Assembly (NCBI RefSeq): GCF_022348185.1
Contig: NZ_JAKRFD010000008.1
Coordinates: 62,001-126,000, forward strand
Reading direction: 5' to 3'
From: Epibacterium sp. Ofav1-8
GTDB taxonomy: Bacteria > Pseudomonadota > Alphaproteobacteria > Rhodobacterales > Rhodobacteraceae
Length of the DNA: 64,000 nt
Every line of letters begins with the position of its first letter. Positions within the stretch are counted from its first letter, which is position 1. The notes beneath the pieces are model-generated. The model did no database searches, was not told where the DNA came from, and worked only from the letters and a program-made list of their open reading frames with translations. Positions 1-64,000 of the stretch are shown one piece after another. Both the position numbers and the translations under genes were made by a program.

Positions 1-1394
1 CCGGTCGGGCAGGGACAGGGTTTCGAAATGGCCGTGCATGGCGCCGACGGTTTCCGAGGTGCCGAGAAAGATCTTGCCGTCGGGCACCAGCGCATAGGCC
101 ATCCGCGAGAGCACCTTCTCCTGCAGCGATGCGCCGAAGTAGATCAGCAGGTTGCGCAGGCTGATCAGGTCGATGTTGATGAAGGGCGGGTCCTGGATGA
201 TGTTGTGGCGGGAAAACAGCACCACGGATCGCAGCTGCTTGTGGACCTCGACGGTGTCGCCACCGACATGCAGATAGGTCTCGACATAGGCGCGGGGCAC
301 ATCATTGGCGGCCGACAGCGGATAGAGACCGCGCCGGGCCACTTCCAACGCCTTGGTGTCGATGTCGGTGGCAAAGATCTGAACCCGATCCTTGGTGAGC
401 CACTCAATCCCACCCAGCGCCTCGGCAAACAGGATGGCGATCGAATAGGCTTCTTCTCCGGTGGCGCAGCCGGCAACCCAGACCCGCAGAGGGCGACTGG
501 CCCCGTCCTTGACCATGGCGGCGATGACCTGGGCGAGGCGATTGAACTGGGTCTGGTCGCGAAAGAACCGCGTGACCGAGATCATCATATCCTTGTAGAG
601 CGCATCCACCTCGCTGTCGTTGTCGCGGCAGTGCGCGACATAGGCCTCATAGCTGTCGATGCCGAGCGCCACCATGCGTCGCGCAATGCGCCGGTTTATG
701 GTGGTCTCCTTGTAGTCGCGAAAGTCGACTCCGGTGCGCGACAGCAGGATGTGGTAGAGATCCTGAAGCTTGCTCGAGGCGCTGGCGAGGGACTGCAGAT
801 CGGCAAGGTCCCGCGGGTTGGACAGGATCCGGGTCAGTTGCTGGCCGATCATGTCCGGCGGCAAGGTCAGGTCGATGCAGCCGGTGTGGATGGCGGAGGC
901 AGGCATGCCCTCGTATTTCGCGGTGCCGACCTCCTGGGCAATGGTCACGCCGCCGCAGTCACGCATGGCGCGAATGCCGTCGCTGCCGTCGCTGCCCGTC
1001 CCCGACAGCACCACGCCGACACAGCGGTCACCGCATTCATCGGCCAGGCTTTTGAACAGGCGATCGGCCACGGGTTGGGGCGCGCCGGGAGGGCCGCCAG
1101 AGTCCCGCAGCCCCAGTTTGCCCCCGTCCAGTATGACGTCGCAGTTCGGCGGCGTGATATAGATGGTGTCCGGGAGCGGGACGCGATCCTCCTGCGTCAA
1201 CTCGATGACCGGCAATTCGGTTTCGCGCCCGATCAGCGCGCACAGCAGGCTCTTGTGGGTCGGTGACATGTGCTGCGCAATCACGTAGCTGGCCTTGGTC
1301 TGCGCCGGCAGGTTCTTGACCAGTTGCGTGATCGCCTCCAGACCACCGGCCGATGCGGCAATACCGATCATGACCGGTAGCGTTGCCTGTGCCA
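1..1394 (-). CDS. CheB-CheR hybrid chemotaxis-type protein (3' end beyond the window)
   Basis: The frame opens at an ATG on the minus strand preceded by an AGGAG nine bases upstream, and it is still open at the left edge. Residues 1-180 or so are a CheB methylesterase domain: the start [13 protein letters not shown] carries the catalytic Ser of the S-A-G-G motif, QHMSPTHKS follows, and GTGSDGSDG is the conserved loop near the catalytic Asp. From about residue 215 there is a CheR methyltransferase domain, with [25 protein letters not shown] and the SAM-binding [13 protein letters not shown]. Such CheB-CheR fusions usually continue into PAS and histidine-kinase modules, which would lie outside the window. 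The CheB part has no receiver domain in front, as is usual for hybrids. No other chemotaxis genes are nearby, so a role in non-flagellar signalling is as likely as chemotaxis. Confidence 0.9.
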
Positions 1395-1723
1395 TTCACC
1401 CAAACTCCTGTCCCGCAAGGCCCTGTCGGACCGGCCATGCTCCGGCGCGGTCTCGTGGCGACCGTCAAAAAGGCCGGATCCGTCCGCGCGCCTGCGCGTC
1501 TTCTCGGGTTGTTTCAGAAAACCCGCCGGCGTTCCAGTCACGCGGCGTCACAAAACACGGCTGCGGCGGCGCGCTGCGGCAGGATACCTTTGCCGCGGGA
1601 GGGTGCTTTGCGTCTGTATATTTTAAGCTTGAAGGTTTTTCTTGCACCGGGACCCGCCGCGCAATACCGTTGCCCGGAGATCTGGCGGCGCGGGATCGCA
1701 GGCCGCAGGAAGGGAGCACCAAG
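1395..1723. other. divergent intergenic region, cheB-cheR / kynA
   Basis: This 329-base stretch separates divergent genes. I find no convincing coding frame. The only AT-rich patch is at about 1615-1640 and includes TATATTTTAAG, a plausible -10 region for kynA. An AGGAAGGGAG run just before the kynA ATG serves as its ribosome binding site. No clear operator was found. Confidence 0.4.
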
Positions 1724-2563
1724 ATGAGCAACACACCCTATAATCCCGGGCAGGAGGGGGCCAAGATGGGCTTTGCCGACGCCATGTCCTATGGCGACTA
1801 CCTGCACCTTGATGCGCTCCTGGATCAGCAGCACTGCAAGAGCGACGCCCATGACGAAATGCTGTTCATCATCCAGCACCAGACCAGCGAATTGTGGATG
1901 AAGCTGGCGCTGCATGAATTGCAGGCGGCGCGCAATGCCTTGCAGCAGGGCCAGACTGCCGAGATGTTCAAGATGCTCGCCCGGCTCAGCCGCATCTTTG
2001 AGCAGCTCAACAGCGCCTGGGACGTGCTGCGCACCATGACGCCCGCCGATTACACCCGCTTTCGCGAGGCTTTGGGGCCGTCCTCGGGGTTTCAGTCCTA
2101 TCAGTACCGGCTGATCGAATATGTGCTGGGCAACCGCAACCCCAACATGCTGCGCCCGCATGAACATGTGCCGGAGGTCCACGCGATACTGAGCGCCGAA
2201 CTGGCGCGCCCCAGTTTCTATGACGAGGTGAACCGGTTCCTGTATCAAACCCTTGATGGGCATACGGAAAACATGCCGGTGCCACAACTGGATGCCCCGC
2301 ATGCGCTCAACGCGGATATTCAGGCCCGCTGGTTGCAGGTCTACCAGGACATTGAAAGCCACTGGACCCTCTACGAACTGGCCGAGAAACTGGTCGATCT
2401 CGAAGACTATTTCCGCCGCTGGCGCTTCAACCATGTGACCACGGTGGAGCGCGTCATCGGCTTCAAACGCGGCACCGGCGGCACCTCCGGTGTACAATAC
2501 CTGCGCCGCATGCTGAGCGTGGAGCTGTTCCCCGAACTCTGGACCCTGAGAGGCGACCTCTGA
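1724..2563 (+). CDS. kynA: tryptophan 2,3-dioxygenase
   Basis: This 279-residue haem dioxygenase opens the indole ring of L-tryptophan to N-formylkynurenine, the first step of the kynurenine pathway. The family signature is clear: [13 protein letters not shown] near residue 22, the substrate-pocket run [14 protein letters not shown] around 45-58, and [12 protein letters not shown] in the middle. The open frame extends far upstream, but the ATG at 1724 has an AGGAAGGGAG Shine-Dalgarno sequence and matches the family start, so I chose it. The stop is separated by one base from the kynU start, so the two form an operon. No kynB (formamidase) gene is in the window; that step must be encoded elsewhere or be spontaneous. 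Confidence 0.95.
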
Positions 2564-2564
2564 C

Positions 2565-3755
2565 ATGACCAACCTGCCCAAGAAACACCTCTTCGACATC
2601 CCGGAGGGCATGATCTACCTCGACGGCAACTCGCTCGGTCCGCTGCCAAAAGGCGCGGCGGAGCGGGCGACCAAGACCCTCACGCAGGAGTGGGGCACCC
2701 AGCTGATCAAGGCCTGGAACACCGCCGACTGGATGGCCCTGCCGCAAAAGGTCGGGGACCGGATCGCGGGCTTTATTGGCGCCGCGCCAGGCAGCGTGGC
2801 CACCGGCGATACGCTCTCGATCAAGGTCTATCAGGCGCTGGCGGCGGCGCTGAAAATGCGCCCGGACCGTCGGGTGATCCTGTCGGACACCGGCAATTTC
2901 CCCACCGATCTCTATATGGCGCAGGGGCTGATCTCGACCATCGGCAAGGATTATGAACTGCGCACCGTCGCCCCTGAAGAGGTCGCCGAAGCGATCACCG
3001 AGGACGTCGCCGTGGTGATGCTGACCGAAGTCGATTACCGCTCGGGCCGGCGGCACGACATGATGGAGATCACCGCACGGGCGCAGCAGAACGGCGCCGT
3101 GATGATCTGGGATCTGGCCCATAGTGCGGGCGCTTTGCCGGTGGATCTGACCGCCTGCAACGCGGAATTTGCGGTGGGCTGTACCTACAAGTACTTCAAC
3201 GGCGGTCCCGGCGCGCCGGCCTTCATCTATGCCCGCCCCGACATCGTGCTGGAGGTGGAGCCCGCGCTGTCGGGCTGGCTTGGCCATGACGCGCCTTTTG
3301 CGATGGAACCCGGCTATCGTCCCGCCATGACCACTGAACGCCTGCGCGTCGGCACGCCCCCCATCGTGCAACTGTCGATCCTCGACACGGCGCTGGATGT
3401 CTGGGACGGCGTGTCCATGGCCGAGATCCGGGCGGCGTCGATTGCGCTCTGCGAGACTTTCATCGCCGAGGTCGAGGCCCGCTGCCCGATGCTGACCCTT
3501 GCCTCCCCGCGCGACGCCGCGCAGCGCGGATCGCAGGTGTCCTTTGCCTTTGACGAGGGGTATGCGGTGATGCAGGCGCTGATCGAGCGGGGGGTGATCG
3601 GCGATTTCCGTGCGCCGAATATCCTGCGGTTCGGGTTCACACCGCTCTATATCGACGAGGCGGACGTGCGGCGGGCTGCCGAAATCCTTGGCGAGGTCAT
3701 GGACAGCGGCGCCTGGAAGGAGCCGCGGTTTCAGGTCCGTTCGCGGGTGACCTGA
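2565..3755 (+). CDS. kynU: kynureninase
   Basis: This 396-residue PLP enzyme (fold type I) cleaves L-kynurenine to anthranilate and alanine. MIYLDGNSLGPLPKGA near the N-terminus is the classic kynureninase start, and CTYKYFNGGPG carries the PLP-binding lysine at residue 209. IWDLAHSAGA supplies the Asp that contacts the cofactor ring nitrogen. Length fits the family. It lies one base after kynA, so the two are co-transcribed and very likely translationally coupled. Two GC hairpins follow the stop. The product anthranilate could be recycled to tryptophan or degraded; no anthranilate dioxygenase is in this window. Confidence 0.95.
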   Translation: MTNLPKKHLFDIPEGMIYLDGNSLGPLPKGAAERATKTLTQEWGTQLIKAWNTADWMALPQKVGDRIAGFIGAAPGSVATGDTLSIKVYQALAAALKMRPDRRVILSDTGNFPTDLYMAQGLISTIGKDYELRTVAPEEVAEAITEDVAVVMLTEVDYRSGRRHDMMEITARAQQNGAVMIWDLAHSAGALPVDLTACNAEFAVGCTYKYFNGGPGAPAFIYARPDIVLEVEPALSGWLGHDAPFAMEPGYRPAMTTERLRVGTPPIVQLSILDTALDVWDGVSMAEIRAASIALCETFIAEVEARCPMLTLASPRDAAQRGSQVSFAFDEGYAVMQALIERGVIGDFRAPNILRFGFTPLYIDEADVRRAAEILGEVMDSGAWKEPRFQVRSRVT

Positions 3756-3794
3756 CCGGGCCATCGCGCCCCCAGTGCCTTTCGCTCCCCCCTG

Positions 3795-3868
3795 TGCCTT
3801 GCGCCCCATGGCGCGAGGCACGCTGTCCCAACGCCCTGCCCCTGCCCCTGCGCGCGCAGGGGCAGGGC
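3795..3868 (+). terminator. paired GC hairpins after kynU
   Basis: Two strong stems follow kynU. The first pairs TGCCT-GCGC with GCGC-AGGCA (3795-3820). The second has perfect 12-bp arms at 3833-3844 and 3857-3868. Neither is followed by a clean T-tract, so they may stabilise or end the kyn mRNA without being classical intrinsic terminators. Confidence 0.4.
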
Positions 3869-3966
3869 GTCGCGATACTCATCAGCGAATTCGGTAAATC
3901 ATCACAGTTTTGCACGGCTGTCGCGCGTGTCGCATCGATCTGTTGCGCCGGGTTTGTAACAGCTTC

Positions 3967-4005
3967 TTGACAGCGACGCGCATTGATTGACATCATGACG
4001 TCATG
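3967..4005 (+). promoter_or_regulatory. candidate promoter and palindromic operator of the RHH-CHAD-ParA-CYTH operon
   Basis: A consensus -35 TTGACA (3967-3972) is followed after 18 bases by CATCAT (3991-3996), a fair -10. The perfect 12-bp palindrome CATGACGTCATG (3994-4005) overlaps the -10 and ends 17 bases before the ATG of the ribbon-helix-helix gene. Ribbon-helix-helix proteins usually bind short palindromes and repress their own promoters, so this is the natural operator candidate. Confidence 0.5.
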
Positions 4006-4022
4006 TAGTGAGGCCGCCCCAG

Positions 4023-4202
4023 ATGTCCAAAGACAAGACAAGCAGCAGCAAGCCCTACAAATCCGCGCGCAAGAACACCTCGTTGCGTTTGGACAGCAAG
4101 ACACTGAAAGCGCTGAAAATCCGGGCCATTGAAGAGGATACCAGCATTCAGCGCCTTATAGAGCGGCTTATCGAGGACTACCTGAGACCGACAAAGAGAT
4201 AA
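4023..4202 (+). CDS. small ribbon-helix-helix (CopG/Arc-like) DNA-binding protein
   Basis: This is a 59-residue basic protein. Residues 1-22 are a flexible Lys/Ser-rich tail, followed by NTSLRLDSKTLKALKIRA, which fits the beta strand and first helix of a ribbon-helix-helix fold, then IEEDTSIQRLIERLIEDYL as the second helix. An upstream in-frame GTG exists, but the ATG at 4023 fits the family better. It lies five bases upstream of the CHAD gene and is evidently its first cistron. Ribbon-helix-helix proteins with a basic tail also serve as the centromere-binding partner of small ParA ATPases (ParG-like); a ParA gene lies two genes downstream. It could be only an autoregulator; the sequence cannot separate the two. 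Confidence 0.75.
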   Translation: MSKDKTSSSKPYKSARKNTSLRLDSKTLKALKIRAIEEDTSIQRLIERLIEDYLRPTKR

Positions 4203-4207
4203 GGCGC

Positions 4208-5737
4208 ATGACATCATCTGAACCAATCGGGTTTCTACTGGACGGCCAGATTGACTGGTCGCAGATCGAAGCTGCCCTGGCCCCCCTGCGCCTGGTGACG
4301 GAGCCTGACGACGGGACCGTGCCCTTTCGCCTGCTGGATTGCCACGACCAGCTTTTGCGCGGATCCGGGCGAGTGTTGCTGGAGTTTGACGCTGCGCTTG
4401 CGCTGTTTGCCGGGAAGGAGGCACCGTTGCGCCAGGCGGCGGCCTCGGACGGTGATTTCCCGGCGGATCTGCCAGACGGGCCAATCCGCAGCCTGACGCA
4501 AGACCTGTTCCCGCTGCGCTGCTTTCTGACCCTGGCCCGTGGTGTGCTGCGGTCCACCACCCTGCGAGTGGTGGATGAGGAAACCAAGACCCAGTTGCGC
4601 GGCGAGGTTCTGCAGGTCGAGGGCGAGGCCGGCGGTGCCGTCACCCTTGTCCTGCTGAAACCGCTGCGCGGTTACGACCGCGCCCCGGCGGCGATGGCGG
4701 CCGGCCTGCGGGAGCAGGGCGCCGGGCCGGTGGATGCGGAACGGGTCTTTGCGGCGCTGGCGCCGGAGGTGCAGCCCTATGTGGCCAAGCCCAAAACCAC
4801 CTTTACCGGGCAGGAAACCGCCTTTGACGTGGCGGTGGAAACGATGTCCAACTACATCGCGGTCGCCCGCGCGAACGAGGCCGGTGTGATCGCCGATCTC
4901 GACACCGAATTCCTGCATGACTATCGCGTGGCGCTGCGCAAACTCCGCTCGGTGCTGAGCCTGTTCAAGGGCGTGTTTGGTGCGGTGCAGACGGCAGAGT
5001 TGAAAGCCGCCTTGTCCGACCTGATGCAGCCCACCGGGCGGGTGCGCGATCTCGACGTCTACCTGATGGAGCGGGCGGACTACGACGCCCGGGTGCCCGA
5101 ACATCTGCGTCCCGGCCTGTCGGTGATGTTCGATGCCTTTGCCGCAGAGCGCGCCGATGCGCAGGCGGCACTGGCAAACCATCTGAACAGCAAGGCCTAT
5201 CACACGGTGATTTCGGAGCTGGAGGCGCAGTTTGCCCATCCCGAGGGCTTCATCCGCGGCGCCGCAAGCGGGGTTAGCGCAGATCGATATGCCCGCAAGC
5301 TGATCTGGAAACGCTACCGCAAGATCTGCAAGATCGCCGCGCGTATCCATGACGACACGCCCGACGAGGAGGTCCATGAACTGCGCATCGCCTGCAAGAA
5401 ATTCCGCTATCTGGTGGAGTTCTTTGCCCCGCTGTTTGCCGGCAAGAGCGCCAAGCGCATCATCAAGCGGATGAAGCTGTTGCAGGACAATCTCGGCGCG
5501 TTCAACGATTATGCCGTTCAGCAGCAGGCGCTGCTGCGCTTTGTCGAGACCCACCCGGCGATGACCGGGCGTCGGGGTGTCGAAGCGGCGCTGAGCATCG
5601 GCGCGCTGATCGCCCTGCTGGATCAAGGCCAACGGGCGGAACGGGCACGGGTGATGGAGAGTTTCGACCGGTTCAACAGCCCTGAGGCCCGCGCCGAGAT
5701 CAAGGCGCTGTGTCATCCCGAGGAGGCCGCCGCATGA
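4208..5737 (+). CDS. CHAD domain protein with degenerate CYTH-like N-terminus
   Basis: This 509-residue protein ends in a CHAD (conserved histidine alpha-helical domain) from about residue 210. The conserved histidine helices read HDYRVALRKLR (His about 237) and HELRIACKKFRY (His about 390). CHAD proteins bind polyphosphate and have been found on polyphosphate granules. The first 190 residues resemble the CYTH half of CYTH-CHAD fusions in layout, but they lack the ExExK catalytic motif. An AAGG ribosome binding site lies just upstream of the ATG, five bases after the RHH stop. The stop overlaps the ParA start as ATGA, so the two are coupled. I infer an intracellular, polyphosphate-related scaffold; no enzymatic activity is visible. 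Confidence 0.85.
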   Translation: MTSSEPIGFLLDGQIDWSQIEAALAPLRLVTEPDDGTVPFRLLDCHDQLLRGSGRVLLEFDAALALFAGKEAPLRQAAASDGDFPADLPDGPIRSLTQDLFPLRCFLTLARGVLRSTTLRVVDEETKTQLRGEVLQVEGEAGGAVTLVLLKPLRGYDRAPAAMAAGLREQGAGPVDAERVFAALAPEVQPYVAKPKTTFTGQETAFDVAVETMSNYIAVARANEAGVIADLDTEFLHDYRVALRKLRSVLSLFKGVFGAVQTAELKAALSDLMQPTGRVRDLDVYLMERADYDARVPEHLRPGLSVMFDAFAAERADAQAALANHLNSKAYHTVISELEAQFAHPEGFIRGAASGVSADRYARKLIWKRYRKICKIAARIHDDTPDEEVHELRIACKKFRYLVEFFAPLFAGKSAKRIIKRMKLLQDNLGAFNDYAVQQQALLRFVETHPAMTGRRGVEAALSIGALIALLDQGQRAERARVMESFDRFNSPEARAEIKALCHPEEAAA

Positions 5738-6477
5738 AGGTTCTTGCCTGCTACAGCAACAAGGGCGGCGTCGGCAAGACCGCGACCGCGGTGAACCTGG
5801 CCTACGCCTTTGCGCAATCCGGCGCGCGCACCTTGTTGTGCGATCTCGACCCGCAGGGGGCGTCGAGCTTCTATTTCCGGGTCAAACCGTCGAAAAAGCT
5901 GAAGGGCGCGCAGTTCTTTCAGGATGTGGAGCGCTTTACCCGCGCCATCCGCGGCAGCGATTATGAGAACCTCGACATTCTGCCGGCCAATCTGACCTTT
6001 CGCGATTTCGACCTGTTTCTGGCGCGCATGAAGAACAGCCGGTCGCGCCTGAAAAAGGCGCTGAAGGGCGTGCACAGCGATTATGATGTCATCATTCTCG
6101 ATTGCCCGCCCAATATCTCCATGCTGTCGGAGGCGGTGTTCAAGGCGGCGGACAAGGTGGTCGTGCCGGTGATCCCGACCACGCTGTCGGAACGCAGCTT
6201 TGTGCAGCTTCTGGATGTGTTCCGGGCGGACGGGGTGAAGATGACAAAGCTGCTGCCCTTCTTTTCCATGGTGCAGGGACGCAAGGCTATGCATGGCGAG
6301 ACGATCACCCGCCTGCGCGCCCGTCATGGCAAGCGGTTCCTGTCGACGGAGCTGCCGTTTTCTACCGATGTGGAGAAAATGGGCCTGCACCGCAAACCGG
6401 CCTTGTGCTTTGCGGCCACCCGCCCGGCGGGCAAGGCCTACTGGGCGCTGTTTGATGAGGTCAAAGCCCGTCTCTGA
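5734..6477 (+). CDS. ParA/MinD-family ATPase
   Basis: This is a 247-residue ATPase. CYSNKGGVGKTATAVNLA is the deviant Walker A with the signature first lysine, and CDLDPQG and VIILDCPPN are the A'/B motifs. It has no N-terminal helix-turn-helix, so it is of the short type used by plasmid type Ib partition, McdA and related cargo positioners rather than a chromosome-type ParA. Start is fixed by the ATGA overlap with the CHAD gene. No ParB gene is next to it; the only candidate partners in the operon are the RHH protein and the CHAD protein. The genes around it suggest the cargo is a polyphosphate body rather than DNA (inference). Confidence 0.85.
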   Translation: MKVLACYSNKGGVGKTATAVNLAYAFAQSGARTLLCDLDPQGASSFYFRVKPSKKLKGAQFFQDVERFTRAIRGSDYENLDILPANLTFRDFDLFLARMKNSRSRLKKALKGVHSDYDVIILDCPPNISMLSEAVFKAADKVVVPVIPTTLSERSFVQLLDVFRADGVKMTKLLPFFSMVQGRKAMHGETITRLRARHGKRFLSTELPFSTDVEKMGLHRKPALCFAATRPAGKAYWALFDEVKARL

Positions 6478-6523
6478 GGCGGAACGCAGGGGGCACAGGG
6501 GTGATGCAAGCAAGGACATTGGC

Positions 6524-6997
6524 ATGAAAGAGATCGAGCGGAAATTCCTGGTGGCGGATCAGCCGGACCTGACTGCGGCGCAGGCCACGCCCGTGCGGCA
6601 GGGGTATCTGACCGCGTTGGAGGACAGCACCGAGCTGCGCCTGCGCCAGAAGGGAGAGCGTTTCTATCTGACCCAGAAAGGCGGGTCCGGGCGGGTCCGC
6701 GAAGAACGGGAGGCGGAAATCAGCCCGGCAGTGTTCGAGACCTTCTGGCCGGGCACAATGGGGCGGCGGGTGGAGAAGACCCGTTGGACCGGGGCGTTGC
6801 CCGATGGCCCGGGTTATGAACTCGACATCTTCGAAGGGGCGCTGGCCCCCTTGCAGATGGTCGAGGTGGAGTTTCCGGACGAGGCGGCGGCAGAGGCCTT
6901 TGTGCCGCCGTCCTGGTTCGGGCGCGAGGTGACCGAGGACAAGCGGTTCGGCAATAAATCCCTCGCGGTGCACGGAATGCCGTCAGACCCGGAGTGA
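6524..6997 (+). CDS. CYTH domain protein (triphosphate-tunnel hydrolase type)
   Basis: This 157-residue protein begins MKEIERKFLV, which contains the CYTH metal-binding ExExK signature (E3, E5, K7). TELRLRQKGERFYLTQKGG and DIFEGALAPLQMVEVEF follow the strand order of the triphosphate tunnel. The family includes inorganic triphosphatases and thiamine triphosphatase, which hydrolyse short polyphosphates. The frame is open far upstream inside parA, but the ATG at 6524 gives the conserved start. It lies 46 bases after parA in the same direction. Standing alone beside a CHAD protein with a dead CYTH half, it looks like the separated catalytic partner. The exact substrate is unknown. Confidence 0.85.
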   Translation: MKEIERKFLVADQPDLTAAQATPVRQGYLTALEDSTELRLRQKGERFYLTQKGGSGRVREEREAEISPAVFETFWPGTMGRRVEKTRWTGALPDGPGYELDIFEGALAPLQMVEVEFPDEAAAEAFVPPSWFGREVTEDKRFGNKSLAVHGMPSDPE

Positions 6998-7087
6998 TCC
7001 GCGCAGGGGGGGGCGTAAAAGAGGGGGGCGCTCCCGCCCCCGCGCAGACCCTTGCTGACGCAAGACCCCGCTTGGCGTTGGGCCGGG

Positions 7088-7190
7088 CAGCCTGTCCTGC
7101 GGACAGGCTGCGGCGCCGGACCTGAAGGTCCGGCGCCATGCCCAACGGGAGCGGTCGCATTTATTAATGGGGCCGCGACGGGCGGGAGCC
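7088..7190. repeat. intergenic hairpin repeat, copy 1 of a dispersed family
   Basis: Between the convergent CYTH and cobF genes lie two near-perfect hairpins: AGCCTGTCC/GGACAGGCT and GGCGCCGGACCT/AGGTCCGGCGCC. They are followed by GCCCAACGGGAGC (7140-7152) and GCGACGGGCGGGAGCC (7175-7190). The last two blocks recur exactly, in the same order and inverted, at 48512-48571. The stems may also end transcription of both genes. Confidence 0.7.
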
Positions 7191-7231
7191 TCGCCCTTTC
7201 TGTTGCATCCCGAAAACCAGAGGTTGCGTGC

Positions 7232-7996
7232 TCAGGGGGCGCGTTGCAGCAGGTAGATATCCATGATCCAGCCATGATCCGCGCGTGCTTCTGCGCGTGT
7301 GGCGATGATCCGGTCCTGCACCTCGGAGAGGCGCCCGGCGATGTTGATCTCGTTGTCCATGCCCGCATAGGCGGACCAATGGATCGTGATCTGCGCCTGT
7401 TCGGCCAGGCTTTGGAAAGAGCATTCGCCATCCAGCATCACCACCAGCGTGTCGCAGCCCTCCGGCCAGCCCGCCGCGCGCAGCCGTCGTCCGGTGGTGA
7501 TCTGCACCGGGCCACCGATGGTGTTCAACGGCACGCCATGGGCGGCGGTCAGGGCCTGGATCGAGGTGATGCCGGGGATCACGCGCATCTGAAGGTCCAG
7601 GCGCGCGCGCAGCCGCTCGGCGATCCGCATGGTGCTGTCGTAGAGTGACGGATCACCCCAGACAAGAAACCCCACCTGCCCGCCATCGGGCAGGTGATCT
7701 GACAGGGCCGACTGCCAGACCGCGGCAATCGCATCATGCCAGTCGTCGACCCGCTGGCGGTACTCCGCGGTGTTCGGGTCTCGCGTGGGCAGGGCGAATT
7801 CGGCGATCCGCGGGGGATCTGCGCAGTCTGCCAGCACGTCAGCGCAGATGGCCTGCCGCAGCCCGGCAAGATCATCCTTGCCCGCCCCCTTGTTCGGGAT
7901 CAGGATGAGATCCTGGGATTGAATGGCCTCGATGGCCTCCCGCGTCAGGTGCTTGGGATTGCCGGTGCCGATACCGATCAGGTTCAGATGGATCAT
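7232..7996 (-). CDS. cobF: precorrin-6A synthase (deacetylating)
   Basis: This 254-residue SAM-dependent methyltransferase methylates C-1 of precorrin-5 and releases the acetyl group as acetate. The GIGTGNPKHLT start and GDPSLYDS loop are typical of the tetrapyrrole methylase fold, and MIHLNLIGIGTGNP together with length is typical of CobF. The gene is found only in the aerobic (late cobalt) route. It is the last gene of the leftward cob operon, and its ATG overlaps the cobA stop as ATGA. Confident call. Confidence 0.92.
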   Translation of the reverse strand: MIHLNLIGIGTGNPKHLTREAIEAIQSQDLILIPNKGAGKDDLAGLRQAICADVLADCADPPRIAEFALPTRDPNTAEYRQRVDDWHDAIAAVWQSALSDHLPDGGQVGFLVWGDPSLYDSTMRIAERLRARLDLQMRVIPGITSIQALTAAHGVPLNTIGGPVQITTGRRLRAAGWPEGCDTLVVMLDGECSFQSLAEQAQITIHWSAYAGMDNEINIAGRLSEVQDRIIATRAEARADHGWIMDIYLLQRAP

Positions 7997-8733
7997 GGCG
8001 TGCCGCTTTCCGGTTCCAACTGCGCCAGCGGTCCATAGAGGATCAGCACCGGCGCCGGTGAGGTGATCGCCTCCAGCAGATCGGGCAGACCGTCAACGGT
8101 GACCCGGTGCAGCTCTTGCGCGGGCGTCGAGACCCCAAGCGCCACCAGCGCAGGCGTGTCCTGCGGCAGGCCGGCCTCTAGCAGCAGGGACAGCAGCGCC
8201 GCAAAGGTGCGCTTGCCCATATAGACCACGGTGGTTGCCTCGGGGTCGGCAAGGGCTGCAAGGTTCATGTGATCGGGCAGGCCGCCGGTCACGTCATGGC
8301 CGGTGATGAACTGCAACCGGCGCGCGGTCAGCCGCCGGGTCAGCGGAATTCCCGCCGCAGCGGCGGCGGCAGAAGCTGCGGTGACGCCGGGGATGATCTC
8401 GTATTTGATGCCAGCGGCGCGCAGCGCAATGATCTCTTCCTCAAGGCGGCCAAAGACGCCGGAATCCCCGGATTTCAGCCGCACCACATGGGCCCCGGAT
8501 TGGGCATAATCCACCAGAAGCTGGCTCACGTGGTCCTGCTTGGGCGAGGGGCGGCCTGCGCGTTTGCCCACGCCCACCAGATCCGCATCCTCGCGCGCGT
8601 GCGACAGGATCGGGCCCGAGGACAGGTCGTCAAACAACACCGCATCCGCCGCCTCAAGACGTTTGACGGCCTTGACCGTCAGCAGGTCCGGATCCCCCGG
8701 CCCGGAGGAGACAAAGCTGACAAATCCGCTCAT
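7993..8733 (-). CDS. cobA: uroporphyrinogen-III C-methyltransferase
   Basis: This 246-residue SUMT-type enzyme makes precorrin-2 from uroporphyrinogen III by methylating C-2 and C-7. SSGPGDPDLLTVKA is the N-terminal SAM loop and LVGVGKRAGRPS is diagnostic of SUMT. The second loop reads KSGDSGVFGRLEEE where most SUMTs have KGGDPFVFGRGGEE, so it belongs to a divergent CobA subtype often encoded in cob clusters beside a separate sirohaem enzyme. It overlaps cobB and cobF by ATGA at each end. Confidence 0.9.
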   Translation of the reverse strand: MSGFVSFVSSGPGDPDLLTVKAVKRLEAADAVLFDDLSSGPILSHAREDADLVGVGKRAGRPSPKQDHVSQLLVDYAQSGAHVVRLKSGDSGVFGRLEEEIIALRAAGIKYEIIPGVTAASAAAAAAGIPLTRRLTARRLQFITGHDVTGGLPDHMNLAALADPEATTVVYMGKRTFAALLSLLLEAGLPQDTPALVALGVSTPAQELHRVTVDGLPDLLEAITSPAPVLILYGPLAQLEPESGTP

Positions 8734-10046
8734 GCGTGCTCTCCGGTGATCAGGTGGAAAAAGGTGCCGGTGACATGACCCTTGATCGATCCGGTTTCGG
8801 GGACCGGATTGCCGTCAGCGTCCATGACGCGCGCCAGCGGCGCGTCGGGCTCATCCAGAATGGTCGAGTAATGGAACTCATGCCCGCGCAAATAGGCGCC
8901 GCTGTCAAAGCCCGGCATCGGCGCTTGCAACTCCGCACGGCGATAGCCGAGGTGGAATTTGCGCTTCTCGTATGATGTGACAAGCCCGAGGAGCCCCGCC
9001 ATCTGGTGCCGGGTGCCGTCTTTGTCGATCAGGGCCTCGCCCAACGCCATATAGCCGCCGCACTCGCCATGCACGGGTTTGGTCTCAGCATGTTTTGCCA
9101 TGCCTTTGCGCCAGTTTTCGGCAGCGGCAAGCGCGGAACCATGCAGTTCTGGGTAGCCGCCGGGCAGCCAGACCAGATCGGCATCGGTGGCGGGGGCCTC
9201 ATCCTTCAAGGGCGAGAACGGCAGGATCTCGGCCCCGGCGGCACGCCAGCCTTCCAGGAGATGCGGGTAGGTAAAGGAAAACGCCGCATCGCGCGCCAAT
9301 GCGATGCGCTGCGCAGGCGGGTGAGGCAGAGCGCGCGGCGCGGGTGCAGCAGCGGTGCTGGCCGCCGCTCGGATCGCGTCGAGGTCGACGTTTTCGCGCA
9401 AAAAGGCGGCATAGCCCGCAATCGCGGCTTCAAGGTCCGGGTGCTCCACCGCCTGAATGAGGCCAAGGTGGCGTTCGGGCAGGGTCAGATCACCGCGCCG
9501 AGGCAGGGAGCCAAGCACCTTGACGCCCGCGCGCTCCATCCCGAGCCGGGTGAGCCGCTCGTGGCGGGGGCTGGCCACCCGGTTCAGGATCACGCCCGCA
9601 AAGGGCAGGTCGGGGTTGTACATCTTGAACCCCAGCGCGGTGGCGGCGGCGGATTGCGCCTGTCCGCCCACGTCGATCACCAGCACCACCGGCCAGCCCA
9701 TCCTGAGCGCGGTCTCTGCCGAGGAGCCAAATCCCGACTGGCCGCGCGTGGCGACCCCGTCAAAGAGGCCCATCGACCCTTCACCGACGCAGATATCAGC
9801 GCCTTGGGCCTGGGTTGTTACGGCATCGAGCAGCGCGCTGTCCATCGCCCATGTATCAAGGTTGAAGGACGCCCGCCCGGCGGCCGCAAAGTGAAACGCC
9901 GGGTCGATATAATCTGGCCCGCTCTTGAAGGGCTGCACGGTCAGCCCATCGTCCTTGAGCGCGCGCAGCAGGCCCAGCATGACGGTGGTCTTGCCGGTGC
10001 CGGAGGAGGGCGCGGAGATCATCAGGCCTTTGGGGAAATGGGTCAT
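8730..10046 (-). CDS. cobB: hydrogenobyrinic/cobyrinic acid a,c-diamide synthase
   Basis: This 438-residue ATP- and glutamine-dependent amidotransferase amidates side chains a and c of the corrin ring. MISAPSSGTGKTTVMLGL is the P-loop start of the DethioBiotin-synthase-like half. GGYPELH and HGECGGYMALGE mark the class I (triad) glutaminase half, with its Cys nucleophile in ECGGY. The frame runs further upstream, but the ATG at 10046 gives the family start. Upstream (10074-10137) is a palindromic repeat that also occurs beside cobN. The stop overlaps the cobA start. Confidence 0.92.
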   Translation of the reverse strand: MTHFPKGLMISAPSSGTGKTTVMLGLLRALKDDGLTVQPFKSGPDYIDPAFHFAAAGRASFNLDTWAMDSALLDAVTTQAQGADICVGEGSMGLFDGVATRGQSGFGSSAETALRMGWPVVLVIDVGGQAQSAAATALGFKMYNPDLPFAGVILNRVASPRHERLTRLGMERAGVKVLGSLPRRGDLTLPERHLGLIQAVEHPDLEAAIAGYAAFLRENVDLDAIRAAASTAAAPAPRALPHPPAQRIALARDAAFSFTYPHLLEGWRAAGAEILPFSPLKDEAPATDADLVWLPGGYPELHGSALAAAENWRKGMAKHAETKPVHGECGGYMALGEALIDKDGTRHQMAGLLGLVTSYEKRKFHLGYRRAELQAPMPGFDSGAYLRGHEFHYSTILDEPDAPLARVMDADGNPVPETGSIKGHVTGTFFHLITGEHA

Positions 10047-10073
10047 GTTGCCTCCCTGCGCACCGGCAAGTCC

Positions 10074-10137
10074 CGTCCGGCCGAAAGGCCGGACAGCGCC
10101 CGACCCTCCCCCCGGGAGGGCGCTTTCGCACCCACCC
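10074..10137. repeat. 64-bp palindromic intergenic element, copy A
   Basis: This element has two stem-loops, CGTCCGGCC-gaaa-GGCCGGACG-like and GCGCCC..CCCGGGAGGGCGC. It is about 80% identical over its full length to the reverse complement of 19906-19968. It lies between cobM and cobB, 28 bases before the cobB start. Confidence 0.75.
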
Positions 10138-10175
10138 AGGCTCGGGCGCGGTCCTTGGTGTTCCACATCACGCGA

Positions 10176-10970
10176 TCAATCATCCCCTTCGCTCCATTCC
10201 GACCACGGGCTGTCGGCACTTTGCGGACGATAGCGGCGGTCATAATCCGCACCATACAGGCAGCTTTCGGCGAAATCCTCTGCGCCCAGGGCGTGGCCCA
10301 CGAGGATCAGCGCGGTGCGTCCGCGCGCGCCCTCGGTCGCCTCGATAATGGACCCAAGCGTTGCCTTGACGATCTTCTGATCCGGCCAACTGGCGCGCCA
10401 GACGATGGCCACCGGACACTCCGCGCCATAGGCGGGCGTGAGCCGTGCCACCACATCGTCCAGCACATGCACCGACAGATGGATCGCAAGCGTTGCGCCG
10501 GTGGCGGCGAAATTCTCCAGCGTCTCGCCTTCGGGCATCGCCGAGGCGCGCCCCGACGTGCGCGTGAGCACCAGCGATTGTGCCACGCCGGGCAGCGTGA
10601 GTTCAGTCCCCAGCGCCGCCGCACCAGCCGCAAAGGCAGGTACACCGGGGGTGATGTCATAGGGAATATTCAGATCGCGCAGGCGGCGCAGCTGTTCGCC
10701 CATGGCGGACCAGACCGACAGATCCCCGGAGTGAAGCCGCGCAATATCCTGTCCGGCGGCGTGGGCACTGGCGATCTCTGCCATGATTTCATCCAGCGAC
10801 AGCGGCGCGGTGTTGATGATTTTGGCCCCCTCTGGGCAATGGCTGAGCAGCGCTTCGGGCACCAGAGAGCCAGCATAAAGGCACACCGGACAGGCCGCGA
10901 TCAGGTCGCGCCCGCGCAGGGTAATCAGGTCGGCGGCACCCGGTCCGGCACCAATGAAATGAACGGTCAT
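10176..10970 (-). CDS. cobM: precorrin-4 C11-methyltransferase
   Basis: This 264-residue tetrapyrrole methylase converts precorrin-4 to precorrin-5. [20 protein letters not shown] is the conserved N-terminus, with the [12 protein letters not shown] run typical of CobM/CbiF and the [15 protein letters not shown] loop near residue 85. The longer open frame starts within cobE; I placed the start at 10970 because its ATG overlaps the cobE stop as ATGA. A 27-base gap separates its end from repeat copy A. Confidence 0.92.
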
Positions 10971-11329
10971 CTCTCTATCATCTCCGCAAGCGCCACGGTG
11001 GCAAGCCCGTCCGTGGTCACACATCGTCTCTGGATCAGCCGCGCGCCTGCGCCCGCTGCCACAAGGGCGCAGGCTTCGGCCACCGATCCGGTGTTGAACC
11101 GCGCATGGATACGCGGCGAAAGGGTGGGGGTCGGGACCCCGGCGATCTGGTCCTCATCAAGGGTCTCGACCGTGAGGTTTTGTGCCAGCACAAAGGCGCG
11201 AAACACGGGGCTATCGGCCTTGGCACGCAGGGTCACCACCCGATCCGGGCGCGTTTGCAGCGCAGTGTAAGCCTCCGCAAGGCTTGCCTCGCTGGCGCGG
11301 TTGGAAAAGCCAAAGCCTGCGATCATCAT
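10967..11329 (-). CDS. cobE: cobalamin biosynthesis protein CobE
   Basis: This 120-residue protein matches the stand-alone CobE/CbiG C-terminal domain: [17 protein letters not shown] at the start and a [15 protein letters not shown] segment in the middle. Its biochemical role is not fully settled; CbiG relatives open the ring lactone in the anaerobic route. It is tightly coupled on both sides: its ATG overlaps the cobL stop and its stop overlaps the cobM start. The second Met codon directly follows the first, so the start could be three bases later. Confidence 0.85.
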
Positions 11330-12534
11330 CGGGTAACGCTCCACTGGATCACGGGGCGGGCACGTTCCCAACCGCGCATGGTGCCCAAGGGGCCAGCTTC
11401 GGCGATTTCCGCCTTGAGCAAATGCCCACCATGGGTGGCATGAGCCTGCATCAGCAAGATCTCAGTCTCCAGCGTTACACCATTGGCAACAAGGCGCGTG
11501 CTTGCGGGCAGGATCTGCCAGAGGTGGTCAATGAGGGCCTGCGACCCTCCGCCGCCGATAAACACGCAATCGGGCGAGGAATGGCCCTCCAATACTTCCG
11601 GCGCGCGGCCCTCAAGGGCTGTCAGGCGATGCGCCAGACCGAAGTCTTTGGCGTTGCGGCGAATATTCTCCAGCCGATCGGCGCGGGCCTCAAATGTGGT
11701 TGCCGTGGCCCCTCGGGCCGCAAGGCACCACTCCACCGAGACAGATCCCGATCCGCCGCCAATATCCCACAGATGTTCGCCCACGCGCGGGGCAAGGGCC
11801 GAGAGCGTCAGCGCTCGGATGGGGCGTTTGGTGATCTGCCCGTCACTGGCAAAGAGTGTATCCTCAAGGCCGGATGCCTGCGGCAGGCCCGAGCCTGATG
11901 CCGTGAGTGCCGCCACGACGGGGGCGTCAATGTCGGTAAGGTCAAACCCTTGGGCGGTGGTCGTGCGGATGCGCTCCCGTGGTCCGCCAAGGCGCTCCAG
12001 CACGGTGATCGCGCTGGTGCCAAAGCCGATCTCGCAAAGATAGGCAGCCAGTTCCGCCGCCGCCGTGCCATCGCGCAGGGTGCAGATCACTTGGGTGCCA
12101 CGGCCCAAAATCGGGCGCAGGCGCGCATGGGGCGCGGCATGCAGACCCAGGCAGAGCGTGTCCTCCAGCTTCCACCCTAGCGCATTGGCGGCCAGCGCAA
12201 AGCAGGAGGGCGCCGGATGGGACGTCCACTCGCAGCGGTCCAGATCGCGCAGCAGGCTGCCGCCTGCGCCGTGCCAGAAGGGATCGCCCGACGCCAGAAC
12301 CACCGTCGCGCGCCCGCGTGCGGCCAGCACCGGCGCGGTGGAAAACGGTACGGGCCAGACCTGCCCGCGTACGCCTGCATCGACCAGTTCCAGATGACGC
12401 GGCCCGCCGATGATGATTTCTGCGGCCCGAAGGGCTGCACGGCTTGCATCCGACAGCCCTTCGGGGCCATTTTCCCCGAGCCCGATCAGGGTCAGCCATG
12501 GGCGTGCTCCGCCCTTTGTCAGAGGATCAGACAT
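11326..12534 (-). CDS. cobL: precorrin-6Y C5,15-methyltransferase (decarboxylating)
   Basis: This 402-residue bifunctional enzyme methylates C-5 and C-15 and decarboxylates the ring-C acetate. The N-terminal half is CbiE-like (WLTLIGLGENGPEGL, then VLASGDPFWHGAGG), and the C-terminal half is CbiT-like with the SAM motif WDIGGGSGSVSVEW near residue 240. Its ATG (12532-12534) overlaps the ATG of cobK on the other strand by two bases. An AGGAG motif lies inside cobK upstream of this start, so its promoter or the read-through transcript must cross cobK. Confidence 0.93.
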   Translation of the reverse strand: MSDPLTKGGARPWLTLIGLGENGPEGLSDASRAALRAAEIIIGGPRHLELVDAGVRGQVWPVPFSTAPVLAARGRATVVLASGDPFWHGAGGSLLRDLDRCEWTSHPAPSCFALAANALGWKLEDTLCLGLHAAPHARLRPILGRGTQVICTLRDGTAAAELAAYLCEIGFGTSAITVLERLGGPRERIRTTTAQGFDLTDIDAPVVAALTASGSGLPQASGLEDTLFASDGQITKRPIRALTLSALAPRVGEHLWDIGGGSGSVSVEWCLAARGATATTFEARADRLENIRRNAKDFGLAHRLTALEGRAPEVLEGHSSPDCVFIGGGGSQALIDHLWQILPASTRLVANGVTLETEILLMQAHATHGGHLLKAEIAEAGPLGTMRGWERARPVIQWSVTR

Positions 12535-13294
12535 GACCAAGCTCCTGCTTCTGGGCGGCACCACCGAAGCCTCGCATCTGGCGGCGCATTTGGCGCAAGC
12601 CTGGGTTTCGGACGATCCGGTGGCCGGGCGTCAGGCGGTGTTCTCCTACGCAGGCCGGACCGCGCGCCCGGCAGAGCAGCCGTTGCCCTGCCGTATCGGC
12701 GGGTTTGGGGGCGTGTCCGGGCTGGTCGATTATCTGCGCCGCGAGGGGATCACCCATGTGATCGATGCCACCCATCCCTTTGCCGCGCAGATGAGCACTA
12801 ACGCGGTGCGGGCCTGCGCTGAGGCGGGGGTGGGGCTGGTGGCCTTTGAACGTCCTGCATGGCAGTCGAAGCCGGGCGATCACTGGGTTCATGTGGCGGA
12901 TATGGCGGGTGCCGTCGCCGCCCTGCCAGAGGCCGGCGCGCGGGTGTTTCTGGCCATCGGCAAGCAACATGTGGCGGAATTCGCGGCAAAGCCCAAAAAC
13001 CACTATCTGCTGCGGCTGGTGGATGCGCCGGAGGCACCGCTGCCCTTGCCCGATGCCACCGTCATTGTGGCGCGAGGACCGTTTGAAGCGACGGGCGATG
13101 AGGCCCTGATGCGCCAGCACAAGATCACGCATGTTGTGGCCAAAAACGCCGGTGGCGCAGGTGCCGAGGCCAAGCTGAGTGCCGCGCGCGCGCTCTCCGT
13201 GCCGGTCGTGATGATCGACCGGCCCAAGGTGCCCGCACGCCCGGTGCTGGGCACTGTCGCTGAGGTGATGCGCTGGCTCGAGCACGGCGCTTAG
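12533..13294 (+). CDS. cobK: precorrin-6A reductase
   Basis: This 253-residue NADPH-dependent enzyme reduces precorrin-6A to 6B. KLLLLGGTTEASHLA is the nucleotide-binding start and VIDATHPFAAQMS the family signature. It is the only gene of the central cob block on the plus strand. Its start codon shares two bases with the cobL start, and its TAG stop overlaps the cobJ stop, so it exactly fills the gap. An AGAGG Shine-Dalgarno sequence seven bases before the ATG lies within cobL. Its promoter must therefore lie in cobL, and its transcript is antisense to any cobJ-cobL read-through. Confidence 0.93.
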   Translation: MTKLLLLGGTTEASHLAAHLAQAWVSDDPVAGRQAVFSYAGRTARPAEQPLPCRIGGFGGVSGLVDYLRREGITHVIDATHPFAAQMSTNAVRACAEAGVGLVAFERPAWQSKPGDHWVHVADMAGAVAALPEAGARVFLAIGKQHVAEFAAKPKNHYLLRLVDAPEAPLPLPDATVIVARGPFEATGDEALMRQHKITHVVAKNAGGAGAEAKLSAARALSVPVVMIDRPKVPARPVLGTVAEVMRWLEHGA

Positions 13295-14100
13295 GTGTCC
13301 TTGTCGGTCGGGGGCTGCCCGGTTTGATGACCGGGTTGGTGACCGGGTGCAAAGCGCGGGGTGTAGACATAAGGCCCCACGCGTCGCGTGTCGCGATTGC
13401 CGACGATCACCACGGTACGCATGTCCGCCATCTCTGGCCGGGCATCCTTGAGCGGTACGGTGAGGATCTCCTGCCCCGGTTTGGTAACATCACGGGCGAA
13501 GGTAATCAGGGTGTCCGCGCCACAGGCCGCGCGCAGCACGTCCAGTGCGCGGGCAAACTGATGCGGGCGGGATTTGGAGCGCGGGTTGTAAAAGGCCATC
13601 GCCAGACCTGCCTCACCCACAAGCTGCAACCGGCGTTCGATCAGCTCCCACGGTTTCAGATTGTCGCTGAGGTTGATCGCCGCAAAATCATGCCCCAGCG
13701 GCGCGCCGATCGCCGCTGCGCCCGCCAGCATGGCGGTGATGCCGGGCAGCACCCGGATGTCCAGGTCGAGCCACGCGGGCTGCGCCTTGGACCCGTCTTC
13801 CAGTGCTTCAAACACCGCCGATGCCATGGCAAAAACCCCCGGATCGCCGGAGGAGACCACCACAACGCGTTTGCCCTCTGCCGCCATCTGCAGGGCCTGC
13901 GTGGCGCGGTCCACCTCAACCCGGTTGTCGCTGGCATGGAGCGTCAGGCCAGCGCGCGGCGCGATGCGCTCCACGTAGGGGATATAGCCAACCACGTCTG
14001 TGGCCTCGGCCAGAACTTCCTGCACCTCGGGGATCACCATGCGCTCGTCACCGGGGCCAAGCCCCGCGATCACCACCCAGCCTTTTTGCGCGTCATTCAT
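13291..14100 (-). CDS. cobJ: precorrin-3B C17-methyltransferase
   Basis: This 269-residue methylase performs ring contraction, converting precorrin-3B to precorrin-4. IAGLGPGDERMVIPEVQ and SSGDPGVFAMASAVFE are the two SAM loops, and YIPYVERIAPR is typical of CobJ. The C-terminal tail has a short Pro/Gly/His/Gln repeat (PGHQPGHQTG), which looks like a recent low-complexity extension. The start overlaps the cobI stop as ATGA. It converges on cobK, overlapping by four bases at the stop codons. Confidence 0.93.
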   Translation of the reverse strand: MNDAQKGWVVIAGLGPGDERMVIPEVQEVLAEATDVVGYIPYVERIAPRAGLTLHASDNRVEVDRATQALQMAAEGKRVVVVSSGDPGVFAMASAVFEALEDGSKAQPAWLDLDIRVLPGITAMLAGAAAIGAPLGHDFAAINLSDNLKPWELIERRLQLVGEAGLAMAFYNPRSKSRPHQFARALDVLRAACGADTLITFARDVTKPGQEILTVPLKDARPEMADMRTVVIVGNRDTRRVGPYVYTPRFAPGHQPGHQTGQPPTDKDT

Positions 14101-14834
14101 GGGCGACGTCCTTGCCCGTGCAAGAGCACGATGGAGAAATAGGGCACATCGCCAGTGATCTCGGTGAGCTTTTGCACCGTCTGGGTCGGCATGGTGCCGC
14201 GCTCCACCAGCCATGCGTCCTGAAGTCGGCCCGCAGCCTCAAGCGCACGGCGCAGCTTGGGCAGGTTGCGGCCGATTTTCATGACCACCAGCGCGTCCGT
14301 TTCCCGGATGCGTTTGGTTAGTTCTTCTTCCGAGAGGGTTGCCATCGCCACGGTCAGAACATCATCACCCCAGGTGATCGGCTGGCCGGTGGCGGTCCAG
14401 CAACCGGACATGCCGGTGATGCCGGGGATGATTTCCACCTCTGCGCGGCCCTCAAGGCGGGTGTGCAGATGCATGAACGACCCATAAAGGAAGGGATCGC
14501 CCTCGCAGAGCACCACCACCGTGTCCGTCGCCGCAATCTCGGCCAATGTGTCGGCCCATTGGTCATAAAACGCGGCCAATTGGCGGTTATACTCGGGATC
14601 GGAGAAATGGATCTCGGTGGTGACCGGATATTCCATCGGGTATTCGGTGACGCCTGCGGGCAGGATGCCGTCGACGATGGCGCGGGCCTGCCCTGCGCGG
14701 CCTGCCTTGCGGAAATAGGCCACATGGGTCGCGCTTTGCAGCGCGCGCCAGCTCTTGACGCTCATCAGGTCCGGATCGCCGGGGCCGAGGCCTGCGCAGA
14801 TGACTTTGCCGGTTTTGGGCGCGTTCATGGTCAT
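14097..14834 (-). CDS. cobI: precorrin-2 C20-methyltransferase
   Basis: This 245-residue SAM methylase makes precorrin-3A from precorrin-2. CAGLGPGDPDLMSVKSWR and CEGDPFLYGSFMHLH are the two conserved loops, and EIIPGITGMSGCW is a CobI-type middle motif. Two Met codons are possible; I took the first (14834) because it makes an ATGA overlap with cobH. It is part of the cobG-H-I-J block. Confidence 0.92.
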   Translation of the reverse strand: MTMNAPKTGKVICAGLGPGDPDLMSVKSWRALQSATHVAYFRKAGRAGQARAIVDGILPAGVTEYPMEYPVTTEIHFSDPEYNRQLAAFYDQWADTLAEIAATDTVVVLCEGDPFLYGSFMHLHTRLEGRAEVEIIPGITGMSGCWTATGQPITWGDDVLTVAMATLSEEELTKRIRETDALVVMKIGRNLPKLRRALEAAGRLQDAWLVERGTMPTQTVQKLTEITGDVPYFSIVLLHGQGRRP

Positions 14835-15460
14835 TCTTTCCACGATGCCAGCGCATTCACTGCGGCAACCGTGATGGCAGAGCCCCCAAGGCGGCCTTTG
14901 ACGATCATCGCGGGCACCGGCAGATCCTCCATCAGCGCCTCCTTGGATTCGCGGGCGCCGACAAAGCCTACAGGGCAGCCGATGATTGCGGCAGGGCGCG
15001 GACAGGCAGGGTCTTTGAGCATGTTCAGCAGATGAAACAGCGCGGTGGGGGCATTGCCGATCGCGACCACGGCCCCGTCGAGTTTCGGACGCCAGAGTTC
15101 CAGCGCGGCCGCCGAGCGGGTGTTGCCCATCTCGCGGGCCATTTCCGGCACTTTGGGGTCACGCAGGGTGCAGATCACCTCATTGTCGGCAGGCAGGCGC
15201 GGGCGGGTGATCCCCTCGGAGACCATATAAGCATCACAGAGGATCGGTGCGCCTTTCGCCAGTGCCGCGCGGGCGGTTTCGGCCATCCCGTCTGAGAATT
15301 GCACATGCTCCTCCAGCCCCACCATGCCTGCGGCGTGGATCATGCGCACGGCCACCACCTCCTCGTCTTTGGTGAAACGGGCGAGGTTGGCCTCGTTGCG
15401 GATGGTGGCAAAGCTCTCGGCATAGATCTTGGCGCCATCGGTCTCATAGGTGTGCAGCAT
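14831..15460 (-). CDS. cobH: precorrin-8X methylmutase
   Basis: This 209-residue CobH/CbiC moves the C-11 methyl to C-12, giving hydrogenobyrinic acid. MIHAAGMVGLEEHV near residue 40 carries the catalytic histidine; IGCPVGFVGARESKEAL near the C-terminus is the second signature. The start is separated from the cobG stop by one base. No riboswitch or promoter separates it from its neighbours, so it belongs to the single leftward operon. Confidence 0.93.
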   Translation of the reverse strand: MLHTYETDGAKIYAESFATIRNEANLARFTKDEEVVAVRMIHAAGMVGLEEHVQFSDGMAETARAALAKGAPILCDAYMVSEGITRPRLPADNEVICTLRDPKVPEMAREMGNTRSAAALELWRPKLDGAVVAIGNAPTALFHLLNMLKDPACPRPAAIIGCPVGFVGARESKEALMEDLPVPAMIVKGRLGGSAITVAAVNALASWKE

Positions 15461-15461
15461 G

Positions 15462-16619
15462 TCAGGTGTCTTTCGTCAGAAGGTGCGGCGCAGCGCGCAG
15501 GGTGCGCGCAGAGAGATCAGAACGCAAGGGGCGGTCGTTTGCACGGCCATTGCGAACAAGGTCAAAGCGGTCTGTGCCGGTGGCGGTCAAGGTCACATCG
15601 GCAGGTTTGGGATGGGCGCAGCCCTTGGCGCAGCCCGAGACGTGCAGGCTGGTGCCCTCCGGCAGATGCGGGGCGAGGTCGCGGGCCAGCGCGCGGGTTT
15701 CAGAGAGCGCCTGCAAGCACCCGGGCGCGCCGGTGCACGCGCTCACCCGCAGGCGCGGATTCGTTGCGCTGTGGATCAGGCCGGGCAAGGGCGCGATGTC
15801 TTGGGCGTTTTCGATCAGCAGCATTCGCCAGGGGGTGAGGCGCAGCGGGCCGAGATCGGCAAGCGCGGCGAAGGTCTCGGCGCTGATCTGGCCAAACTCC
15901 AGCGCAACCAATGCGCCGCTGCGGGTCTGGCCGGGGGCGGGCCGCGAAGCGCCTCTTGCGACACCTGCGGTATGCGATGCGGGGGCTGCGCGGCGCGCGA
16001 GCAGGGCGTGCATCCGGCCCCGGCCCTCCGACGCGCCGCCTTGGTCAAGGAACCAGCGCGCGAGGGTCAGCGCCTCGGCTGCGGCATTGTCTTTGCACAC
16101 CTCCAGCGCCACATAGGCACCGTCTGCGCGCAAGGTCAGCCTGTCGCCTGCACCCTCAATGCGGATATCGGCAGCGGTGCCTTGCAACGCGGGAGCCGGA
16201 CCTGCGTCCACCGCAAAGCCGAACTTGCCGGGCAGGGGCAAGTCCTCTGCCTGTGCGAGGCCCTCTGTCAACGCCAGGGCGATATGGTGGCTGCGGTCTC
16301 CTTCAGCCCAGAAGGGCGTCATGAGGATATTGCGGCGTGCCTCAGCGCGCGCGTCCTGGTCCACCAACCCGAGATCCTGAAGCGCAGCGATCAGGGCGGG
16401 ATGGCTGTCCTCGCGGACGCCGCGCATTTGCAGGTTCGCCCGCGCCGAGAGATCAAGAATGCCATTGCCGTAGCGTATGGAGAGATCCGCGACGGCCTTG
16501 GCCTGCTCAGACGTGAGCCGCCCCAGTGGCGCGCGGATGCGCACCACCAGCCCGTCGCCGGACATCATCGGCCTCAGCGCGCCGGGGCACCAGCCATAGA
16601 CCTTGGGGGCGGAGCTCAT
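15462..16619 (-). CDS. cobG: precorrin-3B synthase
   Basis: This 385-residue protein is homologous to nitrite/sulfite reductases. It hydroxylates precorrin-3A at C-20 and forms a lactone using oxygen, so its presence marks the aerobic pathway. The [4Fe-4S] cysteines are visible in CTGAPGCLQAL and HVSGCAKGCAHP. VYGWCPGALRPMMSGDGLVV is the typical N-terminus. It overlaps the cobN stop by four bases. This family is often poorly conserved between species, but both iron-sulfur motifs are intact here. Confidence 0.9.
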   Translation of the reverse strand: MSSAPKVYGWCPGALRPMMSGDGLVVRIRAPLGRLTSEQAKAVADLSIRYGNGILDLSARANLQMRGVREDSHPALIAALQDLGLVDQDARAEARRNILMTPFWAEGDRSHHIALALTEGLAQAEDLPLPGKFGFAVDAGPAPALQGTAADIRIEGAGDRLTLRADGAYVALEVCKDNAAAEALTLARWFLDQGGASEGRGRMHALLARRAAPASHTAGVARGASRPAPGQTRSGALVALEFGQISAETFAALADLGPLRLTPWRMLLIENAQDIAPLPGLIHSATNPRLRVSACTGAPGCLQALSETRALARDLAPHLPEGTSLHVSGCAKGCAHPKPADVTLTATGTDRFDLVRNGRANDRPLRSDLSARTLRAAPHLLTKDT

Positions 16620-19600
16620 GCTGCGCCCTCAAGCGTGGCAAGGATCGAATTGCGCCGCGTCACCCACAGCCCTGCATCGCGCAGAGCGTTGAACCGATCC
16701 CGCATGGCCTGAAGGGCAGCGGGGTTTTCGCGCTCCAGAAATGCCACCAGATCGTCGCGGCCCAGTGTGGCCTCGAAATAAAGGTCAAAGAGATGCGTAG
16801 GCACCACCTGGGCCAGATGCGCAAAGGCCGCCATGTGATCCAGCGTTGCCGCAATCTCTGCCGCGCCGCGAAAGCCGTGGTTCATCATTGAGGTCGCCCA
16901 ATGCGGGTCAGAGGCACGGGCGCGGGTGACCCGGGCGATTTCCTCCTGCAGGCTGCGCGCCTGCGGGCGGTCCAGACGGGTGGCGTCCATGTGATAGAGC
17001 GCCGGGGCCTCGGCGCCCAGACGCTTCATCGCGGCGGCAAAGCCTGCTTCATGGGCGGCATAGTCCGAGGCGACCAGAACATCCGTTTCCGCCAGATCTT
17101 GCAGATGTACAAAGCTGTCTGCGCTGTGCAGTCGATCCTCAAGCGCGGCGCGCGCCTCGTGGATGTCCCCTTTTGCGTCAATCGCATGCGATGAGGCCGC
17201 AAGCCAAGCCTCGCCCGCTGCCGCGCGGGCCTCATCGGAGTAGTCATCAAGATGCTGGGTCATCCCAAGGCCGTATAGCCCGGGCTTGGGGCCAAAGACG
17301 CGCGGCGTGGTCTTGAGGTAGGGGTTGTCACTTGGGTCTTCTTCGCGGGCGCTCAACGCGGCGGCGGCGGCTTCGAACATTTGGGCAAGGCCGGGAAACA
17401 CGTCGCGAAACAGGCCGGACACCCGAAGCGTCACGTCGATGCGCGGACGGCCCAGAAGGGCCAGCGGGATGATTTCAAAGCCCGAAACACGCTCGGATCC
17501 TGCGTCCCATTGCGGGGCAAGACCCGCAAGATGCAGCGCCATGGCGAATTCCTCGCCCGCCGTGCGCATGGTGGCAGAGCCCCAGAGATCCACCACCAAC
17601 CCGCGCGGCCAGTCGCCATGGTCCTGCAGGTGGCGGCGCAGCAGCTCTTCTGCCAGCTTGACCCCTTGCGCCTGCGCCGCCCGCGACGGTACCGCGCGGG
17701 GATCCGTGGTAAAGAGGTTGCGCCCCGTGGGCATCACATCCGAGCGCCCCCGGTAGGGCGACCCGGACGGGCCGGGGGAGACCAGCTTGCCCGCCAGCGC
17801 ATCCAGCACCCCGCGCAACTCTGCCGCGCCGTGATCGCCCTCGCCAAAGATATGCAGACCTTCGCCGTATTGGCTTTCCTTGATGTCGCAGACAAAACGG
17901 TCGATGCGGGTGATCGCCTCTGCCGCCGAGGCGTCGGCGGGGATGCCCAAGTCTTCTTCGACGCCGGTGCCCTGCGCCTCGGCCCGGATGTCGGCGATCA
18001 GCCGGTCACGGCGCGCGGGATCCAACCCGTCGGCTGTGGAATATTCATCCAGGAGGCTTTCAAGCCGCGTCATCCCGTCGAGCAGCGTGGTCTGTGCCAA
18101 AGGCGGCGGCATGTGGCCCAGAGTGATGGCACCGATGCGGCGTTTGGCCTGCGCGGCCTCGCCCGGATCATTGACGATAAACGGATAGATTACCGGCAGA
18201 TCACCCGCCAGCACCTCGGGCCAGCACTGCGCCGAGAGTGCCACCGCTTTGCCCGGCAGCCACTCCAGCGTGCCATGGGCACCCACATGCACCAGCGCAT
18301 CTGCTTGCGTCCGGAGCCAGAGATAGAAGGCGACATAGCCATGGCGCGGCGTGCGGTCGAGGTCGTGATACTCGTCATCGCGGGATTGCACGTCACCGCG
18401 TTCGGGTTGCAGCGCGATCAGTGCCTTGCCCGCGCGTAGCGCGCGAAAGTGCACGAGGCCGTCCCTGATCGCGGGGTCCTGCTCGGGCGCGCCCCAAGCC
18501 GCGGTGAGATCCTTGCGCAAGCGGGCGGGCAGGCGGTCGAGCGCTGCGAGATAGTCCGAGAGCGGCCATGTCAGCGTCTCATCCGAGAGGCGCGCGCCAA
18601 GGTCTGCCTCGGCCGTGACGTCATAGCCCTCGGTCGCAAGGGCGCGCAAAATCTCGGACGTTGAGGCCAGCGCGTCCAGCCCCACCGCGTGAGCGAGGTT
18701 GTAATCGCGCCCCGGATAGGTCGAGAGCACCAGCGCGAGGCGTTTGTCGGCAGGCGCTTGACGGGCGAGCCGCAGATGCGCCTCGATGCGATCCAACGCC
18801 GCCGCTACTCGTTCCGGATCGGTGCGATGGGTGAAACGGGAATATTCCAGATCGGGGTCGCGCTTGGTGGGGGATTTGAAGCTGACAACACCGGCAAACA
18901 GCCGACCGTCCACCTCTGGCAGGACCACATGCATGGCCAGATCCGCAGGCGACAGGCCGCGATCCGCCAGATCCCAATCCTTGCGCCGGGCGGTGGACAG
19001 CGCCACCTGAAACACCGGACAGCCCGTGAGGCTCAGCGGGGAGGCGCTGCCATCGCGCCCCTGCGCGGAAAAGGCGGTGGCGTTGATGAGCGCGGCGGGG
19101 TTCAGGGCGGGCAGTTCCGCGCGCAGCCAGTCGACCGCGTCGGGGACCTTGAGGCTCGGCGCGAAAACCCCATAGGCGGCATACCCGCGCGCGCGCAGGC
19201 TGTGGATCATCGCATCTACAGGGGCGGTGTCGGCAGACGTCAGATAGGAGCGATAGAAACTGACCAGCACCAGGGGTTTGTCGATCTCGGGCAGCGCATC
19301 CAGCGCGCCCCGGTCGGGGTCGTAGAACCCGAAATCCGGCACGGTTTTCTTGCCGATCACCGGGCTGGCATAAAGGCCAGAGGCCAACGCCAGCTGCGCC
19401 AGCGCCGCCTGCGCCGCGACAGCACCGCCCGCATCGCACAGCGCCTGAAGGCGGCGCAGGGTGGAAACCGGCAGGGTGGACAGCTCATCAAGGCGCGGAT
19501 CTTCCTGACCGTCGGCGGGCAGGATCGCCAGCGCGATGCCCTTGCGCCAGGCGAGATCCTGAAGCGTGGCCAGACCGTAGGACCAGTAGCTCTCACCACC

Positions 19601-19861
19601 GATCAGCCGGACCAAGACACCCTTTGCGCCCTCCAGCGTCTGTTCGGCGTAGACATCGACGGAGAGCGGGTGTTTGAGCGCCACCAGATTGGCAAGCCGA
19701 GTGGAGGGAAGTTTGCCGTCCGCGCGGTGCCAGCCCGCCGCAAAGGCGCCAAGGTCGCTGTCGGAAAAGGACAGCACCACCAGATCGCCGGGGGTTTGCC
19801 CGACGTCATAGGGGGTGTCTGTTTCTCCGAGCCCGTGGCTTTCGCGGAAGACGACGTGCAT
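16616..19861 (-). CDS. cobN: cobaltochelatase subunit CobN
   Basis: This 1081-residue large subunit of the ATP-dependent aerobic cobaltochelatase inserts cobalt into hydrogenobyrinic acid a,c-diamide. HVGAHGTLEWLPGKAVALS is the hallmark shared with BchH/ChlH. The C-terminal part contains DVFPGLAQMFEAA and further CobN/BchH-type motifs. The frame continues upstream, but MHVVFRESHGLGETDTPYD is the expected start. The partner AAA+ and VWA subunits (cobS, cobT) are not in the window. A palindromic repeat (copy B) lies in the 142-base gap before it. Confidence 0.93.
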   Translation of the reverse strand: MHVVFRESHGLGETDTPYDVGQTPGDLVVLSFSDSDLGAFAAGWHRADGKLPSTRLANLVALKHPLSVDVYAEQTLEGAKGVLVRLIGGESYWSYGLATLQDLAWRKGIALAILPADGQEDPRLDELSTLPVSTLRRLQALCDAGGAVAAQAALAQLALASGLYASPVIGKKTVPDFGFYDPDRGALDALPEIDKPLVLVSFYRSYLTSADTAPVDAMIHSLRARGYAAYGVFAPSLKVPDAVDWLRAELPALNPAALINATAFSAQGRDGSASPLSLTGCPVFQVALSTARRKDWDLADRGLSPADLAMHVVLPEVDGRLFAGVVSFKSPTKRDPDLEYSRFTHRTDPERVAAALDRIEAHLRLARQAPADKRLALVLSTYPGRDYNLAHAVGLDALASTSEILRALATEGYDVTAEADLGARLSDETLTWPLSDYLAALDRLPARLRKDLTAAWGAPEQDPAIRDGLVHFRALRAGKALIALQPERGDVQSRDDEYHDLDRTPRHGYVAFYLWLRTQADALVHVGAHGTLEWLPGKAVALSAQCWPEVLAGDLPVIYPFIVNDPGEAAQAKRRIGAITLGHMPPPLAQTTLLDGMTRLESLLDEYSTADGLDPARRDRLIADIRAEAQGTGVEEDLGIPADASAAEAITRIDRFVCDIKESQYGEGLHIFGEGDHGAAELRGVLDALAGKLVSPGPSGSPYRGRSDVMPTGRNLFTTDPRAVPSRAAQAQGVKLAEELLRRHLQDHGDWPRGLVVDLWGSATMRTAGEEFAMALHLAGLAPQWDAGSERVSGFEIIPLALLGRPRIDVTLRVSGLFRDVFPGLAQMFEAAAAALSAREEDPSDNPYLKTTPRVFGPKPGLYGLGMTQHLDDYSDEARAAAGEAWLAASSHAIDAKGDIHEARAALEDRLHSADSFVHLQDLAETDVLVASDYAAHEAGFAAAMKRLGAEAPALYHMDATRLDRPQARSLQEEIARVTRARASDPHWATSMMNHGFRGAAEIAATLDHMAAFAHLAQVVPTHLFDLYFEATLGRDDLVAFLERENPAALQAMRDRFNALRDAGLWVTRRNSILATLEGAA

Positions 19862-19905
19862 GAGGTTAGCTCCGTTTGGACACGCCGAGGATAGCCCCGG
19901 ACCGC

Positions 19906-19968
19906 GGGTGGGGGAGAAGCCCCCGCCCGGGGGGGCGGTCGGGGGCTGCCCGGCCTCTCGGCCGGACG
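19906..19968. repeat. 63-bp palindromic intergenic element, copy B
   Basis: Its reverse complement aligns over its whole length with copy A at 10074-10137. The element has a CCGGCC-GGCCGG stem and a CCCCC-GGGGG stem. It sits between cobW and cobN. Relative to the downstream cob gene, it is in the opposite orientation to copy A. Confidence 0.75.
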
Positions 19969-20003
19969 AAAACGATGTGTTTCCACTTCGCCCGCATAGA
20001 AAC

Positions 20004-21038
20004 TCAGGCCCCGAGGTCGGCGTGGATGCCTGCTGTGTCGATGTTATCATGCTCGGCGATCACCACCAGCTGGGTCTTGCGCTCCTGCGCGCCCCAGGGT
20101 TGGTCGTATTGCGCGCGCAGGCGTTCGCCCACCGCTTGTACCAGCATTCGCATCGGTTTTCCTTCCACGGCCACATAGCCCTTCACCCGCAGGATGTTGC
20201 GGGCGCGGGCCATCTCGATGATCCGTTTTTGCAGGTCTTCGGGATCGGAGACTTCGCCCATTTCGACCACGATGGACTCAAAATCGTCATGTTCGTGATC
20301 GTGATGGCCGTCGTGATGGCTGGGGCGGGCATCAAGGTCGTCTTCTGCGGCGGCCCCCAGGCCAAGGATCACGCGTGGGTCGATCACGCCCTCGGTCATC
20401 GGCAGGATCGGCAGCTTGCGCGGGGCCTCAGATTCGATCACTGCGCGGGCTTTCTCGACACCAGCCTCACCGGCCAGATCGGCCTTGGACAACAGCACGA
20501 TATCCGCGCAGGAAATCTGATCTTCAAAGACCTCGGACAGCGGTGTTTCATGATCAAGGCTGTCGTCCGCCTCGCGCTGGGCCTGCACGGCGTCCAGATC
20601 CGGCGCGAACTGGCCCTTGGCAACGGCCTCGGCATCGGCCAGGGCGATCACCCCGTCCACGGTGATGCGCGAGCGGATCGCGGGCCAGTCGAAGGCTTTC
20701 AGGAGCGGCTTTGGCAGCGCCAGACCGGAGGTTTCAATGACGATATGCTCGGGCGGCTCGGGCAGCGCCATCAGGCTCTCGATGGTGGGGATGAAATCAT
20801 CGGCCACGGTGCAGCAGATGCAGCCGTTGGCGAGTTCCATGATGTTTTCCGCCGGGCAGCTCTCGTCGGCGCAGGATTTCAGGATGTCGCCATCGACACC
20901 GGCGGTGCCGAATTCATTCACCACCACGGCAAGGCGCTTGCCCTGCGGGTTCTGCATCAGGTGACGGATCAGAGTGGTTTTGCCAGCCCCCAGAAAGCCG
21001 GTGATGACGGTGACGGGGATCTTGTTCAATGTGGTCAT
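20004..21038 (-). CDS. cobW: CobW-family GTPase metallochaperone
   Basis: This 344-residue G3E GTPase has the P-loop TGFLGAGKTTLIRHL at the start, the metal-binding CxCC in NGCICCTVADDF near residue 75, and a His-rich stretch SHHDGHHDHEHDD near residue 230. The CobW C-terminal domain ends the protein. CobW is thought to deliver cobalt to CobN-S-T. It lies 20 bases after the DUF1636 gene and just upstream of cobN in the riboswitch-controlled operon, which supports the cobalt role over the zinc role of other family members. Confidence 0.92.
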   Translation of the reverse strand: MTTLNKIPVTVITGFLGAGKTTLIRHLMQNPQGKRLAVVVNEFGTAGVDGDILKSCADESCPAENIMELANGCICCTVADDFIPTIESLMALPEPPEHIVIETSGLALPKPLLKAFDWPAIRSRITVDGVIALADAEAVAKGQFAPDLDAVQAQREADDSLDHETPLSEVFEDQISCADIVLLSKADLAGEAGVEKARAVIESEAPRKLPILPMTEGVIDPRVILGLGAAAEDDLDARPSHHDGHHDHEHDDFESIVVEMGEVSDPEDLQKRIIEMARARNILRVKGYVAVEGKPMRMLVQAVGERLRAQYDQPWGAQERKTQLVVIAEHDNIDTAGIHADLGA

Positions 21039-21057
21039 GTGAAATGGGCCTTTCGGG

Positions 21058-21537
21058 TCAATCCTGCGCAAGCTCGGTGGCAGGTGTGTCTGGGGTGTCA
21101 TTGGAAGAGTCGCGACGCTCCGGTGCGGGTGTCGGGGTCAGCGCGACGCTTGGCATGGAGACGGGCGGAATGCGGGCGATGGATTGTTTGCGAAACACCA
21201 CCGGGCGTTCGCGCCATGGCACAAACCCATCCTCGGTCGAGGCATAGGCGGCCGCACCGGCGAGGATATCCTCAAGATGGGCATCCGGGTCGAGATCGCC
21301 GTAGATATAGCTCCAGCGGGCAGGGCCACCGGAGAGATGCAACGTGCAGGACCGCGAGCACGCCGAGAGGCACTCGACCCCGCGCACGGTGACGCCTTCG
21401 GGCAGCGCGCTGCCCGCAAGACGGTCTGCAAGGATGCGGCCGGGGCGCATGGCTTCGGGATCGCTGCCGGTCTGGCGACAGGTGGTGCAGACGGTCAGAA
21501 CGACCGGCTCCGGGCTCTGGCTGGGGGTCTCTCCCAT
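21058..21537 (-). CDS. DUF1636 family Cys-rich protein of the cobalamin operon
   Basis: This 159-residue protein has a ferredoxin-like cysteine layout: CTTC near residue 17 and ECLSACSRSC near residue 55, which could hold a metal ion or an iron-sulfur cluster. WSYIYGDLDP and DILAGAAAYA follow, typical of DUF1636. The C-terminal 30 residues are proline-rich and probably disordered. It is the first cistron after the cobalamin riboswitch and directly precedes cobW, so a role in cobalt handling or in an early redox step is likely. No function is established that I know of. Confidence 0.8.
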   Translation of the reverse strand: MGETPSQSPEPVVLTVCTTCRQTGSDPEAMRPGRILADRLAGSALPEGVTVRGVECLSACSRSCTLHLSGGPARWSYIYGDLDPDAHLEDILAGAAAYASTEDGFVPWRERPVVFRKQSIARIPPVSMPSVALTPTPAPERRDSSNDTPDTPATELAQD

Positions 21538-21651
21538 GCGGCCTTTTCTCCTCCTCAGCGGCGAGGCGGGGCAGGCCAGATGGGGGCGCGTGCCACGTGT
21601 GGCAGGCCCTCAACCGGTCGCGGCACACCCCGTCCGCCGGTTTCACACGCG

Positions 21652-21858
21652 CTGGCAGGTCTCCCGGCTTGCGGATGCCAGACCCGGGTCGGGCGCTGAC
21701 GGTCGTCCCGCCTTCCCGGTGCCACCCCTTGGGGGCGCCAGTGGCGTCGGGAGACCTCTCCGGTCACGGTCGCGGGGGCGGCTGTGCTTGGGGCGCGCTG
21801 CGGCGTGCCTTGTCACATTCCCTCTTCGCCCGAAGGGTGTCACCTTCGGGAACCAACG
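21652..21858 (-). promoter_or_regulatory. cobalamin (AdoCbl) riboswitch
   Basis: Read on the minus strand, the leader of the DUF1636-cobW-cobN operon shows the conserved core in order: GGTGACACC, AGAGGGAA, CCGCCCCCGCGACCGTGA, the B12 box GCCACTGG (21738-21745), GGGAAGGCGGGA, and GCAAGCCGGGAGACCTGCC. These match the cobalamin riboswitch consensus. It ends about 115 bases before the first start codon. By the known mode of the class, adenosylcobalamin binding should repress the operon. Confidence 0.93.
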
Positions 21859-21923
21859 AAAATCCCTTGCGCCATGGGGGCACTCTTTGTCAAGACATGG
21901 GGCCAAACAGCAGGAGCGACCCC

Positions 21924-22571
21924 GTGAGCGATCAGACCAGCGCAAGTAGCGAAACCGACATCTCGGACGAAGAAGCGGCACGCCATGCCTCCAAGATGGC
22001 CAAGAAAAAGGCCGCCCGTGATCGGATGATGAAAACCAAGGATGGCGAAAAGGGTCTGATCATCGTTCACACCGGCCCCGGCAAGGGCAAGTCGTCCTCG
22101 GGATTCGGCATGATCATGCGTTGTATCGCGCACGGCATGCCCTCGGCGGTGGTGCAGTTCATCAAGGGCGCGTGGCAGACCGGCGAGCGCACGTTGATCG
22201 AGGAGAATTTCTCGGATCTGTGCCAGTTCTACGCGATGGGCGAGGGGTTTACCTGGGAAACTCAGGACAAGGCCCGCGATATTGCAGCAGCCCGCGCGGG
22301 CTGGGAAAAGGCCAAGGAAATGATCCTCGATGAGAAGAACACCATGGTGCTGCTCGACGAGATCAACATCGCGCTGCGCTATGAGTATCTGGATTTGCAG
22401 GAGGTTCTGGAGTTCCTCGTCGAGCATAAGCCGCCGATGACCCATGTGGTGCTGACCGGGCGCAACGCCAAAGAAGAGCTGATCGAGATCGCCGATCTTG
22501 TGACCGAGATGGCGCAGGTGAAGCATCCCTTCCGGGCCGGGGTGAAGGCGCAGAAGGGCGTGGAATTCTGA
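21924..22571 (+). CDS. cobO: cob(I)yrinic acid a,c-diamide adenosyltransferase
   Basis: This 215-residue CobO/BtuR-type enzyme attaches the 5'-deoxyadenosyl ligand to cobalt. IIVHTGPGKGKSSSGFGM is its P-loop and VVLTGRNAKEELIEIADLV the C-terminal signature. The frame runs upstream with an in-frame ATG at 21898, but the GTG at 21924 has a well-placed AGGAG (spacing about 8) and I prefer it. The gene diverges from the riboswitch-led operon, so its own mRNA does not contain the riboswitch. Confidence 0.92.
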   Translation: MSDQTSASSETDISDEEAARHASKMAKKKAARDRMMKTKDGEKGLIIVHTGPGKGKSSSGFGMIMRCIAHGMPSAVVQFIKGAWQTGERTLIEENFSDLCQFYAMGEGFTWETQDKARDIAAARAGWEKAKEMILDEKNTMVLLDEINIALRYEYLDLQEVLEFLVEHKPPMTHVVLTGRNAKEELIEIADLVTEMAQVKHPFRAGVKAQKGVEF

Positions 22572-22599
22572 AACCTCAGCGTGTGTCGTGAACGGGGGT

Positions 22600-22630
22600 G
22601 CGAGGCTCTGCCTCGCGCTCCGGGATATTT
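22600..22630. terminator. hairpin plus conserved 3'-end motif between cobO and glpD
   Basis: Perfect 7-bp arms GCGAGGC/GCCTCGC with a 3-base loop (22600-22616) are followed by CCGGGATATTT (22620-22630). The genes on both sides converge, so it could end either transcript. The same AAATATC-CGG type motif recurs at about 33597 and 42131 near other gene ends. Confidence 0.5.
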
Positions 22631-22675
22631 TGAGTTAGAAGAGGGAGGGACGCTGTGCCCCTCTCTTTTGTCACG

Positions 22676-24256
22676 TTAGTCGGTGACGCGGGATTTGATG
22701 TATGTGTCGACCGCAGTGCGCGCATCAGGGTCCAGACGCAGGCCGAGTTTTGTGCGCCGCCAAAGGAAATCCTCGCCCGTGCGCACCCATTCGCGGGCAA
22801 TCGCCCAGTCGAGCTCGCGGGCTGTGATGGTCGCGCCGAAGCTCTGGCCCAGATCGCTCTCCGCCTTGGCGTCGCCCAGAATGGTCCAGGCCTCGGTGCC
22901 ATAGGCGCGGATCAGGCGGCGGGTGGCGTAGGCCGACAGGAAGGGATACGCGCGCGCCAGTTTTTCGCGCAAGCGGGTGACATCTTCGACCGGGAAATCG
23001 CCGCCGGGCAGGGGCACACCTGCGGTCCACTCCGAAGGCAGGCTTGGGAAGACCTCGTTGATTTTATCCAGCGCCGCTTCGGCCAGTTTGCGGTAGGTGG
23101 TGATCTTGCCGCCAAACACATTGAGGAGCGGGGCCTGTGTCTTGTCGAGCGTCAGCACATATTCGCGTGTCGCGGCAGAGGCGGAGCTGGCGCCGTCATC
23201 ATAGAGCGGCCGCACGCCGGAATAGGTCCAGACGATCTGGTCGCGGGTCACCGGTGTGTCAAAATAGTTTGACGCGAATTTGACCAGATAATCCTGCTCT
23301 TCCTCGGTGCAGATGGGTTTGGTCTCGGGATCGGGGTGATCAGCGTCGGTGGTGCCGATGAGGGTGAAATCTTCCTCATAGGGAATGGCAAAGATGATGC
23401 GCCCGTCCTGCCCTTGGAAGAAGTAGCAGCGCCCGTGGTCGTAGAGTTTAGGCACCACGATATGACTGCCGCGCACGAGGCGCACGTTTTCGCGGCTGTT
23501 TTGTCCAATCTTCTGGCGCAGCACATCGGCCACCCAGGGACCGCCCGCGTTGATCAGCATTTTTGCGCGGCGCGTGGTTTCTGCACCGGTGGCCAGATCC
23601 TTCAGGTGGATTTCCCAGTGATCCGCGTGGCGGGTGGCATTAACAACCTCGGTGCGGGTCATGATCTCGGCACCACGGGCCTCGGCGTCGCGGGCGTTGA
23701 GCACCACGAGGCGCGCGTCCTCGACCCAACAGTCGGAATATTCAAACGCCTTTTTGAATTTGGAGTTCAGGGGCTTGCCTGCCTCATCCGTGGTCAGATC
23801 CACGGTTGCGGTGCCGGGCAGGATGCCGCGTTTGCCGAGTGTGTCGTACATAAAAAGGCCCAGCCGGATCAGCCACGCCGGGCGGCGGCCTTTCATCCAT
23901 GGCATGACGGTGGTCAGCAGTTTGGAGGTCGGCGTGGTGTTGTCGAACCGCATGTCCTTGTGGAAGGGCAGCACGAAGCGCATCGGCCATGAGATATGCG
24001 GCATGGCGCGCAGCAGCACCTCGCGTTCGATCAGGGCCTCGCGCACCAGACGGAATTCGAAATACTCCAGATAACGCAGGCCGCCGTGGAACAGTTTGGT
24101 CGAGGCCGAGGACGTGGCTGAGGCGAGGTCGTTCATTTCGGCCAATGTCACGGAGAGGCCGCGACCGGCGGCGTCGCGGGCGATGCCGCAACCGTTGATG
24201 CCGCCGCCGATGATGAACAGGTCGGTGATGTCGGAGGTCTTGGGCGTATCAGTCAT
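22676..24256 (-). CDS. glpD: glycerol-3-phosphate dehydrogenase (FAD)
   Basis: This 526-residue flavoenzyme oxidises glycerol 3-phosphate to dihydroxyacetone phosphate and passes electrons to ubiquinone at the membrane. LFIIGGGINGCGIARDAAGR is the FAD-binding dinucleotide fold, STKLFHGGLRYLEYFEF the GlpD signature near residue 50, and SGVRPLYDDG a C-terminal domain motif. Its start overlaps the end of the upstream glpR by eight bases. No glpK or glpF is present in the window. Confidence 0.95.
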   Translation of the reverse strand: MTDTPKTSDITDLFIIGGGINGCGIARDAAGRGLSVTLAEMNDLASATSSASTKLFHGGLRYLEYFEFRLVREALIEREVLLRAMPHISWPMRFVLPFHKDMRFDNTTPTSKLLTTVMPWMKGRRPAWLIRLGLFMYDTLGKRGILPGTATVDLTTDEAGKPLNSKFKKAFEYSDCWVEDARLVVLNARDAEARGAEIMTRTEVVNATRHADHWEIHLKDLATGAETTRRAKMLINAGGPWVADVLRQKIGQNSRENVRLVRGSHIVVPKLYDHGRCYFFQGQDGRIIFAIPYEEDFTLIGTTDADHPDPETKPICTEEEQDYLVKFASNYFDTPVTRDQIVWTYSGVRPLYDDGASSASAATREYVLTLDKTQAPLLNVFGGKITTYRKLAEAALDKINEVFPSLPSEWTAGVPLPGGDFPVEDVTRLREKLARAYPFLSAYATRRLIRAYGTEAWTILGDAKAESDLGQSFGATITARELDWAIAREWVRTGEDFLWRRTKLGLRLDPDARTAVDTYIKSRVTD

Positions 24257-25043
24257 TTTCGCTGCTTTCGGTTTCGGGGCCGCCGTCTGCGATCAGGATT
24301 CGGGTGCCGGACGCGGCTGCGGCCTCGGCAAACTCTGCCGGAACAGGGCGGTCTGTGATGACAAAATCCAGCTCCGCGAGGGCGCAGATGCGCACGGGGG
24401 CGGAGCGGTCGAATTTGCTGCCGTCGCACATCAGGATGCGCGTGCGGGCATTTCTGAGGATGGCGCGGGCGACGGAGACTTCGCGGGCGTCGTGGTCGAG
24501 GATCGCACCGTCTGCGTCCATGGCGGAGGCACCGATGACGGCGTAGTCGACCTTGTAGCGGTTGATGAATTCCACCGCCTCTTCGCCGACAATGGCACCG
24601 TCGCTTTGGCGGATGGTGCCCCCCACAAGGATCAGATCACGCGCCTCCATACCCATCATCATATTGATAATGTTGATATTGTTGGAGAGGACCGTCAGGC
24701 CCTTGTGACCGGAGAGCGCGCGCGCCACCTGTTCGGTGGAGGTGCCGATATTGAGCGCGATGGAACAGTTTTCAGGGATCACATCGGAGGCCAGTGCGGC
24801 CATCGCGCGTTTGCCGCTGGCATTGAGGCTGCGGCGCTCGGCATAGCCGCGATTGGCGGCGGAGCTGATGCGCACGGCACCGCCATGGACGCGGCTCAAC
24901 TGGCCACGGGCTGACAGATCGCGCAGGTCGGTGCGCACGGTTTGCAAGGAGACACCAAAGCGGCGCGCGAGGTCTTCAACCTCGACACGATCCTGCTGCG
25001 TGAGCAGGGAGAGGATTTCGTTTTGGCGGTCGCTTGCATCCAT
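24249..25043 (-). CDS. glpR: DeoR-family repressor of glycerol-3-phosphate genes
   Basis: This 264-residue regulator has an N-terminal DeoR winged helix (EDLARRFGVSLQTVRTDLRDL, then GQLSRVHGGAV) and a C-terminal sugar-phosphate sensor domain (IGTSTEQVARAL, GGTIRQSDGAIVG). It is transcribed just before and overlaps glpD, which supports GlpR as the specific assignment. Glycerol 3-phosphate is the expected inducer from family knowledge. The upstream 185-base gap holds the DUF1513 terminator and the promoter. Confidence 0.9.
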   Translation of the reverse strand: MDASDRQNEILSLLTQQDRVEVEDLARRFGVSLQTVRTDLRDLSARGQLSRVHGGAVRISSAANRGYAERRSLNASGKRAMAALASDVIPENCSIALNIGTSTEQVARALSGHKGLTVLSNNINIINMMMGMEARDLILVGGTIRQSDGAIVGEEAVEFINRYKVDYAVIGASAMDADGAILDHDAREVSVARAILRNARTRILMCDGSKFDRSAPVRICALAELDFVITDRPVPAEFAEAAAASGTRILIADGGPETESSEND

Positions 25044-25125
25044 GAGCTTTCCTTTTCATAGATGCATATAGCGAGTGCCACTCGTTTTGTCACGTATGGA
25101 TTTCGTTCTCGTGTATGTAGGGTGC

Positions 25126-25160
25126 AAAACGAAAGCCCCTCGCGCGGATGCGGAAGGGGC
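25126..25160 (-). terminator. intrinsic terminator downstream of the DUF1513 gene
   Basis: On the minus strand GCCCCT pairs with AGGGGC across a GC-rich 14-base loop and is followed by TTTCGTTTT. It isolates the iron locus from glpR. Confidence 0.65.
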
Positions 25161-25228
25161 GGAGGTTTTGCTCTCGGAGTTTTGACTGGGTTTTGCCCGG
25201 ACGAAGGTCGGGGCCGCCCTGCGTGCTC

Positions 25229-26302
25229 TCAGGTGAGCGGGATCAGATGGTTGTCCCAGGCCAGCGGTGCGGTGGCGAGGTGTTCGACCTCTGTGCCGAT
25301 CCGCGCTACGGCACCTGTTCCGGTGCTGGCGAGAAAACCTTCGCGCCGGGTCGCAAGGCCACAGACATCCCGGAGTGCGTGTTCGGCCAGCAAAGCACCG
25401 CTGGCGCAGTCCATTACCTGCACCACGCCACCCCGGGGCGAGGTCACGGCGATCTGCGTCTCATCGCCGGAAAACGCAATGGAGCCGCCATAACCATTGA
25501 GGTTGCGTAGGCGCGGGGCGTCCGCCGCCATCAGGCGCGGCGCGTCGCCGGGGTGATGCAGACCCACGATCGGCACGTCCGCGCCCAGATCGCCCTGCCA
25601 CTGCATGGCAAACCCCACGGTGCCACCGCTGCGCACCGCGATATGGCGGATGGAGTTTTTATGCAGATCCGATGGCAGTTCCATCTGCTCCTGTATCTCG
25701 CCCGACAGGCTCAGATAGCTGAGGTTTGGGCGCATAAAGGGGATGTTGAGCTTGGCGCGGCCAGTATCCGGGTGGGTCTCGATGCCACCATTGGCGACCA
25801 CAAGACCGGGGGCGTCGCGGCGCAGGAGCATCTCATGCGGGCCGATGCCGCCGGAGGGAAACTGGCCGATGCGGCGATAGTCGCGCGCGTTCCAGACGCC
25901 AATCATGCCTTCGCCGCTCTCGAAGGCATTCTCGGTCGTATACATCACCTCGCCCTCGGGGGAGAACACGCCGTGACCGTAGAAGTGATGCCCCTCCGGT
26001 GGCTCCAGCCGCGCCAGTTGCGCGCCGCTGCGGCAGTCGATCACATCGGCAAATCGACCGGGACGGCGGGCAAAGGCCACCGCTTCGGGCCGTGTGGGGT
26101 GGGCGCTGGCGGCATGGCCCCGATCCGGCAGGGAATGGCGAAACAGCACCTCGCCCGCGTCAGACAGCCCCGCGACTACAAACAGTCCCAGTTCGTCCTT
26201 GCCCGCAGACAGATAGGCAGGCGCGCCCGCGTCCGCCCAAGTGGCAGAAGGGGCCATGCTGCTGGCCATCAGGCCTGCAATGAAGCCGCGTCGAGAGGGC
26301 AT
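25229..26302 (-). CDS. Tat-exported DUF1513 protein of the iron locus
   Basis: This 357-residue protein begins with a twin-arginine signal (PSRRGFIAGLMASSMAP, cleavage near ATWADA). The mature part has repeated short beta-strand segments with Gly-His and Gly-Asp turns, consistent with a beta-propeller-like DUF1513 fold. It is the last gene of the bfd-bfr-oxidoreductase-imelysin operon, 45 bases after the imelysin-like gene. DUF1513 proteins recur beside imelysins and di-haem oxidoreductases, and the set is thought to act in periplasmic iron acquisition. Its own activity is unknown. Confidence 0.85.
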   Translation of the reverse strand: MPSRRGFIAGLMASSMAPSATWADAGAPAYLSAGKDELGLFVVAGLSDAGEVLFRHSLPDRGHAASAHPTRPEAVAFARRPGRFADVIDCRSGAQLARLEPPEGHHFYGHGVFSPEGEVMYTTENAFESGEGMIGVWNARDYRRIGQFPSGGIGPHEMLLRRDAPGLVVANGGIETHPDTGRAKLNIPFMRPNLSYLSLSGEIQEQMELPSDLHKNSIRHIAVRSGGTVGFAMQWQGDLGADVPIVGLHHPGDAPRLMAADAPRLRNLNGYGGSIAFSGDETQIAVTSPRGGVVQVMDCASGALLAEHALRDVCGLATRREGFLASTGTGAVARIGTEVEHLATAPLAWDNHLIPLT

Positions 26303-26347
26303 TTGTGAACTCCTGTCTTTGATCGGAACGGGTTGTGAAGTGTCGGG

Positions 26348-27364
26348 TCAGTCGCCGTCCAGCGCGTTGAACCCGGCCTCCACCCCCAGCGTGGGGCCAA
26401 GGTCCAGTGCGGCGATGTCTTTGATCTCACGCACATCCTGTTGCAGCGTTTCCAACAGAAAACGTTTTTGTGGATCACTCACCCCGGCAAAGCTCGGGTC
26501 ATCGGCAAGGTTCGCGGCGTGGCGGTCGGCCTTGTCGAACAGCTGTGTCAGATGTTGCGAGAGGTCCTGATCGCCTTCGGACAGGAGGTGTGCCAGGTGA
26601 CGCAGGCTATCCAGCTGGATCTGCACATGGCGCAAGGAACGGCCAGAGCGGCGGGCCTCGGCGCGATTGGGGCGCGGGGTGTCAAATGTGCCAAGCGGGC
26701 GGCCAAGGCGCATATCGGCGAGGATCTCCAGCCCGGTGGTGAGCGCCTTGAACAGTTCCTGATGCGCTTCCTCATCGCTGCGGTAACGGTCATCCGGATG
26801 GCGGAGCTTGTCGGCGTAGTCCTCTTGCCAATCGGTCAAAATCGCGGCGCTGTTGCGCGACAGATCTTGCGCGACGGCCTTAACCACGGCGCAGGCGTAA
26901 TCCGGGGAGGTCAGATCTGCATAGGCTTGGTCATAAAAGAGGTACTCCAGCGCATAAAACCCGCGTACCGCGACCGAGGCGGTGGCGAAATCCTCAGGCG
27001 TGTCGACCACCGGGTCGCTGTCCAACAGCAGGCCGCGCAGGGCCTTTGGGGTCTTGGAACGGCTGTCGGGCCAGAAGGCGATGGCAAAGGCGCGGTTGTC
27101 GGCCTCGGAAGGGCCGAAACGCAGGTGGCTGGCCGCAACCCATGCGTCAAAGGCCTCCCCCCAGGCTGTGCGCACGGCCTCTGATGTGGGGGCGCAGTCG
27201 CTTTCCGTGAGGGTCGCAAATTCGGCAGTCTCGGTGGCCAGACGCGCGTAGGTCGGTAAGATATGCTGGTCGATGACCGCATCCGTCAGCGCATCGGCGC
27301 GCGCCAGTCCGGTGAGGGCAACAAGGGCGCAGGCGGTGGACGCCAGACGAGACAAGACAGACAT
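26348..27364 (-). CDS. imelysin-like periplasmic protein with altered motif
   Basis: This 338-residue protein starts with a Sec signal peptide (LASTACALVALTGLARA). Helical repeats and the position of GFYALEYLFYDQ identify the imelysin fold. Canonical imelysins carry GxHxxE at this point; here the His is replaced by Tyr (GFYALE), while the Glu stays. Its ATG shares one base with the stop of the di-haem oxidoreductase (TAATG), so they are coupled. It is probably an iron-binding periplasmic factor that has diverged from the IrpA-type paralogue at 29834-31102. Confidence 0.85.
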   Translation of the reverse strand: MSVLSRLASTACALVALTGLARADALTDAVIDQHILPTYARLATETAEFATLTESDCAPTSEAVRTAWGEAFDAWVAASHLRFGPSEADNRAFAIAFWPDSRSKTPKALRGLLLDSDPVVDTPEDFATASVAVRGFYALEYLFYDQAYADLTSPDYACAVVKAVAQDLSRNSAAILTDWQEDYADKLRHPDDRYRSDEEAHQELFKALTTGLEILADMRLGRPLGTFDTPRPNRAEARRSGRSLRHVQIQLDSLRHLAHLLSEGDQDLSQHLTQLFDKADRHAANLADDPSFAGVSDPQKRFLLETLQQDVREIKDIAALDLGPTLGVEAGFNALDGD

Positions 27365-28962
27365 TAAAGAGACTCCAGAAAGGTGATAAGGGCGGCGCGA
27401 TCATCGGGGGGCAAGGCGACGACGGTGTCGCGGGCGGCCTGAGCCTCGCCACCATGCCAGAGGATGGCTTCCAGCAGGGTGCGGGCGCGGCCATCATGCA
27501 GGAAGGTGGCGCGGGTTGAGACCTGCTGCGTCAAACCAATCCCCCAAAGCGGTGCGGTGCGCCATTCGCGCCCGGTGGCGCGCGCTTCGGGTCGGTTGTC
27601 GGCAAGGCCCTCTCCCATGTCGTGCAACAGCAGATCGGAATAGGGCCAGATCAGCTGAAAGCTCTGCTCGGGGCGATCAAGCAGGCGGTGGGTGACAAAT
27701 TTGGGCTGGTGGCACCTGGCGCAGCCGCTGTCATAGAACACGGATTTGCCGCGCAGCACCTCGGGCGCGTCCAGATCGCGGCGGGCAGGTGCCGAGACAT
27801 TGCGGCTGTAGAAGGTGACCAGATCCATATTGGGCTGGTCAATTTCGGTCACGCGCACGTCGCCGTCGCCATGCGGCGCGCTGCGGCAGGCGTGCTGCAA
27901 GGCTGTGCAATCGCCATAGGGCTGCGGAAATAATGGTGTCGAGATGCCGATATCGCCGGAAAACGCCGCTGCGGATTGTTCCTGGATGGTGGCGGTGCCG
28001 GCCTTGAGGCCAAAGCGCCCCAGCATGACCTGATCAAATTCCTTGGACCAGACGAGGTTTGGTCGCCCCGATATGCCGTCACCGTTCTGATCGTCGGGGT
28101 CGGCAAGGGCGAGGATATCGGCGGCGGGAATGGCCTCCAACAGGCCAAGGCCAATCATCGGCGGGGCCACGCGGGGCGAGAGCATCGCCTTGGCATGCAG
28201 GGGGCCGTATTTCAACGCGGTGGCTTCAAACGAGGGTTTGCGCAGGCGGACCACCTCGCCGCCATTCAGGGTAATGTCTTCCTCGGTGTAGGTCACCGAC
28301 AGGCGGTATTCGGGATTGACGCCGGGGCTGGAGAAATCCTGCAATTGCCAGCCATAGGTCGGCTCTGGCGACATGCCGATATAGTCGGGAATGGCGCGCA
28401 AGGCGGGCGGCACCGGGCCGGGGATGGAGACCCGCAGAAAGGTCGAGGCAGAGCGATAGTCGGGCCCCTCGGGCAGATGTCCGCGCCCGTCGCGGATGTG
28501 GCAGCGTTGGCAGGCGCGGGCGTTGTAGATCGGGCCCAACCCATCAGACGCGCGGGTCGAGGACGGCGAGAACACCCAGAGTTTGTCAAACAGGGCCTCG
28601 CCCAGCCGAAACTCCAGCCCCTGTTCAAAGGTCAGGTTCACCGGCGGCGCGCTAAAGGCCTCGCGGTCATTGCGATAGGGCAGGGTGGCGGCCCCGGCGG
28701 GGAGGTCTTCGAACGGCTCGGGCGCGGTGAAGTCATCCGCAGGGGCGGTGACGCGCGCAATGCGGCTGCTTTCGTCCTTGGTGCGGGGCAGAACGGAAAG
28801 ATGCGGTTCCGCAAGGCCATCCGGGGGCGGCGCGGCGGCGCGGTCGGTTGCATGCAGCGGTGCGGCCAGCACCAGAGCGAAGGCCGCACCCAGGAAACAG
28901 GCCGACTTACTCGGCGTTGTCCATCTTGGAGGCGTTGAGATGCGCGTAGTTTTCGGCGCCAA
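27364..28962 (-). CDS. di-haem oxidoreductase (DUF1111, putative peroxidase type), start uncertain
   Basis: This periplasmic c-type cytochrome has two CxxCH sites, CQRCHIRDG in the first third and [10 protein letters not shown] in the last third, with [14 protein letters not shown] between the second and the C-terminus. Family members recur in iron-uptake operons with imelysins and may oxidise or reduce iron outside the membrane. A signal sequence [17 protein letters not shown] is evident, but no ATG or GTG lies in frame in front of it. The nearest candidate is a TTG at 28962 inside bfr, giving 532 residues with a long basic n-region. The true start may be another non-ATG codon reached by coupling to the bfr stop. 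Confidence 0.8.
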
Positions 28963-29392
28963 CGCGGTCGTGCAGTTCAAGCTGGGTCTCCAGGAAATCG
29001 ATATGGCCTTCTTCGTCGGCCAGCAGCTCTTTGAACAGCTCCTCGGTGACGAAATCACCATTGGTCCTACAGTACTCGGCGGCTTCCTTGTAGAGGTCGC
29101 GGGCTTCTTGTTCCGCGGCCAAATCGCACTCCAGCGTTTCCTTGGGGGACTGGCCGATGCGCAGGGGATCAAGCGTTTGCAGATTGGGATGCCCCTCAAG
29201 GAAGATAATCCGATCAATCAGCTTGTCCGCGTGATGCATCTCTTCGATGCTTTCCTCGCGGCTTTTCTTGGCCATGTGACCAAGGCCCCAGTCGTCCTGC
29301 AGGCGATAATGCAGCCAATACTGGCTGACAGCGGTCAACTCGCTCCTAAGCGCCTTGTTGAGATAGTCGATGACTTTGGGGTCGCCCTTCAT
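28907..29392 (-). CDS. bfr: bacterioferritin
   Basis: This 161-residue ferritin-like subunit stores iron in a 24-mer with inter-subunit haem. Met52 (in [10 protein letters not shown]) is the haem ligand. Ferroxidase residues are present: Glu18, Glu51, His54, Glu94 and the DEEGHIDF pair Glu127/His130. The start [15 protein letters not shown] follows a GGAGAG site. It overlaps the preceding bfd by 47 bases and the oxidoreductase frame at its 3' end, so the three are transcribed together. Confidence 0.96.
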
Positions 29393-29633
29393 AATTGCTC
29401 TCCGGAGAAATGGCTGTACGCAGGTTCTGCAGATGTGCAGGTACACTAACCTTAGCGTTGGCGCGCATGGTGTCCAGAAAGAGCGTCATGCAACCGCCAC
29501 AATCCGCCTTCTTGCCGAGAGCGCGATAGATTTTCCCAGGGGTTATAATGGTTTGCGGGTCAGATGCGCGCATCCAGTCGATGGCCGAATGGATGTCGTG
29601 ATCCGAGATCGCAGTGCAGTGGCAGATGATCAT
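29346..29633 (-). CDS. bfd: bacterioferritin-associated ferredoxin
   Basis: This 95-residue [2Fe-2S] protein has the Bfd cysteine pattern: MIICHC at the start and GKKADCGGC about 40 residues later, with [12 protein letters not shown] between. Bfd reduces the bacterioferritin core to release iron. The last 30 residues after the domain are low-complexity and overlap the start of bfr. It is the first gene of the second half of the iron locus. Confidence 0.92.
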
Positions 29634-29685
29634 GACGGGGCTTTTATCCCAAGAGATTCTATAGGCTACTTGCTCGCCTCAATAT

Positions 29686-29734
29686 CTGAGCAAAAGAATA
29701 AGTTTTCAAGGATAAATGAGACTGATTTGCTCAG
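29686..29734. promoter_or_regulatory. inverted repeat in the bfd promoter region
   Basis: Perfect 9-bp arms CTGAGCAAA (29686-29694) and TTTGCTCAG (29726-29734) are separated by 31 AT-rich bases. The pair lies about 50-100 bases upstream of bfd on its template side. It could be a regulator site pair (iron-responsive Irr/RirA/Fur type unproven) or a long-loop hairpin. Confidence 0.45.
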
Positions 29735-29774
29735 GAAAGCGTGAGCGCGGCATATTGTGAAGATTGGCGCGCGC

Positions 29775-29808
29775 AAAAAAGAAGGAGCCGCGCACGGGGC
29801 GCGACTCC
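29775..29808 (-). terminator. intrinsic terminator of the irpA transcript
   Basis: On the minus strand GGAGTCGCGC pairs with GCGCGGCTCC across CCCGT, followed by TTCTTTTTT. It separates hemP-irpA from bfd-bfr. Confidence 0.85.
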
Positions 29809-29833
29809 TGTCAGATCGGGGACCTGATCTGAA

Positions 29834-31102
29834 TTACTGGAATACGGCCGACGGGTTATCGAGCGAGTCGGAGCCCTCGATGGCGACGGTGTCCAGTTCC
29901 AGCACGGCAACCGCGCGTTCGATCGAGCGGGTCTGATCCACCAGCGCCTCGACGCCGCCCATGACCAGCGCCTCGCCGGCTTCGCTGCCCTGCGCCAGCA
30001 TCTGGTCATAAGAGAAGCCTGCCTCGGCCGCCGTCTTGATGCGGCCCAGCTTCATCATGGTGGTGGAGAGTTTGCCGGTCAGTTCCGCGTTCAGTTCAGA
30101 ATCCGCAGCCTCGACCAGATCGGCCAGTGCCGGGCCGGACACCAGATCGCCGTTCACCCGCACATATTCGCCCAAGTAGACGTTCTGGATGCCCAGACCA
30201 TCATAGTAGTGGCTGTTGTGGGTGTTGTCGGAGAAGCAATCATGCTCTTCTTCGGGATCGTTCAGCATCAGGCCAAGACGCATCCGCTCGCCCGCCTGTT
30301 CGCCATAGGACAGCGACCCCATGCCGGTCAGGATCGTGGTGATGCCCGCGTCCTCGTCAGAAAGCACGGTTTCGCGCGCTTCGCCGCCCTCGGCCCATTG
30401 CGCGGTGATCCACTCAAGATCGGACACCAGCAGATCGGTCGCCGCTTTCAGGTAGGCGCCACGGCGGTCACAATTGCCGTTGGTGCAGTCCTCGCCCGCC
30501 GCATAGTCTGTCCATGCGCGCTCGCCCGCGCCATGCTCGGTGCCGTTCAGATCCTGACCCCAGAGCAGGAATTCGATGGCGTGGTAGCCGGTTGCCACAT
30601 TGGCTTCGACACCGTCGGCCTCGTGCAGGGTCTCGGCCAGCAGCTCGGGCGTGATGTCGGAGGCGTCGATGGTTTCGCCAGAGAGGGTGAACTCCGGGTT
30701 GGCAACCACGTTCAGCGCTGCGGCGGCGTTCTCATCCGTCGGGCCACCATAAGAGGCGTCCACATAGTCGATCAGGCCTTCATCCAGCGGCCATGCGTTC
30801 ACTTTGCCTTCCCAGTCGTCGACAATGGCATTGCCGAAACGGTAGACTTCGGTCTGCTGATAGGGGACGCGCGCCGCCAGCCAGGCGTGTTTTGCGGCCT
30901 CAAGGTTTTCAGCCGAAGGGTCCGCAATCAGCGCATCAACAGCAGCCTGAAGCGCCTTTGCGGTGATCAGGCTGTCTTCGTATTTTGCCTCGGCGATGTT
31001 TGCGTAATTGGTCAGAACATCGGCCTTGGACGCGGCGAAAGCGGCCGATGTGCCTACGGTCAAAGCCGCAATGGCGGCACCGGTGAGAAGCGGCGTTTTC
31101 AT
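29834..31102 (-). CDS. irpA: imelysin-family iron-regulated protein (IrpA type)
   Basis: This 422-residue secreted protein has the signal peptide LLTGAAIAALTVGTSAAFAA. The imelysin core shows VPYQQTEVYRFGN, EGKVNAWPLDEGLIDYVD and the intact motif GYHAIEFLLWGQDL (GxHxxE). Imelysins bind or take part in uptake of iron; earlier claims of peptidase activity are not supported by motifs here. It is the last gene of a unit led by a small ORF and hemP and ends at an intrinsic terminator. A second, diverged imelysin lies at 26348-27364 in the same locus. Confidence 0.92.
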   Translation of the reverse strand: MKTPLLTGAAIAALTVGTSAAFAASKADVLTNYANIAEAKYEDSLITAKALQAAVDALIADPSAENLEAAKHAWLAARVPYQQTEVYRFGNAIVDDWEGKVNAWPLDEGLIDYVDASYGGPTDENAAAALNVVANPEFTLSGETIDASDITPELLAETLHEADGVEANVATGYHAIEFLLWGQDLNGTEHGAGERAWTDYAAGEDCTNGNCDRRGAYLKAATDLLVSDLEWITAQWAEGGEARETVLSDEDAGITTILTGMGSLSYGEQAGERMRLGLMLNDPEEEHDCFSDNTHNSHYYDGLGIQNVYLGEYVRVNGDLVSGPALADLVEAADSELNAELTGKLSTTMMKLGRIKTAAEAGFSYDQMLAQGSEAGEALVMGGVEALVDQTRSIERAVAVLELDTVAIEGSDSLDNPSAVFQ

Positions 31103-31158
31103 GAAGTATATCCTCGCTGGAACTTTGGTATTTGTGGCGCTGTTGCGCGTGGGGTGAA

Positions 31159-31338
31159 TTACTTGGTCAGGATCAGCTTGCCTGCGCGGGTGATGCGCAG
31201 CGAATAGATCTGACCATTGAGAAGAATGCGGGCCTGCACACCGCCGCGGGTCAGATCCTCGGCGTGGTAGGTCGGGTAGGTTTCCGGTTGTGCGGCTGCG
31301 GCAATGTCTTCTTGGGAAATCGGTTTCAGGTTGCTCAT
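31159..31338 (-). CDS. hemP: hemin uptake protein HemP
   Basis: This 59-residue protein ends in the HemP signature: ARILLNGQIYSLRITRAGKL, which gives a small beta fold. HemP/HmuP is required for expression or function of haem transporters in several proteobacteria, though no haem receptor genes are here. The start at 31338 overlaps the stop of a 55-codon frame upstream as ATGA. irpA begins 56 bases downstream, so the three are likely one transcript. Confidence 0.88.
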   Translation of the reverse strand: MSNLKPISQEDIAAAAQPETYPTYHAEDLTRGGVQARILLNGQIYSLRITRAGKLILTK

Positions 31339-31502
31339 CGGGGAGACCTCTGTTTCTGCTCCACCTTGTCGAACAGCCACTCAAAGCAAAAGCTCTGCTG
31401 CGGCACCTCTCCCGACAGGACGTTGTGCCACAGATCCGACACCGGCAGCGGATCTGCGTCGCGGTCACTGTGCGTGGGTGGTTGGCCAGAGAGGTTCAAC
31501 AT
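31335..31502 (-). CDS. small 55-residue protein coupled to hemP (unknown)
   Basis: This is a short frame that is easily missed. It begins with an ATG at 31502 and its TGA overlaps the hemP start as ATGA, the arrangement of true coupled genes in this genome. The product is polar with a proline-rich start (SGQPPTHSDRD) and an aromatic patch QQSFCFEWLFDKVEQ, one Cys and no signal or membrane segment. No obvious Shine-Dalgarno sequence precedes it. It may be a leader peptide that controls hemP translation, or a small iron/haem-related protein. Confidence 0.55.
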   Translation of the reverse strand: MLNLSGQPPTHSDRDADPLPVSDLWHNVLSGEVPQQSFCFEWLFDKVEQKQRSPR

Positions 31503-31586
31503 GTGCGGGACGCAAGGTTCAGGTTGTCGGCTGGCCCGTGTGATGCACAGGTTGGCTGGATTGCCCTATTCCTGATTTATTTGGTC

Positions 31587-31637
31587 GGATATGTCAAATG
31601 GTTTCATATCCGGCCTGTTTTCTTTGACTTATCCAAA
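31587..31637. promoter_or_regulatory. candidate iron-responsive operators upstream of the hemP unit
   Basis: GGATATG (31587-31593) and CATATCC (31605-31611) are 7-bp inverted arms around an AT-rich centre. A second site TTTGACTTATCCAAA (31623-31637) has TTTG...CAAA symmetry on the opposite strand. Both lie 85-135 bases before the small ORF. Which regulator binds cannot be told from sequence alone. Confidence 0.45.
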
Positions 31638-31681
31638 GGTGGCGGCGGCGACAGGGGCGGACAACACCAGGGCGCGGGCCG

Positions 31682-32548
31682 CTATGGCCCCGGCTGCGGC
31701 GCGGCGGCGCAGCCCTCGGGCGGGCCGCCCGTGGCGGAAAATTCGGCCACAAGCGCCTCTATGAACAGGCGCACGCGCTGAGGTTGGTGGCGGCGATCCT
31801 GATACACGAGGTAAAGGCCAAGCTGCGATTCGACGCCGGGAGGCGGGGCGGCGATCTCTACCGCGCCCGTCGCGGCATCCTGTTCACAAAGCGACAGCGG
31901 CAGGCAGGCACGGGCGGCACCGGCCAGCGTCAACTCCCGCGCCAGCGCAAAGGATTCGCACTGGGCCTGTCCGGGCAACGGGCTGCTGTTCAGGTGCCGG
32001 GTGAGGGGACCAAGGATCGGCAAGCTCTCATCCCGCAGCCGCCCCGGCGGGGCCACCAGCTGCACCGGCATCTGCGACAAGAGCCGCGCAATCAGGTCCG
32101 CACCGCCGGGGCGGTGACCACGCAGAGCCACATCGATCCCGTCGCGGACAAAATCGGTGGCGCGATCCTCAACGGTGATGTCGATGTGAATCTTGGGTTG
32201 GCGCGCCAGAAAGTCCCGGGTGAGACGGGCCAGCCGTTCCATGGGCAGGGCAGTCGGCACCGACAGCCGCACCGGCCCGCTGGCGCTGACATCGGCCGAG
32301 ACAAGGCTGCGCGCCGCCTCGATCTCGGCCAAGGCCCGTTGGCAGCGCTCCAGAAACACCGCGCCCTCGGCGGTGAGGGCAGTGCTGCGGGTGGTGCGAT
32401 CCAGGAGGCGCACGCCGAGGCTCTGTTCCAGCGCCCGCACCCGGCTGGTGACGGTTGAGGGCGGCAGACCCAGACGCCGCGCCGCGCCCGCAAAGCTCAA
32501 CTGGCCCGCCACTTCGGCGAAGGTTTCGATGTTTTGCAGATCGTTCAT
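31682..32548 (-). CDS. LysR-family transcriptional regulator
   Basis: This 288-residue protein has the LysR helix-turn-helix at residues 3-60 (FAEVAGQLSFAGAARRLGLP, then TVTSRVRALEQSLGVRLLDR) and a C-terminal type-2 periplasmic-binding effector domain of the CrgA-like subgroup. A longer open frame exists, but MNDLQNIETF is the family start. It diverges from the MBL-fold gene (94-base gap) and is its most likely regulator. The effector is unknown. Confidence 0.88.
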   Translation of the reverse strand: MNDLQNIETFAEVAGQLSFAGAARRLGLPPSTVTSRVRALEQSLGVRLLDRTTRSTALTAEGAVFLERCQRALAEIEAARSLVSADVSASGPVRLSVPTALPMERLARLTRDFLARQPKIHIDITVEDRATDFVRDGIDVALRGHRPGGADLIARLLSQMPVQLVAPPGRLRDESLPILGPLTRHLNSSPLPGQAQCESFALARELTLAGAARACLPLSLCEQDAATGAVEIAAPPPGVESQLGLYLVYQDRRHQPQRVRLFIEALVAEFSATGGPPEGCAAAPQPGP

Positions 32549-32642
32549 TGTGCGACTATCTCGGTTAGTGTCTGCGGTATTATGGCGATTATTTCGCCCG
32601 ATGCGAGGGGTTACATCCGCTTCATCAGAAGTGGAGAAGCAG

Positions 32643-33539
32643 ATGAACAGACGTAGCTTTCTAAAATCCGGTGTTGCGGTTGCCGCAGCGGGCCTGTTGC
32701 CCGCCACCGTGCGCAGTGCGACGGCCCCCCTGTCGGTGCGTTGGCTGGGAGGCGCGATGATGGAGATCGAAGCCGCAGGCCTGCGTATTCTCACCGATCC
32801 CTGCCTTGGCGAAGGGGAAGAGGCCTTTGTGATGGGCGATCCCAATGAGATGTTTGACCTTGCCAAAGGCCCGAACATCAAGACCCACGCCCGGCTGACG
32901 CCCTTTCCGGGGCTGACGCACAGCAGCCCGGATCTGGTGCTCCTGAGCCATCTGCACGAGGATCATTTCGATCAGAAGGCCCAAGCCTGGCTGGACCGCA
33001 GCCTGCCCGTGCTGGCACCGGAGCACGACACGGAGCATCTGCGGCAGCAGGGCTATGGCGCACAGGCCGTGCGGCACGGGGCGACGCGTGTGTTCAACGG
33101 CCCCAGTGGTGAGCTCCGGGTCACCGCCTTGCCTGCGGTGCATTCGCTCAACCCGCAAATCTCGGCGGTGCTGGGCCTTGGCAACGGCTATATGATCGAG
33201 GCCCGCCGTGGCGCGCAGGTGCAGCGTCTGTATTGGGCGGGCGATACGTTCCATGTCGCGCCGGTGGCGCAGGCGCTGGCCCAGCAGGACACCCCGGATC
33301 TGTTCATTCCACATATCGGCGCGGTCGGCGGCGAGGGCGCGCTGGGGCAGATCTCCATGGATGGGGCGCAGGCGATGGATTTTGCCGCACAAGTGGGTGC
33401 GCGGTCGGTTCTGCCGGTGCATCACACAACCTATTCCCTCTATCGCGAAGGGCCGGACGTGATGCAGCACCTGCACCAAACCCGGTCCCCCGGCTGGTCG
33501 CTTCAGGTGCTGAACGAGGGCGAACAGATCGCCCTCTGA
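32643..33539 (+). CDS. exported MBL-fold metallo-hydrolase
   Basis: This 298-residue protein starts with a twin-arginine signal NRRSFLKSGVAVAAAGLLP. LSHLHEDHFD is the HxHxDH metal motif near residue 105, and the later GDT and HIGAVGGEGALG segments and VLPVHHTT near the end provide further metal ligands. The fold resembles the UlaG/L-ascorbate-lactonase-like branch of the superfamily. It is paired with a divergent LysR regulator. Substrate cannot be inferred. Confidence 0.85.
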   Translation: MNRRSFLKSGVAVAAAGLLPATVRSATAPLSVRWLGGAMMEIEAAGLRILTDPCLGEGEEAFVMGDPNEMFDLAKGPNIKTHARLTPFPGLTHSSPDLVLLSHLHEDHFDQKAQAWLDRSLPVLAPEHDTEHLRQQGYGAQAVRHGATRVFNGPSGELRVTALPAVHSLNPQISAVLGLGNGYMIEARRGAQVQRLYWAGDTFHVAPVAQALAQQDTPDLFIPHIGAVGGEGALGQISMDGAQAMDFAAQVGARSVLPVHHTTYSLYREGPDVMQHLHQTRSPGWSLQVLNEGEQIAL

Positions 33540-33552
33540 TGCGCGCAGATGC

Positions 33553-33592
33553 AAAAAGGCCGCCCGGAACAGGGCGGCCTCTTCGTTGTTTT
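33553..33592. terminator. bidirectional intrinsic terminator
   Basis: AGGCCGCCC/GGGCGGCCT arms (33557-33580) are flanked by AAAAA on the left and TCTTCGTTGTTTT on the right. It serves the convergent MBL and metG genes. It is followed by AAATATGTCCGGGG, a motif seen at other gene ends in this window. Confidence 0.85.
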
Positions 33593-33611
33593 CTGCAAAT
33601 ATGTCCGGGGC

Positions 33612-35333
33612 TTAGGCGTCGCGTCCGCCGGCAAAGCGCGCCTGCCATTCCTCGCGCTGCTCGTCGGTGATCTTGGCAAAGAGCACCTCCGGCACGGTAA
33701 AGGCATGGCCTGCGGGCAGGGCGGCGAGCGCTGCGGCGACGTCTTCGGGCCAGTCGCGATCCTCGGTGCCCAATGCCTCAAACAGGCGATCAGAGGCATC
33801 GGGGATGAAGGGCGCCGACAACACCGCATAGAGGCGGATCAGGTTGAGGCCCAGACGCACCTGACCAGCGGCGCGCTCGGGGTCTTCCTTGAACACCGAC
33901 CACGGCGCGGCAGATTGCAGGTATTCATTGCCCGCAACCCAGATCGCGCGCAGCTCTTGCGCTGACTTGCGCACTTCCATCGCTTCCATGTGGCGCTCAT
34001 AGGCGCCGATGCGGGTGGAGAGCTCCTCGATCAGGGCCTGTTCCTGCTCGCCCCATGCGCCCCCCTCGGGCACCTGCTCGCCAAATTTCGAGCGGCAGAA
34101 TTTGGTGATGCGCGAGACAAAATTGCCAAGCACATCCGCCAGATCCTTGTTCACGGATTGCTGGAAGTTCTCCCATGTGAACTCCGCATCAGAGCTTTCG
34201 GGGGCATGGGACAGCAGCCACCAGCGCCAGTAATCCGACGGCAGGATCTCCAGCGCCTGATCCATGAACACGCCGCGCCCCTGCGAGGTGGAGAACTGGC
34301 CGCCGTCATAGTTCAGGTAGTTGAACGATTTGAGGTGATCCACCATCTTCCAAGGCTCGCCCGACCCCAGCAGGGTCGCGGGGAAGGACAGGGTATGGAA
34401 GGGGACGTTGTCCTTGCCCATGAACTGGACGTATTTGACGTTATCCGCGCCCTTGTCGGTGCGCCACCAGCGCTCCCAGTCCGCATCCGATTTGCCGTGT
34501 GCCTCGGCCCATTCGCCGGCGGCGGCGATATATTCGATCGGCGCGTCGAACCAGACGTAGAAGACCTTGCCTTCCATGCCGGGCCAGTCCTCGGTGCCTT
34601 TTTTGACCGCGATGCCCCAGTCGAGGTCACGGGTGATGCCCCGGTCCTGAAGCCCATCGCCGTCATGCAGCCATTTCTTGGCGATCGAGGTGGTCAGAAC
34701 TGGCCAGTCGGTCTTGGAGTCGATCCACTGGTCCAGCTGGTCGCGCATTGCGGATTGGCGCAGGAACAGGTGCTTGGTCTCGCGCACCTCAAGGTCGGTG
34801 GACCCGGAAATCGCCGAGCGCGGGTTGATGAGGTCGGTCGGATCGAGCTGCTTGGTGCATTCCTCGCATTGATCGCCGCGCGCCTTCTCGAACCCGCAGT
34901 TGGGGCAGGTGCCCTCGATATAGCGGTCGGGCAGGAAGCGGCCATCGGCGTTGGAATAGACCTGCTTTTCCGACACTTCGGTGATCAGCCCGGCCTCTTC
35001 CAGCTTGCCCGCGAAATGCTGGGTCAACGCGTGGTTTTGCGGGCTGGAGGAGCGGCCATAATGGTCAAACGACAGGCCAAACCGCTTGGCGATGTCGGCC
35101 TGGACCTCGTGCATCTCGGCGCAATAGTCGGCCACGGGTTTGCCCGCCTTGGCTGCGGCCAGTTCGGCGGGGGTGCCGTGTTCGTCGGTGGCGCAGAGGA
35201 ACATCACCTCATGACCGCGCCCCCGGTTGTAGCGGGCATAGAGATCGGCAGGCAGCTGGCTTCCCACGAGGTTGCCGAGGTGCTTGATCCCATTGATATA
35301 GGGCAGTGCCGAGGTGATGAGAATTCGGGCCAT
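33612..35333 (-). CDS. metG: methionyl-tRNA synthetase
   Basis: This 573-residue class I synthetase charges tRNA-Met. [16 protein letters not shown] contains the HIGH-type box (HLGN), [17 protein letters not shown] is a zinc knuckle, and FSTSQGRGV replaces the KMSKS loop, as is usual in this MetRS type. There is no C-terminal tRNA-binding dimer domain, as expected for this short form. An alternative ATG nine bases upstream (MDDMARIL) is possible; I chose MARIL because a GGATGG lies at good spacing. Confidence 0.95.
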
Positions 35334-35579
35334 ATCGTCCATCCACGTCGCTTGTCTGGCCGCTCGTCTATCCCATGCGGGAAGGTACGAAAACCCCATG
35401 TGATCCGGCGATGCGAAGAAAGCGGCAAATCTGCTGCGCCAGCGGCGCTCTTCACCTTGACCCTCGGGGGCGCTTGCAGGAGGTTGAGGGCGATTTTGAA
35501 CCCCAATCCCTTGAATCCTCACGGGTGCGTGAACATATAGATTGCATACAATGGCATACAAATTGGATTTTATATACGG

Positions 35580-36332
35580 ATGACAGATCTTCTTCTCGAC
35601 GGGGCCTTTGCCCCTTTCACCATGGCGCTGGCGCTTTTGCTTGGTTTGGTGGGGATGGAAGTTCTGGCATTGCTGCTGGGGGGCAGCCTTCTGGCCGGGG
35701 ACAGCGACGCTGATCTGGATGGTCCCGGTGGTGTGGAGCTGGACGCGGATCTCGATATTGGTGGCGTCGATCTGGACGCGCTGGATGGCGTTGATCTGGA
35801 TGCGCTCGACATCGACGGGCTGGAAGGGCTGGAGGCGGAAGCCCCCGCAACCGCGCCAGAGATTTCCGGCGGCGGCGGCGTGCTCAGCTGGCTCGGCATC
35901 GGGCGCATGCCCTTTCTGATCTGGCTCGGCTCTGCACTGATGGCCTTTGGCTTGTCGGGCATGGCCTTGCAACTCAGCCTCCGGGATCTGTTCCAGATCT
36001 TTGCCCCGGCTGGGCTGGTCGCAATTCCCGCCGGCATCCTGGCCCTGTGGTTTGCGCGTGGCTTCGGCGCGGTCTTTGCGCGGCTGTTGCCACAGACCCA
36101 GACCGAAGCTCTGTCCGAAGGGTCCTTCGGCCGCCGCCGTGGAACCGTCACCCAGGGCACCGCCTCGCGCGGGCGCCCCGCCGAGGTCCGCGTCATGGAC
36201 CGTTTTGGCAACGCCCATTACCTGCGCGCTGAACCCCTGAGCGATCAGGAACAGATTGCCCAAGGCACCGAGGTGCTGGTGATCCGTGACCGCCGCGCCG
36301 AACGATATGTTCTCGTGCCGCTCTCTGACTGA
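35580..36332 (+). CDS. yqiJ: YqiJ-like OB-fold membrane protein with Asp-rich loop
   Basis: This 250-residue protein has a first membrane segment ([21 protein letters not shown]), then about 55 residues dominated by [11 protein letters not shown]-type repeats, then two membrane segments ([19 protein letters not shown] and [19 protein letters not shown]) and a C-terminal OB-like beta domain ([20 protein letters not shown]). It is encoded just before a flotillin, the usual yqiJ-yqiK pairing. In NfeD-flotillin pairs the OB-fold protein partners the flotillin at the membrane. The acidic repeat loop is more extreme than I would expect and may bind cations. Confidence 0.8.
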
Positions 36333-36393
36333 GTCGCGCGGGGGCAGCCCCACCTTGAATTTAAACGTAACTTTGACCTGAAGGAGGTTTGGG

Positions 36394-38106
36394 ATGGACT
36401 TTTCATTCCTGCTGGTGAGCGTGATCACCATATTGATTTTTGTGGCCCTGATCGGGCTTGTTCTGGGGCGACTCTACCGCCGTGCCACCCGCGAGGTGAG
36501 CCTGGTGAAGACCGGCTCTGGCGGCAAAAAGGTCATCATGGACGGCGGAACCATTGTGATCCCGTTGCTGCATGAGGTCAGCCCCGTCAACATGAAGACC
36601 CTGCGTCTGGAGGTGCAGCGTTCGGGCGAGGCTGCGCTGATCACGCAGGACCGTATGCGGGTCGATGTGGGCGTGGAATTCTACGTCTCGGTGATGGCGA
36701 CCGAAGAAGGCATCTCGCGCGCGGCACAGACGTTGGGCGACCGGACCTTTGATGTGGAACAGCTGCGTGAGATGATCGAAGGCAAGCTCATCGACGGTCT
36801 GCGCGCGGTGGCCGCACAGATGACCATGGACGGGCTGCATGAAAACCGCGCCGACTTTGTGCAGGAGGTGCAGAATGCGGTCTCCGAGGATCTGTTGAAA
36901 AACGGTCTGTCGCTGGAATCTGTCTCGCTCACGGCACTCGACCAGACGCCGTTTGAGGCGCTGGACGAAAACAACGCCTTCAACGCGGTGGGCATGCGCA
37001 AACTGGCCGAGGTGATCGCCACCTCGAAAAAAGAACGCGCCCAGATCGATGCGGAGGCGGAGGTCGCCGTGCGCCGTGCCGCGATGGAAGGGGAACGCCA
37101 GAAACTGCTGATCGATCAGGACGAACAGCAGGCCCGTATCGAACAGATGCAGCAGGTGGAAACCATGCGCGTGGCGCAGGAGGCGGAAATCGCCGCCCGG
37201 ACCGAGGACTCGGTGCGTGAAACCGAACGCGCCCGCATCGCCCGAGAGGAAGCCATCCGCTCTGCCGAGATCGAGCGCGAGCGCAAGATCCGCGAGGCCG
37301 AGATCACCAAGGAGCGCGAGCTTGAGGTGGCCGAACAGGAACGTCAGGTCATCATCGCGCAGAAATCCGAGGAAGAAAGCCGCGCCCGCGCCTCGGCGGA
37401 TATGGCCCGCGCCGAAGCGACCAAAGCAACCGAAGCCGTGGCAACCGCCCGTCAGGTGGCCGAGGCCGAGCGTCAGAAGCAGATTGTTCTGATCGAGGCC
37501 GCGCGCGAGGCGGAACGTCAGGCCACCGGCATTCGTCTGGCCGCACAGGCCGAAAAAGAAGCCGCCGCCGACCGCGCCGAAGCCCGCCGCGAGGAAGCCC
37601 AGGCCGAGGCCGATGCGCTCAACATTCGCGCGGAGGCCAAGAAGAACGACATGCTGGCGGAGGCCGAAGGGAAACGCGCGCTGGTCGAGGCCGACAATGC
37701 GCTCTCGCCGGAACTGGTGCGCATGAAGGTTGACCTCGCCCGGATCGATGCGATGCCCTCGATCATTGCAGAGATGGTGAAACCGGCCGAGAAAATCGAC
37801 TCGATCAAGATCCATCAGGTCGGTGGCGTGGGCGGCGGCGCGGCCTACAGCAGCGCAGGCGCAGGTGCCGGGGCGTCTGGCGACAAACCCGTGGTCAATC
37901 AGGCGCTGGATTCCATCATGGGCATGGCGGTGCAGATGCCCGCGCTGAAAACGCTGGGGCGTGAGCTGGGCATTTCCATGGAGGACGGCGTGTCCGGCGT
38001 GGTGAATGGCATGCTGGACGGCACTGACATCGCCCCCGAAGTCGCCGCCGACGTCCCGTCCGATCCGGAGGCCACCGATGCAGCGAAAGCCTCAGAGGTG
38101 CACTGA
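36394..38106 (+). CDS. yqiK: flotillin family protein
   Basis: This 570-residue protein has an N-terminal membrane anchor ([20 protein letters not shown]), a PHB/SPFH domain to about residue 200 ([24 protein letters not shown]), and a very long Glu/Ala/Arg coiled coil from about 205 to 450 that would drive oligomerisation. The C-terminal Gly-rich stretch [20 protein letters not shown] is typical of YqiK. An AGGAGG site precedes the ATG, 61 bases after yqiJ. It is thought to organise membrane microdomains. An intrinsic terminator follows. Confidence 0.92.
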
Positions 38107-38145
38107 ACACTGAGGTCCTGTGCACGGATGCGCTGAGACATCAGG

Positions 38146-38171
38146 AAGGGCCAGCCACGGGCTGGCCCTTT
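38146..38171 (+). terminator. intrinsic terminator of yqiJ-yqiK
   Basis: GGGCCAGC/GCTGGCCC arms with a short loop are followed by TTTCT, 40 bases after the yqiK stop. Confidence 0.8.
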
Positions 38172-38402
38172 CTATCTGATCCACGGCCGGCACACCGCGT
38201 TGCACCGCGTTTGTGTCGACAGCGGAGACATGCGAGGTGTTGCGGTTGCGTCCGCCCGCGCCATGTCATGGAGATTGACGGCCTGGGCCCTGATGCCAGT
38301 GGTGCCTCTGACTGTCCGGGTGTTGGCCCCCGCCTCAGGCAATCTCACAAACACCGCTCTCATACGGCACACTTGGGTGCGTCGGCGCAGGGAGTGGCCC
38401 CG

Positions 38403-38426
38403 GCGCGTCCGAAGCCGGACGCGCCC
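38403..38426 (-). terminator. hairpin downstream of the carnitine operon
   Basis: Perfect 10-bp arms GGCGCGTCCG/CGGACGCGCC with loop AAGC lie 12 bases past the stop of the carnitine dehydrogenase gene. No T-tract is seen, so termination may be Rho-dependent or the stem may protect the mRNA 3' end. Confidence 0.45.
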
Positions 38427-38438
38427 GGGCAGGTTTGT

Positions 38439-39911
38439 TCACCGAGGCGCACCAATGGCGCGGCCCAGTCCCTCGGGCGCAGGCAGTGCTTCATGTGCCG
38501 CCGCGATCTTCGTCAGATTGGCCTCGATCTGTGCCGCAGGCGGCGCGGAGCGACGGGTCTTCAGGTCCACATGCAAGAGCATATGCTCCCCCGTCGCCAG
38601 CAACCGGTCGCCCTCATACATCTCGTGCCAGAGGTGCATTTTCTTGCCCGCACCCATGATGACCCGGGTCCTCACCTGGATCGGGTGGCCCGCGTGCACC
38701 TCGTCGATATGGCGTATGTGGGTCTCGGCGGTGAAATAGCTGCCGCCAGAGGCGATATAGTCGGCGTCACAGCCGATGATCTCCATCAGCCGGTCGGTCG
38801 ATTGCGCAAAAGCGTCGAGATAGCGGCTCTCGGTCATATGGCCGTTGTAGTCGGTCCAATCGAGCGGCACGGTGCGATTCTGGGTCAGGATCGGCTGCGC
38901 GAGATCGGCAAGATCATCCATGCTGCGCGCCAGTCCCGCCTCCTGCATGCGCGCCGCATCATGCGCGTTCTGAAGCGCGCCCGCGCCCCAGTCGTTGGCG
39001 CCCAGCGCGCGCATCATGCCCACGAGGTTGTCGTCGCGGATGCGCTCCAGCTCGCGGATGGAGTGATGTCCGGATTGCGCGTCGGACTGACCGGCGATCA
39101 GGTCCACCAGCGCGTCATTGTAGTCCGGCACATCCATCAGCTTGGTCCAGGGCCAGCTGAGCGCCGGGCCGAACTGGGCCATGAAATGCTTCATCCCGGC
39201 TTCGCCACCTGCGACGCGATAGGTCTCGAACAGGCCCATCTGCGCCCAGCGGATGCCAAAGCCATAGCGGATGGCGTTGTCGATCTCCTCGGTGGTGGCG
39301 ATACCGTCCTTGACCAGCCAGAGCGCCTCGCGCCAGACCGCCTCGAGGAAGCGATCCGCCACATGGGCGTCGATTTCCTTTTTCAGGTGCAAGGGGTACA
39401 TGCCGATGGCGCTGATGATCTCCTTGGCCTTGGCGATGATCTCCGGGCTGTTGGCCTCGGTGGTGACCACCTCAACCAGCGGCATCAGGTAGACCGGGTT
39501 GAAGGGATGCGCGACAACGATCTGCGCGGCGTTGGTGAACCCCTCCTGCAATTGCGAGGGTTTGTAGCCGGAGGTCGACGAGCCGATCACCGCGCCGGGC
39601 GGCACATGCGCCTGCAATTCGCCGTAAACTTTCTGCTTCAGATCCAGCCGCTCCGGCACGCTTTCCTGCACCCAGTCGACGCCCTGAACGGCTGCTTCGA
39701 TGGTGTCGTGAAAGGTCATCGTGCCCTCGGGCGGCAGCGCCACATTGCCCAGCCCCGGCAGGGCGCGGCGGGCGTTCTCCATCACCTCGGCGATCTTGCG
39801 CGCCGCCTCCGGGTCGGGGTCGAAGACGCGCACATCCCACCCGTTCAGAAGGAAGCGCGCCGCCCAGCCGCCGCCGATCACACCGCCGCCGATGATTGCT
39901 GCTGTTTTCAT
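38439..39911 (-). CDS. lcdH: L-carnitine 3-dehydrogenase fused to a thioesterase
   Basis: This 490-residue protein has a 3-hydroxyacyl-CoA-dehydrogenase-like N-terminal part: Rossmann IGGGVIGGGWAARFLLNGWD, ESVPERLDLKQ, and HPFNPVYLMPLVEVV with the catalytic His. This is followed by a hot-dog thioesterase module from about residue 335 (VPLDWTDYNGHMTESRYLD). Carnitine dehydrogenases oxidise L-carnitine to 3-dehydrocarnitine with NAD. In fused forms the thioesterase is believed to release glycine betaine from betainyl-CoA. It is transcribed after the BKACE gene, which makes the betainyl-CoA. Confidence 0.9.
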   Translation of the reverse strand: MKTAAIIGGGVIGGGWAARFLLNGWDVRVFDPDPEAARKIAEVMENARRALPGLGNVALPPEGTMTFHDTIEAAVQGVDWVQESVPERLDLKQKVYGELQAHVPPGAVIGSSTSGYKPSQLQEGFTNAAQIVVAHPFNPVYLMPLVEVVTTEANSPEIIAKAKEIISAIGMYPLHLKKEIDAHVADRFLEAVWREALWLVKDGIATTEEIDNAIRYGFGIRWAQMGLFETYRVAGGEAGMKHFMAQFGPALSWPWTKLMDVPDYNDALVDLIAGQSDAQSGHHSIRELERIRDDNLVGMMRALGANDWGAGALQNAHDAARMQEAGLARSMDDLADLAQPILTQNRTVPLDWTDYNGHMTESRYLDAFAQSTDRLMEIIGCDADYIASGGSYFTAETHIRHIDEVHAGHPIQVRTRVIMGAGKKMHLWHEMYEGDRLLATGEHMLLHVDLKTRRSAPPAAQIEANLTKIAAAHEALPAPEGLGRAIGAPR

Positions 39912-39952
39912 CTCGTTGTCCTCAATAAAAAAGGGTGCAGTTGAGCGGGGGT

Positions 39953-40008
39953 CCTGGCCTGTGGCCAGGATCCGCGCCGGTCTGGCCCTCGACGGGCCAG
40001 ACCGGCGC
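39953..40008 (-). other. double intercistronic hairpin between BKACE and lcdH
   Basis: TCCTGGCC/GGCCAGGA is followed by a perfect 15-bp stem with arms at 39974-39988 and 39994-40008 and a 5-base loop. Sitting within an operon, it probably adjusts mRNA stability or relative expression rather than ending transcription. Confidence 0.6.
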
Positions 40009-40029
40009 TCCCCCTTCCTCGACCTCCGA

Positions 40030-40947
40030 TTATTTCGCGACGGGCGCTTGCTTGGTCAGCCCGAGCCGCGTGCGCACCTCGGCCGGGGAAATCACCCGGG
40101 CACCGAGGTTGGAGATGATGCTGCCTGCACGCTCCACCAGCTGCCAGTTCTCCGCCAGCACGCCCTTGTCGAGGTAGAGGTTGTCCTCCAGCCCCACACG
40201 CACATTGCCGCCCGCCAGCACCGAGGCCGCCACATAGGCCATCTGATCGCGGCCCAGCGAGAACGCCGACCAGTTCCAATCATCAGGCACATTGTTGACC
40301 ATCGCCATGAAGGTATTGAGGTCATTGGGCGCGCCCCAGGGCACCCCCATGCACAGCTGCACCAGCGCGTTCGCCTCAAGGACGCCATCCTTCACCAGCT
40401 GCTTGGCATACCAAAGATGGCCAGTGTCAAACGCCTCGATTTCTGGCTTCACGCCCAGATCCGTCATCATCTTGCCCATCGCCTGCAACATGCCCGGCGT
40501 GTTGGTCATGACGTAATCGGCCTCGGCAAAGTTCATGGTGCCGCAATCCAGCGTGCAGATCTCCGGCAGACATTCGGCCACATGCGCCACCCGTTCGCTG
40601 GCGCCGATCATGTCGGTGCCCGCCGCATTCACCGGCAGCGGGCTTTCCACCCCGCCAAAGGTGATGTCGCCGCCCATGCCGGCGGTCAGGTTCAGCACCA
40701 CATCGGTGTCGCTGTCGCGGATACGGTCGGTGACCTCGCGATAGAGCCCTAGGTCGCGCGAGGGCGCGCCGGTTTCGGGATCGCGCACATGACAATGCAC
40801 AATTGCCGCCCCTGCCTTGGCGGCAGCAATGGCGCTGTCGGCGATTTCCTTGGGCGAGCGGGGCACATGCGGGCTGCGATCCTGCGTCCCTCCGGAGCCG
40901 GTCACGGCACAGGTGATAAAGACCTCGCGGTTCATGGAAAGCGGCAT
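40030..40947 (-). CDS. BKACE family enzyme, 3-dehydrocarnitine cleavage
   Basis: This is a 305-residue TIM-barrel enzyme of the beta-keto acid cleavage (3-keto-5-aminohexanoate cleavage) family. FITCAVTGSGGTQDRSPHVP is the conserved start and IVHCHVRDPETGAPSRD holds the zinc-binding His-x-His. GNVRVGLEDNLYLDKG near the end is the second family signature. Next to carnitine dehydrogenase, the substrate is most likely 3-dehydrocarnitine plus acetyl-CoA, giving betainyl-CoA and acetoacetate. It is first in the operon and diverges from a CdhR-like regulator (134-base gap). Confidence 0.88.
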   Translation of the reverse strand: MPLSMNREVFITCAVTGSGGTQDRSPHVPRSPKEIADSAIAAAKAGAAIVHCHVRDPETGAPSRDLGLYREVTDRIRDSDTDVVLNLTAGMGGDITFGGVESPLPVNAAGTDMIGASERVAHVAECLPEICTLDCGTMNFAEADYVMTNTPGMLQAMGKMMTDLGVKPEIEAFDTGHLWYAKQLVKDGVLEANALVQLCMGVPWGAPNDLNTFMAMVNNVPDDWNWSAFSLGRDQMAYVAASVLAGGNVRVGLEDNLYLDKGVLAENWQLVERAGSIISNLGARVISPAEVRTRLGLTKQAPVAK

Positions 40948-41081
40948 TTTTGATTTTCCCTCTGATGTACAGGGTTGTGCCACGGGTTATCCCCAGGCTT
41001 CTCCCCGGATTCCAATTTGCGCTGATCCTGACTCTGGCTCAGCCTTGCCGGCAAGAGTTTACGCGAAGCGAATCGAAGTTG

Positions 41082-42113
41082 ATGAAATCCGCAAAAAACA
41101 TCCTCCAGCCGGAGAACCGCCCCCTCAAGACCGCCGTTCTGGTGATGGACGAGTGTAACACACTCTCCTTTGCCGCGGCGGTGGACCCGATGCGTGCTGC
41201 CAATCGGCTGGCCGGACGCGCGGCCTTTGACTGGGACTATATCAGCGCCACGGCCGAGGCGCCGATGCTCACCTCCGGCCTCACCGTGCCCACCACACCG
41301 CTGGCGCGGCTGGATGGCTGTGATCTGCTGATCGTGGTGGCCGGGTTCCAACTGGCCCGCCACGCCACCCCAAGCCTGCTTGCGGGTCTGCGCCGCATTG
41401 CAGGCACCGGCGCCACCCTTGCGGGCATCGACGGCGGGCCCTGGCTCCTGGCCGAAGCCGGGCTGCTGGACGGCCATGCCGCCACCACCCATTGGGAAGA
41501 TCTGGAAAACTTCTCCGCCCGCTTTCCCGACATTCACTGCCGTACCGACCGTTTCACCGTCTCCGAGGGCCGCATGACCTCCGGCGGGGCGACGCCCGCG
41601 ATCGAGATGATGCTGCATATCATCGGCGCGCGCCACGGCCACGGCTTTGCCTCGCGCGTTGCCGGGCTGTTCCTCTACGACGGCATCTCCGCGCCCCAGC
41701 GTGGACAGAGCCGTCTCGGGCATCACAAACACAACGCCCTCACCGCCAAGGCCAATGCGATCATGGAAGCGGCGCTGGACGACCCCAAACCCCTGGCGGA
41801 AATCGCCGAGGTTCTGGGCACCAGCCCGCGCAGCCTGCAACAGCAGTTCCGCCTGCGCCTCAATACAACGCCGCAGGACCACTACCTGCAACTGCGCCTG
41901 GCCGAGGCCCGCCGTCTGGTCACCGACACCAACCTGCCGCTGATGGAGATTGCAGTGGCCACCGGCTTCACCTCGCAATCCACCTTCGCCCGCGCCTTCC
42001 GCACCGCCCATGGCCTGTCGGCGCGTGAACTCCGGCAGAGCGGGGCAGAGACAGCCTTTGCAAGCTATCCGGCCCTGCAGGCCAATAGCCACGCCAGCCA
42101 CAGCACCAACTAG
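41082..42113 (+). CDS. GATase1/AraC-type regulator, CdhR-like
   Basis: This 343-residue regulator has a DJ-1/PfpI-type N-terminal domain (AVLVMDECNTLSFAAAVDPM, LLIVVAGFQLARH, AGIDGGPWLLAEAGLL) and a C-terminal AraC HTH pair (LAEIAEVLGTSPRSLQQQF and LMEIAVATGFTSQSTFARAF). CdhR and GbdR, which control carnitine and glycine betaine use in Pseudomonas, share this architecture. It diverges from the carnitine operon and is its likely activator. The frame extends upstream, but the ATG at 41082 is followed by the conserved domain. Confidence 0.88.
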   Translation: MKSAKNILQPENRPLKTAVLVMDECNTLSFAAAVDPMRAANRLAGRAAFDWDYISATAEAPMLTSGLTVPTTPLARLDGCDLLIVVAGFQLARHATPSLLAGLRRIAGTGATLAGIDGGPWLLAEAGLLDGHAATTHWEDLENFSARFPDIHCRTDRFTVSEGRMTSGGATPAIEMMLHIIGARHGHGFASRVAGLFLYDGISAPQRGQSRLGHHKHNALTAKANAIMEAALDDPKPLAEIAEVLGTSPRSLQQQFRLRLNTTPQDHYLQLRLAEARRLVTDTNLPLMEIAVATGFTSQSTFARAFRTAHGLSARELRQSGAETAFASYPALQANSHASHSTN

Positions 42114-42130
42114 CCCCTTCAGCTTTTCAT

Positions 42131-42181
42131 AAATATCTCGGGGGTGAATTGCCCCAAGGGGCAAGAGGGGGCAGCGCCCCC
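42131..42181. terminator. stacked hairpins between convergent genes
   Basis: After AAATATCTCGGGGG (42131-42144), TTGCCCC/GGGGCAA (42149-42164) and GGGGGC/GCCCCC (42167-42181) form two stems between the convergent regulator and aldo/keto reductase genes. The motif resembles those at 22620 and 33597. Confidence 0.5.
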
Positions 42182-42190
42182 TCCCGTCGT

Positions 42191-43237
42191 TTAATAGGGC
42201 ATCGGATGGGCGCGATGGGCATGGTCGATCTCGGCCAGAACCTCCGGCGCCAGCTCCAGATCCGCGCCCTCCAGGATATGCGCCAACTGGTCCACATCCG
42301 TCGCGCCAAAGATTGCGGAGGCCATAAAGGGCCGTGTCCGGCACCACGCCAGCGCCATATGCACCGGATCAAGCCCGTGATCGGCGGCAATCGCCAGATA
42401 GGCCGCCACCGCAGCCTCGACCCGATCCGACTGACGCCCGCCCATGGTGGCGTTGATCGACTTGCGCGACCCGTCCGGCACCGCGCCGTCCTGATACTTG
42501 CCGGTCAGATACCCCGCACCCAGGGGCGAGAAGGACAACAGCCCCACATCCTCGTAATGGCTCAGCTCCGCCAGGTCGGTGTCATAGAGACGGCACAGCA
42601 AGGAGTATTCGTTCTGGATCGAGGCCACCCGCGGGCCTTTGCCCTGTTCGGCCAGACGCAGCCATTGAGCGGTGCCCCAGGCGCTCTCGTTCGAGAGGCC
42701 AAAGGCGCGGATATTGCCCTTGTCGACCTGCTCCTGCAACGCGCCAAGACAGTCTTCCATATCCGCAATCACCTGCGCGCGGTCATAGCTTGAGGCGGTC
42801 GGATCATAGGTCCAGTTCTTGCGGAACATATAGCTGCCGCGGTTGGGCCAGTGGAACTGATAGAGGTCGATGTAGTCGGTCTTCAGCCGCCTCAGAGACG
42901 CCTCGACCGTTGCCCCGATGGTCTGTGCCGTGATCGGCGCGCCATCGCGTGCAACCGATCCCTCGCCGGAATGTTTGGTGGCCAGGATATATTCCCCCCG
43001 CCGGCCGGTCTTTTCATTCCAGCTGCCGATGATCTCCTCGCTGCGCCCCAGGGTCTCCAACCGGATCGGGTTCACCGGATACATCTCTGCGGTATCGAGG
43101 AAATTGATCCCCGCATCCAGCGCCATGTCGATCTGCGCGTGGGCATCCGCCTCGTCGGTCTGGGTGCCATAGGTCATGGTGCCCAGGCACAGATCCGTGA
43201 CCATCATATCGGTGCGGCCAAGCCGGTTCATCTTCAT
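42191..43237 (-). CDS. aldo/keto reductase
   Basis: This 348-residue TIM-barrel NADPH oxidoreductase has GTMTYGTQTDEADAHAQI at the start, FLDTAEMYP with the catalytic Asp and Tyr, ILATKHSG with the Lys, and DLYQFHWP with the His. MKMNRLGRTDMMVTDLCLGT and the overall length fit the Tas-like subgroup. A GGAGAG site precedes the ATG. It diverges from the rhodanese gene. Natural substrate unknown. Confidence 0.9.
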   Translation of the reverse strand: MKMNRLGRTDMMVTDLCLGTMTYGTQTDEADAHAQIDMALDAGINFLDTAEMYPVNPIRLETLGRSEEIIGSWNEKTGRRGEYILATKHSGEGSVARDGAPITAQTIGATVEASLRRLKTDYIDLYQFHWPNRGSYMFRKNWTYDPTASSYDRAQVIADMEDCLGALQEQVDKGNIRAFGLSNESAWGTAQWLRLAEQGKGPRVASIQNEYSLLCRLYDTDLAELSHYEDVGLLSFSPLGAGYLTGKYQDGAVPDGSRKSINATMGGRQSDRVEAAVAAYLAIAADHGLDPVHMALAWCRTRPFMASAIFGATDVDQLAHILEGADLELAPEVLAEIDHAHRAHPMPY

Positions 43238-43408
43238 CTCGTGCTCTCCTGCAATGCGGTGTCGCGCGGACCCTAACCCGCCGGGGACGCGATGCAAGCA
43301 GATGCCCCCGACCTGCCCAAACATTAACCATTTGGTAGCTTTGTTGCCCGTTCAGGTTGTGTGCCGTGGTATACTTCTCGCATCCCCTTCCAGACCAAGG
43401 AGGCACGC

Positions 43409-43810
43409 ATGACTTTTATTTCCACCAAGACCCATCAGGATCTCGTGGCAGAGGCAGAGGCCGAAATTTCCTTCGTCCCGGTCGCGGATGCGCAACAGCT
43501 GCAAGAGGCGGGCGACGCCGAATTCATCGATCTCCGCGTCTATCGGGAGCTGGAAAAGACCGGCGTCATCCCCGGCGCGCATTCCTGCCCGCGCGGGTTG
43601 CTGGAATTCTGGCTCGACCAGGACAGCCCCTTCGCGCGCGAGGTGTTTGGCCGCGACAAGATGTTCATCTTCTACTGCGACAACGGCTGGCGCTCGGCGC
43701 TGAGCACGCATCAGGCCGAGACCATGGGGCTGCAGAATGTGCATTGCCTCAAGGGGGGCCTGGACGGTTGGATGGACGCCCAAGGTCCGCTTTCGCCCTA
43801 TCACTGGTAG
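43409..43810 (+). CDS. single-domain rhodanese
   Basis: This 133-residue protein has EFIDLRVYRELEKTGVIPGA, the CH2A-like motif, and an active-site loop around Cys90 (FYCDNGWRSA), which fits a sulfurtransferase. KGGLDGWMDAQGPL ends the domain. An AAGGAGG lies at ideal spacing before the ATG. No signal peptide, so it is cytoplasmic. It could act in sulfur transfer or cyanide detoxification; the neighbours do not help. Confidence 0.88.
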   Translation: MTFISTKTHQDLVAEAEAEISFVPVADAQQLQEAGDAEFIDLRVYRELEKTGVIPGAHSCPRGLLEFWLDQDSPFAREVFGRDKMFIFYCDNGWRSALSTHQAETMGLQNVHCLKGGLDGWMDAQGPLSPYHW

Positions 43811-44049
43811 TCCAGGCGACATCATCAGGGGCGTGCCCCGCCGGACCGGCGCGCGGTCTTATGCGCAGCGGTGCGGAGGTGCGATGCCCGCCGTTTCGTC
43901 CGGCGCCGTGCCGAGCGGGCTGAGACGGCTTGCCCCGCGCGGGGCAGGGGACACATCCGCGCCGGATTGGCCACAGCGCCAGAAAAACGACCCCACCCGT
44001 CGAAAACACGACTGCACGGGCCGGACGAATCCGTATGGTCGGGCCTGTT

Positions 44050-45276
44050 ATGCGCACGATCCTCTCCTTTGCCGCCCTCTTTCTGTCCGTCATTCTGCTC
44101 CAGCTCTCTACCGGGGGCGTGGGGCCACTGGATGCGCTCTCGGGTGCGGCGATGGGGTTCGACAACCGCCAGATCGGTCTTTTGGGCTCGGCGCATTTCC
44201 TCGGCTTTTTCATCGGCTGCTGGTGGACGCCCCGGCTGATGGGGCGGGTCGGGCATTCGCGCGCCTTTGCGGTCTGCACGGCGCTTGGGGCGATGGGGCT
44301 GCTGGCGCATACGCTCACCGACAACCCCTATGCCTGGGCGGCGATGCGGATTGCTTCGGGCCTCTGTGTGGCGGGCTGTTACACGGTGATCGAGGCCTGG
44401 CTGAACGCCAAGGTCACCAATGAAAACCGGGGCCGGACCTCGGGGCTCTACCGGATTGCCGACACCGGCGCCTCGCTGGCGGCGCAGCTGATGATCGCGG
44501 TGCTGCCACCCGCAAATTACATCTCGTACAATCTGTTGGCGATCCTGTGCTGCGCCACGCTGTTGCCGCTGATGATGACCCGCGCCAGCCAGCCCAAGAT
44601 GCCCTCTGCGCCGCGCCTGCGCCCCGGGCTGGCATGGCGCTGCTCGCCCCTTGGCGTGGCCGGTGTCCTGGTTTCGGCGCTCAGCGGCGCATCGTTCCGG
44701 ATGGTGGGGCCGATCTACGGCCAGGAGGTCGGCCTGATGATCGACCAGATCGCCTTTTTCCTCGCGGCCTTTGTTCTGGGCGGCGCGCTGGCGCAATATC
44801 CCGTCGGGTGGCTTGCGGATAAATTCGACCGCCGCTGGGTGCTGATCTGGCTCTCGGGCGTGTCGATGCTGGCCTGCGCGGTGACCCTGCCGGCAAGCGG
44901 CGGCGGCACCCTGGCGATCATGATCTCGGCGGCCTTTTTCGGGCTTACCACGGTGCCGATCTTCTCGGTCTCGGCCGCCCACGCCAATGACTTTGCCACC
45001 TCCGAAGAACGGGTGGAGCTGTCGGCGGCCTTGATGTTCTTTTATGCCAGCGGCGCCATCGCCGCGCCGCTTCTGGCCTCCGCCCTGATCGAGGCCTTTG
45101 GCCCCGGCGCGCTGTTTGTCTTTATCGCCGTGGGCCATGCGGGGCTGATCGTCTTTGGCCTTGCAAGGATGCGCAGCCGCGCCACCCCGACGGAACGCAC
45201 CCGCTACGTCTATGCGCCGCGCACGTCGTTCACCATCGGCAAGATGCTGAAACGCGCGCGTGAAGGGCGGCAGTAG
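44050..45276 (+). CDS. MFS transporter
   Basis: This is a 408-residue membrane protein with 12 predicted hydrophobic segments, beginning ILSFAALFLSVILLQLSTGG. The loop after segment 2 (WTPRLMGRVGHSRAF) matches the MFS motif A region, and ENRGRTSGLYRIADTGASL is the YcaD-like marker after segment 5. A start 15 bases earlier (MVGPVMRTIL) is possible. It follows the rhodanese at a 239-base distance and converges on the XRE gene. Substrate unknown. Confidence 0.88.
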   Translation: MRTILSFAALFLSVILLQLSTGGVGPLDALSGAAMGFDNRQIGLLGSAHFLGFFIGCWWTPRLMGRVGHSRAFAVCTALGAMGLLAHTLTDNPYAWAAMRIASGLCVAGCYTVIEAWLNAKVTNENRGRTSGLYRIADTGASLAAQLMIAVLPPANYISYNLLAILCCATLLPLMMTRASQPKMPSAPRLRPGLAWRCSPLGVAGVLVSALSGASFRMVGPIYGQEVGLMIDQIAFFLAAFVLGGALAQYPVGWLADKFDRRWVLIWLSGVSMLACAVTLPASGGGTLAIMISAAFFGLTTVPIFSVSAAHANDFATSEERVELSAALMFFYASGAIAAPLLASALIEAFGPGALFVFIAVGHAGLIVFGLARMRSRATPTERTRYVYAPRTSFTIGKMLKRAREGRQ

Positions 45277-45294
45277 GGCGGCCCGCGCGCCGCG

Positions 45295-46164
45295 TCACGA
45301 CGTCCCCCCGATCTGCGCCCTGAGCGCCCGCACCCGGCGCGGCATCTGCCGGGCGGTGATGTCCGCCTCGCGCACCAGCCGGTCGAAATGGCCGGTATAG
45401 GTCTCGATCCGCTCCCGGTCGCGAAAGGCCATATAGTGGCTGCCGGCATAGAACACGCACAACAGCGGGCCGAATATGGTCAGCGGCGAGGAATAGAGCC
45501 GCTTGGCATCATAGAGATAGATCCGCAGCCGGGGATAAAGCTGCGTGGTCAGCTGCTCCAGATGCTCCAGCTGTTCGATCCGGATCTCTGCGGGCAGGCC
45601 TTCGTAATAGCCCACGCCCTTGGCAAAGCTGTCGATCTCGTAGATCGGCATGGCGATCTCGTAATCCGACCCTGCCTGCTGCATCCAGGTCAGCCGGTCC
45701 TGCGAAGCGCCGATGGCCTGATCGGCGGTGCGCCCCAGATGCGGCGCGTATTCCCATTCCAGCACCGCGCGGGTCTTCAGCATGTCGGGCAGGGTCGCGG
45801 GCACGTGGCGGATCTTGTAGCCCGCCGCCTCCCGGTGCCACTCGTAGATGCGTTCGTCCACCAGCGCCCGGGGGGCTTCGGTCATGGCGATCGAGGAGGC
45901 CAGCAGCTCGGCCGCGCTCTCCGGCCGGTCCGACAGGCTCAGGAGCCAATCCGCCGAAACCCCGAGCACCGCCGCACAGGCGCCCACCACATGGGCGTTT
46001 GGCAGGCGCGCGCCCTCGTCGGTCAGCAGCTGTGAAATGGTGGACCGGTCCACACCGGTTTCCCGCGCCAGGGCGCTCTGGCTCAGGCCGCTGTCGCGCA
46101 GGGCGCGATTGAGACGATCCCGAAACTGCGTGGCGCGCAGGCGTTTGTCGATATTATCCCTCAT
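45295..46164 (-). CDS. XRE-type HTH transcriptional regulator
   Basis: This 289-residue protein has an HTH at residues 15-70 (SQSALARETGVDRSTISQLL) and a C-terminal domain of about 200 residues that has no motif I recognise; YYEGLPAEIRIEQLEHLEQL and PLLCVFYAGSHYMAFRD suggest an effector or fatty-acid-sensing fold. It diverges from the DUF2061-desaturase pair, with two similar palindromes in the 105-base gap, so it probably regulates both itself and the desaturase. Confidence 0.82.
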   Translation of the reverse strand: MRDNIDKRLRATQFRDRLNRALRDSGLSQSALARETGVDRSTISQLLTDEGARLPNAHVVGACAAVLGVSADWLLSLSDRPESAAELLASSIAMTEAPRALVDERIYEWHREAAGYKIRHVPATLPDMLKTRAVLEWEYAPHLGRTADQAIGASQDRLTWMQQAGSDYEIAMPIYEIDSFAKGVGYYEGLPAEIRIEQLEHLEQLTTQLYPRLRIYLYDAKRLYSSPLTIFGPLLCVFYAGSHYMAFRDRERIETYTGHFDRLVREADITARQMPRRVRALRAQIGGTS

Positions 46165-46249
46165 GTGGTGACATATATCACCATTGATGGGTTTTGTTAA
46201 TCACATACGGAATTCTGCACAGCTTCGGCTCTTGCTAATGTGACCACAT
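46163..46249. promoter_or_regulatory. paired palindromic operators between XRE and DUF2061/desaturase
   Basis: ATGTGGTGACAT (46163-46174) recurs inverted with one change as ATGTGACCACAT (46238-46249). The first also lies in a larger palindrome TGGTGA-CATATA-TCACCA (46166-46183) next to the XRE start. They flank the divergent promoters, one at each end. Confidence 0.6.
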
Positions 46250-46269
46250 ACAAAAAATCAGGAGGCATT

Positions 46270-46500
46270 ATGGAAACGCGTGGGCGCTCCCTCGTGAAGG
46301 CTGTCGTATGGAATGTGATCGGGCTGGTCTCGATGACGCTTGTGGGATTTCTCGCCACCGGCTCTGTCAGCGCGGGCGGCAAGATGGCCGCAGTGAATAC
46401 AGCGCTGGGGTTCGCCACATACCTGATCTACGAGCGGGTCTGGGCGCGTATTTCCTGGGGGCGGCTTGGCCATCAGAGCGGAGGCCACCGCCATGCGTGA
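46270..46500 (+). CDS. small DUF2061 membrane protein
   Basis: This 76-residue protein has two hydrophobic segments (VVWNVIGLVSMTLVGFLATG and MAAVNTALGFATYLIYERV), typical of DUF2061. The start at 46270 has an AGGAGG site; an upstream in-frame start is less likely. Its stop overlaps the desaturase start by eight bases, so the two are coupled. The C-terminus is His-rich (SGGHRHA). Function unknown; probably a membrane partner of the desaturase. Confidence 0.82.
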   Translation: METRGRSLVKAVVWNVIGLVSMTLVGFLATGSVSAGGKMAAVNTALGFATYLIYERVWARISWGRLGHQSGGHRHA

Positions 46501-47515
46501 CCTCACCGAGGAAGAGCAACTGGCCGCGCTGTTGAACGACCCGCTTGCACAGGGGGCGGGGGACGCGACGGCCGAGGCGGTCGATCCCGCGGATGTTGCG
46601 GCGCGCGCCGCGCTGCCGGCGCATCCCGAATGGGGCACCTTCGCGCTGATCGTGGCCTGCTATTGTGTCTGGGCCGGGGCGCTGTTTGGTCTGGCGCAGC
46701 TTTCCACCGTGCTGGCGGTGGGGCTGGCCGGGGTCACGGTGGCGCTGCATTCCTCGCTCTGCCACGAGGTGCTGCATGGTCATCCCTTCCGCAGCCGCCG
46801 CCTGAATGAAGCGCTGGTGTTCCTGCCGCTGAACCTCGCGGTGCCCTATGGCCGCTTTCGCGACACCCATTTGCAGCATCACCAGGACGAGAATCTGACC
46901 GATCCCTATGACGACCCGGAGAGCAATTTCCAGGATCCGGAGGCCTGGGCGCAGCTGCCCGCCTGGCGTCAGCGCCTGCTGCGGGTCAACAACACGCTGC
47001 TGGGGCGCATGCTGCTGGGGCCGGTGATCGGGCAGATCAGCTTTATGCAAACGGACTGGCGGCTGATGCGCCGGGGCACGCCGGGCATCCTGCGCGACTG
47101 GGCGCTGCATGCGCTGGGCGCTGCCTTGGTCCTGTGGGTTGTGTCGTTGTCGGCGCTGCCGGTGCTGGCCTATCTGGGCGCCGCCTACATTGGCCTCGCG
47201 CTGCTGAAGATCCGCACCTATCTGGAGCATCGCGCCCATGAGGACATGCATGGCCGCACCGCGATCGTCGAAGGCCGCGGCCTGTTGGGGATGGTGCTGG
47301 GGTTTCTGTTCCTGAACAACAATCTCCACATTGTGCACCACCTCTATCCCGGCGTCGCCTGGCACCGGTTGCCGGCCCTCTACCGGCGTCATCGCAGCCG
47401 GTTTCAGGCCCGCAATGACGGCTATGTGCTGACCAGCTATGCCAGCGTGTTCCGGCAGTTTGCACTGCGGGCCAAGGATCCGGTGCCGCATCCGCTCTGG
47501 AAATCGCCGGAGTAA
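46493..47515 (+). CDS. membrane fatty-acid desaturase
   Basis: This 340-residue integral membrane di-iron enzyme has three histidine clusters: HSSLCHEVLHGHP near residue 90, RDTHLQHHQDE near residue 122, and NNLHIVHHLYPG near residue 280, as in the delta-9/omega-type desaturase family. The N-terminal 40 residues are acidic and probably cytoplasmic. It is coupled to DUF2061 and faces the XRE regulator, which fits a membrane-fluidity response (inference). The position of the double bond is unknown. Confidence 0.9.
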   Translation: MRDLTEEEQLAALLNDPLAQGAGDATAEAVDPADVAARAALPAHPEWGTFALIVACYCVWAGALFGLAQLSTVLAVGLAGVTVALHSSLCHEVLHGHPFRSRRLNEALVFLPLNLAVPYGRFRDTHLQHHQDENLTDPYDDPESNFQDPEAWAQLPAWRQRLLRVNNTLLGRMLLGPVIGQISFMQTDWRLMRRGTPGILRDWALHALGAALVLWVVSLSALPVLAYLGAAYIGLALLKIRTYLEHRAHEDMHGRTAIVEGRGLLGMVLGFLFLNNNLHIVHHLYPGVAWHRLPALYRRHRSRFQARNDGYVLTSYASVFRQFALRAKDPVPHPLWKSPE

Positions 47516-47561
47516 GGGGGCACAAGAGCGGCATGTGATAGTCTGCCACCAAGGTTTGTCG

Positions 47562-48464
47562 ATGCCGCTCTGGATCCCCGTCACCCTCGCCGCCGCCACG
47601 TTTCAGACCATCCGCTTCATGCTGCAAAAGGTGCTGAGCGCGGTGACCCTCAGCGCCGCGGGGGCGACGTTTTCGCGGTTTGTCTACTCGGCACCGGTGA
47701 TCCTGCTGGCGCTCTGGGCCTATGTGACCAGCACGGAAGCGGAGCTGCCGGCGCTGTCGCTGCGGTTCTGGGGCTTTGCCACCATCGGCGGGCTGTCGCA
47801 GATCCTGGCCACGGTCTGCGTGGTGGCGCTGTTCAAGCAACGCAATTTTGCCGTTGGCATCACCTTCAAGAAAACCGAAGTGATCCAGACCGCAATCGTC
47901 GGGCTGGTGGTGCTGGGGGATGAAGTCTCGGCGTTGGGCTGGTTGGCGATCCTGATCGGGCTGGTCGGGGTGCTGGTCCTGTCAAAGACAAAGGACGGCC
48001 CCAAGGGGCTCTGGCGTCAGATGAGCGGCCGCGCCCCGGTGCTGGGGCTCGGGTCTGGGGTGCTGTTTGCGTTTTCAGCGGTCAGCTATCGCGGCGCGTC
48101 GCTGCAATTGCAGGAGCCGGACGCGGTGCTGCGCGCGGCGGTGACGCTGGCGGTGGTGGTCTGCTTGCAGACGGTGATGATGCTGGTCTGGCTGGCGCTG
48201 CGCGACCCGGGTGAGATTGCACGGGTCTGGGCGGCACGTCGGGTGGCGGTCTGGGTGGGGCTGACCAGCATGGGCGGGTCTTTCTGCTGGTTTCTCGCCT
48301 TCACGCTGCAGAACGCGGCCTATGTCAAGGCGCTGGGGCAGGTGGAGCTGCTGTTGTCTCTGCTGGCGTCCCTGCTGGTGTTCCGCGAGGAGGTGACGCG
48401 GCGAGAGATCTTCGGCATGGGGCTTCTGGTTTTGTCGATCCTCGCCCTGATCCTGGCAATCTGA
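47562..48464 (+). CDS. DMT-superfamily (EamA) exporter
   Basis: This 300-residue membrane protein has ten hydrophobic segments in two EamA halves: PVTLAAATFQTIRFML opens the first and VLGLGSGVLFAFSAVSYRG the second. ALGQVELLLSLLASLLVFRE is the typical last-but-one segment. It starts 46 bases after the desaturase and may be co-transcribed. Family members export amino acids or other metabolites; the substrate cannot be told. Confidence 0.88.
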   Translation: MPLWIPVTLAAATFQTIRFMLQKVLSAVTLSAAGATFSRFVYSAPVILLALWAYVTSTEAELPALSLRFWGFATIGGLSQILATVCVVALFKQRNFAVGITFKKTEVIQTAIVGLVVLGDEVSALGWLAILIGLVGVLVLSKTKDGPKGLWRQMSGRAPVLGLGSGVLFAFSAVSYRGASLQLQEPDAVLRAAVTLAVVVCLQTVMMLVWLALRDPGEIARVWAARRVAVWVGLTSMGGSFCWFLAFTLQNAAYVKALGQVELLLSLLASLLVFREEVTRREIFGMGLLVLSILALILAI

Positions 48465-48511
48465 ACGGACAGCGGCGAGCCGCATCCGCGTGGCGCTGTG
48501 TCGCCCGGGTG

Positions 48512-48683
48512 GGCTCCCGCCCGTCGCATCTGCGCCCCTTTTTGCAAAGGGGCACCGTGCTCCCGTTGGGCCCGGCACCGCGCGTCCCGCGCGGTGCCGC
48601 AGCCAGCCCCTTTTTTCAAAAGGGGCTGGCTGCCCGGCCCAAGACTGACTGGCGGTGCGCCCTTTGGCACAAAGGGCGTGCAG
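48512..48683. repeat. hairpin-rich intergenic block including copy 2 of the dispersed repeat
   Basis: In the 289 bases between the exporter and the convergent NUDIX gene lie GGCTCCCGCCCGTCGC (48512-48527) and GCTCCCGTTGGGC (48559-48571), the inverted copies of blocks at 7140-7190. They sit with four stems: GCCCCTTT/AAAGGGGC (48534-48553), CGGCACCGCGCG/CGCGCGGTGCCG (48573-48599), a 14-bp stem with arms at 48601-48614 and 48618-48631, and GCGCCCTTT/AAAGGGCG (48657-48678). Confidence 0.75.
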
Positions 48684-48753
48684 CCGAAGGCGCGGGAGCG
48701 CCGCCGCCCGCCGAGGCCGCCGGACGCCTGTGGTTGTGACCCGCGCGGCTGGG

Positions 48754-49509
48754 TCAATCGCGCCCCGCCATCGGTCGTCCGTGCAACTGCAGGAACAGGC
48801 TTTCCTCGTCGTCGTTGCGAAAATAGGGGGTGGTCTCGGGGCGGGTTCCGCTGCGCAGGTTGGCCGCGACCTCCGCCAGCACGACTTCGGTGATGAACGG
48901 CAGATCAAAGCGCCGCACCTGGCTGAGCGGAATCCACTGGAGATGGGACAGCTCGTCCGAGGCGCGGGAGAAATCATCCAGGTCCCCCAGCAGAGATTCG
49001 GCGGCCACCTGGAAGAACCGCGCGTCAAAGCGGCGCGGCCGGCCGGGCGGGGTCAGGGCGCGGAACACGAAGCTGAGCGCGGAGGCATCCGGCACATGGC
49101 CGCTGGCAGCAAAGCTCTGCCAGTCGGGCGGCACCTCTCCGCTCCAGGTGCCGGGGCATCCCAGGATCAGCCCGGTTTCCTCCCACAATTCGCGCGTCGC
49201 TGCCGCGCAGAGCGCCTGCCAGACCTCGGCGCCGCCATCGGCTTGCAACCGCTCCCGACAGGGGGGCGGGATGTCTGCCGCCAGCGGGATGTGACGGTCG
49301 CCGTGATCCATCGCCCCGCCGGGAAACACGAATTTGTTGGGCATGAAGGCCGCCTTGGCCCCGCGCTGCCCCATCAGCACCCGCGGATCGTCGCTGTCGC
49401 CGTCGCGCACCGCGATCACCGTGGCGGCATCGCGGATCGCGGCCTTGTCCACGGGCATGCCGCCGTGCGGCCCGGTCACGCGGCCTGAATTGCCTGGGGT
49501 GCCTGCCAT
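48754..49509 (-). CDS. NUDIX hydrolase
   Basis: This is a 251-residue protein. The Nudix box is split by an insertion: FVFPGGAMDHGD is followed about 30 residues later by TRELWEETGLILG. The fold then continues with HLQWIPLSQV. The family hydrolyses nucleoside diphosphates linked to other groups, including CoA and ADP-ribose derivatives. Start is uncertain: MAGTPGN at 49509 or a Met 17 codons later; both lie just downstream of 14-bp tandem repeats. It converges on the exporter gene. Confidence 0.82.
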   Translation of the reverse strand: MAGTPGNSGRVTGPHGGMPVDKAAIRDAATVIAVRDGDSDDPRVLMGQRGAKAAFMPNKFVFPGGAMDHGDRHIPLAADIPPPCRERLQADGGAEVWQALCAAATRELWEETGLILGCPGTWSGEVPPDWQSFAASGHVPDASALSFVFRALTPPGRPRRFDARFFQVAAESLLGDLDDFSRASDELSHLQWIPLSQVRRFDLPFITEVVLAEVAANLRSGTRPETTPYFRNDDEESLFLQLHGRPMAGRD

Positions 49510-49847
49510 GGCTTTGGTCCTCCTGTCCTCACCGGCCCGACCGGCCCAAGCAATCTGGCCCAAACGATCCGGCCCAAGCGATTCTGGCCAAGGGTCCTGT
49601 CGCGCCGATGCTGCGCCCGCCGGGGGCTGGCGGCAGTTTCCTGTCTTTGGCAGGGAAAGGAAAGGGGCGGCACCGGATTTTGATCAAACGACGCCGCGAA
49701 ACGGGGGCAGCGGCACCTGATTCCGCAACCCCGGGGCAAGCAGCGGCCGTGTGGCGGGGCAGGCGCCGGTGCCCTCGCCGAGGGTCCCGTCTTGCCCCCG
49801 GGCGCGCACGCCCGCGCGGGCCACGGGGGGGCGTCAGCGATGCGGCA
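49510..49847. other. 338-base gap with 14-bp tandem repeats, NUDIX / DUF983
   Basis: Three adjacent 14-bp units CCGGCCCAAGCAAT, CTGGCCCAAACGAT and CCGGCCCAAGCGAT (49541-49582) and a decayed fourth lie just upstream of the NUDIX start. The rest is GC-rich with small stems such as GGGCGCGCACGCCCGCGCG near the DUF983 end. No convincing coding frame is seen. Confidence 0.6.
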
Positions 49848-50267
49848 TCAGCCGGCGGATCGTGCGGCCTTGTCGAACCCGTGCATGCGCTTTGCCCATT
49901 GATAGGCCACCACCACGCCTTTCAGCCGCGGCAGCAGATAGAGCGACGCGGCGATACAGGTGACCGAGAACACCGAGGCCATCACCCAGGGCGAGGGGCG
50001 CCATTCAAACGCCATATAGTGCATCAGGGGCGCCATGATGTGGCCGACCGCCAGAATGGTCAGATAGGCAGGCCCGTCGTCGGCGCGATGGTGGTGAAAC
50101 TCTTCCCCGCAGTTTGCGCAGCTGTCATTCACCTTCAGGTAACTGTGCAACAGCTTGCCCTCGCCGCATTTGGGGCAGCGCTGGCGCCAGCCGTTCCAGA
50201 GTGCGGGTTTTGTCGGGCGGTCGTCGGTCAGCGTCTCTTGCTGGGCGAGGCCGTGCGTCTGGGTCAT
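49848..50267 (-). CDS. DUF983 membrane protein with zinc-ribbon start
   Basis: This 139-residue protein has a zinc-ribbon-like pair RCPKCGEGKL and DSCANCGEEF near residues 30-58, then two hydrophobic segments (YLTILAVGHIMAPLMHYMAF and VMASVFSVTCIAASLYLLP). DUF983 proteins occur near cytochrome oxidase and assembly genes in other bacteria, but no such genes are here. Function unknown. It diverges from the EF-hand protein gene. Confidence 0.85.
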   Translation of the reverse strand: MTQTHGLAQQETLTDDRPTKPALWNGWRQRCPKCGEGKLLHSYLKVNDSCANCGEEFHHHRADDGPAYLTILAVGHIMAPLMHYMAFEWRPSPWVMASVFSVTCIAASLYLLPRLKGVVVAYQWAKRMHGFDKAARSAG

Positions 50268-50535
50268 CTCGAAGCTCCGTCACCTTAAATAGCCGCATCG
50301 AAATCCGGGCAGAATTCCCTCTGTGGCAATGCTCAGTTTCAATACATTGGACCAAATATGCAAATCACAGGTGTATTTCGCTGTGACCGGGTGACGCGGC
50401 GGGGGCAGGTGACGCCACGTCGAAACCGGCCGTAACAGAAAAATGCGCCCCTCGCGACGGAAAACGGCCAGTGGCCCGTTTCACTTCTACATCGGGCAGC
50501 ATGGTGCTGCTGAGGCTGATAGAAGGAACGATGTG

Positions 50536-51033
50536 ATGAAGAAACAGATCCTGATTGCCACTCTGCTCACGCTCTCCACCGCCGCCACGGCGACCCTTGC
50601 GGTTGCCAAGCCCGGCTTTGGCCCCGCCCGCGAGCGTCCGACCTTTGAACAGCTGGATGCCGATGGCGATGGCGCGCTGAGCCAGGCCGAACTGGCCGCC
50701 CAGGGCCAGAAACGCTTTGCGGCGGCCGATGCGGATGGGGACGGGCTGCTCAGCGCCGAAGAATTGGCGACCCGGGCGCAGGAAAGGATTGCCAAACGCA
50801 CCGATGCTATGATCGAACGGTTCGACGAAAACGGCGATGGCGCGCTCAGCGCCGAGGAAATGCCGCAGCACCGGGGGCCGCAACGGATCCTGGAGCGGGC
50901 AGACACCGACGGCAATGGCACGATCTCCAAGGCGGAGTTCGATACCGCGCAGGCGATCCTCGATGCCGTGATGAAGAAGAAACATCACCGTGGCGGCCCG
51001 GACAAACGGGATCACGGCGCAGACGCGGAGTAA
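50536..51033 (+). CDS. secreted EF-hand calcium-binding protein
   Basis: This 165-residue protein starts with a signal peptide (KKQILIATLLTLSTAATATLAVA). Four EF-hand-like loops follow: DADGDGALSQAE, DADGDGLLSAEE, DENGDGALSAEE and DTDGNGTISKAE, all with full Ca-coordinating residues at loop positions 1, 3, 5 and 12. The C-terminus is rich in Lys/His (KKKHHRGG). It lies 70 bases before an ECF sigma gene in the same direction. It might be a periplasmic calcium sensor or buffer for that system, which is an inference. Confidence 0.85.
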   Translation: MKKQILIATLLTLSTAATATLAVAKPGFGPARERPTFEQLDADGDGALSQAELAAQGQKRFAAADADGDGLLSAEELATRAQERIAKRTDAMIERFDENGDGALSAEEMPQHRGPQRILERADTDGNGTISKAEFDTAQAILDAVMKKKHHRGGPDKRDHGADAE

Positions 51034-51103
51034 GTCGGATCCGGACGCAAGACTGCATATGCGGACCGTCAAACACCTGCCTTCCCATACCGGGGGGGCA
51101 TCC

Positions 51104-51730
51104 ATGATGGGGTTCGGACGGGCTGCGTCGGCACCGGCCCCCCGTGCGCCTGCGCCGGCAGAGGCGCCGGCCAGCGATGACGCCTTGCTGGTGCTCTATG
51201 CCAATGGCGATCCCGCCGCCGCCACGGAACTGACCCGGCGCCATGCGCCCCGGGTGCTGGGCGTGGCAACGCGGGTGCTCGGCAGCCGCGCCGAGGCCGA
51301 GGACGTGACCCAGGATGCGATGCTGCGCCTGTGGAAGGTCGCGCCGGACTGGCGCCCGAGCGAGGCGCAGGTGTCGACCTGGCTCTACCGGGTGACGATG
51401 AACCTCTGCATCGACGTCAAGCGCAAGGCGCGCGGCGGTCATGTGGACCTCGATGCCATTCCCGAACCGCCGGACCCCGCTGCCGGCGCGGCGGAGACGC
51501 TTCAGAACAGCGCCCGCCACGATGCCTTGCAGGCGGCGCTGATGACCCTGCCGGAGCGGCAGCGACAGGCGGTGGTGCTGCGCCACATCGAGGAACTGAC
51601 GAACCCGGAGATCGCCGGGATCATGGAGATCAGCGTGGAGGCCGTGGAAAGCCTGACCGCGCGCGGCAAACGGACACTGGCCAAGGCTCTGGCCGGTCGT
51701 CGAGAGGAATTGGGGTATCAAGATGGCTGA
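51104..51730 (+). CDS. ECF-type RNA polymerase sigma factor
   Basis: This is a 208-residue sigma factor. Region 2 reads LTRRHAPRVLGVATRVLGSR then AEDVTQDAMLRLWK; region 4 reads LPERQRQAVVLRHIEELTNP then IAGIMEISVEAVESLTAR. The N-terminal 30 residues are Pro/Ala-rich and may be dispensable; a Met 15 codons further up is possible. The stop is overlapped by the anti-sigma-like gene by eight bases, the usual arrangement for ECF regulators. An autoregulated promoter is expected upstream but was not clearly recognised. Confidence 0.9.
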   Translation: MMGFGRAASAPAPRAPAPAEAPASDDALLVLYANGDPAAATELTRRHAPRVLGVATRVLGSRAEAEDVTQDAMLRLWKVAPDWRPSEAQVSTWLYRVTMNLCIDVKRKARGGHVDLDAIPEPPDPAAGAAETLQNSARHDALQAALMTLPERQRQAVVLRHIEELTNPEIAGIMEISVEAVESLTARGKRTLAKALAGRREELGYQDG

Positions 51731-52139
51731 TCGCGAGAACCACCAGAACCAGCAGCAGGACGTCGACGCCTTGGAAACGCTCTTTGCCGAGGCGCGTGCG
51801 ACACGTCCCGACACGGTGCCCGACGGGCTGATGTCCTCGATCACCGCCGCCGCCGCGGCAGAACAGGCGCTCCGGGCAACGCCGACGCCAGGACCTGCCG
51901 CTGCCAACCGCAACCGGAGCCCGCTTGGCCTGCTTCTGGCCGCCCTCGGCGGATGGCCCGCGGTGGGCGGCCTGGTGGCGGCCAGCTGTACCGGGCTGTG
52001 GATCGGCGTGGCGGGGCCGGAGGCGCTGTTGGGCGCGCCGGGGCTCGACAGTCTCGCGGCCTCCGCTACGGTAAGTGCCGATTACGCGGCCTATGAAACC
52101 TTCGATCTGGCCAGCGTTCTGGCCGAGGATGTGCAATGA
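51723..52139 (+). CDS. anti-sigma-like membrane protein
   Basis: This is a 138-residue protein without a recognised family motif. Its N-terminal 60 residues are cytoplasmic and polar (DALETLFAEARATRPDTVPD), then there is one hydrophobic segment (GLVAASCTGLWIGVAGPEALLG), and a short C-terminal part that would be periplasmic. Size, topology and overlap with the ECF sigma gene and the sensor gene fit an anti-sigma factor such as the CnrY type. No zinc-binding HxxxCxxC is seen. Confidence 0.7.
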   Translation: MADRENHQNQQQDVDALETLFAEARATRPDTVPDGLMSSITAAAAAEQALRATPTPGPAAANRNRSPLGLLLAALGGWPAVGGLVAASCTGLWIGVAGPEALLGAPGLDSLAASATVSADYAAYETFDLASVLAEDVQ

Positions 52140-52687
52140 CACAGACATCAGACCCCAGAGCTTCGTCCCGGATGCCGCGCTGGCTGAAGGCGGTGTTTGC
52201 CCTGTCGCTCGCCGGCAACCTGGCGGTTGTCGGGCTGGTGGCCGGGGCAGCGCTGCGCGATGACGGGCCCCGTCGTCCCCGCCACAAGGCGCCGCCGCCG
52301 CCCGCCGCCGCCGAGGCGATCGGCGCAGTGATGTACCGCAGCTTTGAACCGGAGCAGCGCCGGGCGCTGCGGCAGCTGGCGGACGGGCCGTTTGACAACA
52401 TCGTCGAACGCCGCATCGCGGAACTGACCGACCTGCTCGGCGTGATCCGGGCGGAGCCGCTGGATGTGGCGGTGCTGCGGGCGCGGATCGACGCACAGGC
52501 GCAATCCATCCAGCAGTTCCGCGGCGCCATGCAGGAGGCCTGGATCACCGAGCTGGAGACCATGACCCCGCAAGAGCGCGCCGCCTTTGCCGATCGGGTG
52601 GAAAAACACATCGCCCGGTTCCGCAAGCCGCGTCAGCCGGGCGGCAAGGACGGGGCTGCGTCCGGGCGCGACACCCGCGCGGATTGA
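52136..52687 (+). CDS. periplasmic metal-sensor/CpxP-like protein
   Basis: This 183-residue protein is anchored by an N-terminal segment (LKAVFALSLAGNLAVVGLVAGA). The periplasmic part is helical, with FEPEQRRALRQLADG and VAVLRARIDAQAQSIQQF, resembling the metal-resistance/CpxP-type sensor family that includes CnrX. Starts with an ATGA overlap with the anti-sigma-like gene. The pair would transmit a periplasmic stress or metal signal to the ECF factor. The ligand is unknown; there is no obvious His/Cys cluster. Confidence 0.8.
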   Translation: MTQTSDPRASSRMPRWLKAVFALSLAGNLAVVGLVAGAALRDDGPRRPRHKAPPPPAAAEAIGAVMYRSFEPEQRRALRQLADGPFDNIVERRIAELTDLLGVIRAEPLDVAVLRARIDAQAQSIQQFRGAMQEAWITELETMTPQERAAFADRVEKHIARFRKPRQPGGKDGAASGRDTRAD

Positions 52688-52817
52688 GGCCCCGCCGCGC
52701 GCCCCCATGCGGGGGCGGTCAGGGGCGCGCCGTCCGATCCCTGACGGGGATGCGGCTCATCTCAGCGGGCGTCTGCCCGGCGGCCTCGCATCTCTCAGGG
52801 GGGGGCAGGATCGGCGG

Positions 52818-53327
52818 TCAGGCACCAGGGGCAAGAGGGGCGGCACCGGTGCCGAGCGGTTTTTCAAAGCGCCAGATCTCCAGCGGAAAAGCGCTCTCTG
52901 CGGTCTCCAGATCCACCACCTGCCGACCGGCATGGCTCCAGCCCGATTTTTCGTAAAAGCGGGCCGCGCGGGTGTTGCCAATGGCACAGGCCAGCCAGGC
53001 CCGGTGATGTCCGGCCGCGCGTATCCGGGTTTCCCCATCCTGCATCAGGGCGGCGGCGACGCCGGCACCGCGCGCTTGGGGCGCGACATACATCTGGTAG
53101 ATCTCGTCGTCCTTGACCATGCAGAAGCCAAGCACCTCGGCGCCGTCGCAGGCCACCCGCGTCAGCGTCAGGTTACTCAGGCTGCGGTCGTGAAAGCTCT
53201 GCGGCGTGCGCAGGGCACGCAGCTCCGCGGGAACGATGTCACCATGTGCCTCATGCCACCCCGCCGCCCAGATTGCAGCAATCTGGCGGGCCTGGGCCGT
53301 GGTTGGAGTGTCCAATGTGAATGCCAT
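52818..53327 (-). CDS. GNAT-family N-acetyltransferase
   Basis: This is a 169-residue protein. The acetyl-CoA motif A is clear: MYVAPQARGAGVAAALM, and NTRAARFYEKSGW is motif B. The fold starts with a helix around WAAGWHEAHG, typical of small-molecule GNATs. It stands alone between the ECF cluster and the cyclase gene. The substrate is not predictable. Confidence 0.88.
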   Translation of the reverse strand: MAFTLDTPTTAQARQIAAIWAAGWHEAHGDIVPAELRALRTPQSFHDRSLSNLTLTRVACDGAEVLGFCMVKDDEIYQMYVAPQARGAGVAAALMQDGETRIRAAGHHRAWLACAIGNTRAARFYEKSGWSHAGRQVVDLETAESAFPLEIWRFEKPLGTGAAPLAPGA

Positions 53328-53496
53328 GGCACAAGGCTATCGGGCGGGCGGCGTTTCGACAACCGGCGGATGTGGCCCGGTGCACGGATCCGATGCACGC
53401 TCCCCAACAGGTCGCGGCATATGGCGCCGTGTGTCCGGCCACCGCATCGAGGCCGGTTGCGGCGGGCGGATCGGCGGGAGGGGCGGTCCTGCGGGC

Positions 53497-54909
53497 TCAG
53501 GCGGCGGCAGTGCGCGGCGGCGCCTTGATCGCGGTGCGGTTGCGGCCCGCATTCTTGGCATCATAGAGCGCCCGGTCGGCGGCCGCAAAGAGCTCCTCGA
53601 CCGCCAGGTCCGGACAGCCATCGCCCCCGCCGCCGCCGACCACTGCACCAATGCTGACGGTGACCGGGATCTGGGGGCCTCCCTGCAGTGCAAACGGGCT
53701 GGCGTTGATGGCATTGCACAGGCGGGTGGCCATGGCGGCGGTGTCACCGGCGTGAATGGCGGGCATCACCACCAGGAACTCCTCGCCGCCGATCCGGGCC
53801 AGCAGGTCGCCGCCGCGCAGTTCCGCCTTCAGGCGGCGGGCCGCCTCCACCAGCACCGCATCCCCGACCGGGTGGCCGTGCTGGTCGTTGATCCGCTTGA
53901 AATGATCGAGGTCGGCAATCATCACCGCGAAACTCTCGCCGCGATCCTGTGCATCCTGGGCCACCCGCTCCAGAAAGGGCTTGGCATAGCGGCGGTTGTA
54001 GAGCCCGGTCATCGGGTCCTCCATCGCTGCGCGCAGACCGTTGCGCAGGTTGTCGCGGATCACCTCGGCGCGGTGCTTGTGCTGCAGCTGGCTGGAGATC
54101 CGCAGTGCCAGCTCGTCGACCTGAAACCCACAGTGCAAGACGTCATGGGCACCGCGATCAAGTGCTTCGGCCGCGATCATCGCATCGGCCGGGTTGGGCA
54201 CCGCGATCACCACGCTGTCGCGGGTGCTGATCCGCGCCCGCAGATCCGCCAGCAGCCGCAGGGCCAGCCCGGCGCAGGTCTCGTTCAGCTCGATCACGAT
54301 CACATCGGGCACCGGGTTGCGCATCAGATCCTGGATCGCGTCGACGGTATAGGCCCGCAGGTCGTGGTCGACTTCGCCCGCCAGGCGGTGGCGCCATTTC
54401 TGCGCCGTCGCCAGATCATGGCAGACCAGGGCGACCCGGGCCGTCGGCTGGGGCAGCGGGGCGGTGCCGGTTGCCTCTTTCAGCGGCATCACGAAAGACG
54501 GCACGCCATCTTCGCGCAGATGCAGGTCCTCGTCCTGCAACCGCATGCGCAACAGGCTGCGGATGCGGGCCTGGAGGATCATGTCGTCCACCGGCTGCGG
54601 GAGCACCTCGTCGATCCCGGCCGAGAGCGCCATGATCCGGGTCGACCGGTCGTTCTGCGCACTCAGCGCGATGACCGGCACATTGGCCATCTGCGGGATC
54701 TGCGCCATCGCGCGCTTGATGCCGGCGGCATCGGCATCGGGCAGGGACATCGCGGTCAGGATCAGATCCGGGCGATTGTCGGCCACCAATGCCAGCGCGC
54801 TGGCCAGGCTGTCGGCCTGCAATACGTGATAGCAGGCGGCCGTCAGCTGCACCTTCAGAACGATGCGATTGGTGGAAACCCCATCTATGACCAGGATCGT
54901 GCCTTGCAC
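53497..54909 (-). CDS. PleD-like diguanylate cyclase with degenerate receiver domains
   Basis: This is a 470-residue REC-REC-GGDEF protein. The first receiver (1-130) aligns with PleD, but the phosphorylatable Asp53 is replaced by Ala (LTAMSLP) and the acidic pair is reduced to IDG. The second receiver (150-280) has Glu at the Asp position (VIVIELNE). The GGDEF domain is intact: LYNRRYAKPFL, DLDHFKRINDQHGH, RIGGEEF and an I-site RGGD five residues before. Without the Asp residues it cannot be activated by phosphorylation in the PleD way. The upstream gap to 55025 holds only a possible promoter. Confidence 0.88.
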   Translation of the reverse strand: MQGTILVIDGVSTNRIVLKVQLTAACYHVLQADSLASALALVADNRPDLILTAMSLPDADAAGIKRAMAQIPQMANVPVIALSAQNDRSTRIMALSAGIDEVLPQPVDDMILQARIRSLLRMRLQDEDLHLREDGVPSFVMPLKEATGTAPLPQPTARVALVCHDLATAQKWRHRLAGEVDHDLRAYTVDAIQDLMRNPVPDVIVIELNETCAGLALRLLADLRARISTRDSVVIAVPNPADAMIAAEALDRGAHDVLHCGFQVDELALRISSQLQHKHRAEVIRDNLRNGLRAAMEDPMTGLYNRRYAKPFLERVAQDAQDRGESFAVMIADLDHFKRINDQHGHPVGDAVLVEAARRLKAELRGGDLLARIGGEEFLVVMPAIHAGDTAAMATRLCNAINASPFALQGGPQIPVTVSIGAVVGGGGGDGCPDLAVEELFAAADRALYDAKNAGRNRTAIKAPPRTAAA

Positions 54910-55024
54910 GGCGAAACACCTTCATTTTCGGCTATGAGTTAATTTTGAGTGTTGATGAGACTGGTTAACAAACCCTTTCGGGGTTAGTGCAAATTGACGT
55001 AAAAGTGTCGACAAGGAGGCCGAT

Positions 55025-55309
55025 ATGCCAATTTCCGCCGATCACGCCGAGGTTTTGGGCTTAAAAGCGCTGAGCTGGCTGGCCAGCAGCGATGAACTGC
55101 TGCCGGTGTTCCTCGGCTCCAGCGGGGCGTCGATCTCGGATCTGCGCGATCGGGTCAACGATCCGGCGTTCCTCGGTGCCGTGCTCGATTTCCTGCTGAT
55201 GGATGACGCCTGGGTGATGGCCTTCTGCGACAGCGCGGAGGTGGGCTATTCCGCCCTCACCGAGGCGCGCGCGATGCTGCCCGGGGGTGAACAGGTGCAT
55301 TGGACGTGA
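55025..55309 (+). CDS. DUF3572 family protein
   Basis: This 94-residue soluble helical protein contains ALSWLASSDELLPVFLGSSG and LGAVLDFLLMDDAWVMAFC, the core of DUF3572. An AAGGAGG site precedes the ATG. The downstream HAD gene starts 40 bases later. Function not known. This gene pairing is common in roseobacters as far as I recall, but the link is unexplained. Confidence 0.82.
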   Translation: MPISADHAEVLGLKALSWLASSDELLPVFLGSSGASISDLRDRVNDPAFLGAVLDFLLMDDAWVMAFCDSAEVGYSALTEARAMLPGGEQVHWT

Positions 55310-55349
55310 TAAGCGCAGGCGCATCACATTGGCCGATCAAGGATGCCCC

Positions 55350-56054
55350 ATGACCCTCTCCGCGCTTCTCTTTGACAAGGACGGCACGCTGTTCGACTTC
55401 GCCATGACCTGGAACGGCTGGGCCAAGGCCATGCTGACCGACCTGGCCGCAGGGGACGGCCAGCGCCTGTCCGCCATGGCCGCGGCGGTGCGCTATGATC
55501 TTGCCACGGCGGCGTTTCGCCCCGACAGCCTGGTGATCGCCGGCACCAATGACGAGGTGGCCGAGGTGCTGGCGCCGCATGTGCCCCACATGGACCGGGT
55601 CGCGCTGGCCGACTACCTGATCCGCACCGCCGCCGAAGCGGAGCTGGCGCAGGCGGTGCCGCTGGCGCCCTATCTTGCGGCGCTGCGCACAGGCGGGCTG
55701 AAGCTTGGGGTGATGACCAATGACGGCGAACATTCGGCGCGCCGCCACCTGACCCGGTCCGGGGTCTACGACCACTTCCACATGGTGATCGGTGCCGACA
55801 GCGGCTATGGCGCCAAACCCGACCCGGAGCCGCTCCTGGCCTTCTGCGCCGCACAGGGGGTGCGCCCCGAGGAGACCGCGATGGTGGGCGACAGCCGCCA
55901 TGACCTGATCGCGGGCCGCGCGGCCGGCATGCGCACGATCGGGGTGCTGACCGGCATGGCCAGTGCCGGGGACCTCGCGCCCCTTGCGGATGTAGTGCTG
56001 CCGAACATCGGCCATATCCCCGACTGGCTGGCAGCAGGGGACCAGCCCGCCTGA
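55350..56054 (+). CDS. HAD-family phosphatase (Gph-like)
   Basis: This is a 234-residue protein. LLFDKDGTLFDF is motif I with the nucleophile and the acid/base Asp, GVMTNDG motif II, and AKPDPEPLL / MVGDSRHDLIAGRAAGM motifs III and IV. A four-helix C1 cap lies between motifs I and II. It resembles phosphoglycolate phosphatase, but substrate specificity cannot be confirmed. It follows DUF3572 closely. Confidence 0.9.
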   Translation: MTLSALLFDKDGTLFDFAMTWNGWAKAMLTDLAAGDGQRLSAMAAAVRYDLATAAFRPDSLVIAGTNDEVAEVLAPHVPHMDRVALADYLIRTAAEAELAQAVPLAPYLAALRTGGLKLGVMTNDGEHSARRHLTRSGVYDHFHMVIGADSGYGAKPDPEPLLAFCAAQGVRPEETAMVGDSRHDLIAGRAAGMRTIGVLTGMASAGDLAPLADVVLPNIGHIPDWLAAGDQPA

Positions 56055-56190
56055 CGACGCCCGGCGACCTGAATTTCGCGGCATATATAGGCGGGAAAGC
56101 GACATCGCGTGTCGGTAATGGACAGGTGTGTCTGGTTCTCGCCGGGGCACAGTAAGAGGGAACGGAAAACCAGGCATCACAGGGGGCATC

Positions 56191-57750
56191 ATGTCGGAGA
56201 CAGTTGCACGCAAGCGCCGCGGTGGCGGCAGGGCGGGGGCGGCGGCACGCCGTGGCACCGCCACGTTGGAGCAGATGCCCTGGAACCCTCCGACCAATAT
56301 CGACCGTCCGATCGAGCCGCTGACCGAAGAGGGCATCGCCGCCATCCATGACGGGGCCATGCGCATCCTCGAGGAAATCGGCGTGCAGTTCCTCAACGAC
56401 GAGGCGCTGGAGATCTTCAAGCAGGCCGGCGTCAAGGTCGAGGGCGAACTGGTCCGCATGGACCGCGACTTCGTGATGGAGATGGTGGCCAAGGCCCCGC
56501 GCGACTTCACCCTGACGCCGCGCAACCCCGACCGAGCGCTCCATGTCGGCGGCACCACGATGCTGTTCGGCAATGTCTCCTCGCCGCCCAACTATTGGGA
56601 CATGGAGCTGAAGCAGAAAATCCCCGGCACCCGCGAACACTGCCGCAACCTGTTGAAGCTGACCCAGTATTTCAACTGTATCCACTTTGCCGGCGGCTAC
56701 CCGGTGGAGCCGGTAGACCTGCATGCCTCGGTGCGCCACCTCGATGTGCTCTATGACAAGCTGACCCTCACCGACAAGGTGATGCATGCCTATTCGCTGG
56801 GCAAGGAGCGGGTCGAGGATGTGATGGAGATGGTGCGCATCGCCGGCGGCCTCAGCCATGAGGAATTCGACGCCAAGCCGCATATGTACACCAATATCAA
56901 CTCCACCTCGCCGCTGAAGCATGACGAGCCGATGATCGACGGCTCGCTGCGGCTGATCCGGCGCGGCCAGCCGGTGATCGTGTCGCCCTTCACGTTGGCG
57001 GGGGCGATGGCGCCGGTGACCATGGCAGGCGCTGTGGCGCAGTCGCTGGCCGAATCGCTTTGTGCGATCGCCCTGTTCCAATACGTCGCCCCCGGCGTGC
57101 CCTGCGCCATCGGCACCTTTACCTCCAACGTGGACATGAAATCGGGCGCCCCGGCCTTTGGCACCCCGGAATACATGCGCTCCACCCAGATGACCGGCCA
57201 GATGGCCCGCTTTTACGGCCTGCCGATGCGCTCCTCCGGGGTCTGTGCCGCCAATGTGCCGGACGGGCAGGCGATGTGGGAGACCTCCAACTCGCTCTGG
57301 GCGGCGGTGCAGTCGGGCACCAACATGGTCTATCACGCGGCGGGCTGGCTGGAGGGCGGGCTGATCGCCAGCCCGGAGAAATTCATCATGGACTGCGAAG
57401 TCCTGCAGATGATCCAGCGCTACATGGATCCGGTGATCAACGCCACCGGCCCGGACGAGATCGCGCTGGATGCGATCCGCGAGGTCGGCAACGACGGCCA
57501 TTTCTTCGGCATCCAGCACACCCAGGACCGCTATGCCACCGCCTTTTACCAGCCGTTCCTGAGCGACTGGCGCAACTATGAGGCCTGGGAAGCCGCCGGC
57601 GCCACCTGGACCGCTGAACGCGCCCACGGGATGTTCAAGCAGATTCTGGGCGAATTCGAGGAGCCGCCGATGGATCCGGCCATCCGCGAGGAACTCGCCG
57701 CCTTTGTCGAACGCCGCAAGGCCGAGGGCGGCGCGCCAACGGATTTTTAA
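56191..57750 (+). CDS. trimethylamine methyltransferase MttB-superfamily protein (non-Pyl)
   Basis: This 519-residue TIM-barrel protein begins with a basic tail (RKRRGGGRAGAAARRG) and then IEPLTEEGIAAIHDGAMRIL, the MttB superfamily start. Long conserved blocks such as VDLHASVRHLDVLYDKL and AVQSGTNMVYHAAGWLEGGL follow. There is no in-frame amber codon, so it is a non-pyrrolysine member, the group that includes glycine betaine:corrinoid methyltransferases. No corrinoid protein or partner methyltransferase gene is adjacent. The chosen start has a GGGGG site at good distance. Confidence 0.88.
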   Translation: MSETVARKRRGGGRAGAAARRGTATLEQMPWNPPTNIDRPIEPLTEEGIAAIHDGAMRILEEIGVQFLNDEALEIFKQAGVKVEGELVRMDRDFVMEMVAKAPRDFTLTPRNPDRALHVGGTTMLFGNVSSPPNYWDMELKQKIPGTREHCRNLLKLTQYFNCIHFAGGYPVEPVDLHASVRHLDVLYDKLTLTDKVMHAYSLGKERVEDVMEMVRIAGGLSHEEFDAKPHMYTNINSTSPLKHDEPMIDGSLRLIRRGQPVIVSPFTLAGAMAPVTMAGAVAQSLAESLCAIALFQYVAPGVPCAIGTFTSNVDMKSGAPAFGTPEYMRSTQMTGQMARFYGLPMRSSGVCAANVPDGQAMWETSNSLWAAVQSGTNMVYHAAGWLEGGLIASPEKFIMDCEVLQMIQRYMDPVINATGPDEIALDAIREVGNDGHFFGIQHTQDRYATAFYQPFLSDWRNYEAWEAAGATWTAERAHGMFKQILGEFEEPPMDPAIREELAAFVERRKAEGGAPTDF

Positions 57751-58151
57751 CGTTCTGTCCGGATTCCGGTCAATCAGGCAGTTTTCCGCAAAATGCCGCC
57801 CGCACCAGCCAATAATCGGTTGGAGCGGGCGGTTTTCTTGTCTTATGATGCCCGCGTAACGATCAAACGCGAAGACAGGATACGAGTTTTTGGGCACCTC
57901 TCCCGGCAGCTTTACGCATCATTTACGACGCAGGCTGTAGAGGGCATAACTGGAAAACATGCAGGCAGGGGAATGCAACAGCCGTGGCGCCAGGTCACCG
58001 GCCAGCGGGTTATTACCGCTGCGGGACGGCGCAGGGGCGGGGCAATGACGGGGGGGTCCCCTGTTTCAAATGCAGGTTCAATTTTAGCTATTCGGCCTTT
58101 CTTAAGCATGCTCGCCTAGGATCGGGTCAGGGTGAAGTAGGGAACAACCGT
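57751..58151. other. 401-base intergenic region, MttB / H-NOX
   Basis: This stretch holds the MttB terminator (57796-57840) and otherwise nothing I can identify. There is no convincing coding frame; a short plus-strand open frame here lacks a ribosome binding site. The AT-rich part near 58081-58115 may hold the promoter of the H-NOX-cyclase pair. Confidence 0.5.
57796..57840 (+). terminator. intrinsic terminator of the MttB-family gene
   Basis: CCGCCCGC/GCGGGCGG arms (57796-57803, 57825-57832), with further inner CCA/TGG pairing, are followed by TTTTCTTG. Confidence 0.85.
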
Positions 58152-58735
58152 ATGCACGGTTTGATTAACAGAGCTGTCCAGGCCTTTGTCTCCAGCACCT
58201 ATGGAACAGGACGCTGGACGGACATCATGGACGCGAGCGGGCTTGGGTTTACCGAGTTCGAAGCGATGCTTGTCTACTCGGAAGAGCAATCCGAGCGCAT
58301 GCTGCGCGCCGTGGAGCAGAATCTGGAACGGCCCTTGCCCGAGATCCTGGAGGATGTGGGGACCTTTCTGGTCTCCAACCCCCAGGTCGAGGCCCTGCGC
58401 CGCCTGCTGCGCTTTGGCGGCGTGAACTACGTCGATTTCCTGCACTCGCTGGATGACCTGCCGGATCGCGCCCGGCTGGCGGTGTCGGACCTGCGGTTGC
58501 CGGGGCTGGAGCTGATCGAACAGGCGCCGGGGCAATTCGACCTGCTGTGCCAGCCCGGCGTGCCCGGATATGCCCAGGTGATGACCGGCGTGCTGCGCGC
58601 CATGGCCGATGACTACGGCGCCCTTGTGTTCCTGGAGCAATCCGGCAGCCAGGACGGGGCGGATGTGATCTCCATCACCCTGGTGGAGAGCGAATTTGCC
58701 GAGGGGCGGACCTTCGATCTGGGAGCGCATACACT

Positions 58736-58739
<4 letters not shown>
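58152..58739 (+). CDS. H-NOX-like domain protein lacking haem ligands
   Basis: This 195-residue protein follows the H-NOX fold order: MHGLINRAVQAFVSSTYG at the start and RRLLRFGGVNYVDFLHSLDD before the usual haem-ligand helix. Where haem-binding H-NOX have the proximal His, this has Pro104 (FLHSLDDLPD). The YxSxR propionate-binding motif is also missing (FDLLCQPGVPG). His98 lies four residues away, so a changed ligand cannot be excluded. Its stop overlaps the cyclase start as ATGA, so it very likely controls that cyclase. Confidence 0.82.
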
Positions 58740-59752
<1,013 letters not shown>

Positions 59753-59984
59753 TCCGTTCAATCCCAATCTGCCAAGGTCTCTGGCCCGTCCGCAATGACG
59801 CTGCGGGTGGGGTCTGTTGTGAGATCGCGCGCCGGGGGGGCGGCCGTCGGAGGGGGCTGCTGTGCACTGGCGTTGTGAAAACGGGGCTGCGGAAAATTGG
59901 TCTGCCCGGATTGGCCTCTATTGGAGCTTTTGACCGGGCCTGCGCTGCGCTACCCCGGGGGCACAGCCATCGTGGAGCACAGCC

Positions 59985-62066
59985 ATGTCCAGCCATTCCC
60001 CCTCCGCCGCCACCCCGCGCATCCTGCCCAGCGTCTGCCCGTTGGATTGCCCCGACACGTGTAGCCTCAGCGTTGAGGTCACGGGCGATCAGATCACCTC
60101 TGTGCGCGGCTCTGACGCCAATCCGTTTACCGCCGGAGTGGTCTGCAACAAGGTCACGCGCGCCTATCCCGATTTTGTCCACGGCCCTGCGCGGCTGACC
60201 CATCCGTTGCGGCGGGTTGGCCCACGCGGGTCGGATCAGTTTGAGCGTATCAGCTGGGATGCGGCGCTGGACTTGGTGGTGGCGGGCTTTCGCGCGGCGA
60301 TCGACGCCCATGGCGCTCAATCCATCCTGCCGCTGAATTATGCTGGCCCGCATGGCGAACTGGCCGGCGGCTCGCTGGATCGGCGGTTCTTCTATCGCCT
60401 CGGGGCGACCCGGATGAACCGGGGCCCGCTCTGCGGCGGGGTGCGCAGCCTCGCTTACGAGAGCCTTTATGGCAACGCGCCCGGCATGCCGCCCGAGCAG
60501 GCGCAGCACGCCGATCTGATCGTGGTCTGGGGCAACAATGTCACCGTCTCCAACCTGCATCTGACCCGTGTGGTGAAGGCCGCGCGGGCCAAGGGCGCGC
60601 GGCTGGTGGTGATCGACCCCAAGCGCATCAAGATCGCGCAGCAGGCTGACCTTTATCTTCAGGTCAAACCGGGCACCGATGTGGTGCTGGCCCATGCGCT
60701 CGCCACAGAGCTGGAACGGCGCGGGGCCTTTGATGCGGAGTTTATCGCGCAGTGGGTGCATGGCGCAGAGGCCTACATGGCCGAGGCGCGCAGATACTCC
60801 ATTGAGGACGCCGCAGAAATCTGCGGTCTTGAGGTGCGCGACATCCTGCAACTGGCCGACTGGATGCAGGCGGCAGAGCGGCTCGCGACCTCCACCGGCA
60901 ACGGGATGGAGCGTGGCCGCTCCGGCGGGTCCGGCCTGCGTGCGGCCATGGCGCTCAATGCGCTTCTGGGTCAACACGGGCGGCTGGGGGCCGGGGTGGT
61001 GGCCAAATCCGGCCTTGCCTCGCCCAAGACCCGGGCGCGACTGCAAGGCGATCACCTGATCGACCCCGACACACGGGTTGTGAACATCCTCGACGTGGCG
61101 CGGCTGATGCTGGACCGGGACCAGCCCACGCCGATCAATGCGGTGATGATCTACAACCACAACCCCGTGGCCACCCATCCGGATCAGGCCCGCATGATTG
61201 CGGCGCTCAGCCAGCCGGAGATGTTCACCGTCGGCTGTGACGTGGTGATGACCGACAGCATGGCCTATTGCGACGTGATCCTGCCTGCCGCGACCCATTT
61301 TGAACATGACGAGATCTTTGCCGCCTATGGTCAGAACTACGTGCAGCGCGCCGAGCCGGTGATCGCGCCGGTGGGGGAGAGCCTGCCCAATACGGAAATC
61401 TTTCGCCGTTTGGCGGCGCGCTTTGGCTATACCGAAGCCGCCCATCAGGCCTCGGACGTGCAGCTGATGGATGACGCCATGGACGCCAGCCATCCGCAGT
61501 TTGAGGGCCGCCCACCCAGCCAGATGCCGACCGACCGGGCGCTGGAAATGCAAAACAGCGACGGTGCGGCGCTGATCCTGTGCGATACGGTGACGCCGGA
61601 CACGGAAACCGGCCGGATTGAACTCTTCAGCGCCGCGCTGGAGGCTGAAACCGGCTTTGGCGTGCCGCGCTTTGATCCGGTGCCGCAGGATCTGCCCTTG
61701 GTGCTGATTACGCCCAGTTCCGACAAACGCATCAACGCGACCTTCGGCAGCGCACCGCTCTCTGCCGGTCCCGAAAGCATCGAGGTCCACCCCGAGGACG
61801 CCGCCGCGCGCGGGCTTGAGGAGGGCGACACGGTCGAGGTGGCAAATGCCCGTGGGGCCGTGACCTTCCGTCTGAAGATCTCGGACGCGATGCAGCGCGG
61901 GGTGGTCTATGCCCCCAAGGGCACATGGCGCATCAGCTCCGAAACCGGCCTCACCGCCAATGCGCTGATCCCGGTGGAGGTGCGCACGGATATCGGGGAT
62001 GGCGCCTGCTATAACGAGACCTTCGTGGAGCTGCGCGCCTATGGCGGGCATCACGCGGCCGAGTAG
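59985..62066 (+). CDS. molybdopterin-containing oxidoreductase
   Basis: This 693-residue protein is in the DMSO-reductase superfamily. Cys18, 22, 26 and 54 (CPLDCPDTC, VCNK) bind a [4Fe-4S] cluster; RGPLCGGVRS around Cys150 is the probable Mo-ligand loop; the C-terminal molydopterin dinucleotide-binding domain begins near residue 570 (LVLITPSSDKRINATFGS). No twin-arginine signal is present, so it is cytoplasmic. No electron-transfer subunit genes are adjacent. Related stand-alone members are of unknown substrate. Confidence 0.85.
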   Translation: MSSHSPSAATPRILPSVCPLDCPDTCSLSVEVTGDQITSVRGSDANPFTAGVVCNKVTRAYPDFVHGPARLTHPLRRVGPRGSDQFERISWDAALDLVVAGFRAAIDAHGAQSILPLNYAGPHGELAGGSLDRRFFYRLGATRMNRGPLCGGVRSLAYESLYGNAPGMPPEQAQHADLIVVWGNNVTVSNLHLTRVVKAARAKGARLVVIDPKRIKIAQQADLYLQVKPGTDVVLAHALATELERRGAFDAEFIAQWVHGAEAYMAEARRYSIEDAAEICGLEVRDILQLADWMQAAERLATSTGNGMERGRSGGSGLRAAMALNALLGQHGRLGAGVVAKSGLASPKTRARLQGDHLIDPDTRVVNILDVARLMLDRDQPTPINAVMIYNHNPVATHPDQARMIAALSQPEMFTVGCDVVMTDSMAYCDVILPAATHFEHDEIFAAYGQNYVQRAEPVIAPVGESLPNTEIFRRLAARFGYTEAAHQASDVQLMDDAMDASHPQFEGRPPSQMPTDRALEMQNSDGAALILCDTVTPDTETGRIELFSAALEAETGFGVPRFDPVPQDLPLVLITPSSDKRINATFGSAPLSAGPESIEVHPEDAAARGLEEGDTVEVANARGAVTFRLKISDAMQRGVVYAPKGTWRISSETGLTANALIPVEVRTDIGDGACYNETFVELRAYGGHHAAE

Positions 62067-62177
62067 CGATCCCGCCAAACGCGACCAAAAGGCCGGGCCA
62101 TGTGTCCGGTCTTTGCTTGTGTGCAAATTGGCTGAGGCATAGCTTTGGCTTTGGATCACTCTGAACGGACCAATTCC

Positions 62178-63575
62178 ATGCCCGGTGACACGCCCGCCTT
62201 CATGCCGGATCGCACGTCAGATGTGCCGATCTTTGAGCAGATCTGTGCCTCGTTTCGGGGCCGTATCCGCTCCGGCGCGCTTGAGACCGGTGCCCGGCTG
62301 CCCGCCACCCGCGCGCTCGCGGGGGATCTGGGGGTGGCGCGGGCCACGGTGGTCACCGCCTATGAACAGCTCGTCGCAGAAGGTTATCTCGCGTCGCGTC
62401 GCGGTTCTGGTTACACGGTCTGCGCCATGGGTGAGGTGGAGCTGTCACCGGGCGCATCCGCAGCCCCTGCGCCCAAACTCAGCGAACGCGGCGATCTGCT
62501 GCTGGAGGCGGGCCAGCCCGATATGCGGCTGTTTCCGCATCGTGCCTGGGCGAAATGCGTCGCGCGCCTGTGCCGGACCCGGCCCGAGGACATGCTGACG
62601 GGCTGTGGCCGCTTTGGTCACCCGGAGCTGCGGCAGGCCATCGCCAGCCACGTGCGCGACTGGCGCGGGATCGCGGCACGTCCCGAACAGGTGCTGGTGA
62701 CCTCTGGTGCGACCGAGGCGCTGGACATCTGCCTGCATGCGCTGGCCTCGGCTGAGGGCCGCGTCGGTGTCGAGGATCCGGGCTACCCGCCGATCCGCCG
62801 CTTTGCCGAGGCACAGGGCCGCCGCACCCGCGATCTGGCGTTGGATGCGCAGGGGGCAGAGGTGCCGAGGCTTGGGGATGAGACCGATGTGGTGGTGCTC
62901 ACCCCCTCGCATCAATATCCGCTGGGCGGCGCGATGAGTGCGGGCCGACGGCAAGAGTTCGTGCGCTGGGCGGCGCAGTCGCAGGGCTGGATCATCGAGG
63001 ACGATTACGATTCGGAGTTCCGCTACGCAGGCCGACCGATTCCGGCGCTGGCGGGCGTCGACGGGCAGGGGCGCACCGTCTACATCGGCAGCTTTTCCAA
63101 GATCTTCTCCAACAGCCTGCGGATGGGTTACATCGTGGCGCCCGAGGGGCTGATCGACCGGCTTGCGCAGGCGATGCGCATGAAGGGCGCGCGGGCCAGC
63201 GCCATGCCGCAGGCGGCACTGGCAGAGTTCATGCAGCGCGGCGAGTTCTACCGCCACCTGCGCCGCGTGCGCCGCACCTACGCCGAAAGACACCGCACGC
63301 TCATCGACCGCTTACGCCGGGATTTTGCCGATGTGGGTCACGTGGAGGATCATCACGCGGGCATGCAAGTGGTGCTGCACCTGCGCCCGGAGCTGTGCGA
63401 TCAGGCCATCACCGCGGCAGCCCGCGCGGGCGGGGTGGGGGCGGAATCGCTCTCGACCTACAGCCGTCGCGCCGGGGCATATAATGGGGTGGTTCTGGGG
63501 GCCTGTCTCAACGATCTGGAGGAGCAGGCAGAGGCGCTCACACACCTGCGGCGGGCGATTTCCTCAACAGGATAA
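62178..63575 (+). CDS. MocR-type regulator (GntR HTH fused to aminotransferase)
   Basis: This is a 465-residue protein. Residues 10-80 are a GntR-type winged helix (IRSGALETGARLPATRALAG, VARATVVTAYEQLVAEGYL), followed by a fold type I aminotransferase domain with GSFSKIFSNSLRMGYI; Lys308 binds PLP. GabR, TauR and PdxR share this design. An upstream TTG could extend the N-terminus, but MPGDTP at 62178 looks sufficient. It lies 111 bases after the molybdopterin gene on the same strand and may regulate it. Confidence 0.88.
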   Translation: MPGDTPAFMPDRTSDVPIFEQICASFRGRIRSGALETGARLPATRALAGDLGVARATVVTAYEQLVAEGYLASRRGSGYTVCAMGEVELSPGASAAPAPKLSERGDLLLEAGQPDMRLFPHRAWAKCVARLCRTRPEDMLTGCGRFGHPELRQAIASHVRDWRGIAARPEQVLVTSGATEALDICLHALASAEGRVGVEDPGYPPIRRFAEAQGRRTRDLALDAQGAEVPRLGDETDVVVLTPSHQYPLGGAMSAGRRQEFVRWAAQSQGWIIEDDYDSEFRYAGRPIPALAGVDGQGRTVYIGSFSKIFSNSLRMGYIVAPEGLIDRLAQAMRMKGARASAMPQAALAEFMQRGEFYRHLRRVRRTYAERHRTLIDRLRRDFADVGHVEDHHAGMQVVLHLRPELCDQAITAAARAGGVGAESLSTYSRRAGAYNGVVLGACLNDLEEQAEALTHLRRAISSTG

Positions 63576-63642
63576 TCCCCCGCCGCGCATGCAAATAGGG
63601 CGTGCGTGAGTGGTGGAACGTGCCAGTTTTCAAAATGAAAAA

Positions 63643-63717
63643 TGGTACTCCGTAGGGGAATCGAACCCCTCTTTCCAGGTTGAAAACCTGGCGTCCTAAC
63701 CGATAGACGAACGGAGC
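63643..63717 (-). tRNA. tRNA-Glu (UUC), copy 1
   Basis: 75 bases with the CCA end encoded. The acceptor stem GCTCCGT pairs with ACGGAGT, the anticodon stem CAGGT/ACCTG holds TTC, and GGGGTTCGATTCCCC is the T-arm. It is identical to the copy at 63921-63995. Confidence 0.97.
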
Positions 63718-63920
63718 ACACTTGGTGTGAGCGGGTGTTTACTGAAGCCACCCGGGCCGTGCAAGAGGAAAAATGCACAAACTGCAAAGTTTTTGCGACA
63801 GCCCGAATTTTCCGAATAATAGCATTTATATCAACGCGTTAAGCGCCGCATCTGAAGACAGAGCAGCGCAATCGCGACATCCACACGGGATGCGCATCAA
63901 ATTTTTACGGGAGGAGAAAA

Positions 63921-63995
63921 TGGTACTCCGTAGGGGAATCGAACCCCTCTTTCCAGGTTGAAAACCTGGCGTCCTAACCGATAGACGAACGGAGC
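63921..63995 (-). tRNA. tRNA-Glu (UUC), copy 2
   Basis: 75 bases including CCA, identical to the copy at 63643-63717, with anticodon TTC. It is the upstream one in transcription order; the promoter lies beyond the window. The 203-base gap between the copies holds no supported gene. Confidence 0.97.
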
Positions 63996-64000
63996 ACTCT

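Follow-up and report, generated by a model that had tools for sequence, protein, structure and literature searches.

In a window of 64,000 nucleotides, the whole stretch of DNA examined, we found a four-gene set that may be a machine placing polyphosphate granules in the cell. It is a good candidate, although unproven, because its CHAD–ParA pair turns up in widely different bacteria and often next to genes for polyphosphate. The first-pass annotation had described four co-directional, tightly spaced genes, and the open reading frames and Pfam bore out their coordinates, domains and gaps (Table 1). RHH and CHAD are 5 bp apart, CHAD and ParA share an ATGA overlap, and 46 bp separate ParA from the stand-alone CYTH gene. 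The module bears on the question of how bacterial cells arrange their polyphosphate granules and distribute them. A 2025 review, as excerpted, lists AlgP as the sole granule-placement factor and states that energy expenditure remains to be seen (PMC13052382). The module has a named, deletable ATPase adjoining a granule-binding protein, so the question becomes directly testable. If the proposal is true, the module would be the first system to position polyphosphate with ATP as the driving force, and in some lineages it would have an RHH repressor of its own.

Table 1. Genes and upstream sites of the cassette, in window positions.
Feature	Position	Strand	Description
RHH	4023..4202	+	59 aa, N-terminal tail rich in lysine; Pfam RHH_1 at the cut-off; probable autorepressor
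CHAD protein	4208..5737	+	509 aa; degenerate triphosphate-tunnel domain ~1-190, CHAD domain ~205-500
ParA-type ATPase	5734..6477	+	247 aa; deviant Walker A, signature lysine (K10, K15)
Stand-alone CYTH / triphosphate tunnel enzyme	6524..6997	+	157 aa; motif intact
Promoter-like site TTGACA-18-CATCAT	3967..3996	+	motif search, 1 found vs 0.5 expected by chance
Candidate RHH operator, adjacent 8-bp boxes TGACATCA TGACGTCA	3988..4003	+	comparison of upstream regions

The 30 public loci compared span Rhodobacterales, Gammaproteobacteria, Thermodesulfobacteriota and one Myxococcota bin. Four loci of 21-31% identity (L042-L045) were excluded ahead of the neighbourhood counts, and a genome with a partial match (G946) was also left out. 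The results showed that CHAD lies immediately before ParA in 26 of the 30 loci; the genomes carrying the module include that of a laboratory organism, Methylotuvimicrobium buryatense. In most loci across phyla the two genes are joined by a stop-start overlap or a tiny gap, and the other neighbours vary. In the window's own family, Rhodobacteraceae, 21 of the 22 loci read have the pair. This recurrence in distant bacteria indicates that the arrangement is more than chance. The distances of ParA and CHAD correlate (r 0.91 over 25 loci), which is the expectation for a unit inherited together. The first-pass annotation had named a neighbourhood not conserved beyond close relatives as a refuting result, and CHAD–ParA, which recurs far beyond them, passed this check. 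RHH is missing in most loci. It is present in 9 of 30, with a degenerate copy at L018; when the RHH profile was run against the further ORFs of L012-L041 (40 aa or longer), none reached even E 10, and locus L017 is truncated at its contig end. In one genome (G009, locus L151) CHAD and CYTH are full-length and ParA and RHH are only remnants, so the rest of the set may work without ParA.

The CHAD domain was matched by Pfam at 3e-62 (residues 215-442). Six residues tested as polyphosphate contacts (H237, R240, R244, R280, R400 and Y401) are all invariant in 26 of 26 aligned CHAD rows. The AlphaFold model of the protein has a mean pLDDT of 92, and a fold search with it gave as best match the polyphosphate-bound Chlorobium CHAD protein 6qva (TM 0.94 by target). 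CHAD relatives sit on polyphosphate granules, according to the excerpted source (PMC6537752). The N-terminal half of the AlphaFold model resembles triphosphate-tunnel proteins, with a weak match (ThTPase 3bhd, E 3.5e-4); Pfam gave no CYTH match there, and ExExK was found within the first 40 residues in 0 of 26 aligned rows. From the sequence and the model, this half looks catalytically dead, as had been claimed. The stand-alone CYTH protein matches Pfam CYTH at 1e-6 and NE1496 (structures 2fbl and 3typ) at E 1e-51, has ExExK near its start in 11 of 11 aligned proteins, and keeps the tunnel residues (invariants E3, E5, K7, R39, R41, K52, R59, E61, E63, K85, R87, D101, E114 and E116). It looks catalytically active, which also agrees with the first-pass annotation.

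Polyphosphate genes were found around the module in several loci. Seven of the 30 loci have PPK1 nearby, all seven confirmed by Pfam, and in two of these seven CHAD is absent. The tie of the set to polyphosphate, drawn in the first-pass annotation, was supported. One locus (L035) holds PPK1, PPX, a histidine phosphatase, PPK2, CHAD, ParA and CYTH together. At another (L040), the Pst phosphate transporter genes PstS, PstA and PstB and a histidine phosphatase adjoin the module. The window's genome has two PPK2 and two CHAD genes and no detectable PPK1. Some neighbourhood readings also turned up PstB matches; as ordinary ABC ATPases, these were kept out of the counts.

The RHH protein is a borderline Pfam RHH_1 match, its score of 20.5 bits being equal to the cut-off. 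Its AlphaFold monomer is poor (pLDDT 72, without a strand), its alignment has 10 rows, and no sequence relatives were found in the PDB. In the first set of upstream regions, exact TGACGTCA stood upstream in 13 of 13 loci with RHH versus 2 of 23 without, the motif having been picked after these 13 regions were viewed. The two exceptions are L018, where the degenerate RHH lies directly behind the box, and L140. In a held-out set read later, the box was upstream in 8 of 8 loci with RHH, three of them Paracoccus plasmids close to two first-set members, versus 0 of 12 without RHH, which include two repeats (L161 and L165, of L025 and L026). From this set L158, which repeats L018, was set aside; neither L166, which a contig end cuts, nor L177, which has no CHAD, was kept. 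Overall, the box precedes RHH in 21 of 21 loci, 8 of these held out. The neighbouring box at -8 matched on average at 5.8 of 8 positions. In the window the second hexamer of the promoter-like site overlaps the boxes. The site is weak taken alone, because of its chance expectation (Table 1); among the 21 upstream regions aligned, many show TTG at an equal distance when inspected by eye. From these sequences, RHH looks like the cassette's own repressor, acting at its own promoter. The boxes would offer a ready-made control of expression. The methionine repressor MetJ is likewise an RHH protein with adjacent 8-bp palindromic boxes. The MetJ box is AGACGTCT and the box here is TGACGTCA, and the Pfam list has no MetJ match for the RHH protein.

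The first-pass annotation had read RHH as a ParG-type partner of ParA. This is probably wrong, because RHH is absent from most CHAD–ParA loci, the ParA is closer in sequence to Soj than to ParF, and the boxes at the RHH promoter are operator-like. Once the neighbourhoods had been counted and the operators compared, an essential partnership was no longer kept as the leading interpretation. The ParF-ParG plasmid partition system is similar in having a small RHH protein near a short ParA. Unlike in that system, RHH here is dispensable and resembles a promoter repressor, CHAD lies between RHH and ParA, and the ParA is nearer Soj.

In the proposed mechanism, the CHAD protein, whose contact residues are kept, would bind polyphosphate as its relatives do and would therefore mark the granule. 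ParA would be the dedicated ATPase of the module and, as an ATP dimer, would bind some matrix in the cell, of which the nucleoid is the likeliest. CHAD or another granule component would stimulate hydrolysis and ParA release, and this release cycle would space the granules or partition them between daughter cells. CHAD is the obvious candidate for a cargo adaptor that stimulates ParA; no adaptor motif was identified. The stand-alone CYTH would trim short polyphosphate, as CYTH relatives suggest, and RHH would repress the operon via the tandem 8-bp boxes over the promoter, to which the upstream comparison points. Given two PPK2 and no detectable PPK1, PPK2 would be the source of the polymer in this host. 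Whether the whole cassette is a polyphosphate-granule module of this kind is, in our opinion, evenly balanced. We hold more tentatively, as not quite an even call, that it is a horizontally spread machine in which ParA actively positions and partitions granules via a CHAD adaptor and the ex-enzyme tunnel half serves as a docking domain.

The ParA has a Pfam AAA_31 match (ParA type, 4e-39), and KGGxGKT, the deviant Walker A motif with its signature lysine, is kept in 30 of 30 rows of an alignment made without L038, where ParA is split over two frames. The sequence starts directly at the P-loop and therefore has no N-terminal HTH, in agreement with the short ParA described before. In a sequence search of solved structures it was nearer Soj (E 1e-24 to 1e-26) than ParF (3e-13), and McdA was a remoter relative (6noo, E 1e-11). 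R221, R224 and K241 are listed as nonspecific DNA contacts of Caulobacter crescentus ParA, and such residues are often poorly conserved, according to the excerpted source (PMC7229837). In a manual reading of the 8ray alignment these residues are not kept in the cassette ParA, and F209, D212 and T229 stand in their place. The Soj-like protein of the same genome (L002) retains PRNVR. A family-specific loop, E214-x-M216-G217-x-x-R220, is conserved in the cassette ParA subfamily. As this loop replaces the canonical arginines, ParA may have a new way of riding the nucleoid, or may use another matrix.

The same residues bear on a different explanation, in which ParA moves nothing and instead switches polyphosphate enzymes (the CHAD complex, PPK or CYTH) in an ATP-dependent manner. 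Some ParA/MinD proteins are regulators. The absent DNA contacts and the conserved loop would suit a switch, as would two loci (L028 and L032) where PPK1 is directly followed by ParA with no CHAD, but the nearest solved relatives, Soj and the 8ray ParA, and further off McdA, move DNA or cargo. We think a switch unlikely, although it deserves to be taken seriously. It is quite improbable that the surrounding genes form a phosphate-stress island under common regulation, with ParA doing an unrelated job. The cassette is patchy in the window's genus (4 of 13 genomes), and many wider-family ParAs have no CHAD beside them, which would fit such an island, but in most loci the CHAD–ParA overlap or tiny gap persists from phylum to phylum, and the genes around the pair differ. 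Of the 70 phylum-sample genomes with ParA, 58 have CHAD, versus 144 of the 328 without, counts that ignore relatedness and that speak for the granule module. Among the 70 genomes with a match, flanks were read in 54, and CHAD adjoined the wider-family ParA in only 7; others adjoin truA, cysM and unrelated genes, and the genomes of betaproteobacterial ParAs beside truA encode CHAD proteins elsewhere. A CHAD link for the whole wider family was rejected on this count. In a quick ParA tree with many weak forks, where 38 of 87 inner branches are open and the outgroup was not kept together, 27 of 32 rows of the crown clade are CHAD-adjacent, and the tight link is also seen in a few deeper branches. 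Because the canonical arginines are absent and most wider-family ParAs read lack an adjoining CHAD, granule positioning by ParA is something that we can only infer.

Plasmids bear on a further reading, that RHH and ParA came from a plasmid, partition DNA as a pair and travel with polyphosphate genes. It was considered because Paracoccus plasmids carry the cassette: six records match at 63-68% identity, and the five opened all hold it whole, with RHH as a small unnamed gene. Against it, most relatives have no RHH, the site at the RHH promoter has only two to three 8-bp boxes, and the genome has a single copy of the 12-mer ATCATGACGTCA. In addition, the two plasmids searched carry another, RepA-like partition match elsewhere, in two pieces and below the curated cut-off. 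Plasmid partition was judged unlikely, and we would be very surprised to find it correct.

In McdAB carboxysome positioning, a ParA-type ATPase (McdA) is also encoded beside a cargo-bound protein, and the nucleoid-gradient model would match. The module differs in that polyphosphate would be its cargo and CHAD takes the place of McdB as the neighbour, and McdA is distant in sequence. AlgP of Pseudomonas aeruginosa spaces polyphosphate granules, probably by tethering them to the nucleoid, according to excerpts of two sources (PMC13052382, PMC9239181). Unlike the module, AlgP is one histone H1-like protein that has no ATPase, and no CHAD–ParA pair is involved. In the literature searched, no proposal of ParA-driven polyphosphate positioning was found, and the earlier remark that this exact set is undescribed is nearly right. 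A folD-ppk-parA-CHAD neighbourhood of Acidithiobacillus was printed in 2019 and 2024; the excerpts interpret it as cAMP signalling or copper resistance and give ParA no granule role (PMC10892726, PMC6416229). ParA, CHAD and PPK1 occur together there, a likeness in gene neighbourhood. In the Streptomyces ppk-pptA-nudix operon, a CHAD phosin is encoded with polyphosphate genes and a NUDIX hydrolase, and the excerpt mentions no ParA (PMC8003754). NUDIX also follows the Paracoccus cassettes.

The four-gene layout put forward in the first-pass annotation was borne out at exactly the positions claimed, and all four domains were backed by Pfam, the RHH only at the cut-off. Because of the overlaps and gaps between the genes, a single transcript is suggested for the cassette. 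The top public match of the window ParA was from Tritonibacter scottomollicae (82%), so the host probably belongs to Tritonibacter or stands close to it. The host genome (completeness 99.99%) carries two PPK2 and two CHAD genes, and no match to PPK1 was found in it.

Coordinates of the cassette genes and of further features read in the window and in related loci
Sequence	Coordinates	Strand	Feature
Window	4023-4202	+	RHH
Window	4208-5737	+	CHAD
Window	5734-6477	+	ParA
Window	6524-6997	+	CYTH
Window	18616-18623		second TGACGTCA
L151	2158-4846		kynU-cobF site
L028	7724-10753		PPK1, ParA
L032	757-3644		PPK1, ParA
L145	10253-10651		NUDIX gene
L016	11241-11645		NUDIX-like protein
L021	11551-17626		GAK-system region
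L141	3381-6968		GAK-system genes
L033	8118-8330		lysine-rich ORF
L033	10944-11423		helix-hairpin-helix protein
L100	2522-5454		ParA without CHAD
L148	1673-6747		plasmid ParA

The ParA-CHAD module is real and conserved. Scanning public genomes, one per species, yielded 34 loci; four distant ones were excluded and 30 counted. The loci come from Rhodobacterales, Gammaproteobacteria and Thermodesulfobacteriota, and from a single bin with the label Myxococcota. CHAD lay directly 5' of ParA in 26 of the 30, counting L017, where the contig end leaves only a CHAD fragment; the exceptions were L028, L032, L034 and L037. CYTH followed in 15/30 loci, plus a fragment in one more, and RHH preceded in 9/30, plus a degenerate copy in L018. 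From these counts the complete order RHH-CHAD-ParA-CYTH was present in 9/30 loci, in Rhodobacterales and Gammaproteobacteria. As neighbours, CHAD and ParA were conserved far beyond close relatives. Paracoccus plasmids also carried the complete order, followed by NUDIX in four of the five opened (a Pfam assignment, as at L145). A protein at L016 looked NUDIX-like by eye and had no Pfam hit.

In the family of the window, ParA was found at E 1e-60 or better in 23/394 genomes, with CHAD 5' of it in 21 of the 22 loci whose flanks were read. In the genus, 4/13 genomes had the ParA cassette. The window cassette lies between kynureninase and cobF. These two genes are directly adjacent in three genomes (G004, G008, G010), and in G009 (L151) the site has full-length CHAD and CYTH with only fragments resembling RHH and ParA. 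The module is therefore acquired or lost in one piece, and ParA can go first.

The AlphaFold model of CHAD (mean pLDDT 92) best matched Chlorobium tepidum CHAD structures, one of which, 6qva, has polyphosphate bound (34% identity, TM 0.94 by target); full-length YgiF was the sixth match. The N-terminal half also gave weaker matches to proteins of the tunnel type: ThTPase, Med18 and class IV cyclases. The suspicion that this half is catalytically dead, with the active motif in a separate gene, was strengthened by alignment: ExExK was found in the N-terminal half of 0/26 aligned CHAD relatives versus 11/11 stand-alone CYTHs. The nearest solved relative of CYTH was NE1496 of Nitrosomonas europaea (E 1e-51), a tripolyphosphatase. 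According to PMC6537752, Lorenzo-Orts and colleagues mutated CHAD H253, R256, R260, R296, R418 and Y419. The equivalents in the window CHAD, with the numbering offset deduced from the alignment, are H237, R240, R244, R280, R400 and Y401, each unchanged in 26/26 relatives.

PPK1 was present in 7/30 loci (L028, L029, L030, L031, L032, L035, L038), of which L028 and L038 come from the same metagenome bin. In Desulfuromusa kysingii (L035), about 9 kb holds PPK1, PPX, histidine phosphatase, PPK2, CHAD, ParA and CYTH. In Methylotuvimicrobium (L040), genes for histidine phosphatase, PstS, PstA and PstB diverge from CHAD-ParA, and genes of the same clusters occurred at L039 and L041. L016 has a PHO4-family phosphate permease, and similarity points to another at L028; phoB lies upstream of the cassette on one Paracoccus plasmid. 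The module is probably dedicated to polyphosphate. At L028 and L032, ParA comes directly after PPK1 with no intervening CHAD; the bin that yielded L028 has a CHAD-ParA locus as well, L038. GAK-system genes (ATP-grasp TIGR04356, HprK-related kinase B TIGR04355) lie near or next to the cassette at L021 and L141 and, by clustering, at L016 and L017. The L021 region also encodes amphi-Trp and a PhoU-like/phosphotransferase protein. This adjacency may tie the unexplained GAK system to phosphate or polyphosphate.

The comparisons document the shared location of the genes, the retained ATPase and polyphosphate-contact residues, the loss of ExExK and the operator pattern. In the proposed mechanism, CHAD would sit on polyphosphate granules, ParA would act on the CHAD-bearing granules, and granule positioning would be the outcome. 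We regard it as the best mechanism for the module with about even odds. KGGxGKT was kept in 30/30 ParAs. Among solved sequences, ParA 8ray, 4pfs and Soj were nearest, and both ParF and McdA were more distant. The DNA-contacting residues of Caulobacter ParA, listed in PMC7229837, correspond to F209, D212 and T229 in the window ParA, which counts against positioning. Either DNA is gripped another way, as PMC7229837 describes for MipZ, or another matrix is used, or ParA is a switch. In the loop E214-x-M216-G217-x-x-R220, E, M and G were kept in 34/34 CHAD-linked rows and R in 33/34. Two papers mention parA next to CHAD and ppk in Acidithiobacillus. No proposal of ParA-driven polyphosphate positioning was found in the literature searched, a collection with few subscription journals and no preprints. 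In Malonomonas rubra (L033), a small lysine-rich ORF lies 5' of CHAD and a helix-hairpin-helix protein 3' of ParA; both are possible extra nucleoid binders.

The RHH had been proposed as a ParG-type partner of ParA, and its lysine-rich tail could contact ParA. The window carries TGACATCATGACGTCA 5' of RHH. Exact TGACGTCA occurred no more than 80 bp from the RHH start in 13/13 loci first seen, and within 250 bp in 2/23 CHAD-ParA loci without RHH. Among loci fetched later, it was found in 8/8 with RHH versus 0/12 without (0/10 minus two repeats). The 8 bp immediately 5' of it matched the box at a mean of 5.8/8 over 21 loci, versus 0.4 to 3.9 at nine other listed offsets; over the rest of the upstream 120 bp, the window and 11 of the loci were just 50-62% alike. 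A promoter-like site in the window has its second hexamer overlapped by the box, and the 12-mer ATCATGACGTCA has one copy in the genome. The simplest reading of this pattern is that RHH dimers would occupy neighbouring 8-bp boxes and switch the operon off. TGACGTCA occurs twice in the window, which is within chance.

In a phylum sample of 398 genomes (ParA profile at E 1e-40), 70 had ParA and 202 had CHAD. CHAD was present in 58/70 ParA-positive versus 144/328 other genomes (Fisher p 1e-9, kinship uncorrected), and adjoined ParA in only 7 of the 54 genomes with flanks read. On a quick tree, CHAD adjacency required 7 changes versus 28 in shuffles; it is therefore clustered but not of single origin. 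In the crown clade, 27/32 rows were CHAD-adjacent. The module claim therefore covers the crown clade only, not all such ParAs. One well supported branch held 23 tree rows, several adjoining truA or cysM. CHAD-less ParAs were repeatedly beside these two genes at L100 and other wider-family loci. Wider-family ParAs might have PHB granules as cargo. Marinobacter nauticus VT8 has a plasmid, pMAQU02 (L148), on which a ParA 37.5% identical to that of the window lies near phbB.
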